37,129 nt of DNA from a virus: the IMG/VR virus record IMGVR_UViG_3300035034_001426, positions 1 through 37,129 of that record. One strand, 5' to 3'. The notes under the pieces are model-generated. The model was not told where the DNA came from, made no database searches, and was given only the letters and a program-made list of their open reading frames with translations. Below are positions 1 through 37,129 of the stretch, piece by piece. The stretch's first letter is position 1; each line of letters begins with the position of its first letter. Both the position numbers and the translations under genes were made by a program.

Positions 1-3
1 AAA

Positions 4-435
4 ATGCCTACTTATAAAAATACAACACAGAAAACGATGCAACTAATACTTAATCATAACAACGATTACACAAACATTAAACCATTTCAAGAAGTAGAAT
101 CGGAAGTGATATATGATATTGAAGGTCTGGAGTTGATAGATGATGCTCCTTATTTTAATTCAGTATTGGTAGTTGATGATGTTGAAGTTCCTGATATCTC
201 TGAGCCATATGAAATAGATATTCATGAAGATGCAAGAGTAATTGAAGTCATTAACACAACTAGTTCAATGATTTATCTGTATTTTCAATCAACAGATAAC
301 ACGCCTCCAACGATCGTTAGTGGTGGGATGACAAAATCATTTGAAAATTTTCATAGATTCTCAAATAAATTAGTGTTCGTTGCAACTGCAATAACAGCAG
401 CAAATGAAGTGATAGTTTCCCAATCTATTGGATAA
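4..435 (+). CDS. Small phage structural protein, unrecognised
   Basis: An ORF of 143 residues starting three bases into the window, so its ribosome-binding site and any longer N-terminus cannot be judged. The protein is acidic, has no membrane segment and alternates short hydrophobic and polar stretches as beta-rich virion proteins do (for example the segment MIYLYFQSTDNTPPTIVSGG). It lies upstream of the lysis cassette on the same strand and is followed by a long untranslated region with a terminator-like hairpin, so it is probably the last gene of an upstream operon. I do not recognise the family; a head or tail decoration protein is possible. Confidence 0.7.
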   Translation: MPTYKNTTQKTMQLILNHNNDYTNIKPFQEVESEVIYDIEGLELIDDAPYFNSVLVVDDVEVPDISEPYEIDIHEDARVIEVINTTSSMIYLYFQSTDNTPPTIVSGGMTKSFENFHRFSNKLVFVATAITAANEVIVSQSIG

Positions 436-449
436 AAAATAAAAAAATT

Positions 450-556
450 CATCGACCTAATTGGTTGATGCATGGAAACCCGGAGGGCCGAGTAAATTTG
501 CGTATGCTTGCTCTTATATGCAATATGAGCAAAAGTTCGGTCTTTGGTTAGTATTA
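450..556 (+). ncRNA. Possible structured RNA or leader between genes
   Basis: This stretch holds several nested inverted repeats. An 8-bp stem (450-457 with 463-470, one G-T pair, loop taatt) is followed by a GC-rich segment around 479-491 that is unusual for this AT-rich DNA. A second hairpin has arms TTGCTC and GAGCAA (about 508-532). GGGCCGA near 485-491 can pair with TCGGTCT near 537-543, enclosing the second hairpin. A 27-codon ORF (ATG 468 to 551) runs through it without a convincing ribosome-binding site. It could be an RNA, a structured leader or a gene remnant; no known RNA family is recognised. Confidence 0.25.
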
Positions 557-588
557 TAGAACTGCAACAAAATTCTCACACAGTTTAT

Positions 589-631
589 AATTTAAAGTTT
601 TGAAAGTATTAACATTTCAAAGCTTTAAATT
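589..631 (+). terminator. Long hairpin terminator
   Basis: A 17-bp AT-rich inverted repeat (589-605 with 615-631, one T-G pair, 9-nt loop gtattaaca) is followed by a T-rich run (TTATTTATTTTC). It separates the upstream gene from the lysis cassette and probably ends transcription, perhaps in both directions because A-rich sequence also precedes it. Confidence 0.6.
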
Positions 632-718
632 TATTTATTTTCTATATTCATACGGGAATCCTAAGATATATCGTTTTTAACAACTACACATATTAAACTC
701 GTTAAATGACATATCTAT

Positions 719-748
719 TTGACAAAATAGGGCTTTGGATGCTATACA
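719..748 (+). promoter_or_regulatory. Sigma70-like promoter before the lysis cassette
   Basis: TTGACA at 719-724 and TATACA at 743-748 are separated by 18 bases, a good match to a host sigma70 promoter. It lies downstream of the 589-631 hairpin and upstream of the lysis genes. Transcription would start near 755, downstream of a possible TTG start at 735 and upstream of the strong ATG at 906. The rest of 436-905 holds only the possible structured RNA, the hairpin and an in-frame extension of the next gene. Confidence 0.4.
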
Positions 749-905
749 AATCCAGGATAAATTTAGGTCAATAGACTATTTTATATATGTCGTTAATGTG
801 TCACAATTATTAGGAATTAATTATATTGGTAGATGTATTCATGCAGTAGAAAACGAAGATCATGAACTTGAACAACATTTATATTATCTTACTAAGGAGT
901 GTACT

Positions 906-1361
906 ATGGATAAATTATGGTTATACGCCATGAAGCCTATTTGGAGTTTTATCATTAATGTTCTGTATTGGATATTTCATATTTTTAAACTTCGAAGTGT
1001 ATTGAAAGAAAAACAGTATATCAAAAATACGACAATAAGTATAATATCACTCAAACATCAATTAGAAAGAACGTCTTGGGTTCAAGATAATTTTAAAGAT
1101 TGGACTCCATGGGTAATTACTTTTATATCTAGAAACTATAAAGACGATTGTGATATGTCACACACATTTGGAAAATTTTTATTTGATTGTATTGGTATTA
1201 AATCAAAGAAGCTAAGTCTTCGTGGAGATTCTGGAGGACATGCTGTTTGTGTATCTAAAGACGATAGATGGATGATTACTAATAGTCATTTAATAGATCT
1301 AAAAGAAGCTAATCAGCACGTTCTTCAATATTTTAATGGTAAATATGATCGAATAATTTAA
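906..1361 (+). CDS. Membrane-anchored papain/transglutaminase-fold protein candidate
   Basis: The ATG at 906 has a near-perfect site (AAGGAG at 894-899, 6-nt spacer), giving 151 residues. The frame is open upstream to a TTG at 735, which would add 57 residues, but that start has no ribosome-binding site and overlaps a promoter-like sequence. A hydrophobic segment (about residues 8-28, with WSFIINVLYWIFHIF) is a likely membrane anchor. The C-terminal half shows an ordered Cys (DDCDMSH), His (GGHAVCV) and Asn (WMITNSH) that fit the catalytic triad order of transglutaminase-like cysteine peptidases. That assignment comes from motif order only. Position just before a holin and an endolysin suggests a role in lysis or envelope processing. 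Confidence 0.65.
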   Translation: MDKLWLYAMKPIWSFIINVLYWIFHIFKLRSVLKEKQYIKNTTISIISLKHQLERTSWVQDNFKDWTPWVITFISRNYKDDCDMSHTFGKFLFDCIGIKSKKLSLRGDSGGHAVCVSKDDRWMITNSHLIDLKEANQHVLQYFNGKYDRII

Positions 1362-1385
1362 CATATAATTAAATGGAGAGTTTCT

Positions 1386-1829
1386 ATGATTGGTGAAATA
1401 CTCGGAAAACTATTTGGTACAGATAAAGCAATTGCAAGCATAGTCGATAATGCTAGTAATGCATTAGATAAAATGATCTATACCGAAGAAGAAAAATCAG
1501 ACGATATGGCAAAGTCTAGATCAGAAGCTCGTGGAATGGTTATATCTTGGATGAATGCAACACAAGGTCAAAATTTAGCAAGAAGGCTCATTGCATTAAT
1601 AGTTACTTTTGTGTGGGTATTTCAATACTTTGTTATGACTATCTTATCAGTGACGGCTATATGGGTTCAAGACCCAAGCCCATTTGTCGAATCTTCTAAG
1701 ATTATAGGAAGTTATGCTGAAAATATGAATGGGGCTATGATGCTTATATTAGGTTTTTATTTTTCAGCACCGTTCCTTGGTGACATAGCAAAAGGTGCAA
1801 TGAATAAATTCTCAGGAAAGGAGAAATAA
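1386..1829 (+). CDS. Holin, 3-TM (GTA holin-like)
   Basis: A 147-residue protein with a soluble, charged N-terminal half (IYTEEEKSDDMAKSRSEAR) and hydrophobic segments at about residues 69-95 (LIALIVTFVWVFQYFVM and following) and 117-131 (MMLILGFYFSAPFL). The layout, with a basic QNLARR just before the first membrane segment, resembles the 3-TM holin family found in gene-transfer agents and phages. It would open the inner membrane at lysis. A good site (GGAGAG at 1375-1380) precedes the ATG. The endolysin follows 4 bases after the stop, so the two are almost certainly co-transcribed and translationally linked. Confidence 0.75.
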   Translation: MIGEILGKLFGTDKAIASIVDNASNALDKMIYTEEEKSDDMAKSRSEARGMVISWMNATQGQNLARRLIALIVTFVWVFQYFVMTILSVTAIWVQDPSPFVESSKIIGSYAENMNGAMMLILGFYFSAPFLGDIAKGAMNKFSGKEK

Positions 1830-1833
1830 AACT

Positions 1834-2193
1834 ATGGGAGATGATATCTCAGATAATTTTGCAAGAAATGAATTTCAATGTAAATGTGGGTGTGGATTTA
1901 ACACCGTCGATATTAAATTGATTGAGTATCTTGAAAAGCTTAGAAGGCATTTTAATGCTCCAATAACAGTCAATAGTGGGTGTCGTTGTTCAAAATATAA
2001 TAAACGAATTGGTGGGGCAAGTCGATCACAACATATGATTGGACGAGCATCTGATATTACTATTAGTGGTGTTACACCAAGGGAGATTGCAGATTATGCA
2101 GAATCTATAAATGTCCCAGGTGTTGGAAGATATTCAACATTTACTCATATTGATAGTCGAAGTAAATTTGCTAGATGGGGGTCGAATGATTAA
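1834..2193 (+). CDS. M15-family endolysin (peptidoglycan peptidase)
   Basis: A compact 119-residue Peptidase_M15_3-type protein that would cleave peptidoglycan peptide crosslinks. The family signature is clear: a Cys-rich N-terminus (FQCKCGCGFN), VNSGCRC at about residues 46-52, SQHMIGRASDI at 65-75 and THIDSR at 104-109. The zinc ligands are His67, Asp74 and His105. The length matches single-domain phage endolysins of this family. There is no signal peptide, so export depends on the holin encoded immediately upstream. The site AAGGAG at 1818-1823 lies inside the end of the holin gene. A strong hairpin follows 53 bases after the stop. Confidence 0.9.
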   Translation: MGDDISDNFARNEFQCKCGCGFNTVDIKLIEYLEKLRRHFNAPITVNSGCRCSKYNKRIGGASRSQHMIGRASDITISGVTPREIADYAESINVPGVGRYSTFTHIDSRSKFARWGSND

Positions 2194-2245
2194 AATGTAC
2201 CTTTAATCATGATTAATGTTGTTGTATATTATTATTTATTTGAAG

Positions 2246-2283
2246 TAAGTCTAAATGTTTAGTTTGACATTTAGACTTATTTT
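2246..2283 (+). terminator. Terminator after the lysis cassette
   Basis: A 12-bp perfect inverted repeat (2246-2257 with 2268-2279, 10-nt loop) is followed by a short T-run. It separates the lysis cassette from the tail-fibre cluster. Confidence 0.65.
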
Positions 2284-2304
2284 AGTTAAACAATTAATTG
2301 ACTT

Positions 2305-2325
2305 TATAAAATCTGCCGAGGCCAA
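2305..2325 (+). promoter_or_regulatory. Recurring TGCCGAGGYCAA element, copy 1
   Basis: The sequence TTATAAAATC followed by TGCCGAGGCCAA lies between the terminator at 2246-2283 and the first fibre gene (ATG 2363). A closely related element occurs upstream of the gene at 22529 (22496-22516) and inside another gene at 34531-34551. The AT-rich TATAAA block next to a GC-rich core and its position upstream of an operon suggest a phage promoter or operator. Function is inferred from recurrence and position only. Confidence 0.4.
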
Positions 2326-2362
2326 AAAAAATTAAACCTACTTATTATAGGAGTGCAACACG

Positions 2363-3412
2363 ATGGCTAAAATAGTAGAACCAACAACACAGTTCTTAGT
2401 GCCAACACCGAATGAGCATGTTAATTATGTGTTTGAATCAACAAATACAATTGAGGAGTATAGAACAGCAAGATACTTAAACCATATAACTAATATGTTT
2501 GGTAAGGATAAAGTAATAAAAAAATTAAACATGATTACTGCTGAATTAACAGCAAACACAGTCACTATAGGATTTAATGAAGGGGTCTTAGTACAAGATT
2601 CGACACTAATCAAAGTATTGTACCCGTTTGAAAAAGAATTAGTAAACTTATCATCAGCTTGTCAAACGTCAGATATTTATTATGTAGTGGTTTATACAGA
2701 TTTTAACTTTTCACCAGTTACATCCGCTCCTACTACCAATCCAAATCAATTTAATGTTTACATAGGTATATTGGATAATGTTTCCCATATTCTCTACACT
2801 ACAGATCCAACTATCACAGATACGGTAATTGCTTGGGATACTGATGTAAACAGAATAATATTGTATGCTGCACCAATAACTGATTTAACGACAATCCCAG
2901 TAACAATTAACATTGCATCTAATATTTATAATATTAGAAAGACAATTCAAGTTTCTGAATCTTCAGAAACATTTAATTATGAAAGAGATATTGATATTGA
3001 TTATTTTAATGGGGGAGTACTTACTTTCTCTGATGATAACGCAGTTGATATGGTGAGTTTATTGAAATCACTTCGTCCATATATTGTTTCACCTGTAAAT
3101 GCGAGTCCTTCTAACTTAGCAACTAACATTACTGAAACTCCAACGTTATCTTCTGATGAGTTCGAGTGTATCAATGGATCTGATACTCATTTAAATTCTG
3201 ACTGGGAAATATATTCTAATTCTAGTCTTTCTACTCTGGAGTGGTCAAGTTATACAGACACTACAAACAAAGTTTCCATAGTTGTTCCTGCTGGAGAATT
3301 ATTATTAGATAATACAGATTACTGGTGGAGATGTAAACACACAGGTACGACATATGGTGCAAGTGCTTGGAGTGTAGCCACAAAGTTCACTACTATAACT
3401 TTATTTATATAA
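2363..3412 (+). CDS. Tail-fibre/baseplate-associated protein, paralogue A
   Basis: A 349-residue protein with no recognised named domain over its first 240 residues. A segment DKVIKKLNMITAELTANTVT (about 49-68), then FNEGVLVQDSTLI, is matched in order by the proteins at 3600-4301 and 12017-13072, so the three are paralogues. A second shared motif is NGGVLTFSDDNAVDMVSLLK near residues 216-235. The C-terminal 100 residues (starting YIVSPVNASPSN, ending WWRCKHTGTTYGASAWS) look like an Ig/fibronectin-type beta-sandwich common in adhesins. The start has AGGAG at 2349-2353. It is probably a fibre or fibre-attachment protein and is the first gene of the fibre cluster. Confidence 0.7.
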   Translation: MAKIVEPTTQFLVPTPNEHVNYVFESTNTIEEYRTARYLNHITNMFGKDKVIKKLNMITAELTANTVTIGFNEGVLVQDSTLIKVLYPFEKELVNLSSACQTSDIYYVVVYTDFNFSPVTSAPTTNPNQFNVYIGILDNVSHILYTTDPTITDTVIAWDTDVNRIILYAAPITDLTTIPVTINIASNIYNIRKTIQVSESSETFNYERDIDIDYFNGGVLTFSDDNAVDMVSLLKSLRPYIVSPVNASPSNLATNITETPTLSSDEFECINGSDTHLNSDWEIYSNSSLSTLEWSSYTDTTNKVSIVVPAGELLLDNTDYWWRCKHTGTTYGASAWSVATKFTTITLFI

Positions 3413-3502
3413 TAATGTACTTGAAATGTTATCCAGTACACGCTCGAAACTAAAAACAATTTTTGGAAAAGATGTTTTTTTGATAATATTAAAGATACTA
3501 AA

Positions 3503-3570
3503 TTATAATATTAGAAAGATAATTATGAAAGAGATAACGATATCGAATCGATTATTTTAATGTGGGGGAG
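3503..3570 (+). pseudogene. Decayed copy of part of the upstream fibre gene
   Basis: Bases 3503-3524 repeat 2927-2947 almost exactly (core TATAATATTAGAAAGA). Bases 3521-3570 repeat about 2973-3016 (core ATTATGAAAGAGATA, then GATTATTTTAATG and GGGGGAG). About 30 bases of the original are missing between the two blocks. No open frame joins it to a gene. It marks an old duplication in the 187-base gap between paralogues A and B. Confidence 0.6.
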
Positions 3571-3599
3571 ATATTGCTTATTTATAGGAGATTTAAAAA

Positions 3600-4301
3600 A
3601 TGACAATTGCGACACACACACATATACCAAATCAAGATATTATATTTGAGCCATATAGTCAAAAGTTTTATTCCTATTATGATCATAATGATGATATACT
3701 GAAATATTATATTGATCCTAAATTTGGTGAATTTACCAGAATACTTGGTGAAAACACAATTCTTGAAGGGTTGACCATTTCAAATGTTTCTCATACTGCT
3801 AATTCTGTATCTTGTACTGTAGTTAAAGGTAGGATGATTATTGATCGTACTTATATTGAAATAGAATCTGATGAAAATATTACATATGAACATGCTAACT
3901 CTTTTTCAGATTCAGGGTATTTTGTTTTATCTGTAAGATTTAATAATCAGAATATTCTCAGAGCAAATAAATCGACATATCATTTGACTTATTTTACAGC
4001 AACTAGTCTTTCGCATTCTGATTTTGATCCAACTGAAAATTTGATTATTTTGGGAGTTTTTTCTTTTGCAAATACAAATGCAGTTATTACTTCTTTTAAT
4101 TTAATAGATTTTGAGTTTGGGGCAACAATAATTCTTGATGGTGTCGAAAAGACTATTCGGAATGTTGAAAATTCGACTAATACATTACTTGATGGAGGGA
4201 TAATTAATTTTAGTGATGTAGAACCCTCTGGATATAATAATGTATTTGATATGGTGAATTTATTGAAAGTACTTGGTGCTACAGTAACTTACACAGTATA
4301 A
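3600..4301 (+). CDS. Tail-fibre/baseplate-associated protein, paralogue B
   Basis: A 233-residue protein paralogous to those at 2363 and 12017. The shared core is ENTILEGLTISNVSHTANSV followed by VKGRMIIDRTYI, and the shared C-terminal block is DGGIINFSD then VFDMVNLLKVL. It lacks the Ig-like C-terminal domain of the 2363 product, so it may be the bare attachment or trimerisation unit. The N-terminus is His-rich (THTHIPNQD). AGGAG at 3586-3590 precedes the ATG. The next gene follows after 17 bases, indicating an operon. The function is unproven; a role in linking fibres to the baseplate fits its position. Confidence 0.65.
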   Translation: MTIATHTHIPNQDIIFEPYSQKFYSYYDHNDDILKYYIDPKFGEFTRILGENTILEGLTISNVSHTANSVSCTVVKGRMIIDRTYIEIESDENITYEHANSFSDSGYFVLSVRFNNQNILRANKSTYHLTYFTATSLSHSDFDPTENLIILGVFSFANTNAVITSFNLIDFEFGATIILDGVEKTIRNVENSTNTLLDGGIINFSDVEPSGYNNVFDMVNLLKVLGATVTYTV

Positions 4302-4318
4302 CATAGGAAAACAAAAAT

Positions 4319-5029
4319 ATGGTAACGATTAATGCATATAATAGAGTTTCACAATCGTTATTCACAAAATTTGTAAAAACGATTGACATTGAACGTAATT
4401 TAGAATTTTCTATCGTTGGTGTAAATAATATTTACAACACTGACCTATCTGTGTACGCATATCTTCCAGCGTCTCAATTTTATAGTATTTTTCCTGGAGC
4501 AATCATCACAGCTAACAATCAATCTAGATATCTATTATCAAAAATTAATCCCGATAACCCAGTGATTTTAAATTCTTCGGTTGATTGGAATAATGATGGG
4601 CTTGGATATTCTTTTACTTATAAAAATCCAATTTCACAAATCATAGATGAAAATCAAAATATAACGGGATATATTACTGCTGATAATAAAATTTACATTA
4701 CTGGTAGTTCAACAGAAGTAACAACAGATCAAATAACATCAACATCGAATGGATTAAAATTATTAAATTCTGAAGGATATGGGATATATATTACTGCTGA
4801 TGGGCAAATATACAAAGGTGATTCAAACACCAATGTTTGGGAAAATGTTGGTGGGATTTCTGATATTGAATTAGCTAATCTTGTACGGAAAACGGATACA
4901 GATGTTTCTGGCAATTTATGGGTACTTGATGAGGATGTACTTTCTTCTGATTCTGATGAAAAATTAGCTACCCAACAATCTGTTAAATCTTTTGTTGATG
5001 ATAAATCGATTGATGGAGGAAGTTTTTAA
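4319..5029 (+). CDS. Tail-fibre protein with ATQQS and IDGG modules
   Basis: A 236-residue protein. The N-terminal 90 residues (VNNIYNTDLSVYAYLPASQF) look like a beta-structured domain. The middle carries two similar units, NITGYITADNKIYITGSS and EGYGIYITADGQIYKGDS, suggesting a beta-repeat shaft. The C-terminus (TDVSGNLWVLDEDVLSSDSD, then KLATQQSVKSFVDD and SIDGGSF) is a phage-fibre module found again in the proteins at 5049 and 5285. The GATGGAGGAAG that encodes the IDGG end also resembles a ribosome-binding site close to the next gene. Likely a fibre or fibre-connector subunit. Confidence 0.7.
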   Translation: MVTINAYNRVSQSLFTKFVKTIDIERNLEFSIVGVNNIYNTDLSVYAYLPASQFYSIFPGAIITANNQSRYLLSKINPDNPVILNSSVDWNNDGLGYSFTYKNPISQIIDENQNITGYITADNKIYITGSSTEVTTDQITSTSNGLKLLNSEGYGIYITADGQIYKGDSNTNVWENVGGISDIELANLVRKTDTDVSGNLWVLDEDVLSSDSDEKLATQQSVKSFVDDKSIDGGSF

Positions 5030-5048
5030 TATATTATATGGAGGTATT

Positions 5049-5246
5049 ATGACAGTATTATCATCTTTATTTTCACCACACCCTGCTGCATCAACATTAA
5101 ATACAGACACAGATGTTTCAGGTAATTATTGGGTATTAGATGAAGACGACATGACGTCAAATTCTAATACTAAAGTTGTGACACAACAATCTACAAAAGT
5201 ATATGTAGACACAAAGACAGCAATAGTTGATGGTGGAGTAATTTAA
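5049..5246 (+). CDS. Short fibre-module protein (ATQQS/IDGG)
   Basis: The ATG at 5049 with GGAGG at 5040-5044 gives 65 residues; the frame is open to 4992, but that would overlap the previous gene and has no better site. Almost the whole protein is the module seen at the C-terminus of the 4319 product: TDTDVSGNYWVLDEDDM, then KVVTQQSTKVYVD and a terminal IVDGGVI. Either it is a stand-alone fibre cap or connector subunit, or it is what remains of a larger fibre gene. It lies between two fibre genes on the same strand. Confidence 0.6.
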   Translation: MTVLSSLFSPHPAASTLNTDTDVSGNYWVLDEDDMTSNSNTKVVTQQSTKVYVDTKTAIVDGGVI

Positions 5247-5284
5247 TAGGAGATTAAAAACAATATTGACGAGGTATATATTAA

Positions 5285-7384
5285 ATGTCAAACAAAATTC
5301 AAATAAAACGAGGAGCATTAAGTGAGTTACCTGTATTAGATATAGGTGAACCAGCATTCTGTACAGATACTCATGAGTTCTATATTGGTGATGGTATAAC
5401 TAATCATCAAATAGGAGGGATTGTATGGAAAGTAATTTCAACTAATACGACTGCTGCAAATCTGGTTGGTTATCTCATTGATTGTTCTTCCATTCCAATA
5501 ACACTTGCTCTTCCAACATCACCTATAGAAGGGGACACTGTTGGTATTTGTGATTACACATCAAGTGCTTCAATAAATTCAATAACAATTACTTCGACAA
5601 ATAATATTAAAGGTTCTCCAACAAGTTTAATTATAGACGTTGCTGGAGCTGGATTAGTTCTTGTATACTCCGATATTTCTCGAGGTTGGGAAATAGTAAG
5701 TGAAACCTCATCAGGATTATTAAGTTTATTTGGAGACACAACTCCACAGCTTGGTGGAGATCTTGATTTAAATGGAAATAATATAATATTTCCATCAACA
5801 ACAATTTTAGATGTATTAGATGACGATACTATGGCAGCTAACTCTGCCACTAAATTAGCTACACAACAAAGTATCAAATCATACATAATCAACAATGCAT
5901 ATGTTCATTCTACTCATCCGGGTGATGATATAAATGTAGATACAACAGAATTAACTGGTGCAGTTGTAGTATCTGATATTGATATTAATGTGTCAACAGA
6001 TGTATCTGGTCATGTGACTGATGCTAATGGTAGTGTTTCAACTCGAACACTTACTCTTGCAAATCTTGGTTATACAGGAACATCAGATGCAAATACCTAC
6101 GTTCATCCTACTCATCCAGGAGATGATGCATCAGTTGATACTGGGGTATTAACAGGTGCAGTTGTAATATCGGATCTTGATTTTAATATAAGCACAGACA
6201 CAAAAGGTCATGTGACCGACACTAATGCTACAGTTACGACTCGTACATTAACAAAAGCTAATATTGGATTAGGTAATGTACCAAACCTTAACTTCAGTGA
6301 TGCTTCAAACATTACAACAGGTACATTGTCGACTTCTATTCTTCCAGCTCTTGCCATTACTGATGTTTTCGCAGTTATAAATGAAATTGCTCAATTGGCA
6401 TTAACAGCACAGGAAGGTGATGTTGCAATACGATCTGATATTTCTAGTACATACATTCATAATGGTGGTGTTACTGGAACTATGTCTGATTGGTCAGAAC
6501 TTTCTACACCTCTTGATGGTGTAACTAGTGTCAATACATATACAGGACCTGCAGTAACACTTAACCAAGATGATATCGGTTCAGGGTCGACATATGTACA
6601 AACACAAAATGATTTTAACGATACTTTGTTAGGTAAGTTAAATGGTATAGCAACTAATGCTAATAATTATACATTGCCAGTTGGTTCAACATCTATTGGG
6701 GGAGTCAAATCAGGAACAGATATTACTATAGATGTTAGTGGAAATGTCTCAGTTAATGATGACTCACATAATCATATCATATCAAATGTGGATGGTCTTC
6801 AAACAGCTCTTGATTTGAAACTCAATGCTGCTTCAGCATACGTACATCCAACTCACCCTGGTGACGATGCAGCGATAGATACAGGTGCATTAATAACAGC
6901 AACAGTAATATCTGATCTAGATTTGAATATCACAACAGATGCTTCTGGACATGTGACTGATGCTAATGCGACTGTAGCAACTCGGGAACTTACACTTGCA
7001 GATCTTGGTTATACTGGTTCTGCTACTGCTAATAATTATACTCTTCCTGTAGCTTCGACAGTACTAGGTGGAGTAAAATCAGGAACAGATATAACAGTAG
7101 ACATTAGTGGAAATGTTTCTGTGAATAACGATAGTCATACTCATGATGGCAGATATTTTACGGAAACAGAATCGGATTCAAGGTTTTTATTAGTATCAAA
7201 TTTATTAGATGAAGACACTATGTCATCTAATTCAGCAGTTAAACCTGCATCACAACAAAGCATCAAAGCTTTTACAGATTCAAGTGTTTCTACACATTCA
7301 TCTTTATCTACAGGAGTACATGGTGCAGGAACAAATGCATTATTACACACTGGAAGTCTAATTGATGGTGGTGCATTTATTTAA
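5285..7384 (+). CDS. Long tail fibre with Mtd-like N-terminus and 66-residue repeats
   Basis: A 699-residue fibre. The N-terminus (SNKIQIKRGALSELPVLDIG, then FCTDTHEFYIGDG) matches the attachment domain of major-tropism-determinant-type tail proteins. Two ATQQS modules occur (about residues 178-205 and 638-662). Three copies of a roughly 66-residue unit begin with YVH(S/P)THPGDD and contain a V(I/V)SD(I/L)D block, GHVTD and TLANLGYTG. Two copies of NNYTLPV with GGVKSGTDIT and SGNVSV resemble long-fibre shaft motifs. The protein ends in LIDGGAFI. It probably forms a trimeric fibre; no catalytic residues are visible. GAGGT at 5271-5275 precedes the start. Confidence 0.85.
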   Translation: MSNKIQIKRGALSELPVLDIGEPAFCTDTHEFYIGDGITNHQIGGIVWKVISTNTTAANLVGYLIDCSSIPITLALPTSPIEGDTVGICDYTSSASINSITITSTNNIKGSPTSLIIDVAGAGLVLVYSDISRGWEIVSETSSGLLSLFGDTTPQLGGDLDLNGNNIIFPSTTILDVLDDDTMAANSATKLATQQSIKSYIINNAYVHSTHPGDDINVDTTELTGAVVVSDIDINVSTDVSGHVTDANGSVSTRTLTLANLGYTGTSDANTYVHPTHPGDDASVDTGVLTGAVVISDLDFNISTDTKGHVTDTNATVTTRTLTKANIGLGNVPNLNFSDASNITTGTLSTSILPALAITDVFAVINEIAQLALTAQEGDVAIRSDISSTYIHNGGVTGTMSDWSELSTPLDGVTSVNTYTGPAVTLNQDDIGSGSTYVQTQNDFNDTLLGKLNGIATNANNYTLPVGSTSIGGVKSGTDITIDVSGNVSVNDDSHNHIISNVDGLQTALDLKLNAASAYVHPTHPGDDAAIDTGALITATVISDLDLNITTDASGHVTDANATVATRELTLADLGYTGSATANNYTLPVASTVLGGVKSGTDITVDISGNVSVNNDSHTHDGRYFTETESDSRFLLVSNLLDEDTMSSNSAVKPASQQSIKAFTDSSVSTHSSLSTGVHGAGTNALLHTGSLIDGGAFI
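5900..7034 (+). repeat. Three in-gene copies of a 66-residue fibre repeat
   Basis: Units start at 5900, 6098 and 6839. The first two are directly adjacent with a 198-bp period; the third is separated by a different shaft segment. Each encodes THPGDD, a SD(I/L)D block and GHVTD. A fourth, more diverged unit starts near 7984 in the gene at 7837. Such DNA repeats allow unequal recombination between fibre genes. Confidence 0.75.
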
Positions 7385-7416
7385 TTTATATAATAACAAA
7401 AAAGGATTTAATTTTT

Positions 7417-7821
7417 GTGATTGGAGAAAAGGAACTTGATTTATTTGCAAAAAGAAAAGAGGTTGCGAATTTAAACGAAATGTTAAATTCAATAGATACA
7501 ACTACTAAAAATAAAGAATTGATAAATCAAATTAATGATACAACTACTAAAGATCAAAATCTAGTAAATCAAATTAATGAACTATTGTCTAAAAATAAAG
7601 AATTGACAAATCAAATTAATGACATGTTGGCTAACAACACAACTCAAATCGAAAATTTGTCAACACAAAATGATCTATTGGTAGGTCAAAATAAAGAATT
7701 CAAAACAACTTTGAAAACATCTTCTGACAAACAAACTCAGGATCAAATTGTTATCGACACATTAAATAAAAAAATATTTAATTTAAGAAAACAAATAGAT
7801 TCTCCAAATATTGATATTTAA
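7417..7821 (+). CDS. Coiled-coil protein with 14-residue repeats
   Basis: A 134-residue Asn/Lys/Gln-rich protein starting at GTG 7417, with AAAGGA at 7401-7406. Residues about 29-75 are three tandem 14-residue units (TTTKNKELINQIND, TTTKDQNLVNQINE, LLSKNKELTNQIND), which is two heptads each and encoded by a 42-bp DNA repeat. Long hydrophobic-heptad spacing continues to the C-terminus (LNKKIFNLRKQI). It is probably a rod-like trimeric or dimeric coiled coil, such as a fibre stalk, hinge or assembly helper, between two fibre genes. The family is not recognised. Confidence 0.6.
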   Translation: MIGEKELDLFAKRKEVANLNEMLNSIDTTTKNKELINQINDTTTKDQNLVNQINELLSKNKELTNQINDMLANNTTQIENLSTQNDLLVGQNKEFKTTLKTSSDKQTQDQIVIDTLNKKIFNLRKQIDSPNIDI

Positions 7822-7836
7822 AAGGTACTGATATTA

Positions 7837-8430
7837 ATGTCGAATAAAATTCAAATTAAACGAGGAGATTTATCGGATATTCCAATATTATCTGTTGGTG
7901 AATTTGGATTTACTACCGATGTTGAACAATTATACATTGGTACTGGGTCTTTAAATCTAAAAATACTCACGTCAGATGATCAATATATCCATCCTACTTA
8001 TACAGCAAGAACAGAATCTGGTGATACAACAGCTCTGACAGGAGCGACGGTAATCTCAGATCTAGATTTTAATGTTTCCTCTGATGCTTTTGGTCATATT
8101 ACTGCTTGTGATATAACAACACTGGCTACACGTGATCTTACACTTGCAAATTTAGGTTATACTGGTGAGACTAATGCTCAGGCAAATGTAGCAACGAATA
8201 TGAGTTGGACTGCTGGTACTACCTCTGGACCTATTTGCAATAGTTCGACAGGGTCAGATTCAGCAATACCAGTTGCATCTGCATCTGCATCGGGTGCTGT
8301 AAATACAACAACTCAGACTTTTGCCGGGGCCAAAACTTTCTCAAGTCCAGTCAACGCCCCATCGTTTGTAACATCAAACTGGACAATAGATCAAAATACA
8401 GATGGGTCTCTTGGATTTTTTTATAATTAA
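7837..8430 (+). CDS. Short tail fibre with Mtd-like N-terminus
   Basis: A 197-residue paralogue of the 5285 fibre. It has the same N-terminal domain (SNKIQIKRGDLSDIPILSVG, FTTDVEQLYIG) and one diverged 66-residue unit (YIHPTYTARTESGD, VISDLDFNVSSD, GHITA, LTLANLGYTG). It ends in a compact tip domain (TFAGAKTFSSPVNAPSFV) of the kind that recurs in phage fibres. The N-terminus suggests it can use the same attachment site as the long fibre and the DGR target protein, so these may be alternative or co-assembled fibres. Confidence 0.75.
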   Translation: MSNKIQIKRGDLSDIPILSVGEFGFTTDVEQLYIGTGSLNLKILTSDDQYIHPTYTARTESGDTTALTGATVISDLDFNVSSDAFGHITACDITTLATRDLTLANLGYTGETNAQANVATNMSWTAGTTSGPICNSSTGSDSAIPVASASASGAVNTTTQTFAGAKTFSSPVNAPSFVTSNWTIDQNTDGSLGFFYN

Positions 8431-8453
8431 TATAAAATGGAGAATATTTTAAA

Positions 8454-11396
8454 ATGGTTGAGGTAGCTAGATTAACACAGGACGGGGAATTAGAATTATC
8501 TGGGGAAGTGAATAGTCGGCTACCTGTCATAACTAATAACTTAGTTGCATATTATCCTTTTGATGGAACTAATAAATCTGCAATAGGAGCAAATGTATTA
8601 GATTATTCTACTTGGGTTATTGGGTCTACTCAATCACAAACAGGTTTTGGTGCAAATGGCGACGGTAATTCAATAGTATATGATATAGATCCTTTTGGTA
8701 ATTATACCGCTATTTGGCAAACATTAAACAATGATATTTCTAGTGGTGCAGACGGTGGTTGGAACAGTAGTCTATTTTCAATAGACAATACTAAATTATA
8801 TAGATTTTCAACTTGGGTAAATAGAAGAGTCCTTGGTAATGGGAATTTTTATTTTGGTTGTCATGGATATGGTTCTGTTGCGGGGGTATATACTAATGCA
8901 AATGGAACAACTAATTATACAAATCCTTATTTTACTTCTAGGGGTTGGAATTTACCTTTGGATGAATGGACATTAGTTGTTGGGCATATATTTCCATATG
9001 ATCATACCAGTACAAGTATGCATGTTGACTCAGGTTATTATAATACTATTGGAACAAAGATAGCAGGATGTAGTAAAGATTTTCGCTGGAGGACAGAAAC
9101 TACATCAGCAAATCATAGAAGTTACTTATATTATTCAACAATACCTTCTACACACCAACTATGGGCTTATCCAAGAGTAGATATTTGTGATGGCTCTGAA
9201 CCTACTATTAATGATCTATTAATGGGTGTTAATGGTGATGGAGATACATTAAATGTAATTACAGATTCAAATACCACTCTAACTTATGATGGAGTTAATA
9301 TTGACCAATCTGGTACAAATTATCTATCTAGTGGATTAAGTGATTATACAGCTTTTAATACAACTTATTGGAATGGATCATATCTTACAAATACAGGAAG
9401 ATTGTCTGAATTTGAAACTCCAATTTTCAATTATGATGCTACCACTTCTACAAACTACATATACACACATGATTATGTGTTAGATGACGATCTTACGACT
9501 TTATCAGGAAAAACAATTACATTCTCGTTATATATGAGAAGATTAGAAGGTGCAGGAAATGGACGAATTAGAGTGTATGATAATGTTATTGGATATAGAT
9601 ATTTAACTGTATCTATGACACAAGAATTTAAAAGATTTTTCACTACAGTACCTATTGGAACAAACCCGACTAGAATATTTGTAATGGTAGATACTACGGG
9701 ATCAGGTAATTATGAATTCCATTCTCCTCAACTTGAAATAAGTTTATATCCTACAGTATTTATGAAATCATCAAGAAGTACAGGTAGTTTAGCCATTCAA
9801 AACCCAGTTAAAACTGGAAATTTCACAATCAATTTTAAATGCAAGATCAACACAGTGGTTGGACAGGCCCTTTCTTACCAATCTATATTTTGTATGGGTA
9901 ATTATTACACAAATAATTCTTTTACTATTATGGATCAAGGCTCTCCAAATATTTCTGGTAATCAATCGTTAATTAGAAAGGGGGATGCTGCCCAATGGGG
10001 ATGGACACCCACGTTTACATCTTCTTCAAATTTTCAAGATGAAAATATTTACACAATAGTTAGAGACAGCACTAATTACAAAGTATACACAAATGGACTG
10101 TACAAAGGTTCTGTTGCTCATTACTCAACTACTATGCAAGATTTAATTTGGGTAGGTAGCCGTAATTCTGGTGGAAGTGTAGGTTCTTCAGAAATATCTG
10201 AACTATCAATATTTAATACAGATTTAACCTCGATTCAAATAACACAGTTAGTAGGTTCACAATTAAATCTTCGACCCACAGGTGATGTTTATAACGAAAT
10301 AAACGAATCCCCTATTTTCTTGATGTCTGATATTTATTATTTCCCCCTCGGGTGTGATGGAACAAGTTTATTATCTGATATTGCTCCAACTATCATAACC
10401 AACGATTCATATGAGGATAGTTCAATTTATGTAGGATTATCAACCACAAATCTATACAGTTCTAGTAGACATGGTACATTTATTTTTGATGGTATTTGGT
10501 ATAAAGGAACAAATTCGTCTGGTTTCCGGAGACATTATGTTGACCTTAGTAATTTAACTAATGGTGAAACTTATACTTGTTCAATTTATATATACAATCC
10601 AAACCAAACAACCATTACAGGATCTGCTGATTGGTGCGATAGTGGAGGATCGACAAGTGTTTCTGTATTGCCCTACGAAACTAAAAGAATTGTTTTAACA
10701 GGCACTAGATCTGTATATAATTCAACTTATAGATTTTTTGATATAGTTATAACTACCGGTATCGAATATTGGTACAGAGATGTTCAAATTGAATATTCTG
10801 CACATGTAACTCCTTATACATTTGGGTCAAGAGGAGCCACAGCTTTTTCTTACTCATCTCCATCTTTTATAAATTTAAGTGAAGGTACAATTGGTGTTTG
10901 GTTTAAACCAACAGCAGGTTTCTTTAATCAATCATCTTGGAATAGAGTGTTTGGTCACTCAACTACTACTAATGTTAATGAGATCCAGGTAAAGAGAAAC
11001 AGTACAGGATCAAATCTTGTACTGTCAATCTCTAATAGTTCTGGTTCTCCTCAGTCCTCTTGGAGTAGTTGCCCTTCTGCAACAATTACAGCAAATAATT
11101 GGTATTTTGTTGTTGCAAGGTGGTCAATTTCAACAGGTAAAATGTCATTGACTGTAAATGGTGTTAAAAATGAACAAACATGGACATCAACTTATCAACC
11201 GACTGTTCTTGGAACATTTCAAGTAGGTTATCATGCATACACGAATAGATGGTCTGATTCTTATTTTAAAGATTTATTTACTTCGCAAATTTCTTTATCT
11301 GATGCAGAAGTAACAGCAATATATAATAATAAATTAAATATAGATCAAGATAATATTCAAACCCAATATATATTAAAAGAAGGACAAACATTTTAA
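8454..11396 (+). CDS. Large adhesin with LamG/concanavalin-like domains
   Basis: At 980 residues this is the largest protein in the window. The N-terminus is short (VEVARLTQDGELELSG) and is followed by NLVAYYPFDG, the typical opening of LamG/concanavalin A-like jelly rolls. A domain near residues 460-600 contains FTINFKCKI and YTIVRDSTNYKVYTNGLYKG. A further one near 800-965 contains GTIGVWFKPTAG, NNWYFVVARWS and LTVNGVKNEQTW, a classic LamG_3 pattern ending in a DAEVTAIYN helix. Other segments (YRFSTWV; YTCSIYIYNPNQ) resemble carbohydrate-binding beta-sandwiches. It probably binds host surface glycans as a receptor-binding fibre. GGAGA at 8439-8443 precedes the ATG. Confidence 0.75.
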   Translation: MVEVARLTQDGELELSGEVNSRLPVITNNLVAYYPFDGTNKSAIGANVLDYSTWVIGSTQSQTGFGANGDGNSIVYDIDPFGNYTAIWQTLNNDISSGADGGWNSSLFSIDNTKLYRFSTWVNRRVLGNGNFYFGCHGYGSVAGVYTNANGTTNYTNPYFTSRGWNLPLDEWTLVVGHIFPYDHTSTSMHVDSGYYNTIGTKIAGCSKDFRWRTETTSANHRSYLYYSTIPSTHQLWAYPRVDICDGSEPTINDLLMGVNGDGDTLNVITDSNTTLTYDGVNIDQSGTNYLSSGLSDYTAFNTTYWNGSYLTNTGRLSEFETPIFNYDATTSTNYIYTHDYVLDDDLTTLSGKTITFSLYMRRLEGAGNGRIRVYDNVIGYRYLTVSMTQEFKRFFTTVPIGTNPTRIFVMVDTTGSGNYEFHSPQLEISLYPTVFMKSSRSTGSLAIQNPVKTGNFTINFKCKINTVVGQALSYQSIFCMGNYYTNNSFTIMDQGSPNISGNQSLIRKGDAAQWGWTPTFTSSSNFQDENIYTIVRDSTNYKVYTNGLYKGSVAHYSTTMQDLIWVGSRNSGGSVGSSEISELSIFNTDLTSIQITQLVGSQLNLRPTGDVYNEINESPIFLMSDIYYFPLGCDGTSLLSDIAPTIITNDSYEDSSIYVGLSTTNLYSSSRHGTFIFDGIWYKGTNSSGFRRHYVDLSNLTNGETYTCSIYIYNPNQTTITGSADWCDSGGSTSVSVLPYETKRIVLTGTRSVYNSTYRFFDIVITTGIEYWYRDVQIEYSAHVTPYTFGSRGATAFSYSSPSFINLSEGTIGVWFKPTAGFFNQSSWNRVFGHSTTTNVNEIQVKRNSTGSNLVLSISNSSGSPQSSWSSCPSATITANNWYFVVARWSISTGKMSLTVNGVKNEQTWTSTYQPTVLGTFQVGYHAYTNRWSDSYFKDLFTSQISLSDAEVTAIYNNKLNIDQDNIQTQYILKEGQTF

Positions 11397-11900
11397 ATGG
11401 CTAAATTAAGAGGTGGGACCACAATCGGTGGCTTTTTAGCCACAAATTATGATAATTTTAAAAGTATGTTAAAAAACTTAACTTATGTTTCTTTAACTGG
11501 TGATGTGATAGGTTCAACAACGTTTGATAGTGATGGTGATTTATCTATGACTACGATCGTTGTTAATGACAGTCACTCACATTCTACTTCTACTATAACT
11601 AATCTTTCTGGAACAAATACAGGTGACAATTCAGGAGTTACTTCTGTGTCTGGAACTGCTCCGGTAGTTTCATCTGGTGGTACAACTCCAGCGATATCGA
11701 TTCCAGCAGCGACAGCATCGGTTAGCGGATACGCTACTTCTACTCAGATAACGAAACTCGATGGTATTGCAACTAGTGCAAATAATTACATACTTCCAGT
11801 TGCATCAACAACTATCGGCGGAGTAAAATCAGGAACAGATATTACAGTAGACGGTAGTGGAAATGTGACGTTAAACATAATAGATGGAGGAGAGATTTAA
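11397..11900 (+). CDS. Fibre-tip/connector protein with shaft motif and IDGG end
   Basis: A 167-residue protein whose ATG directly follows the stop codon of the 980-residue adhesin, so translation is probably coupled. The C-terminal half contains TKLDGIATSANNYILPV, then TTIGGVKSGTDITVDGSGNV, the same shaft unit found twice in the 5285 fibre, and ends in NIIDGGEI. The middle is Ser/Thr/Gly-rich (VSLTGDVIGSTTFDSDGD, VNDSHSH), typical of fibres. It may be a subunit or chaperone-like partner of the adjacent adhesin. The DNA encoding its IDGG end contains GGAGGAGA, a ribosome-binding-like sequence. Confidence 0.7.
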   Translation: MAKLRGGTTIGGFLATNYDNFKSMLKNLTYVSLTGDVIGSTTFDSDGDLSMTTIVVNDSHSHSTSTITNLSGTNTGDNSGVTSVSGTAPVVSSGGTTPAISIPAATASVSGYATSTQITKLDGIATSANNYILPVASTTIGGVKSGTDITVDGSGNVTLNIIDGGEI

Positions 11901-11901
11901 A

Positions 11902-11985
11902 TTGTTAGCTTTGTTTTTATCCCAGTATATAGACACTAAAGTAGTAACTAAACAATCTTTAAAACAAACATTAATAGTGGGGTAA
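11902..11985 (+). pseudogene. Remnant of a fibre ATQQS module
   Basis: A short frame beginning with TTG at 11902 reads ...YIDTKVVTKQSLKQTLIVG before a stop. This matches NTKVVTQQSTKVYVDTK of the 5049 gene product. The GGAGGAGA at 11887-11894 could drive translation of a 27-residue peptide, but the module is truncated and lacks its VLDEDDM half and its IDGG end. It is most simply a decayed duplicate in the gap before the 12017 gene. Confidence 0.5.
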
Positions 11986-12016
11986 TTTAAAATACACAAA
12001 AATAGGAACAATAATT

Positions 12017-13072
12017 ATGGCTGTAATCTCACAAATTATTATTGACCCGTTTGGGACACAACCAGACCATTCGACGTCAACAAGCAAAAGTATTTTTAAA
12101 GAACAAAATTTGCGTTCAGGAACATTTAATTCAAATAATTTAAGTCTACTGACCTCTGTTGTTGATAATAATGCAATAATTGATGGGCTTAATTTTTCAA
12201 GAATGTATTTTTCGAATTCTAATCATACAATACACTTTGAATTTAATCCAGGAAGATTAATTCAAGATTTTATTTTGTTTGATGTACTAGAAACAGTAAA
12301 TGTGTCTATTGATGTGTTTTCTGAATATGATATCAATGCTGTAAGTATAACAGAAAATTATTTTAGAATCTCAGGTGATCATACAATAAACTTTCCACCA
12401 AACAAAACGTTCGGTGTTTTCAATTCAAGTACTTCTGGATATAATCATACTAACTGGTCAGTAGTGTCTACTACATATACTGGAGGTTATACATATATTT
12501 ATACATCTCAGTCATTGACTGTTAATGATCATACAGGTTTGATTGTCAATGATAATTTTCCTAACACGGATGCTTCGACACAAGGGCTAGTTATTATCAC
12601 ATCTCAATTTAAATATATGGATACTGTTGAAGATAATGAAATAAAATTTATCCCTGTATATATTAACTCAACATATGAATACACGCCGACTTTTAGTGTT
12701 AATTTAAACAAGATAATTTATTCAGTTTTTTCAATTACAAAAGATATGGCTAATTTTATTATCTTACCAACTGTTTATGGCATTAATGATGATATTGGTG
12801 ATTTATCAATTCATGGAACGAATTATCGAATTCACAATACTACGGATTTAATTGAAACAGATACAGATATAAATGTAGATGGTGGAGAGTTAATAGATTA
12901 TGATACTGATGAGATTGACGATGAAGAGGTAGTAGAAGAAGAAGAAGTAATAACTGATGGGGAGTTAATAGGTTATGAAGGTGAAAATTTAATTGTTATT
13001 GATGGTGGAGATTTATTAATTTATGACGATGGAGAGGTAATTGTTATTGATTGTGGAGATTTGATGATTTGA
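12017..13072 (+). CDS. Tail-fibre/baseplate-associated protein, paralogue C, with acidic DGG repeats
   Basis: A 351-residue protein. The core NAIIDGLNFSRMYFSNSN followed by FNPGRLIQDF aligns with the proteins at 2363 and 3600, making it the third paralogue. The N-terminus (VISQIIIDPFGTQPDHS) resembles those too. Its C-terminal 70 residues are unlike the other two: a strongly acidic array of DGG-type units (VDGGELIDYD, TDGELIGYEG, IDGGDLLIYDDG, IDCGDLMI) with an EEVVEEEEV run. These are expanded versions of the IDGG end seen in neighbouring fibre proteins. The acidic tail may bind divalent cations or a partner; that is a guess. It lies directly upstream of the DGR target gene. Confidence 0.65.
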   Translation: MAVISQIIIDPFGTQPDHSTSTSKSIFKEQNLRSGTFNSNNLSLLTSVVDNNAIIDGLNFSRMYFSNSNHTIHFEFNPGRLIQDFILFDVLETVNVSIDVFSEYDINAVSITENYFRISGDHTINFPPNKTFGVFNSSTSGYNHTNWSVVSTTYTGGYTYIYTSQSLTVNDHTGLIVNDNFPNTDASTQGLVIITSQFKYMDTVEDNEIKFIPVYINSTYEYTPTFSVNLNKIIYSVFSITKDMANFIILPTVYGINDDIGDLSIHGTNYRIHNTTDLIETDTDINVDGGELIDYDTDEIDDEEVVEEEEVITDGELIGYEGENLIVIDGGDLLIYDDGEVIVIDCGDLMI

Positions 13073-13114
13073 TGTTTTATTTTTATTTTTTAAATATTAT
13101 TTAGGAGAAATGTG

Positions 13115-14809
13115 ATGGCTGTTACTATTAAATTTAAACGAGGAACAACTCAGACTGTAACTAATTATAAAGATGCTGTATCTGGTGAACCAGTATTTGA
13201 TTACGAAGCTGGTAAATTATTTGTATCCATGGGAGAAGGTGATAATCTTGTTCCTGTTGATGGTGTTCATGTTAATGATATAGGTACAACTGGGGGAATA
13301 GGTTTTGGTGTTGGAATTTGTCCAACTAATCTAATACCTACAAATATGTCCGCAATGGCGGGAACATATGAGTTAATGAATGATAATTATGGCAATTATC
13401 AATATCAAGATGGGTCTATAGTATGTTATGTTCCGATCCATTGGATGAAAGTTGGTACAGGTTCTAATGGTTTTGGTGTAAATGAAATTAGTGTTATGAA
13501 ATATTCAACATATGCTGATGAAACAGCAGCTAATGCGGCTGGATATTTTCTGCCAAGATGTTTTATTGATGGAGGGACTACACATCTGGGATATTTTGTT
13601 GATAAATATCAATCAAGTAAAAACGCTTGGGGCACTGGATACATAGCATCATCGATTAAAAATGGCCTTCCACTGTCCATTGCTTCGACACATAATCCTA
13701 TAGCAGACTTAACAGCCTGTACAGGAAACTATTATTACGAAGCAATTACAGCAGCTCATGCCCGTGACGGAGTTGATGGTGCAGTAAATGGTAGTACAGC
13801 TTGGTTTTGTTGTTCAAGATTTATTTATGTTAATCTTGCAATGCTTGCAACAGCTCATGGCCAAGCAGCTCAAGCAACACCTAATTGTGCATGGTATGAT
13901 GGTACTGGTGTAACTAATTTTCCAAAAGGATGTAATAACAATGCTCTTGGTGATGTAAATGATGGTACGATTTCATATTTAACAGATGGATATCCTAATT
14001 GTGGATTAACAGGATCAGGTACACCCTTTGCCAAAACAACACATAATGGACAAAATTGTGGAGTTGCTGATTTAAATGGTAACATGTTGGAAATTAGTAC
14101 TGGTGTTACTTGTGTTGCTGCAACTAAATCGATTGAAGCTATAACAAGAGCAAATCCAGCTAATGTGACTATAACAGCACATGGATATACTACTGGTAAT
14201 TATGCACAAATAATGGGTGTAGTAGATAATGATTGGAAACTTATCGATGATAAAATATACCAAATTACAGTAATTGATGCTGATAATTTTACAATAGATA
14301 ATCTTAATACTTCTACATTTGATGCTCATTGGGTTCAAGGTACTCATGGAGGTACAGTTACAGTCGGTAATTTCTATGTAGCAGATGAAGCGACAGCAAT
14401 GTCGGATTTCACAAGCGGCAATTCTGGCGCTACGGATCATTGGGGCGCAACTGGTGCAGCAGCTATGATGACTGAGTTTACACCAGTCTTTGATAGTGTT
14501 TATCCAAATAATGGGTTTACCCAACGAATGGGATCTGGAGCAAATCAAGTTCTGTCAGAAGATCTGACAGGGAATGGTGCAGTACTTAGATCTCTTGGTA
14601 TGCCTACTGACTCAGATGGTGTTGATGTGACTGGATCTAATTTGTTTGGTAAAGATTACTATTATCAGTACATTAGAAACGAACTATGTGTGCTATCCGG
14701 TGGGTATTGGCTCAGCACGACGAGTGCCGGTGTTTGGCATGTGTATTGGTACAACAATCGCACGAGCTCGAGCTACTATGTGTCGTTTCGGGCTGCCTCT
14801 CTTTTGTAA
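13115..14809 (+). CDS. DGR target adhesin: Mtd-like N-terminus, C-type-lectin/FGE-like C-terminus with variable region
   Basis: The ATG at 13115 is preferred (AGGAG at 13103-13107, 7-nt spacer); an in-frame GTG at 13112 is too close. The N-terminus (AVTIKFKRGTTQ, GEPVFDYEAGKLFVS) is the same attachment domain as the 5285 and 7837 fibres. Residues about 90-340 have FGE-sulfatase/C-type-lectin features (FIDGGTTHLGYFVDKYQSS, GVADLNGNMLEIS). A 75-residue insertion (about 345-420; ITRANPANVTITAHGYTTGN, ADNFTID) looks like an E1-FCCH-type beta-barrel. The last 38 residues (CVLSGGYWLSTTSAGVW to the end) are the DGR variable region, with SFRAA at the end as is usual for lectin-fold targets. It is the probable tip adhesin whose binding site is rewritten to switch receptors. 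Confidence 0.9.
   Translation: MAVTIKFKRGTTQTVTNYKDAVSGEPVFDYEAGKLFVSMGEGDNLVPVDGVHVNDIGTTGGIGFGVGICPTNLIPTNMSAMAGTYELMNDNYGNYQYQDGSIVCYVPIHWMKVGTGSNGFGVNEISVMKYSTYADETAANAAGYFLPRCFIDGGTTHLGYFVDKYQSSKNAWGTGYIASSIKNGLPLSIASTHNPIADLTACTGNYYYEAITAAHARDGVDGAVNGSTAWFCCSRFIYVNLAMLATAHGQAAQATPNCAWYDGTGVTNFPKGCNNNALGDVNDGTISYLTDGYPNCGLTGSGTPFAKTTHNGQNCGVADLNGNMLEISTGVTCVAATKSIEAITRANPANVTITAHGYTTGNYAQIMGVVDNDWKLIDDKIYQITVIDADNFTIDNLNTSTFDAHWVQGTHGGTVTVGNFYVADEATAMSDFTSGNSGATDHWGATGAAAMMTEFTPVFDSVYPNNGFTQRMGSGANQVLSEDLTGNGAVLRSLGMPTDSDGVDVTGSNLFGKDYYYQYIRNELCVLSGGYWLSTTSAGVWHVYWYNNRTSSSYYVSFRAASLL
14686..14799 (+). repeat. DGR variable repeat (VR)
   Basis: This 114-bp stretch at the 3' end of the target gene matches the template repeat at 15323-15436 without gaps. 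There are 16 mismatches and every one is at a position where the template has A. The changes convert AAY (Asn) codons to Tyr, Ser, Leu and His (for example AAT to TAT, AAC to CTC, AAC to AGC); two others are silent. The GC-rich end TCGTTTCG-GCTG near 14782-14795 is the likely initiation-of-mutagenic-homology site. Confidence 0.95.
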
Positions 14810-14816
14810 CTTTGTT

Positions 14817-14840
14817 TAGGCCACGATAGTGGCCTATTTT
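14817..14840 (+). promoter_or_regulatory. DGR target-recognition hairpin (GATA tetraloop), possibly also terminator
   Basis: TAGGCCAC, GATA, GTGGCCTA (14817-14836) forms a perfect 8-bp stem with a four-base loop, 17 bases after the end of VR and 7 bases after the stop. The loop fits the GRNA consensus of hairpin/cruciform elements required for efficient retrohoming in the Bordetella phage DGR. The T-run 14837-14840 means it may also terminate transcription. Confidence 0.75.
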
Positions 14841-14875
14841 AAACTTAAATATTTGAAAATTTGAAAAGGAAAAAA

Positions 14876-15271
14876 TTGAAGACTTCACCTGAACCGACGT
14901 TAAACCTGAAATTTGTTGAAATGATGAAACTATTAAATATTTATTTGAATCATTTTCCGAATCATGAAAAATATGCGTTATCTAATCTAATTAGACAAAC
15001 GGCATATGAAATATATGATTTGATTACTGAAAGTCAAAAAAGATATTTTAAAAAGACAACTTTGACTAATCTTGATATATGTCATGAAAAACTTAGAATG
15101 CAAATTTATTTATCGTATTCTTTAGGGTATTTTAATTTTAAAGACGGACGTAAATCGATTAACAAAATCGAAGGTCAAAAATATCTTGCAATTTCAAATT
15201 TGATAGATGAATTAGGAAAAATGATTGGTGGGTGGATAAAAAGTGTTAAAGAGCATAAACAGTGGAATTAA
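14876..15271 (+). CDS. avd: DGR accessory variability determinant (Avd-like)
   Basis: A basic, helical protein of about 131 residues between the target gene and the template repeat, the usual place and size of Avd. The TTG at 14876 has AAGGA 5 bases upstream; another TTG at 14861 lacks a site. Features typical of the four-helix-bundle family are FVEMMKLLNIYLNHFPNHEK, the helix YALSNLIRQTAYEIYDLI, then KRYFKKTTLTNLDICHEKLR and a C-terminal YLAISNLIDELGKMIGGWIK. In characterised DGRs Avd forms a pentameric barrel that binds the reverse transcriptase and the template RNA and is needed for mutagenic cDNA synthesis. Confidence 0.85.
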   Translation: MKTSPEPTLNLKFVEMMKLLNIYLNHFPNHEKYALSNLIRQTAYEIYDLITESQKRYFKKTTLTNLDICHEKLRMQIYLSYSLGYFNFKDGRKSINKIEGQKYLAISNLIDELGKMIGGWIKSVKEHKQWN

Positions 15272-15291
15272 ATTTTTTATGTTTTTGACTA

Positions 15292-15297
15292 TATAAT
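15292..15297 (+). promoter_or_regulatory. Possible -10 box upstream of the template repeat
   Basis: TATAAT at 15292-15297 lies 25 bases before the template repeat, within TTGACTATATAATAAG. No good -35 box is seen at the right distance. It could start a separate template RNA transcript; read-through from avd is the alternative. Confidence 0.3.
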
Positions 15298-15322
15298 AAG
15301 TTTTATAGGGAATGCTATTAAC

Positions 15323-15436
15323 ATGTGTGCTATCCGGTGGGAATTGGAACAACACGACGAATGCCGGTGTTTGGAATGTGAATTGGAACAACAATCGCAC
15401 GAACTCGAACAACAATGTATCGTTTCGAGCTGACTA
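15323..15436 (+). repeat. DGR template repeat (TR)
   Basis: The invariant partner of the VR at 14686-14799. Translated in the VR frame it is rich in AAC/AAT codons (NWNNTTNAGVWNVNWNNNRT), the hallmark of templates that yield maximum diversity without making stops by A-mutagenesis. It contains 35 adenines; 16 differ in the VR and none of the 79 other bases do. It lies in the non-coding gap between avd and the RT gene. Confidence 0.95.
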
Positions 15437-15582
15437 CAAGACCTCAAACTCAGATATTGAGATAGTGGAATTATAGGGATAGCGTTTCCTGCAATATGCG
15501 AAATCAACAAAACATACGTTTTTGGTAGGCTAAAAGACCAGTTCGAAGATCAAGTGTGTTTAAATTTTAGGGTGTTAATTAA
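15323..15582 (+). ncRNA. DGR template RNA with 3' spacer
   Basis: From the start of TR to the RT start codon there is no convincing ORF. The 146-nt stretch after TR (15437-15582) corresponds in position and length to the spacer region that in the Bordetella phage DGR folds with Avd and RT and primes cDNA synthesis. Short inverted repeats (for example CTCA...TGAG near 15447-15459) are visible, but a full fold was not computed. RNA ends are unknown. Confidence 0.65.
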
Positions 15583-16605
15583 TTGAAACGGATAGGGAAT
15601 TTATTCGATATAGTGTTTAGTAAAAGAAATCTTTATTATGCATATATCGATTCACGTAAGAGTAAAAGAAAGAAACAAGCATGTTTTAGCTTTGAAATAT
15701 CGCTTGGTAGTAATCTTGAAGAGTTATATGATGAAATTCATAATGGATGTTATCGACCAAGACCATATAAAAAATTTACTGTTTATGAACCTAAAGAACG
15801 TATGATTTATGCACCAGCTTTTCGGGATACTGTAGTGCAACATGCAATTTATCGAGTTATTTATTCAATTTTTGATAAAACATTTATTGATCAATCTTTT
15901 GCATGTAGAAAATGCATGGGTACACATAAATGTAGTAAGAAAACACAAAAATATATGCGAAATTGCAACGACAATGAATATACTTTAAAACTAGACATTA
16001 GAAAATTTTTTTATTCAATAGATAGGGCAATTTTAAGAAAACTAATTGAAAGGAAAATTAAAGATGCTCGATTAGTTGATGTAATGATGATGTTTACAGA
16101 AATGGATACTCCAGTAGGTATCCCAATTGGTAACTTACTGAGTCAGATTTACTCATTAATTTATATGACTCCAATAGACTACTTTGTTAAACGAGTTTTA
16201 AAAGTTAAAAAATATATTCGATATGTTGATGATTTTATCTTGATTGGAATTACACGAGATCAATGTATTGACTATAGATTGAAAATTATTAATTTTATTG
16301 ATAAAGAATTAAATCTGAAATTATCTAAATCAACAATTCAAAAAATTAAGAAAGGATTGAATTTTGTCGGATATCGAACTTGGAAATCAAAAAGATTTAT
16401 TAGAAAATATAGTCTTTTTAAATTTAAGAAAAAAGTTAAACACAATAAGCAATTGTCTGTTATATCGATTTTAGGACATGCAAAGAGCACTAATTCGATA
16501 ATTTATATGTTTAAAATTTTAAAGGATATTAAAAATGATATTAAAATACCAAAAAGTTTTAGTACAGTACGACGAAATGCACTCTTCTACTATCGTTATT
16601 GTTGA
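15583..16605 (+). CDS. DGR reverse transcriptase
   Basis: A 340-residue reverse transcriptase of the DGR clade, with TTG start. Motifs in order: RPRPYKKFTVYEPKERMIYA (about 57-76), HAIY with IDQSFACRKCMGTH (to about 115), catalytic Asp138 in LKLDIRKFFYSID, the DGR-type GIPIGNLLSQIYS (179-191), catalytic YVDD at 214-217, and LNFVGYR (259-265). The SQ in motif 4 and the lack of endonuclease, maturase or protease domains separate it from group II intron and retron enzymes. It copies the TR RNA into adenine-mutagenised cDNA that replaces the VR. The gene lies 146 bp after the TR and its 3' end overlaps the next gene by 71 bp. Confidence 0.95.
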   Translation: MKRIGNLFDIVFSKRNLYYAYIDSRKSKRKKQACFSFEISLGSNLEELYDEIHNGCYRPRPYKKFTVYEPKERMIYAPAFRDTVVQHAIYRVIYSIFDKTFIDQSFACRKCMGTHKCSKKTQKYMRNCNDNEYTLKLDIRKFFYSIDRAILRKLIERKIKDARLVDVMMMFTEMDTPVGIPIGNLLSQIYSLIYMTPIDYFVKRVLKVKKYIRYVDDFILIGITRDQCIDYRLKIINFIDKELNLKLSKSTIQKIKKGLNFVGYRTWKSKRFIRKYSLFKFKKKVKHNKQLSVISILGHAKSTNSIIYMFKILKDIKNDIKIPKSFSTVRRNALFYYRYC

Positions 16606-17002
16606 ACCAGATTATAGTGAAGATGATACAGTAAGAGCAGTAGAACTTTGTACAATTGATGGGTACACTTATGTATATTGGCCCGGTGGATTAACTATTC
16701 CAGACCAACCAACGGAAATAGTTAATAGTATTGGTGAAGTGACTTTAACAGATGAATTAAAAACACAAATTAAAGATAACAGCCCTCATGTAAAACTTTC
16801 ATATCAACGTCTTCGTGATAGAATTCGATCTGTGTATAGTATTGATGAGGAACAATACTTTTCAAGAATTTCGATTGGTTCTTTATCAGGAACTTATACA
16901 ATGCAAGATGATGAACCTGGAGAAATTGCAGCATATCAAACATTAGTTGAAGAAAGTCGAGAAACTGCTCGTTTAGAAAGAGTTGCCCTTGGGCTTGGAT
17001 AA
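16535..17002 (+). CDS. Unrecognised protein overlapping the RT gene, possible fibre helper
   Basis: A 155-residue protein. The ATG at 16535 has AAAGGA at 16521-16526 (8-nt spacer) and overlaps the RT gene by 71 bp in another frame; an in-frame ATG at 16577 (HSSTIVIVEPDYSEDD) has no good site. The sequence has an N-terminal beta part (CTIDGYTYVYWPGGLTIPDQ) and a helical C-terminus (LSYQRLRDRIRSVYSIDEEQ; YQTLVEESRETARLERVALG). It resembles in layout small tail-fibre assembly or chaperone proteins encoded directly after fibre genes, but I cannot assign a family. A terminator hairpin follows, so it ends the DGR operon. Confidence 0.6.
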   Translation: MILKYQKVLVQYDEMHSSTIVIVEPDYSEDDTVRAVELCTIDGYTYVYWPGGLTIPDQPTEIVNSIGEVTLTDELKTQIKDNSPHVKLSYQRLRDRIRSVYSIDEEQYFSRISIGSLSGTYTMQDDEPGEIAAYQTLVEESRETARLERVALGLG

Positions 17003-17021
17003 TTTATTAAAATAAAAAATT

Positions 17022-17053
17022 AGTGAGTCACACAAATGATCGTGTGACTCATT
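17022..17053 (+). terminator. Terminator after the DGR operon
   Basis: TGAGTCACAC at 17024-17033 pairs with GTGTGACTCA at 17042-17051 (10 bp, 8-nt loop), extendable by two pairs. A-rich sequence precedes it. It separates the adhesin/DGR cluster from the tagged-protein array. A similar GTGAGT/ACTCAC hairpin occurs at 18988-19019. Confidence 0.6.
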
Positions 17054-17165
17054 CACTAACTACTAAATATTATTAATTGCCCATGTTATAATTCCTTAAT
17101 AATAGAATAATTAATAACATATTTACGTTAATATACTAAATTAACGAAAACCAACAGGATTTCTT

Positions 17166-17483
17166 ATGATTTCGATAGCTGAGTTTTATGATGCAGCACC
17201 AGTCGGTAATCGAATGTATCCAATATTAAACGATAATCCAATTATTAAATCAACACAAGAAAATAAACAAACCAGACAATCAAAAGTAAATAATCCACAT
17301 TTCAAAAGAGAAAACATCAAACCAGGACTAACAGTCAAAATTGTAAGAAAAGAGAATCAACGGACTGAAAACTTCGATGTTGGAAAAGTCAAAGACATTC
17401 TGACAAGTAAAAAAACCCATACCAGAGGGATTAAAGTCCGTCTTGAGAATGGTGTCGTTGGTCGTGTTCAGGAGATTCTATGA
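17166..17483 (+). CDS. YwbE-like (DUF2196) protein with N-terminal tag
   Basis: A 105-residue protein. Residues about 50-105 match the YwbE/DUF2196 family: IKPGLTVKIVRKENQRT, then VGKVKDILTSKKTHTRGIKV and ENGVVGRVQEIL. The family is small, widespread in bacteria and of unknown biochemical role, possibly nucleic-acid binding given its basic beta fold. The first 45 residues are extra relative to typical YwbE and begin MISIAEFYDA, a weak form of the tag shared by later genes. The stop overlaps the next gene, so the two are translationally coupled. It is first in the tagged array. Confidence 0.75.
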   Translation: MISIAEFYDAAPVGNRMYPILNDNPIIKSTQENKQTRQSKVNNPHFKRENIKPGLTVKIVRKENQRTENFDVGKVKDILTSKKTHTRGIKVRLENGVVGRVQEIL

Positions 17484-18241
17484 TGAGTATTCATGAATTG
17501 TTTGAAAATGGTGAATTAATACTTCAAGAAACATTAATTGATTCTATATTTAAATATATTGATTATGGTGGGTTAGAAGAAAAGATTAATGATGATGTTT
17601 TATTAGTTTTACGAGATAATGCAGGATCGAAATTCGAAGTAGATTTACAATATCGTCAAAATCAAGATTCTATGTATAAAGTACTTGTTGGAGAATATGT
17701 TAAACCAAACAAAATACTAATATATATACCTAAAAATCAAAAAGATGTAAATAAAATTTCAAATAAAGAATTAATTAATGTATTTCTACATGAGTTTTCT
17801 CACATGATTACTGATAGAAAGATACCAAGTCTAATTACATATAATGGGAAACCGATTAAATCTAGATTGCTTCCACCACCTTTTGGACAAATTAATTTTG
17901 AAGACAATAAAGAAAGAATAAAGCCATTATTAGATTATATGTTTCAACTTCGAGAAATGCCTAATTTTGCATTTTCAATTGGATTTGATTTAATTAATTA
18001 TACTAAACTGACTACTGAAGAACTATATCAAAAAAATAGATTTATTATTAAACAAGAAAAAGAAACTGTCGAAAGAGACATATATTATTATAATTTAGTT
18101 GACAGTTTAAAAACTTTTTTTGAATTACAATATTTCACTAACAAGTACCATAAACTTGAATACTCACGCAAATTTATTAAGATGAGAAAAATGATTGAAA
18201 AGTATCGACGAAGATTAAAGATATATACTCGAACTATTTGA
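17483..18241 (+). CDS. Tagged HExxH metallopeptidase candidate 1
   Basis: The ATG at 17483 (GGAGA at 17471-17475, 7-nt spacer) is preferred over the one at 17480, giving 252 residues. It begins MSIHELFENGE, the array's N-terminal tag with a possible L-F-E cleavage site. A zincin motif VFLHEFSHMIT lies near residues 100-110, with His, Glu and His in place. About 50 residues later REMPNFAFSIGFDL aligns with AELANWAFTLSLSL in the protein at 21577, so its Glu may be the third zinc ligand. The C-terminus is long, helical and very basic (KFIKMRKMIEKYRRRLKIYT), perhaps for DNA packing. It may act as a head-packaged peptidase; the substrate is unknown. Confidence 0.7.
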   Translation: MSIHELFENGELILQETLIDSIFKYIDYGGLEEKINDDVLLVLRDNAGSKFEVDLQYRQNQDSMYKVLVGEYVKPNKILIYIPKNQKDVNKISNKELINVFLHEFSHMITDRKIPSLITYNGKPIKSRLLPPPFGQINFEDNKERIKPLLDYMFQLREMPNFAFSIGFDLINYTKLTTEELYQKNRFIIKQEKETVERDIYYYNLVDSLKTFFELQYFTNKYHKLEYSRKFIKMRKMIEKYRRRLKIYTRTI

Positions 18242-18319
18242 TTATTATTTTTGCTGACCCTAATGTTAATTACATTAGATTTTTATAATTATACCCAATA
18301 TTTTAGGAGAAATCAAAAC

Positions 18320-18979
18320 ATGTTAGATTCAATCGTTAAATTCGTAGCTAGTGATGCTTATTTTATATCGTCAGAAGGTCCTGTTGTTAATCTCCACACA
18401 GTAGCTGCTTCTGCATCTTCTGCAACAGTTACATGTACTGCAAAAGCAGATATTGATAATGGTGATTACCTTATTGTTCCAACTCCTTTACTTACTTATG
18501 CTTTTTATATGGATACTGTTGGTGACGCTGCGAGTGATCCTGATGTTACTGGAATGACTAGTGTTCAAGTAGATATTTCTGCCGCAACTACTGCTGCAAA
18601 TGTTGCAACAATTCTTGCTGCCGCATTAGAAGGTGTTACTGGGCTGCTTACTGGTGCAGTAAATTCTGATGGTGATGTGGAAATTGATGTTGATACTGCT
18701 GGTGAGTGTGATGCAATTTCCGATTTTAGTTGTGGATTTACTCTTACTGAAGTTATTGGTGGAGCTGATGCAAATGGTCTGCTTAAATCAGGTACGCCTA
18801 ATGCTGATAAACGAATTGTAGAAGTCAAAGATATTGCATATACTTCAGCTACAGACACTCTTACTATCCTTGCAAAGATTAAAACGAAAGTATTGACTGA
18901 TGCAACGAATCCTGAAAGTAGCTACACTACTACTTTCTCTTATGCAACAATTACTGATAGTAATTGGGTCCTTGGATAA
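18320..18979 (+). CDS. Beta-rich, Ala/Thr/Asp-rich structural protein
   Basis: The ATG at 18320 with AGGAGA at 18305-18310 gives 219 residues; the frame is open to 18251, but the upstream part lacks a site. The composition (many Ala, Thr, Asp; few Lys or Arg) is unlike the Lys-rich neighbours and typical of abundant phage virion proteins. Features include VVNLHTVAASASSATVTCTA, TTAANVATILAAALEGVTG and a final beta part (DTLTILAKIKTKV). The start MLDSIVKFVAS does not carry the tag. It may be a head decoration or tail-tube-like protein. It is followed by a terminator, and its higher GC suggests strong expression. Confidence 0.65.
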   Translation: MLDSIVKFVASDAYFISSEGPVVNLHTVAASASSATVTCTAKADIDNGDYLIVPTPLLTYAFYMDTVGDAASDPDVTGMTSVQVDISAATTAANVATILAAALEGVTGLLTGAVNSDGDVEIDVDTAGECDAISDFSCGFTLTEVIGGADANGLLKSGTPNADKRIVEVKDIAYTSATDTLTILAKIKTKVLTDATNPESSYTTTFSYATITDSNWVLG

Positions 18980-18987
18980 TTAAAATG

Positions 18988-19019
18988 TGTGTGAGTTAAT
19001 AATTTAATTGACTCACACA
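18988..19019 (+). terminator. Terminator hairpin
   Basis: TGTGTGAGT at 18988-18996 pairs with ACTCACACA at 19011-19019, with a possible inner extension (one G-T pair plus three A-T pairs). It follows the 18320 gene by 8 bases and precedes the gene at 19035. Confidence 0.6.
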
Positions 19020-19034
19020 TAAAGGTAGTGTATT

Positions 19035-19280
19035 ATGGAAGCAATTATTGATTTTATAATAAACTCAATTGTTGATGGGTCACTAGATACTTTTATTTTA
19101 TCAACAGTTCGTGAAAATATTGTATCAGGTCTTGTTATTTGGTATGTTTTAAATCGTCTAGCAAAAGATACTGATTGGGCACCAAACAATCAAATTATGG
19201 AAATGGTAATGGGTCTTGTGTCTAAAAAGAAAAGAGAAAAATTAAAACCAATCAAACAACTTGATACTAAGTCTAAATAA
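19035..19280 (+). CDS. Small membrane-associated protein
   Basis: An 81-residue protein with a hydrophobic N-terminal two thirds (MEAIIDFIINSIV; IVSGLVIWYVLNRLA) and a basic C-terminal tail (SKKKREKLKPIKQ). One or two membrane segments with positive-inside tail are possible. Size and layout resemble small phage holin-like or anti-holin membrane proteins, but it is far from the lysis cassette and lies next to a DUF1353 gene. The family is not recognised. A short site (AAGG) precedes it, and the next gene starts 14 bases after its stop. Confidence 0.55.
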   Translation: MEAIIDFIINSIVDGSLDTFILSTVRENIVSGLVIWYVLNRLAKDTDWAPNNQIMEMVMGLVSKKKREKLKPIKQLDTKSK

Positions 19281-19294
19281 TGTGAGGCAATATT

Positions 19295-19861
19295 ATGTAT
19301 ATGCCAAGTTTAAAACCTATTCCATTAATATGTAACTCAGATAGTCGATTGAAACAATTATGGTTCTGGATTACTGCTACTCGTAAATGGAAATTTGATG
19401 AAGATTATATAATTCATTATCGAAAACAAAATAAATATATTTATATCCCTAAAGGGTTTAGAATTAATGGCCCATCTATTCCTAAGATTGGTTATACGAT
19501 TTATAATCCAGTGGGTATATTGTTTCTTGGATCGATGCCCCATGATTTTGGTTATAAGTATAATGGGTTATTGGTATTAGATATAAATACTAAACAGTTA
19601 CATCTTGAAGTGTATACAAAAGATGAATTAGACATTATATTCAATGATATAAACATCCAATTTAATAATCTTCCACATATCACCAATTGTGCTTATGTTG
19701 CTTTAAAATTATTTGGGTTTTTTGCTTGGAACAAACATCGAAAAGCTAATAGATATTTCATTTCAGATTATCCAGAATACTTAACCGATTTTAAACTTCC
19801 TAAATCTATTGAATCTAAATTTTGTCGGGGCAAAAATGATATCAAACTCAAAAATGTTTAA
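19295..19861 (+). CDS. DUF1353-like phage protein
   Basis: A 188-residue protein with the DUF1353 pattern: YIYIPKGFRINGPSIPK (about 49-65), GSMPHDFGYKY (79-89), then an acidic helix YTKDELDIIFNDI and a C-terminal CAYVALKLFGFFAWNKHRKA. The family is common in phage and prophage morphogenesis regions, and its molecular role is unknown; the conserved HD and D residues have prompted suggestions of an enzyme. GAGG precedes the start. It overlaps the next gene by 26 bases if that gene starts at 19836. Confidence 0.75.
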   Translation: MYMPSLKPIPLICNSDSRLKQLWFWITATRKWKFDEDYIIHYRKQNKYIYIPKGFRINGPSIPKIGYTIYNPVGILFLGSMPHDFGYKYNGLLVLDINTKQLHLEVYTKDELDIIFNDINIQFNNLPHITNCAYVALKLFGFFAWNKHRKANRYFISDYPEYLTDFKLPKSIESKFCRGKNDIKLKNV

Positions 19862-20309
19862 TCAAAACTCAAGTAAAATAAATGCTCCAATGTTTATTTA
19901 TTCAATTCTTTATGATAAACCATCTAAACGAATGGGTGGAAGAGTGTCAAATCACCCACATAAGTTAATTAATGGTATTGACATTGATGTTGAAGTTCCA
20001 ACAGGAGCAATGAATAAATTATTCAAAATTAAAGAAATTCAAACTACTTCATCTTGTCAAGGAACAAATTTAGAGTTACCGACATTCTTAATATTTAGGC
20101 CAAATGACCAATCTATTGAATATGTAAAACAATTGTCAGGTAATCTTAATAAACAATCAAATATTAAATGTGGATATGGGATTGGAAACAACGGTAAGTA
20201 TCGAATGGGTATCACAGCTAAACTGTTTTACTCTCCAGAAACTAAATTAGAATTTGTGAAATGGTGGAATAGTTTAGCTTCTAAGATTCAAAATAGTTTA
20301 CCAAAATAA
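19836..20309 (+). CDS. Tagged protein with TTSSCQG motif, unrecognised
   Basis: The ATG at 19836 gives 157 residues starting MISNSKMFNQNSSK, which fits the array tag; the frame is open to an ATG at 19809. The body contains GIDIDVEVPTGAMNKLFKIK, then IQTTSSCQGTNLELPTFLIF and a basic end. The TTSSCQG stretch resembles loops in the TYW3-like fold, where it helps bind a cofactor, but the rest is too short and diverged to assign. It overlaps the DUF1353 gene, which supports one transcript. Function unknown. Confidence 0.6.
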   Translation: MISNSKMFNQNSSKINAPMFIYSILYDKPSKRMGGRVSNHPHKLINGIDIDVEVPTGAMNKLFKIKEIQTTSSCQGTNLELPTFLIFRPNDQSIEYVKQLSGNLNKQSNIKCGYGIGNNGKYRMGITAKLFYSPETKLEFVKWWNSLASKIQNSLPK

Positions 20310-20335
20310 CAATCATTTAAAAAGGAGAAGCAAAA

Positions 20336-20809
20336 ATGGCAAACGAAAAATTATTTAAATTAACAAAGAATGAAGCATATTTTCTTAAGAAAATTCTTCC
20401 ATCATGTAAGTTAACTGCTTATCAAATTCCATTATTTCAAAGTGTTATGAATGCTCTTGATAAACCGATTAAAATAAGTGATGAAATTGATAAGATGAAT
20501 CGAGTATATCCGACAATTGACATTGACATTAATGATGTCAAACTTCCACCAGCAGCACCAGTTGTTCACCATCCATATAACGCTCCCGTCATTCCGCCAG
20601 TAAGTACAGGAGAAAGTTTGGATAAACTGAATAAAATAGCACAACATTTTCAATCTCCAGGAATGGTTAAACCTATTATTCAAGAACGTCCAATCGAAAC
20701 GATTGTTCCTGTTGTTGAAGAAACCCCTATTGAAAGTGTAGAACTTGACTCAGATATTGAAGAATCTGGAGCAAGTATGTTTGATGTTATTGACAGCAGA
20801 TCAAAATAG
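20336..20809 (+). CDS. Unrecognised protein with Pro-rich linker
   Basis: A 157-residue protein with three parts: a helical N-terminus (ANEKLFKLTKNEAYFLKKIL), a Pro-rich linker near residues 72-92 (KLPPAAPVVHHPYNAPVIPP) and an acidic C-terminus (PIESVELDSDIEESGASMFD). It has an excellent ribosome-binding site (AAGGAGA), implying high expression. No enzymatic motif is visible. An extended linker joining two interaction segments suits an adaptor or scaffold in virion assembly. Confidence 0.55.
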   Translation: MANEKLFKLTKNEAYFLKKILPSCKLTAYQIPLFQSVMNALDKPIKISDEIDKMNRVYPTIDIDINDVKLPPAAPVVHHPYNAPVIPPVSTGESLDKLNKIAQHFQSPGMVKPIIQERPIETIVPVVEETPIESVELDSDIEESGASMFDVIDSRSK

Positions 20810-20834
20810 AACAAAATTAAAATCAAAGTTAATA

Positions 20835-20842
20835 TATAAATA
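20835..20842 (+). promoter_or_regulatory. T4-type late promoter candidate TATAAATA
   Basis: An exact TATAAATA octamer, the T4 late-promoter consensus, lies 54 bases before the ATG at 20897 in an 87-base gap. Another exact copy is at 34846-34853. In AT-rich DNA such octamers occur by chance, so position in gene gaps is the only support. Confidence 0.3.
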
Positions 20843-20896
20843 ACTAAAGTAGTGTACATTTTTAAATGCTCATTTAATTAAAATAGGTAAAATATT

Positions 20897-21241
20897 ATGT
20901 CTGATTCTTTTAATACCACAGTTGCGATTAGTTATGTTGATGCAGATACAAACGTAACTACTAGATTTATTAATGAAGCTTTATCAGCTGTTCCAGAAGG
21001 ATATATTAGTGGCAAGAAAACACTTGCTGCAAATGCTTCTGATGTTATTCTTTGTTCTGCACAGAATTATGTCTTTTTTGTGTCGAGTGCAGCAGTTTCA
21101 TATAAAATTAACACTGGTGGAGAAGTACAAACAGGTGCTACAGCGTTTCTTCATAATGGAGATTCTGTAGATATTATTGTGACTAATCCTAGCACAACAA
21201 ATCCAGTTACTATTGATTATGTTGCTATGACAACTATATAA
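20897..21241 (+). CDS. Small beta-rich structural protein
   Basis: A 114-residue protein with low charge and many Ser, Thr, Ala and Val residues (VAISYVDADTNVTTRFINEA; KKTLAANASDVILCSAQNYV; IIVTNPSTTNPVTIDYVAMT), consistent with a compact beta-sandwich. It resembles in size and composition the 18320 product's domains and small phage head decoration or cement proteins. It carries no tag. A TATAAATA sequence upstream and a tagged gene 20 bases downstream suggest a late operon. Confidence 0.6.
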   Translation: MSDSFNTTVAISYVDADTNVTTRFINEALSAVPEGYISGKKTLAANASDVILCSAQNYVFFVSSAAVSYKINTGGEVQTGATAFLHNGDSVDIIVTNPSTTNPVTIDYVAMTTI

Positions 21242-21261
21242 ACTATTTTTGGAGAATGCTT

Positions 21262-21474
21262 ATGATTTCAATTTCTCAATTATTTGAATTATCAACAAGA
21301 ACTAAATCAACACTAAAAGAATCTGGGAAATTGATTGGGTCTGGTGTTGCTCTTGGTTTATCTGGTGTTGGTAAAGTAGCTGATCAAGCTGGACAATCTA
21401 TTTACAAGTCAATAAATAAAAAAGATTCTCCATTGGCTTCTCCTGAATCTGAGAAGAAACCTGATAAAACATAA
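21262..21474 (+). CDS. Tagged small protein with Gly-rich hydrophobic segment
   Basis: The ATG at 21262 (GGAGA at 21251-21255, 6-nt spacer) gives 70 residues; an ATG at 21256 is too close to the site. The N-terminus MISISQLFELSTRTK is a clear tag with an L-F-E cleavage candidate, followed by STRTKSTL, which corresponds to SDKxKSRL in the proteins at 26479 and 27207. A Gly-rich hydrophobic stretch (LIGSGVALGLSGVGKVADQA) comes next, then a charged tail (SEKKPDKT). It has the same architecture as the 27773 product. It is likely a minor head-internal or membrane-active protein. Confidence 0.65.
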   Translation: MISISQLFELSTRTKSTLKESGKLIGSGVALGLSGVGKVADQAGQSIYKSINKKDSPLASPESEKKPDKT

Positions 21475-21576
21475 AGGAGTTTCTGAAAAATGGATAAAGA
21501 AATTTCTGTTGTTTCCCGACTTATTGAACTTTTTGGAGACGGTAAAAATGCAATTGAAGAACAAGGAGAATCTAAT

Positions 21577-22371
21577 ATGTTAAGTATTAAACATATTTAT
21601 CGAGGAAATAAACCGTTTATTCCTGAAGGGACAATACTCAGTAACACAGAATATTTAATACTTAACGAAACATTAATAGATCATTTCTTTAAAATATTCG
21701 ATAGTAGATTAATTTATCAAGAAAAAAATGTTGAAACTGTACTCGACTTAATTTATTCGTTTTGTCAAAAAAATAATATTGTAGTACATATTAAACAAGA
21801 TGATAATCAGCAATTACATGGGTTTATTAGTCAAGATGGAAAAGATATTTATATTATTACACCCACTAATGTAAACAATAAAGATCTTGTTTATGTAGTG
21901 TTACATGAGTTAAGTCATTTTATTGCAAGTAAAGCTTCTAAGAATAAATTACATAAATTTATTAAATCCCCATTAACTCATGACGTTAATATTATGAATG
22001 TTGATGATATTCAAACAGAATTAGATTATTTTTTATCGCCAGCAGAATTAGCGAATTGGGCATTTACATTATCACTATCACTGTTTGAAGAGAAACATAA
22101 ATCTGCTAGTGAATTTTATAAGTTAGTTAAAGATAACGTTCAACAAGAATTTAAATCTGAAAATGTGACTGTACAATTAATTTTTTCAACAAAGTTTTAT
22201 AAAAGTTTGCCCGAAAATCTTAAAGTAATGTATAATTTAGTTGTCTATGTTCGTCAATTAAAAGAATTAAAAATAGAGCATAGAAAACGATTAAAATATC
22301 AAAAAAAATTAATGTTATTTATTAATATTCTTAATAAATACGTTAAACGATTAAATCGATTGTTTAGATAA
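21577..22371 (+). CDS. Tagged HExxH metallopeptidase candidate 2
   Basis: The ATG at 21577 has a perfect site (AAGGAGA at 21563-21569, 7-nt spacer) and gives 264 residues starting MLSIKHIYRGNK, a form of the array tag. An in-frame ATG at 21490 with its own AAGGAG at 21474-21479 would add 29 residues (MDKEISVVSRLIELFGDG and on), so two forms may be made. The zincin motif VVLHELSHFIAS lies at about 107-118, and PAELANWAFTLSLSLFE follows about 45 residues later with the probable third ligand Glu, as in the 17483 protein. The C-terminus is basic and helical (HRKRLKYQKKLM; KRLNRLF). It is paralogous to candidate 1 by layout. Substrate unknown. Confidence 0.7.
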   Translation: MLSIKHIYRGNKPFIPEGTILSNTEYLILNETLIDHFFKIFDSRLIYQEKNVETVLDLIYSFCQKNNIVVHIKQDDNQQLHGFISQDGKDIYIITPTNVNNKDLVYVVLHELSHFIASKASKNKLHKFIKSPLTHDVNIMNVDDIQTELDYFLSPAELANWAFTLSLSLFEEKHKSASEFYKLVKDNVQQEFKSENVTVQLIFSTKFYKSLPENLKVMYNLVVYVRQLKELKIEHRKRLKYQKKLMLFINILNKYVKRLNRLFR

Positions 22372-22417
22372 TTATAGAGGTTGTGTTGAATTTAAGAATT
22401 AAAACAACAACCCAAGC

Positions 22418-22442
22418 AATTATTTTAATCCTTAAAATAATT
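22418..22442 (+). terminator. AT-rich hairpin, possible terminator
   Basis: A perfect 11-bp stem of A and T (22418-22428 with 22432-22442, loop tcc) lies in the 157-base gap after candidate 2. A weaker inverted repeat GGTTGT...ACAACC (about 22379-22412) precedes it. There is no strong T-run directly after the stem. Confidence 0.4.
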
Positions 22443-22495
22443 AACTTATAACAGGGAAGAGATTTCTTTTTTTATTTATTGAATCTTTACACAAT

Positions 22496-22516
22496 CATAA
22501 ATTTGCCGAGGTCAAC
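22496..22516 (+). promoter_or_regulatory. Recurring TGCCGAGGYCAA element, copy 2
   Basis: CATAAATT runs directly into TGCCGAGGTCAAC, 12 bases before the ATG at 22529. The 17-mer AATTTGCCGAGGTCAAC (22500-22516) is repeated exactly at 34535-34551, and a variant occurs at 2314-2325. Position after hairpins and directly before a gene mirrors copy 1 and suggests a promoter or operator. Confidence 0.45.
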
Positions 22517-22528
22517 CTCATAATTTCC

Positions 22529-23065
22529 ATGAAAAACATATTTATAAACCCAAACATTAGTTTAACAAAAATAGATATCCAAACACACCGAGTGGGTAGA
22601 CATAACCATATTCCAGATAGTGAATTTAATCCGACTCAATTAGCAAAAGGAATCCAAGTGGAATTTGATGATTATTATATTCGTCTTGCTAAAATGGAAA
22701 ATCGCCAAGAAAGCAACGGTGAAGAAATGATATCAACAAGATTATTATTTGAATTTACTCCTGTAGAAACAAACAATATAAATGCATTTTTAAAACCAAC
22801 AGATCAAACTATTAAAGAACATAACAAAGTTAATAATATTATTGAATTTGAATGCAATTCATACACTACAAAAGAATGTATGCTCCCACTTATTGAACAT
22901 ATTGCAGAAATAGGAAATGTGGGACATTCATTTGAAATTGTTGTTGATCCAGAATCTTCTGAAAATAAAAGAATATTTGGTTTCGATGGGGACGGTTCAC
23001 ATCAGATTAAAAACATTAAAGTTAATTCAGTTGATTTAAAAAAGATCATTAAAGGCAAATATTAA
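22529..23065 (+). CDS. Protein with DUF5661-like N-terminus fused to an internal tag
   Basis: A 178-residue frame in two parts. Residues 1-66 (HNHIPDSEFNPTQLAKGIQV, then DYYIRLAKMEN) resemble a shortened DUF5661 domain lacking its central part; this is a weak match. Residue 67 is an ATG (22727) beginning MISTRLLFEFTPVE, the array tag, so a second product of 112 residues may start there. The DNA at 22725-22759 is nearly identical to 23065-23099 at the start of the next gene (2 mismatches in 35). The site before 22529 is weak and the site before 22727 is only GGTGAAG, so the start is undecided. The body after the tag is unrecognised. Confidence 0.55.
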   Translation: MKNIFINPNISLTKIDIQTHRVGRHNHIPDSEFNPTQLAKGIQVEFDDYYIRLAKMENRQESNGEEMISTRLLFEFTPVETNNINAFLKPTDQTIKEHNKVNNIIEFECNSYTTKECMLPLIEHIAEIGNVGHSFEIVVDPESSENKRIFGFDGDGSHQIKNIKVNSVDLKKIIKGKY

Positions 23066-23066
23066 A

Positions 23067-23414
23067 ATGATATCGACAAGATTATTATTTGAATCTACTG
23101 AATACAATACTTGTTTTAACAATATTAAACATATGTTAAAAACAACATTCTTATCTAATGTTAACAAACTTCAATTATCGTTAGAAGAATTTGAAGATAT
23201 TAATGCTCATTATTGGGAATTAATGCGAACAGCTATTTTAAAAGATGATTCAACAAAGAAAATTTGGGAATCGAATTTTAATACTTGGAAAAAACAAATA
23301 GAAATATTAATTAAATTGAATATGATATTTAAACAAAGTAATTTAGATCCAATTAAAATGATAGGTTCATTTCCATTTCTTGGAGTAATTGGTGAAAAAT
23401 TATTGTCTCCTTAG
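23067..23414 (+). CDS. Tagged helical protein, unrecognised
   Basis: A 115-residue protein starting MISTRLLFESTEYNT, the best form of the tag, with L-F-E followed by S as a prohead-protease-like site. The ATG lies one base after the upstream stop. The rest is helical and Lys/Asn-rich (FEDINAHYWELMRTAILKDD; TWKKQIEILIKLNMIF) and ends in SFPFLGVIGEKLLSP. No enzyme motif is visible. Because its start DNA duplicates that of the upstream frame, it probably arose by tag transfer or tandem duplication. The gap to the next gene (101 bases) holds only a 12-codon GTG frame at 23466. Confidence 0.6.
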   Translation: MISTRLLFESTEYNTCFNNIKHMLKTTFLSNVNKLQLSLEEFEDINAHYWELMRTAILKDDSTKKIWESNFNTWKKQIEILIKLNMIFKQSNLDPIKMIGSFPFLGVIGEKLLSP

Positions 23415-23515
23415 GTTCAAACATATTTTTCAGACCAACTTTCTATTTATAAGAAAGGAAATATAGTGAGTGGATATAAGAATGGTAAATATATTATTCA
23501 TTAGGATGTGCCCTT

Positions 23516-24442
23516 ATGATATCAACATCACCTATATACAGAGAAGCTGCAATAGACAGTTTGATCGAATTATGTGAAACTCCGAATTTTGAATTTACAC
23601 CTATCTTTGAAGTCTCTAAAAATGCTCCAAAGATATTAAAGAAATTAGAAAAAACATTTGGTGAATATTTAGAACCAAAAGCTAATTTCAAATCAATTAA
23701 TAAAAAAGCTGGATTAATACTGAGTGCATTTGCTGATGCTAAAATTACATTCAATATGTCTAAAGAAGATATTGGAACTGCATATGTGTATCCACATTAT
23801 CAATTTTCAACAGATACTCCAATCAGAACAACTGCGAAAGATGTTAAAATCTTTGAAGATTTAAAACATATCAAAAAAGCCGATATTGTTGTTGACTATA
23901 AGTTATTTTACAAACAACTGAAATTAACTCCTCCCGAATTAGTTGGAATTATTCTCCATGAAATAGGTCATTTGAGTTATCATACTTCTTTTGTTCCAAA
24001 TTTATTCAAAAATCTTTTGAGACTCTCTTTGTCTGTTATTGGTAAAGTTAATTTTCTTGCATGGATATTTCGAGCACTTCCAATGCAAACTGTACGTATA
24101 CTTGGAATAACAGTTACGTTATGTAGTCGAACACTATCAATCTTTGAACACAAAGAAGAATATAAGTGTGATCAATATGCTGTCAAATATGGATATGGTG
24201 ACGAATTAGCAGCAGCTTTTATTAAATTGAAAGAATTTACTTCGGGTAAGTTCACAACAAAAAGAAATATTTTTAGTAAAATGTTTAATTTCATTTCAAC
24301 ACTTATTAATATGTCAACTCATCCAACTGATATTAATCGTATTTGTAAATTATCAAAATCAATACAAACAAATTATCATGACGACTATCCGTTTCTCAAG
24401 AAAACATTAGATAATAAATTAAACTTGATTAATTGTCAATAA
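23516..24442 (+). CDS. Tagged M48-like metallopeptidase candidate with membrane segments
   Basis: A 308-residue protein starting MISTSPIYREAAIDS (tag; the IYR ending is shared with candidate 2). The zincin motif GIILHEIGHLSYH has HEIGH at 148-152. EEYKCDQYAVKYG at 214-226 matches the ExxxD third-ligand motif of M48 peptidases (EYAAD in HtpX), with Glu215 as ligand. Between them are hydrophobic segments (about 165-205; LSVIGKVNFLAWIF and VRILGITVTLC) that could cross or lie on a membrane, as in M48 enzymes. With the tag this suggests a membrane-active peptidase delivered with the genome. The start has AGGA 10 bases upstream. Confidence 0.75.
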   Translation: MISTSPIYREAAIDSLIELCETPNFEFTPIFEVSKNAPKILKKLEKTFGEYLEPKANFKSINKKAGLILSAFADAKITFNMSKEDIGTAYVYPHYQFSTDTPIRTTAKDVKIFEDLKHIKKADIVVDYKLFYKQLKLTPPELVGIILHEIGHLSYHTSFVPNLFKNLLRLSLSVIGKVNFLAWIFRALPMQTVRILGITVTLCSRTLSIFEHKEEYKCDQYAVKYGYGDELAAAFIKLKEFTSGKFTTKRNIFSKMFNFISTLINMSTHPTDINRICKLSKSIQTNYHDDYPFLKKTLDNKLNLINCQ

Positions 24443-24462
24443 CTCTTTATATAGGTCATTAA

Positions 24463-24677
24463 TATGCTATCCACTTCAAATATTTTAAATGAATTATCTG
24501 ATAAAACAAAAATTGATGGTAAAAAGAAAAAAAGATGACAAACTTACCTTTGGCGATAAAGCTCGAGTTGCAGGAGCATTAACATTGGGTGCTGGAGTTG
24601 TTGGAGGACTTGCTTATGGTAAAGTGATGTTGAAACGACAAATGCGGGATTATGCTCGTAATTCTGAAAATTATTAA
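24463..24677 (+). pseudogene. Frameshifted tagged gene with Gly-rich segment
   Basis: The ATG at 24463 has the same leader as the next gene (TAGGTCATTAATATGCTATC versus TAGGTCAATAATATGCTATC at 24684) and reads MLSTSN before a stop at 24490. Read one base later, LNELSDKTKIDGKKKKR continues the expected motif; one further base shift restores the open frame 24489-24677 (DKARVAGALTLGAGVVGG, then LAYGKVMLKRQ), which resembles the Gly/Ala segments of the 26479 and 27773 products. Two single-base insertions, in a T-run and an A-run, would explain this. A sequencing or assembly error, a decayed gene, or translation from ATG 24489 alone are the options; the last lacks a ribosome-binding site. Confidence 0.5.
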
Positions 24678-24695
24678 TACACATAGGTCAATAAT

Positions 24696-25280
24696 ATGCT
24701 ATCAACATCAAAATTATACACAACAAACTTAACAGAGAGTCTTGGAGCAGTAGCACTATTCTCTTTAATTGGTTATATAGTTTTAGCTATTAAAGCTAGT
24801 TTATCTGCTGACGAATTAGAAAATCAATTTTTAGAAGCTTATGAAGATTCTTTATTGACATTAACTCTAGACATTGATGAAGAACAAATTGGTTTTCAAT
24901 TTCCGTCTGTAACCACTCATAGTAATTTGTTTAAACGAATAGTTCATAATGGACAAATAGATCTCGTTGTTAATCTTAAAACTGCGAATTTATTGAAACA
25001 AAAATTTGGTAAATATCCAATGTTTAAGATATTGAAAACTAATGAATCTATGTCAATGGATATTGATCAATTTCAAAATACTCATAGTTCGTTATTGGAT
25101 ACATTTATATCTGAAAACAAACTTGCTGAAATTGCGAATAAAATATCAGACCCTAATATTAGAACTAATTTACTGTATATTGGTAAATTGTTAAATGTTC
25201 TGATGTCAACTAAAGTTGTAAAGTTCATTAAACAAATCACATTCACAAGCTATAAACCTAAAGTGACTTATAACAGATAA
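24696..25280 (+). CDS. Tagged protein with membrane segment
   Basis: A 194-residue protein starting MLSTSKLYTTNLTESLG: the tag followed by an L-T-E site. A hydrophobic helix follows directly (GAVALFSLIGYIVLAIKA, about 17-34). The rest is soluble and mixed (LTLDIDEEQIGFQFPSVTTH; IDLVVNLKTANLLKQKFGKY), with no catalytic motif recognised. The start follows a TAGGTCAATAAT leader nearly identical to that of the frameshifted gene upstream. The architecture of tag, membrane segment and soluble domain fits a protein carried in the head and inserted in the host membrane; this is inference. Confidence 0.65.
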   Translation: MLSTSKLYTTNLTESLGAVALFSLIGYIVLAIKASLSADELENQFLEAYEDSLLTLTLDIDEEQIGFQFPSVTTHSNLFKRIVHNGQIDLVVNLKTANLLKQKFGKYPMFKILKTNESMSMDIDQFQNTHSSLLDTFISENKLAEIANKISDPNIRTNLLYIGKLLNVLMSTKVVKFIKQITFTSYKPKVTYNR

Positions 25281-25298
25281 TCAAAATAGGAGATTAAC

Positions 25299-26426
25299 AT
25301 GCAGATTCATAATTTCTATAGTGATCTCCTGTTGTCAATTCGATCACTGTTTGATAATAAAATATTCGCTAATAACTTCATCAAACATTACTCGTTTAAT
25401 ATTGCAAATAGAACATTTGAATTATCGAAACGTGATTATAAACCTAACAGAGCATTACCAGCGGTTATCGTTAATCTAGAAGAAGACCAATATTCATTTG
25501 GTGAAAGACCAACTAATATTCGACATTCTAGAATTGAAAATATAAATCAAATTCCAGTTCTTTATGACGCAGTAGCTAATAAACTAATTTACGTTCAAGA
25601 AGAACAAACAACAGTAACTCTCAGTGTTAATATTAATTGTGAATCACAGTTCCAAGCAAAAGAAGTTGAGTTTACAATTAAACGAAATCTTCCATTGAAT
25701 AAGTATACGCAAATTCATAGTTTTACATCTTTTCTTGAAATTCATTCAGATATCCTTTTAAACAATGGGATGGATTTTAATGATCATGCAATCACAAATT
25801 TGTTTACTAAGCTAAATAATAATCTAGGTGATAGTGAATTTTGTTTCTCTATGAATTATAACCCACTCATTAGAGTAGAATCAATCACATCAAATATTAA
25901 TTCAAGTACTCAATTAACTTATCAAGTTACTATGACTCTATCTGTTATGTTTCAAATGCCACTCTATTTTTTACTTGATGAAATTAAACAAGATATTTTG
26001 AAAATTAATATGGATTTCTCTCGATTTGGTAATGAACCTATATCATCAAATTCAATGAGATCATTTAATCAACAGTCTGAGAAATTATATCTTGCAGATG
26101 CGACTAAACAAGTACGAAGAAATGTATTAATACATGACTTATTTGAAAAACAATATAATTTAACAACTTTGATAGTTAATGAAGTTGAATATACATTGTT
26201 TGAAATTCATCTTAATTCTACTGATTTAGTTATAAAAGAAAATTTTATTTTTAGATTTTTTGATATCCGTAATGCTGTTCACAGAATAACCCCAACATTA
26301 ATAGACACTGATATTAACACAGTAAAGTTTCAAATTTTGACTACCGATTACGAACGATATTTTTGTGCATCAATTACATTGCCTATTATTGTTCAATTTG
26401 TTGAAGTAGCTGAGTCTATAGATTAG
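25299..26426 (+). CDS. Large unrecognised structural protein
   Basis: A 375-residue protein with a strong site (AGGAGA). It starts MQIHNFYSDLLLSI, at best a weak tag. Composition alternates beta segments (TVTLSVNINCESQFQAKEVE; LTYQVTMTLSVMFQMPLYFL) and helices (DEIKQDILKINMDF). An internal block VLIHDLFEKQYNLTTLIVNE leads into a final beta domain ending in VQFVEVAESID. The pattern suits a neck, tail-completion or portal-associated structural protein. There is no enzyme motif and no recognised family. It is followed by a T-rich gap (26427-26478) before the next tagged-type genes. Confidence 0.6.
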   Translation: MQIHNFYSDLLLSIRSLFDNKIFANNFIKHYSFNIANRTFELSKRDYKPNRALPAVIVNLEEDQYSFGERPTNIRHSRIENINQIPVLYDAVANKLIYVQEEQTTVTLSVNINCESQFQAKEVEFTIKRNLPLNKYTQIHSFTSFLEIHSDILLNNGMDFNDHAITNLFTKLNNNLGDSEFCFSMNYNPLIRVESITSNINSSTQLTYQVTMTLSVMFQMPLYFLLDEIKQDILKINMDFSRFGNEPISSNSMRSFNQQSEKLYLADATKQVRRNVLIHDLFEKQYNLTTLIVNEVEYTLFEIHLNSTDLVIKENFIFRFFDIRNAVHRITPTLIDTDINTVKFQILTTDYERYFCASITLPIIVQFVEVAESID

Positions 26427-26478
26427 ATTTAACTACTTTTATTTTTATTTTTATTTTTATATTTAGGAGTTTAAAATT

Positions 26479-27165
26479 ATGTCCGCATTAATCGCTCTTT
26501 TTAATACCGAAAACGATGCTCTGGTAGAAAGTGTATTTGTTGATTCTTGTATCGATCTTATTGACTGTCTTGATGAAACTGATCTTGAAAAACTCAATGA
26601 ATACGTAACTCTTCTTGGAGAAAAGAAAACCAAAGAATCCCTTGAACAAGAAATTTCAGAAGCTCTTGTTTTGGTTATGGAGCATACTGCTGGTCTGTAT
26701 GGTACTTTCCTTTATGAGTCTACTGAAGATGATATTGATCCCGAAAGTGCAAAAACTATGCTTGAGAATATTCGAACTGCATTTGGTCGTGAGTTTGTTA
26801 TGGAAGCCCTCTCTGACAAAGCAAAATCCCGTCTGAAGACTGCTGGTAAAGTGGGTCTTGGTGCTGCTGCTGTTGGTGCTGCGGGATTAGGTGTTTATAA
26901 TCATATGAAAGGTAATGAAGATACTGGAACTAAATTAAAGTATGGTGGTAATGATAATCCTAGAGGAATGCGTACTGCTCCAGGACAAGATAAAGTTACT
27001 ATGCCTAAAGCAGACACAGGAACTAAATTAAAGTATGATGGTAATGATAATCCTAGAGGAATGCGTACTGCTCCAGGACAAGATAAAGTTACTATGCCTA
27101 GAGGAAATCGTACTGGTAGATCTGCTGAAGTAATTAAGAAACTTAAAGGACTTGGTGGAAGGTAA
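26479..27165 (+). CDS. Long-propeptide protein with Gly/Ala hydrophobic segment and tandem repeats
   Basis: A 228-residue protein. The acidic helical N-terminal 110 residues (SALIALFNTENDALVESV; LYESTEDDIDPESAKTMLEN) end at FVMEALSDKAKSRLKTAGK, where M-E followed by A and then SDKxKSRL matches the cleavage neighbourhood of other array proteins. Next comes a Gly/Ala-rich hydrophobic segment (GLGAAAVGAAGLGVYNHMKG), then two 31-residue tandem repeats (TGTKLKY, NDNPRGMRTAPGQDKVTMP) and a basic end (VIKKLKGLGGR). The N-terminal part may be a removable scaffold or propeptide and the basic C-terminus a DNA-binding internal peptide. Codons are more GC-rich than neighbours, suggesting high expression. 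Confidence 0.65.
   Translation: MSALIALFNTENDALVESVFVDSCIDLIDCLDETDLEKLNEYVTLLGEKKTKESLEQEISEALVLVMEHTAGLYGTFLYESTEDDIDPESAKTMLENIRTAFGREFVMEALSDKAKSRLKTAGKVGLGAAAVGAAGLGVYNHMKGNEDTGTKLKYGGNDNPRGMRTAPGQDKVTMPKADTGTKLKYDGNDNPRGMRTAPGQDKVTMPRGNRTGRSAEVIKKLKGLGGR
26824..26919 (+). repeat. 96-bp perfect direct repeat, copy 1
   Basis: Identical base for base to 27465-27560 in the next gene. It encodes KSRLKTAGKVGLGAAAVG and the following AAGLGVYNHMKGNE. Identity at silent positions points to a recent duplication or ongoing gene conversion. Confidence 0.9.
26920..27105 (+). repeat. Two tandem 93-bp units
   Basis: Units 26920-27012 and 27013-27105 encode 31 residues each and differ at only a few positions (GGTGGT versus GATGGT; AAAGCA versus AGAGGA). 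The array lies in frame in the 26479 gene, directly after the 96-bp repeat. Confidence 0.9.
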
Positions 27166-27206
27166 TCAGCATTTCATACATTATAAATTTATAGGGATAT
27201 AATAAC

Positions 27207-27737
27207 ATGGGTATTGATATAAATAAAATCATTGCAGAAGCAACTCAAGAAGAGACTGACTCTAGTAATGAAGTACTAAATGAGACATCAACAGCTCAGA
27301 TTGAAGAAACTGTTTCTGATGAGAAAGAACAACCAACAATTATTGAAGGAGAGACACCCCAAATGGATACTAACCACTGCATGGCTTCTGCTATTTCCGC
27401 TGGTCTTGGAGCAATGACTTTTCGTAATCATCTTCGGTCTTTGACTGAAATTTCTGATAAAACTAAATCCCGTCTGAAGACTGCTGGTAAAGTGGGTCTT
27501 GGTGCTGCTGCTGTTGGTGCTGCGGGATTAGGTGTTTATAATCATATGAAAGGTAATGAAACTGAAAGTGCTGTTGCTGACAACGGTCCAGGATCAAGAA
27601 CTGCTGCTAAAATTGCTGGTGCTAATGATGCAGGTTTGAAAGATGGTCGTAACCTTGCAAAATTTGAGAAAGACGCTAAAACTAAAAAAATGTTTTCTGC
27701 ATTGAAAGGTGGTCGTAAGTTTGGACAGAATAAATAA
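27207..27737 (+). CDS. Second protein with the Gly/Ala hydrophobic segment
   Basis: A 176-residue protein. The N-terminus (GIDINKIIAEATQEETDSSN) is acidic and disordered-looking, unlike the tag. A helix (CMASAISAGLGAMTF) leads to LRSLTEISDKTKSRL, where L-T-E followed by I is a prohead-protease-type site. The next 32 residues are identical to those in the 26479 product. The C-terminus is basic (AKFEKDAKTKKMFSALKGGR; KFGQNK). It is a mosaic paralogue of its neighbour: different N-terminus, same hydrophobic segment, different basic tail. A role as a head-internal or membrane-inserting protein is inferred. Confidence 0.65.
   Translation: MGIDINKIIAEATQEETDSSNEVLNETSTAQIEETVSDEKEQPTIIEGETPQMDTNHCMASAISAGLGAMTFRNHLRSLTEISDKTKSRLKTAGKVGLGAAAVGAAGLGVYNHMKGNETESAVADNGPGSRTAAKIAGANDAGLKDGRNLAKFEKDAKTKKMFSALKGGRKFGQNK
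27465..27560 (+). repeat. 96-bp perfect direct repeat, copy 2
   Basis: Identical to 26824-26919. The flanking upstream bases (TCTGATAAAACT versus TCTGACAAAGCA) are similar but diverged, which marks the edge of the conserved block. Confidence 0.9.
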
Positions 27738-27772
27738 TTCATATTTCTGAAAAAATATAAGGATATAACAAC

Positions 27773-28165
27773 ATGTTGTCCACAAGAAAACTATTTGAAA
27801 TAACTGATTTGAATAAAGCACGTCTTGGTGTAGCTGGTCGGGCAGCATTAGTTGGTGCAGTTGGTTTGGGTATTTACAATAAAGTAAAAGGTAATGAAGA
27901 AGAAGATGATAACGAAACTACATCAACTTTAAAAAAACCTGATACTCCAGTAATTACACCAAACAATGCAACTAGTCCGATTAAAACTCAGAGTAATCGT
28001 TCTGTTGGTTCCAACATTACAAAAACAACTGAACCAACCATTAAACAAAATATTAAATCCGGGTTTAATAAAGTTGTTGAGTATTCTGCAAAAGGTACTG
28101 CTGACGCAAAGAAAAAATTAAGTAAAAATTTTCCTAATTTTCGTGGTACTACGAAAAAAGATTAA
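27773..28165 (+). CDS. Tagged protein with Gly/Ala hydrophobic segment and basic tail
   Basis: A 130-residue protein that shows the whole architecture in short form: tag MLSTRKLFE, then ITDLNKARLG, then a hydrophobic stretch (VAGRAALVGAVGLGIYNKVK), an acidic/Thr-rich linker (NEEEDDNETTSTLKKPDTP) and a basic C-terminus (KKKLSKNFPNFRGTTKKD). AAGG precedes the ATG. It links the tag family to the Gly/Ala family of the 26479 and 27207 products. Confidence 0.65.
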   Translation: MLSTRKLFEITDLNKARLGVAGRAALVGAVGLGIYNKVKGNEEEDDNETTSTLKKPDTPVITPNNATSPIKTQSNRSVGSNITKTTEPTIKQNIKSGFNKVVEYSAKGTADAKKKLSKNFPNFRGTTKKD

Positions 28166-28216
28166 TGATAACTATAACACATTTTACAAAAAACATATAC
28201 AGGAGAATAAGTAATT

Positions 28217-28528
28217 ATGTCTATCTTAGATACTATTTTCGAAAATGAAGATTTTCAGAATGTAATGACCGAAAATGAAGCCGTTCTTACTGAGACAGAA
28301 CAAAAACTCAGTGACTTTCCTAAAGTTCTTAAATCATTCATCCTGGCTAATTCCAAAGAATTTCTTGCTGAGAACGAAGATCAAATGTGCAAGAATGTTA
28401 AGACTTTTACTGAAGTAGCTACTGCTCAGTATATTCAGGAACTCTCTACAGTCATGTCTGAAAATTTTGTAATGCCTGTTGAAGCAGATCCGATTGAAGA
28501 AAATGCTGCAATCAACGCATACTTGTAA
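28217..28528 (+). CDS. Tagged acidic helical protein, scaffold-like
   Basis: A 103-residue protein starting MSILDTIFENEDFQ: tag with an I-F-E site. It is acidic and predicted helical throughout (ENEAVLTETEQKLSDFPKVL; SKEFLAENEDQMCKNV; YIQELSTVMSENFVM). The acidity and helicity are like prohead core or scaffold proteins such as those of T4, which are degraded by the prohead protease. Additional candidate sites inside (LTE, LAE, IEE) would fit such degradation. AGGAGA precedes the start, and a very strong terminator follows 5 bases after the stop. Confidence 0.6.
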   Translation: MSILDTIFENEDFQNVMTENEAVLTETEQKLSDFPKVLKSFILANSKEFLAENEDQMCKNVKTFTEVATAQYIQELSTVMSENFVMPVEADPIEENAAINAYL

Positions 28529-28533
28529 GATTT

Positions 28534-28581
28534 AAATTTAGTGGGAGACTGTATTAGAAAGTGCAGTTTCCCACTAAATTT
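28534..28581 (+). terminator. Strong terminator
   Basis: An 18-bp stem (28534-28551 with 28564-28581, one G-T pair, 12-nt loop) with GTGGGA/TCCCAC core, A-rich before and T-rich after. This is the strongest hairpin in the window and may work in both directions. Confidence 0.8.
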
Positions 28582-28632
28582 TTAACGAGTTTGTTTTTTC
28601 AATTGTTATATATAAATGCGGGGGAATATTTT

Positions 28633-28785
28633 ATGGATAACAATACTCTGACAGCAGTTGCAGCAACAGGGGCAATGGCTCTTGCTTATAAGAAGTATCT
28701 TGAAGCATTGAAACAGAAAGACAAACAGAAAGCTGACGATTATTTAAATATACTACAAAACAATAGTGAGTATACTCAAAGATAA
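28633..28785 (+). CDS. Small Ala-rich membrane or helical protein
   Basis: The ATG at 28633 with GGGGGA 8-9 bases upstream gives 50 residues; the open frame to 28561 crosses the terminator and is not credible as coding. The protein has a hydrophobic N-terminal helix (LTAVAATGAMALAYKKYLEA) and a charged C-terminal helix (KQKDKQKADDYLNILQNN). It could be a single-pass membrane peptide. A TATAAATG sequence at about 28610-28617 may be its late promoter. Not recognised. Confidence 0.5.
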   Translation: MDNNTLTAVAATGAMALAYKKYLEALKQKDKQKADDYLNILQNNSEYTQR

Positions 28786-28802
28786 TTGATTGGAGAATTA
28801 AC

Positions 28803-29003
28803 ATGATTAGTGTAAGCTCACTTTATGAATTCAAACAGTCTGAATATACACAAAATGAACTTCAACGAAATGAAGAAAAACTTCAAAAAGTCGAACAAGA
28901 AAAACAAACTTTAAACGATAAATTAGAGAAAGAAAAAGAAAGGGAACAATTACAAAAAGAAAACGAAAAGAAAAGAAAAAAATTGATGTCTAATAAACTC
29001 TAA
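28803..29003 (+). CDS. Tagged coiled-coil protein
   Basis: A 66-residue protein: tag MISVSSLYEFKQSEYT with an L-Y-E site, followed by a highly charged Glu/Lys coiled coil (LQRNEEKLQKVEQEKQTLND; KLEKEKEREQLQKENEKK) and a basic end. It is the last tagged gene and is followed by the convergent minus-strand operon. GGAGA precedes the ATG. A single uninterrupted helix of about 45 residues is likely. Confidence 0.65.
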   Translation: MISVSSLYEFKQSEYTQNELQRNEEKLQKVEQEKQTLNDKLEKEKEREQLQKENEKKRKKLMSNKL

Positions 29004-29016
29004 CAAAAATAAAAAA

Positions 29017-29050
29017 CTCGCACACATTACAATTAAGTAATATATGCGAG
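29017..29050. terminator. Bidirectional terminator between convergent genes
   Basis: CTCGCA at 29017-29022 pairs with TGCGAG at 29045-29050, and ATTAC at 29026-29030 with GTAAT at 29037-29041. A-runs on the left serve as T-run for the minus strand. It lies between the plus-strand array and the minus-strand VWA gene. Confidence 0.6.
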
Positions 29051-29062
29051 CATTGTTTAAAC

Positions 29063-30418
29063 CTATTTAATAAATATTGTTGATGTGTTCATAATTTCAC
29101 TTTCGAATTCTTTCGAAGTAGTGCTAATGAACACAGTTGGTACACTTTTACACCATGTGAATTTTTTGTCTGACAAACAACTGTCAATATCTGAATATCC
29201 GTCTGTAAGACTAAGAATGAGGGATAACTTATCTTTCAATTCATTGTCTCCGTCCCAATATTCTTTCTGAACGAATCTATAACAATCTTCATGTGCTGTT
29301 CCACCACCAACATCAAAACCAATTGTATTGATGAATGTTATAAACTCGATTTTATTACTACTCTCAAATTGGACATTCTGGACGATTCCAGAGTTATGAA
29401 CTAATACATGAGTTTTATCAAAGTTATCCAATGATTGGTTAATGATATAAGCAAATTTCTTTAAATCTTTTTTGCTTATACTTCCTGAAATATCAATCCA
29501 AATAACTAGTATTCCCACATTTTCTTTTTCTTCTTCCATAGAAACTCCAGGAAGTGTTATACCATGTGGAGCATAGTATTTATTAATTGCTCGCCAACTG
29601 CGATCATTGGGTTTTAATATTGTGTTTGTTTTAATTGCTTTTTCAACTAATGTCTCCCATTTGATTTCAACTTTTAATAGGTTACTTAGAAATTCTTTAA
29701 TTGATCTATTAGATGAAGTTCCTCGACCTTTTTGTTCAAGAATATTATTTGTTGCTCGAGCATTATTAATAATTTGCTCGATTTTTTCTTTTAATTTTTG
29801 TTTACCCTCAACTGTTGCTTGATCATCTGTATTTGATATGTCATTAACTTCAAATTCCTGACCAGTATTATCATCTGTAATTGTAGTTGAATTAGCAGTT
29901 TTACCAGATTGTGGAAACTGTTTTGAATGTTTTAATAACCATTGATATGCTTCTTCCTCAACACAATTGGGCATTTCTCTATCGAGTTGAGGGATAATAT
30001 TAAACTGATCTTTATAAAAATGAACAATTTTTAAATCTCGACAACTCCGATCAATAACATGATCACAAGCAAGATTATATAATTCTTTATTTGATTTATT
30101 CTTACCAAGTATCCCATGTCTTCTAAATATGTGAGATAACTCATGTATAATTAATCCAATTAAATCATCTGATGTATAATCTGGTTGACCTACAAATTTT
30201 CGACTAATATGAATATATCCGTCTATAGGTTTAGCATCGTCAAAACTTAATGCAACAAATCCTTCATTATCGTAGTCACCGACAACCCATTCATATTTGT
30301 ATGACATAATTCCAAAAACAGCTAATTCAAAGTCTCGTCTAAAGAATTTAATTTTAGCATGTTTAATAACATTATTTATGTGTTGATTAGCTTTTTCTTC
30401 TTCTGTCACTTTATTCAC
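29063..30418 (-). CDS. DUF2201-like metallopeptidase-fold protein with VWA domain
   Basis: A 451-residue protein. The N-terminal domain (about 1-160) has LIIHELSHIFRRHG, where HELSH is at 92-96 and His101 may be a third metal ligand, as in DUF2201 N-terminal domains. A charged linker (about 165-225) follows. The C-terminal part (about 300-451) is a VWA fold: ILVIWIDISGSISKKDL contains the DxSxS MIDAS metal-binding motif, with GGGTAHED and LSLTDGYSDID later. Such proteins work with MoxR AAA+ ATPases, as does the one encoded just upstream; start and stop overlap by 8 bases, so translation is coupled. Likely a remodelling or chaperone pair for virion assembly or host proteins. Confidence 0.85.
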   Translation of the reverse strand: MNKVTEEEKANQHINNVIKHAKIKFFRRDFELAVFGIMSYKYEWVVGDYDNEGFVALSFDDAKPIDGYIHISRKFVGQPDYTSDDLIGLIIHELSHIFRRHGILGKNKSNKELYNLACDHVIDRSCRDLKIVHFYKDQFNIIPQLDREMPNCVEEEAYQWLLKHSKQFPQSGKTANSTTITDDNTGQEFEVNDISNTDDQATVEGKQKLKEKIEQIINNARATNNILEQKGRGTSSNRSIKEFLSNLLKVEIKWETLVEKAIKTNTILKPNDRSWRAINKYYAPHGITLPGVSMEEEKENVGILVIWIDISGSISKKDLKKFAYIINQSLDNFDKTHVLVHNSGIVQNVQFESSNKIEFITFINTIGFDVGGGTAHEDCYRFVQKEYWDGDNELKDKLSLILSLTDGYSDIDSCLSDKKFTWCKSVPTVFISTTSKEFESEIMNTSTIFIK

Positions 30419-31655
30419 TTTCTCCTGTAATCAACTCAATAAATCTATCCATAATAGTCGGATCTAATTTACCGATTGCATTACATACATTTTCATATAT
30501 ATTTCGTTTGTTATGAGTTTTTTCATAATCAACTAACTCTTGGAACATCATGTAACCAAGATCAGGTACATCACTAATATATTGAAATATTATATTTGTC
30601 AAATCGGGAATAATTTTCTTTGTATCTTTCAGCCCAGTTACATGACTACAAAGTGCAAAACATAGAATGTATTGATCTTGAAGACTGTTTGGCATTTTAA
30701 AATTATCAGACTCAGCAAGGATTTTTTTAATATCAAATTTTGTAAATATGTCGTAATACAGTACAAAATCACTTGTTGCTTCTGGACTAACGTGACCCTG
30801 TGCCATATAATGGATATCTGATGTAGATAGTTTCTTTTCAGCTGTCCATGATTCTTTATGACTAAGAAAATTACTAAGTCTTGTCCATGCTCTTGGACTT
30901 CCCCAAGGATTATCAACAACTTCATCTTCATGAAAATACTTTTGATAATTTTCATTTTTCAAAAAAGACATGATAGAATAATGAACATTATTCTTAATTG
31001 CAAATTTCTCCCGCCATTCTTCATATGTTGTAGTAACGGGCATCATAAAAATTCTGTTAATGATAGCTGAAAACATTGTCTTACTTCCAGCTTTGTTGTG
31101 GCCATGATTTCCTGCCATAACGAGTGCAACACTTGCAGGTAAATCATACTCTCTTAGTTTACGTTCAGTTAGTAACTCATACAATAATGCCATGTGAATT
31201 GATCCACAAAGATGCATATCGTCAAGCAACCAGATAATCATGTCATATTTTTTGACTTCGACTTTTATTGGAACCCCTTCTGAATCTACACGATCACCAT
31301 CAACCAATTCAGATTCGACTTCTTCACTAAGTTCATAAAGTTTTTTCATAATTGCGGGAAATGACCATACTGTTCCTATCTGGTCTTTTCCATTTACTGT
31401 TATTTTAGTAAACTGAGGAATGCCACTGTGTTCTTCATATGGAGTGATAGCAAAGTGAGTTGACACTACAGCAGTCTTGCCCATGTTCTGTGCAAGAGCT
31501 TGCATTGATTGTGTCTTTCCTCCACCAGGTGCTCCAGCAATATATGGAACTTGTACATCGACACCATGGATTTGAAGATAACAAGATTCAACAGCCCACT
31601 GAACAGCTTCATTGATATTCTTATATTGTACTTTTTCGGAAATGATTTCTGACAT
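30411..31655 (-). CDS. MoxR-type AAA+ ATPase
   Basis: A 414-residue AAA+ protein. Walker A is GAPGGGKTQ at 41-49, Walker B is MIIWLLDDMHLCG (about 139-151), sensor 1 is ALVMAGNHGHN (about 176-186), and SAIINRIFMMPV (about 194-205) is in the place of the arginine-finger segment. The DDMH variant of the DExx box keeps the catalytic acid position. On the minus strand it is preceded by AGGAG. It is the first gene of a two-gene operon with the VWA protein, the standard MoxR-VWA pairing. It probably uses ATP to remodel a protein substrate chosen through the VWA partner. Confidence 0.85.
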   Translation of the reverse strand: MSEIISEKVQYKNINEAVQWAVESCYLQIHGVDVQVPYIAGAPGGGKTQSMQALAQNMGKTAVVSTHFAITPYEEHSGIPQFTKITVNGKDQIGTVWSFPAIMKKLYELSEEVESELVDGDRVDSEGVPIKVEVKKYDMIIWLLDDMHLCGSIHMALLYELLTERKLREYDLPASVALVMAGNHGHNKAGSKTMFSAIINRIFMMPVTTTYEEWREKFAIKNNVHYSIMSFLKNENYQKYFHEDEVVDNPWGSPRAWTRLSNFLSHKESWTAEKKLSTSDIHYMAQGHVSPEATSDFVLYYDIFTKFDIKKILAESDNFKMPNSLQDQYILCFALCSHVTGLKDTKKIIPDLTNIIFQYISDVPDLGYMMFQELVDYEKTHNKRNIYENVCNAIGKLDPTIMDRFIELITGESE

Positions 31656-31686
31656 TACTTATTCTCCTTTTAATTGGATAAAATAT

Positions 31687-32031
31687 ATGATACAAACAAG
31701 TGATTTAAAAACTCATTACACAGTCCAACCAATGGATTATAAAGCTATTTTTACTGAATTCAATAAAACAGTTCATGAAAATAGATTTATGATTAATTTG
31801 GACTATTTATTATTAGGGGATAATTTTGAATATGTTGATTTCTCAAAAGATGTTTGGACTCTTCGACCAGAATATTTTTGTGCAGATCATTATGAACATT
31901 CATTTATTTATCCTGTAGTTTTATTGGCAAATAATTTAAAATCTATATTTGATTTTACTCCAGATAACATTCCAGACAATTTGATTATTGCTCCTAAATT
32001 AAATAAAATTATTAAATTGTTATCAATATAA
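31687..32031 (+). CDS. Baseplate wedge protein, gp53-like candidate
   Basis: The ATG at 31687 gives 114 residues; the frame is open to 31612, but that would overlap the divergent ATPase start. The C-terminal part (VWTLRPEYFCADHYEHSFIY, then PVVLLANNLKSIFDF and DNLIIAPKLNKI) fits the LysM-like pattern of T4 gp53-type wedge proteins: a rigid LRPEY, a YWxVLLxNNI-like helix and an I-x-P end. The assignment is by pattern only. It starts the plus-strand baseplate group, which includes the gp5-like spike. No strong ribosome-binding site is seen. Confidence 0.6.
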   Translation: MIQTSDLKTHYTVQPMDYKAIFTEFNKTVHENRFMINLDYLLLGDNFEYVDFSKDVWTLRPEYFCADHYEHSFIYPVVLLANNLKSIFDFTPDNIPDNLIIAPKLNKIIKLLSI

Positions 32032-32055
32032 AAAAGTAGTTAAACACTACTGTTT
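32031..32055 (+). terminator. Weak hairpin terminator candidate
   Basis: AGTAGT at 32035-32040 pairs with ACTACT at 32046-32051 around loop taaac, with A-run before and TTT after. The stem is short, so termination may be partial. Confidence 0.3.
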
Positions 32056-32118
32056 ATATTATTTATTTATATATGAAATGGTTAAATATTAAATTTACAT
32101 AGATAAAGGACTCATACT

Positions 32119-33090
32119 ATGTCTCAAGAACTTAAAACCGACAATATTGATTTTAATAGCAAAAAGAATGCTAATATTAATAAAACATATAACAAAAAAG
32201 GTGACATGATTTGTTATACAAAAACTGAATTTAACTATGAAGAATTTTATGAGTTGTTTGGTTTATATTTATCTAAAATGCCTAATAATTTAATGACAAA
32301 ACAAGTTAGTAATTTATATACTCGTAAAGGTATATTTGCTGGAATGCGTTTAATTAAATCTAATATTTATCCATATTCTAGATTGATTATTAGAGATAAA
32401 AAATTAAATGGTGTTATTCTTGACACTCAACAACTTGATGTTAAGTTAAATGGCGAAACAGACAATATTGACAATTGTGTATACTCAACATATTTTTCAA
32501 TGATTCGTGCAGCAATCATTTGTAATGAAGATAAAATACTTGGTGACTATGATTTTCATGCTCTTGTAATTAGTTATTTTTATTATACTGTGTTGAAAGC
32601 ATTTGGTCAAGCTCACGTTTTAAATAAACAACAACTCGATGGAATACTGTTAGCGTGTGGATATCTTTATCTTCGTTATCATTTGGGGATGAATCATTCT
32701 GCTGCAAAGAACAGGGTGTATAAAATGTTTGATAAGATTGATAAAGACACTCTTAAATTGTATTCTCCGAAATTTGAATTACTAACCAAATACAAACAAA
32801 TTAAAGACATTGGTAAAGTGTTAATTGATTTAGAAATTATTTCTGAAGATCCAAATAGAATCTTGATTAAACTAATTCAATTGTTTGGTAAAACACATTT
32901 TTATAATTTAATGGGGCCTCTGAGTTATGTTATTGGTTCAATTATTCTAAGTAATTATCCTTCAGATTTATTTGAAAAAAATGTGATAATTAACAATAAA
33001 CTTCAGAGTAAAATTGAAAATGAAACATTGTCTTATTTAAGTAAAACTTCGTTCGAAATTCATAAAATGAAAATTTCAATCTGGGGATAA
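32119..33090 (+). CDS. Large unrecognised baseplate-region protein
   Basis: A 323-residue, Lys/Ile/Tyr-rich, mostly helical protein. Segments include EFNYEEFYELFGLYLSKMPN, LGDYDFHALVISYFYYTVL and QLDGILLACGYLYLRYHLG. The N-terminal 30 residues are polar and probably flexible. There is no membrane topology or enzyme motif that I can name. It lies between the gp53-like and gp5-like genes, so a baseplate wedge or hub role is likely. AAAGGA precedes the start. Confidence 0.6.
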   Translation: MSQELKTDNIDFNSKKNANINKTYNKKGDMICYTKTEFNYEEFYELFGLYLSKMPNNLMTKQVSNLYTRKGIFAGMRLIKSNIYPYSRLIIRDKKLNGVILDTQQLDVKLNGETDNIDNCVYSTYFSMIRAAIICNEDKILGDYDFHALVISYFYYTVLKAFGQAHVLNKQQLDGILLACGYLYLRYHLGMNHSAAKNRVYKMFDKIDKDTLKLYSPKFELLTKYKQIKDIGKVLIDLEIISEDPNRILIKLIQLFGKTHFYNLMGPLSYVIGSIILSNYPSDLFEKNVIINNKLQSKIENETLSYLSKTSFEIHKMKISIWG

Positions 33091-33115
33091 CTAATTCTTT
33101 AAAAGGAGATGAGTT

Positions 33116-34156
33116 ATGGCAGGAGGCACAAGATCGAATGTTCAACTTACAGGAAAAGAATTTATTGGTACAATTATTCCAATAGGTTCTCCACGTGAAT
33201 ATGATAATGTAAAGATGAAGGGAAGATATAGAGTCCATGTTCCAGTATTAATGACACATCTTGAAAAAGATGAAGGTTTAATGTATAAAAATCATACTCA
33301 TAAATGGCGAATGACTCCTTCTGACGTTGGTGAATATGGTAGTTATTTTCCACTTCATCCTGGTACACATGTGATAGTAAAATTTCAAGAAAATGATTTG
33401 AATGCAGGATATATTGATAGGATCATATCAGATTGGAAAGATGGGCGAGATGTCTTAGGACAAGATTGTGTTGATGTTAAATCAGCTCCGACTGATAGAG
33501 ATGAGCAGTACATAATCTTTAAAACACCCAAAAAATGGAGTATTTTTTACGTTAATGAAGAGACAGAGAAAGAACCAAACACAATATATTTAGTTTATAA
33601 TCGAGATGATGGACCAAAAAGACGAACGGTTTTTAGGATTGATGAAAGTGGAGTTAGTTTTGATACTAGAGACAACAGTCGAGTCCGAATTCGAATGGAT
33701 GACAACAAACAAGTTGATGGAAATCAAACTGAGTTGATAAAAGGTTATTCAACAGAACATGTTGATGGTGATAAAGATTCACATTTTCATTCTGATAAAA
33801 TAGAAAACACTGATGGGAATGAAGATAAGAAAACGACAGGGAATGTAAAAATTGAGGTTAATGGAAATACTAATATTTCTGTTGATGGGTATGTGGATGT
33901 TTGGTCTGGAACTTCTATTAATTGTGATGCACCAATTATTAATTTAAATTGTGGTATTGCTACAAAGACACCTGCAAAGAAAGCAAAACCAAACACTTCT
34001 GTTCGAGATTTAGGTCCTCAAGAAACTCCTGAATACGATTTAGCAGATACGGTTCGTGAAGATAGACCATTGGTTGTTGGTGATAAATGTGATGATGTGA
34101 CAGATCATTATAATAATGAAAAACGTGCAGGTGAATCTATGGACGAACCAGGTTAA
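33116..34156 (+). CDS. Baseplate spike/hub protein, gp5/VgrG-like
   Basis: A 346-residue protein. Residues about 12-110 form an OB-fold as in gp5/VgrG: GKEFIGTIIPIGSPREYDN, MKGRYRVHVPVLM, then YGSYFPLHPGTHVIVKFQEN and GYIDRIISDW. After a middle domain come short beta-prism repeats (DDNKQVDGNQTE; GNVKIEVNGNTNISVDGYVD), typical of a spike that forms a trimeric beta-helix, then a Cys-containing turn (NCDAPIINLNCG) and a flexible acidic end. No lysozyme domain is present, unlike T4 gp5. AGGAGA precedes the ATG. It is the puncturing device at the centre of the baseplate. Confidence 0.8.
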   Translation: MAGGTRSNVQLTGKEFIGTIIPIGSPREYDNVKMKGRYRVHVPVLMTHLEKDEGLMYKNHTHKWRMTPSDVGEYGSYFPLHPGTHVIVKFQENDLNAGYIDRIISDWKDGRDVLGQDCVDVKSAPTDRDEQYIIFKTPKKWSIFYVNEETEKEPNTIYLVYNRDDGPKRRTVFRIDESGVSFDTRDNSRVRIRMDDNKQVDGNQTELIKGYSTEHVDGDKDSHFHSDKIENTDGNEDKKTTGNVKIEVNGNTNISVDGYVDVWSGTSINCDAPIINLNCGIATKTPAKKAKPNTSVRDLGPQETPEYDLADTVREDRPLVVGDKCDDVTDHYNNEKRAGESMDEPG

Positions 34157-34200
34157 TTTGTCAACTATAACTCATAAACTATCAGGGAGACAATACATGT

Positions 34201-34824
34201 ATGTGTATCATTTCAGAGAATAAAACATACGATATGTTGAACGAAGAACGAGTTTTGTCTTCGAAAGATGATAACTCAATACAAAATAAATTTACAATTA
34301 AACCACAAGGGATTTTACTAACTGACACTTATAATAACCCATTTTTCCCTATTCCTAGACCTAAGATAGATACAGCTAAATTTGATTTACTTGAAATTTA
34401 TAGACAGTATCGTGAATTATATGGACAAGGTAAAAGTTTATACTTGCCTTGGCACTATATGATTGAATTAGTGGATAAGCAATACTTTGTATTTAACACA
34501 CGTCCAATTGATATGAAGTTTCCAGTGAATTCACAATTTGCCGAGGTCAACAAAAAGGAAAAAAATATAAAATGGGATAAAGTGACTGATGTATTTTTTA
34601 AATATAAATTATATGACATAAGCGAAGCAATACATGTTTGTCTAATAGGGAATACGAATCTTGATGTTTATACAAATACAGTGTATAAATTAATTGGAAA
34701 TTCATGTATGTTGCCTATCTTGAAACAGAGTAAGCTTCATGGAGGATTATATCAAAATGTATTTGGATTAAATATTGGAAGAAGATTCAATTTAGATAAG
34801 ATTAGTAAATTCATCACAGTGTAA
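34201..34824 (+). CDS. Unrecognised baseplate-region protein
   Basis: A 207-residue protein. AGGGAGA at 34184-34190 precedes the ATG at 34201. The sequence has a Pro-rich part (NNPFFPIPRPKIDTAKF), a helix with QYRELYGQGKSLYLPWHYMI and a C-terminal YKLIGNSCMLPILKQ. The family is not recognised. It contains, in frame, the recurring DNA element TGCCGAGGTCAAC (34539-34551, encoding AEVN), which may be a promoter inside the gene for downstream genes. Confidence 0.6.
   Translation: MCIISENKTYDMLNEERVLSSKDDNSIQNKFTIKPQGILLTDTYNNPFFPIPRPKIDTAKFDLLEIYRQYRELYGQGKSLYLPWHYMIELVDKQYFVFNTRPIDMKFPVNSQFAEVNKKEKNIKWDKVTDVFFKYKLYDISEAIHVCLIGNTNLDVYTNTVYKLIGNSCMLPILKQSKLHGGLYQNVFGLNIGRRFNLDKISKFITV
34531..34551 (+). 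promoter_or_regulatory. Recurring TGCCGAGGYCAA element, copy 3 (inside a gene)
   Basis: TCACAATTTGCCGAGGTCAAC lies inside the 34201 gene. The last 17 bases are identical to 22500-22516. It is about 380 bases before the ATG at 34933. Being inside coding sequence it may be a chance or coding match, or an internal promoter. Confidence 0.3.
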
Positions 34825-34845
34825 ATAAAATTATCATCTTTTGTA

Positions 34846-34853
34846 TATAAATA
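34846..34853 (+). promoter_or_regulatory. T4-type late promoter candidate TATAAATA
   Basis: An exact TATAAATA octamer lies 79 bases before the ATG at 34933 in the 108-base gap after the 34201 gene. A short AAATTG...CAATTT hairpin followed by a T-run lies just downstream (about 34858-34880). The only support is the match and its position. Confidence 0.3.
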
Positions 34854-34932
34854 ATTAAATTGGGAAACAATTTTATTTTTTATGCAAAAACGCATTATAA
34901 CCTATTAAATTGTTGGAGGTCACACGTTTGCC

Positions 34933-36342
34933 ATGTTAAGCAATTGTTCAGTAGAACCAATGCAATCTGATTTTTCCAATGACTACAATGTACAACCAAC
35001 CCTTCCATCATTACCACTTGCTGTAAAAGCCATTAACTCTCCCCCAGTTAACGCTAACGTTGTTAGTTATGCTGATAAAGCAGGCTCCCCAACGGTCGTT
35101 ACTCCAGACGATCCTAATGTAAGAATTTGTACACAACTTATTGAGAATTATCTATCTACAGAGCTTTGGCACATCACATCAAACAGTGACAAATATGGAT
35201 TTACTTGCATAAGTAAAAAGACTCTAACAATGTTCTTGAATAAATTAGAAAGATCATATTCAAACATATTGTCACAAGAAGACGAATTAACAAAACAGAT
35301 GTATTACTTACATCATTTCTGTAACGGTTTATATCAATACAATGATAAAATTCTACATTTGCCTTATGAGCGATTTAGGTCTAGTGTACTGTTTCCTAAT
35401 TTGATGTATGTCCTGATTCGTTATTACACTAAAGCTAAAGGTTTTCTACAGGCTATTAATCGTAAGATATTTAATGAATATCAGGCGAAGAATAAGGGGA
35501 TAATTAATAAATTTATTTCATCATATTACATAGATGAAGAAGTGATAAAATCAGATGTGTTGTACAGCTTTCTAGGAAATTGCCTTCGTAAGTTTGATCC
35601 CCTGTCACTTAAAAACTTATATGGTTTTTATAATAGATCGATACGAAGCATTTACTTTTATTATTTTAAAACAGATAGACATTTTAATGTTGTCTTTATG
35701 GAGATGTCTGACATTGAAAAGACTATTAGTAATTCATATAATATACCTGCAAGATTAATTCATTACCGTGATGTGTTATATGAAATACAGATTGAAAAAA
35801 TGTGCGAGAACTCAATCACTATGAGTCAACTTGGATATAACTATGGGATATTTAAAAATGTGATTCTTGATAATGAGTTTCAAAGTATGTATTATTCAGT
35901 TAATTCAGATTCATTTGTAGCAAAGAATAATCAATACAAAATGATGAATTTGTACGATGATGAAGTCTCTGAGCATTTTGAAGGTTCAAATGAACAGAAA
36001 TTGTTGGATGAATTGAAAAAGATGCCAATGATTTATAAACTATTAAGATCAATTCATATAGTTAATCCAAAGAATAAGCCATATGATCCAACAATAATTA
36101 AAATCGACTTAGTTAAGATTGTTGTATTAGAAGAGTTGTCCCATCCATTTCGTCATATGTTTTCAGATACTCACATACAAGAGATTTTAGAAAGTACAGC
36201 AATGAATTTCGTTAAGAATGTGATGTCGGGAGAATATATTAATCCAATAACATTCACAACTATTAAAATTGGACATTATAGTTTCTTGACACAATTGAGA
36301 GCTTTCATAAGACTCTGTATTAGGGAACTTGGGATTAGGTAG
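34933..36342 (+). CDS. Large unrecognised structural protein
   Basis: A 469-residue protein. The N-terminal 55 residues are Pro/Ser-rich and flexible (VQPTLPSLPLAVKAINSPPV); the remainder is dense, helical and Tyr/Phe-rich (KQMYYLHHFCNGLYQYNDKI; RSIRSIYFYYFKTDRHFNVV; FLTQLRAFIRLCIRELGIR). GGAGGT lies 12 bases before the ATG, a long but usable distance. No catalytic motif is seen. Position after the spike suggests a baseplate or tail-terminator component. It is followed after 5 bases by the next gene, so the two are co-transcribed. Confidence 0.6.
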   Translation: MLSNCSVEPMQSDFSNDYNVQPTLPSLPLAVKAINSPPVNANVVSYADKAGSPTVVTPDDPNVRICTQLIENYLSTELWHITSNSDKYGFTCISKKTLTMFLNKLERSYSNILSQEDELTKQMYYLHHFCNGLYQYNDKILHLPYERFRSSVLFPNLMYVLIRYYTKAKGFLQAINRKIFNEYQAKNKGIINKFISSYYIDEEVIKSDVLYSFLGNCLRKFDPLSLKNLYGFYNRSIRSIYFYYFKTDRHFNVVFMEMSDIEKTISNSYNIPARLIHYRDVLYEIQIEKMCENSITMSQLGYNYGIFKNVILDNEFQSMYYSVNSDSFVAKNNQYKMMNLYDDEVSEHFEGSNEQKLLDELKKMPMIYKLLRSIHIVNPKNKPYDPTIIKIDLVKIVVLEELSHPFRHMFSDTHIQEILESTAMNFVKNVMSGEYINPITFTTIKIGHYSFLTQLRAFIRLCIRELGIR

Positions 36343-36347
36343 ATAAT

Positions 36348-36881
36348 ATGTCAAAAAAGAAAAAGGACGAACAATCAGAGAATGATGGTATTATTAAGAG
36401 TTTTGAGAGTATATCAGAAAGGCTTGACAAACAGATTACTTTAATTGTGGGAAAACAACAAGAATTACAGAATTATTTGGTAATGATTGATAACCATATA
36501 ATGCATTTTGACCAGATGATTCAACAAGAGATGCAGAGCAGTCAACCAGATTATAAAAAGATTAATTCATATAGAAGTGCTTCGTTCAAAAACATTGAAT
36601 TGATGAGTGTTCTCCATACGACGTTTAAAGGTTATGAAGAAGTGAAGTTCAGATATTTTAAAGAGATTAGTGATTCGAATTATAAACAACAACGATTGAT
36701 TTCTGTTGATATTAAACGTGTTGGTACTTCGGAAGACATGGGACAAGAATTTTACGAAATCATGCGCTCCTTGTCGAAATTAAATATAGTTGGTAATGAG
36801 GCACAACACCAAATTGCAGAGAATAGTCAGATGTTAAACACAGTTAAAGAAGGTTTGACTGGTGATGAATATGAAATGTAA
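36348..36881 (+). CDS. Helical coiled-coil structural protein
   Basis: A 177-residue charged helical protein: a basic start (SKKKKDEQSENDG), then long helices (SFESISERLDKQITLIVGKQ; MIDNHIMHFDQMIQQEMQSS; MRSLSKLNIVGNEAQHQIAE) with heptad spacing. The family is not recognised. An assembly or scaffold role in the preceding structural operon is plausible. The following 115 bases contain a 12-bp palindrome (ATTCGGCCGAAT at 36918-36929) and no gene. Confidence 0.55.
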   Translation: MSKKKKDEQSENDGIIKSFESISERLDKQITLIVGKQQELQNYLVMIDNHIMHFDQMIQQEMQSSQPDYKKINSYRSASFKNIELMSVLHTTFKGYEEVKFRYFKEISDSNYKQQRLISVDIKRVGTSEDMGQEFYEIMRSLSKLNIVGNEAQHQIAENSQMLNTVKEGLTGDEYEM

Positions 36882-36996
36882 TTGAATTAAATTTTGGTTA
36901 TGTTACTGAGAGGACAGATTCGGCCGAATTTGAATGGTTGCCTATGATGATCATTCTAACTCCCAATAACATTTATTTTTTCATAGGAGAAATATT

Positions 36997-37068
36997 ATGT
37001 TTGACCCAAAGGTCAAGCACCCCAGGGTAGAACCTCTGGGGCTTGAACAGACACGAGTATCTATGTAA
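36997..37068 (+). CDS. Very small ORF with strong ribosome-binding site
   Basis: ATG 36997 is preceded by AGGAGA at 36985-36990 (6-nt spacer) and opens a 23-residue frame (FDPKVKHPRVEPLGLEQTRV and two more) ending at 37068. The coding DNA folds into a hairpin at 37014-37045 that would block ribosomes. It may be a leader peptide, a true small protein, or the 5' end of a gene interrupted by an inserted RNA element such as an intron. The window ends too soon to decide. Confidence 0.35.
   Translation: MFDPKVKHPRVEPLGLEQTRVSM
37014..37045 (+). other. GC-rich hairpin within the small ORF
   Basis: CAAG...CTTG and CCCCAG...CTGGGG pair with a two-base bulge, and GGT...ACC pairs inside around loop AGA. 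It overlaps a shorter hairpin TTGACC/GGTCAA at 37001-37016, so the two folds are mutually exclusive. No T-run follows, so it is not a standard terminator. Another imperfect hairpin (AGAGTC at 37091-37096 with GACTCT at 37124-37129, inner ACGGA/TCCGT) reaches the window edge. Confidence 0.45.
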
Positions 37069-37129
37069 ATAAATACTCAGGATCTAATTAAGAGTCCACT
37101 TACGGATACCACTCCCAGTCCGTGACTCT

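Follow-up and report, generated by a model that had tools for sequence, protein, structure and literature searches.

Diversity-generating retroelements (DGRs) are known from Bordetella phage BPP-1, where the genes are ordered mtd-avd-TR-brt, and from a Thermus aquaticus prophage, the variable protein of which (TaqVP, 5vf4) has been solved. The BPP-1 cassette has been reconstituted in laboratory E. coli (PMC12875486). The locus described here lies in a 37,129-nucleotide stretch (hereafter the window) of IMG/VR record IMGVR_UViG_3300035034_001426, a fragment from an uncultivated phage. It resembles BPP-1 in gene order, in the adenine-specific relationship between its template repeat (TR) and variable repeat (VR), in possessing Avd and a homologous reverse transcriptase (RT; 36% identity over 80%, 6e-45), in its 8-bp hairpin with a GRNA loop (PMC3240598), in the C-terminal VR within a lectin fold, and in the Mtd_N-like N-terminus, which is weak in the window target. 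It differs from BPP-1 in the target, which has a larger, TaqVP-like lectin enclosing an FCCH domain, in a partner ORF that overlaps the end of the RT gene, and in belonging to an AT-rich phage. With the T. aquaticus DGR it shares the target fold, the succession of avd and TR, and a C-terminal VR with an invariant last strand (PMC6328139); unlike the window target, TaqVP is a single-domain monomer with neither FCCH insert nor Mtd_N segment. The closest RT in the phage collection, at 58% identity, belongs to Pseudomonas phage Bise (OR683401.1), the DGR of which also displays A-only TR/VR differences and a GRNA hairpin, but the Bise target is shorter (364 aa) and escaped the search of that collection with the window target. 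Tentaclins, too, are targets of phage DGRs and combine a lectin with another beta domain; in these, Ig domains follow an N-terminal lectin, whereas in the window FCCH is nested in a C-terminal one (PMC10743442).

The locus (Table 1) is a well-formed further example of the known DGR system, ordinary and complete. The original prediction had target, hairpin, Avd, TR and RT in canonical order, and the ORFs and profile matches agree. Its claim of a complete DGR is likewise sustained, by the family and motif of the RT, the family of Avd, the TaqVP-like fold of the target and the A-specific divergence between the window and its sister contig, with TR and VR changing in concert at other sites. On these comparisons it is almost certain that the locus is a complete phage DGR which has been active since it split from a close relative; present-day activity and the function of the target as a host adhesin are what we infer beyond this.

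Table 1. Features of the DGR locus, in window coordinates.
Feature	Positions	Strand	Basis or remark
DGR target, putative tail adhesin, 564 aa (ATG) or 565 aa (GTG at 13112)	13115..14809	+	ORF
Mtd_N-like N-terminal segment, weak	13127..13228	+	Pfam Mtd_N E 0.013, below cut-off
C-type lectin (FGE subtype), first part, ~residues 51-333	13265..14113	+	TaqVP, Mtd and FGE fold matches
FCCH-like domain within lectin fold, residues 334-418	14114..14368	+	UBA6 FCCH fold match
C-type lectin, second part with variable region, residues 420-564	14372..14806	+	TaqVP fold match
Variable repeat (VR)	14686..14799	+	Homing tract effectively stops near 14795
Hairpin TAGGCCAC-GATA-GTGGCCTA, 8-bp stem, GRNA loop	14817..14836	+	
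avd (accessory variability determinant), 136 aa	14861..15271	+	Pfam bAvd 1e-13; phrog_3206 (Avd of DGR) 6e-19
Template repeat (TR)	15323..15436	+	Gap-free alignment with VR
Spacer TR-RT, presumed 3' part of DGR RNA	15437..15582	+	Position only
DGR reverse transcriptase, 340 aa, motifs IGNLLSQ and YVDD	15583..16605	+	phrog_1423 7.5e-89
Putative adhesin partner ORF, 155 aa, overlaps RT 3' end by 71 bp	16535..17002	+	Conservation, gene order

Realignment of TR and VR reproduced the predicted gap-free match of 114 bp, with 98 identical positions and 16 mismatches. All of the latter fall on TR adenines (16 of 35, against 0 of the 79 other bases), which random placement would give with a probability of 3e-10, and adenine is replaced by T (6), G (6) or C (4). 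A search of both strands of the window found no third copy of the repeat. While the 16 A-site differences stand, the implication that every one is a clear product of mutagenesis does not, and four positions have been set apart. At position 111 the TR reads GAC and the VR GCC; since 64 of 76 TR/VR pairs have an A-to-C change in the second codon position as their final mismatch, we regard this as a fixed difference of the IMH/IMH* type, that is, GCC in the IMH of the VR and GAC in the IMH* of the TR. Position 114 sits beyond it, at the 3' boundary. Positions 97 and 106 are A in the window TR alone and G in the sister TR and in both VRs, so that drift of the TR rather than mutagenesis is possible there. 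The remaining 12 changes all occupy positions 1 or 2 of 11 AAY codons, as expected from the claim that mainly such codons are altered, and we would therefore count about 12 of the 16 substitutions as clear mutagenesis events.

The sister contig, L004 (IMGVR_UViG_3300005911_000172), is 95.8% identical to the window over 4.1 kb and provides a natural test separating mutagenesis from drift. Of 33 sites at which both TRs have A, 16 differ between the two VRs, and of 79 at which neither TR has A, only 2 do (Fisher p 1.3e-8); adenine-specific diversification with the TR as donor is thus seen between related genomes. Outside the VR, 65 of 1578 bases differ in the target gene, 5 of 411 in avd and 54 of 1023 in the RT gene. 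Positions 73 and 109 are T in both TR and VR of the window and C in both repeats of L004. Non-A changes have therefore been copied between TR and VR while the adenines diverged, which fits the prediction of mutagenic homing, and since both repeats share the changes at 73 and 109, homing has acted after the split in at least one lineage. With the two contigs ~4% apart, the VR changes could be of some age. A faster rate for the FCCH insert between window and L004 was not significant (6/85 versus 17/439, p 0.24).

The RT carries the motif IGNLLSQ, which is invariant across 9 of 9 aligned RTs. Its top solved-structure match is 8ub7 (1.8e-48, 169 bits), which bears the database title 'Reverse transcriptase' and which we take to be the BPP-1 bRT; a group II intron RT reached only 69 bits. 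Motif (GxxxSQ), protein family and best solved match all point to the DGR clade, to which it had been assigned from the sequence. The gene called Avd-like at that stage matches both the Pfam and the PHROG profile of this DGR accessory protein. The TR and spacer (15272-15600) folded as RNA no better than shuffles in a single-sequence test (z 0.47), and as many promoters were found around the locus as in shuffled sequence. As single-stranded DNA, the hairpin downstream of the VR (14817-14836) folds much more stably than shuffled sequence (-8.9 kcal/mol, z -4.8). It agrees with the published DGR consensus, in which a GC-rich stem of 7-10 bp carries a GRNA loop (PMC3240598).

The target was modelled with AlphaFold from an 84-sequence alignment (pLDDT 89.5) and compared with solved structures using VIA-align. 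Residues 76-564 match TaqVP with Z 31.2 over 303 residues, followed by Mtd variants (Z ~12.5; Mtd 12.7), TvpA (11.9) and formylglycine-generating enzymes (FGE; ~10), and an HMM alignment pairs the target C-terminus with TaqVP 344-383. The predicted structure is thus a C-type lectin of the FGE subtype, as in DGR variable proteins, with the VR at its C-terminus, in accord with the lectin/FGE-type end that had been proposed. Residues 334-418 of the model adopt the FCCH fold (UBA6 FCCH, Z 12.2, rmsd 1.7 A over 76 residues), and also match the phage T1 tail tube protein (Z 11.1); the Pfam FCCH match of the window protein alone is below the cut-off. The FCCH-like insert of the original prediction is therefore supported as a domain by the model, but it does not lie between the N-terminus and the lectin: lectin sequence flanks it on both sides, and so it is nested within that fold. 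It is missing from relatives L007, L009 and L010, and its presence or absence requires at least 4 changes over 84 rows on a quick tree built with the FCCH columns left out; the relatives were retrieved with an insert-containing query, which biases its frequency among them upward. A literature search found no paper linking DGR targets with FCCH, weak evidence of novelty, and we regard the modelled architecture as a modest one. The proposed Mtd-like N-terminus holds for two neighbouring fibres (5285-7384 and 7837-8430), in which Mtd_N exceeds the curated score (E 1.4e-10 and 2.2e-7), but is weak in the target itself (15.8 bits versus a curated score of 26.3), in the model of which residues 1-14 and 29-48 are mostly of pLDDT under 50. 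From its tail-operon position and homology, we infer that the target is a tail adhesin.

In the mechanism that we envisage, an avd-TR-RT transcript would supply the TR-containing RNA, and RT and Avd would copy it, misincorporating at adenines, presumably with RNA priming and a contribution from Avd. The cDNA would then take the place of the VR in the 3'-terminal part of the adhesin gene, presumably by integration directed by the shared 3' boundary (IMH) and by the GRNA hairpin downstream. The AAY codons of the TR would fall on the ligand-binding face of the C-type lectin, where every round could randomise them. Rewriting of the VR would probably alter which host surface receptor the phage binds, if the lectin is indeed a binding domain at the fibre tip.

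This type of target is encoded in 477 confirmed IMG/VR stretches, of which 80 were kept, and at 57 genome loci, many of them in Pseudomonadota, Campylobacterota and delta-proteobacterial MAGs. Among 75 unique TR/VR pairs, change affects 1216 of 2165 A sites but 43 of 6579 non-A sites; at non-A sites a VR equals its own TR at 99.3%, versus 51% on average for the TRs of other loci.

The partner ORF is present at 62 of 89 RT-positive and 25 of 47 RT-negative loci. It was considered as a DGR component and rejected, since it also occurs beside DGR-less adhesins; it probably serves the fibre, as an assembly factor or partner, and is not part of the DGR core. Its model (pLDDT 96) found no match among solved folds, the best Z being 6.7, on a helical part. 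At most RT-positive loci the ORF begins ~1.6 kb past the target stop, sharing tens to ~130 bases with the 3' end of the RT gene, and at most RT-negative loci it starts within ~360 bp of that stop. A scan of 46 rows, two of which (L006 and L022) are ORF artefacts, revealed that the hairpin motif is kept in 21 and RT C-terminal pieces in 7; when 24 entire records, which may be fragments, were searched, 21 yielded no RT. The cassette is absent from 23 of 78 scorable relatives. On the lectin tree its presence requires at least 20 changes over the 78 scorable rows and shuffled labels give a mean of 20.4; because these numbers are so close, DGR presence has no phylogenetic signal on this tree, which was built quickly, has many weak forks, and on which change counts do not separate gain from loss. 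As to direction, the RT remnants favour loss, and the comparison suggests that the cassette has often been lost from these relatives. Single DGR remnants were described earlier in cyanobacteria (PMC7517822).

Perhaps the DGR is a disposable module, recurrently deleted in a family in which about half of the VR-positive relatives carry a hairpin variant with G.A mismatches; we hold the chances of this being right or wrong to be about equal. Under such a scheme avd-TR-RT would be removed between the hairpin and the RT 3' end, lectin and partner ORF would persist, and the deletion would freeze one binding variant. The wider family makes it testable how often phages discard diversification after a good variant has been found. 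An HNH and ATPase pair, considered as a defence system, gave no PADLOC match.

Frequent loss of the cassette bears on whether the window DGR might itself be a relic, complete in its parts but with homing stopped and the VR frozen. The number of relatives without the cassette and of changes on the tree lend this some colour, but RT, Avd and target are all open and conserved, avd is almost unchanged from L004, and the lineage-specific non-A changes at 73 and 109, which date from after the L004 split, are present in TR and VR alike; we consider a relic very improbable. Far less credible still, and close to being dismissed, is an ordinary duplication in which the TR/VR differences come from host editing or A-directed mutation instead of the RT. 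Mismatches confined to A could by themselves arise from any A-directed mutator. Here, however, the TR adenines are kept and the VR alone changes, A is converted to each of the three other bases, RT, Avd and hairpin adjoin the repeats, and 75 further unique pairs are arranged alike.

A further alternative is that the target is some other lectin-fold virion protein, such as a decoration protein binding a non-receptor ligand. The weakly Mtd-like N-terminus is compatible with this, and the place of the protein in the virion is itself deduced. Against it, the gene lies within a row of tail-fibre genes, two of them with Mtd_N, the conserved partner ORF comes next, as an assembly protein often follows a fibre gene, and the protein has the fold of DGR variable proteins already known. 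We think this unlikely, if somewhat less so than a relic, and favour a tail adhesin.

Two further observations, like the loss of the cassette, come from comparing the sequences of ~130 relatives. The window itself has a standard hairpin, perfect over 8 bp, and not the variant GA-RY-GRNA-RY-GA; GAGCGATAGCGA hairpins occur among the relatives. This variant may be read as a 2-bp GRNA mini-hairpin on tandem G.A mismatches, replacing the continuous GC stem. The motif occurs 3' of the target at 40 of 76 VR-positive loci, where its frequency in the remainder of these loci would predict 0.016, and an outer stem of at least 4 pairs is present at 34% of 50 such sites versus 3% with shuffled flanks. The shorter motif RYGRNARY is found near the stop at 66 of 73 VR-positive loci versus ~6 in random windows; the loci in all these counts are related and hence not independent. 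Which minimal DNA structure the homing machinery recognises is also made testable by the wider target family. Among the 43 non-A mismatches, 26, from 22 loci, are T in the TR and G in the VR, an apparent minor T-to-G signature, for which the p value is only a guide, as it assumes independent sites and equal rates. These T-to-G mismatches often precede A (CTA 8/56).

The presence of the DGR cassette (avd-TR-RT) changed at least 20 times on a quick tree of the adhesin lectins (78 rows scorable for DGR presence). The partner ORF, whose structure model was confident (pLDDT 96) with no relative found among solved structures, lies close behind the adhesin gene in a subset of the relatives without a full RT (e.g. 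loci L057, L087, L097, L103 and L109). Some such relatives retain C-terminal RT remnants and hairpin scars, a sequence-based pattern which suggests that the cassette has been lost recurrently among the adhesin relatives.

The DGR hairpin in 40 of the 76 VR-bearing relatives (e.g. L095, L111 and L112) has the core GA-RY-GRNA-RY-GA, immediately 3' of the target stop codon. It is predicted to comprise two inner pairs and tandem G.A mismatches, with an outer stem in some cases, and differs from the DGR hairpins of PMC3240598, whose stems are continuous over 7–10 bp.

Features of the window outside the target gene
Feature	Coordinates	Strand	Remarks
Fibre gene	5285-7384		Mtd_N, no VR
Fibre gene	7837-8430		Mtd_N, no VR
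Partner ORF	16535-17002		155 aa, conserved; 71-bp overlap with RT 3' end
HNH endonuclease and ATPase genes	29063-31655	minus	neighbours; phrog matches

The HNH endonuclease (phrog_1314, 8.9e-38) and ATPase (phrog_1297, 1.8e-41) genes, on the strand opposite to the DGR, resemble a two-gene ATPase-HNH defence pair; PADLOC returned no match for them.

Non-adenine mismatches were rare in 75 unique TR/VR pairs of the adhesin family. The commonest type, TR T to VR G (26/43), may possibly reflect a secondary RT error. These changes frequently fall at a T directly 5' of A.
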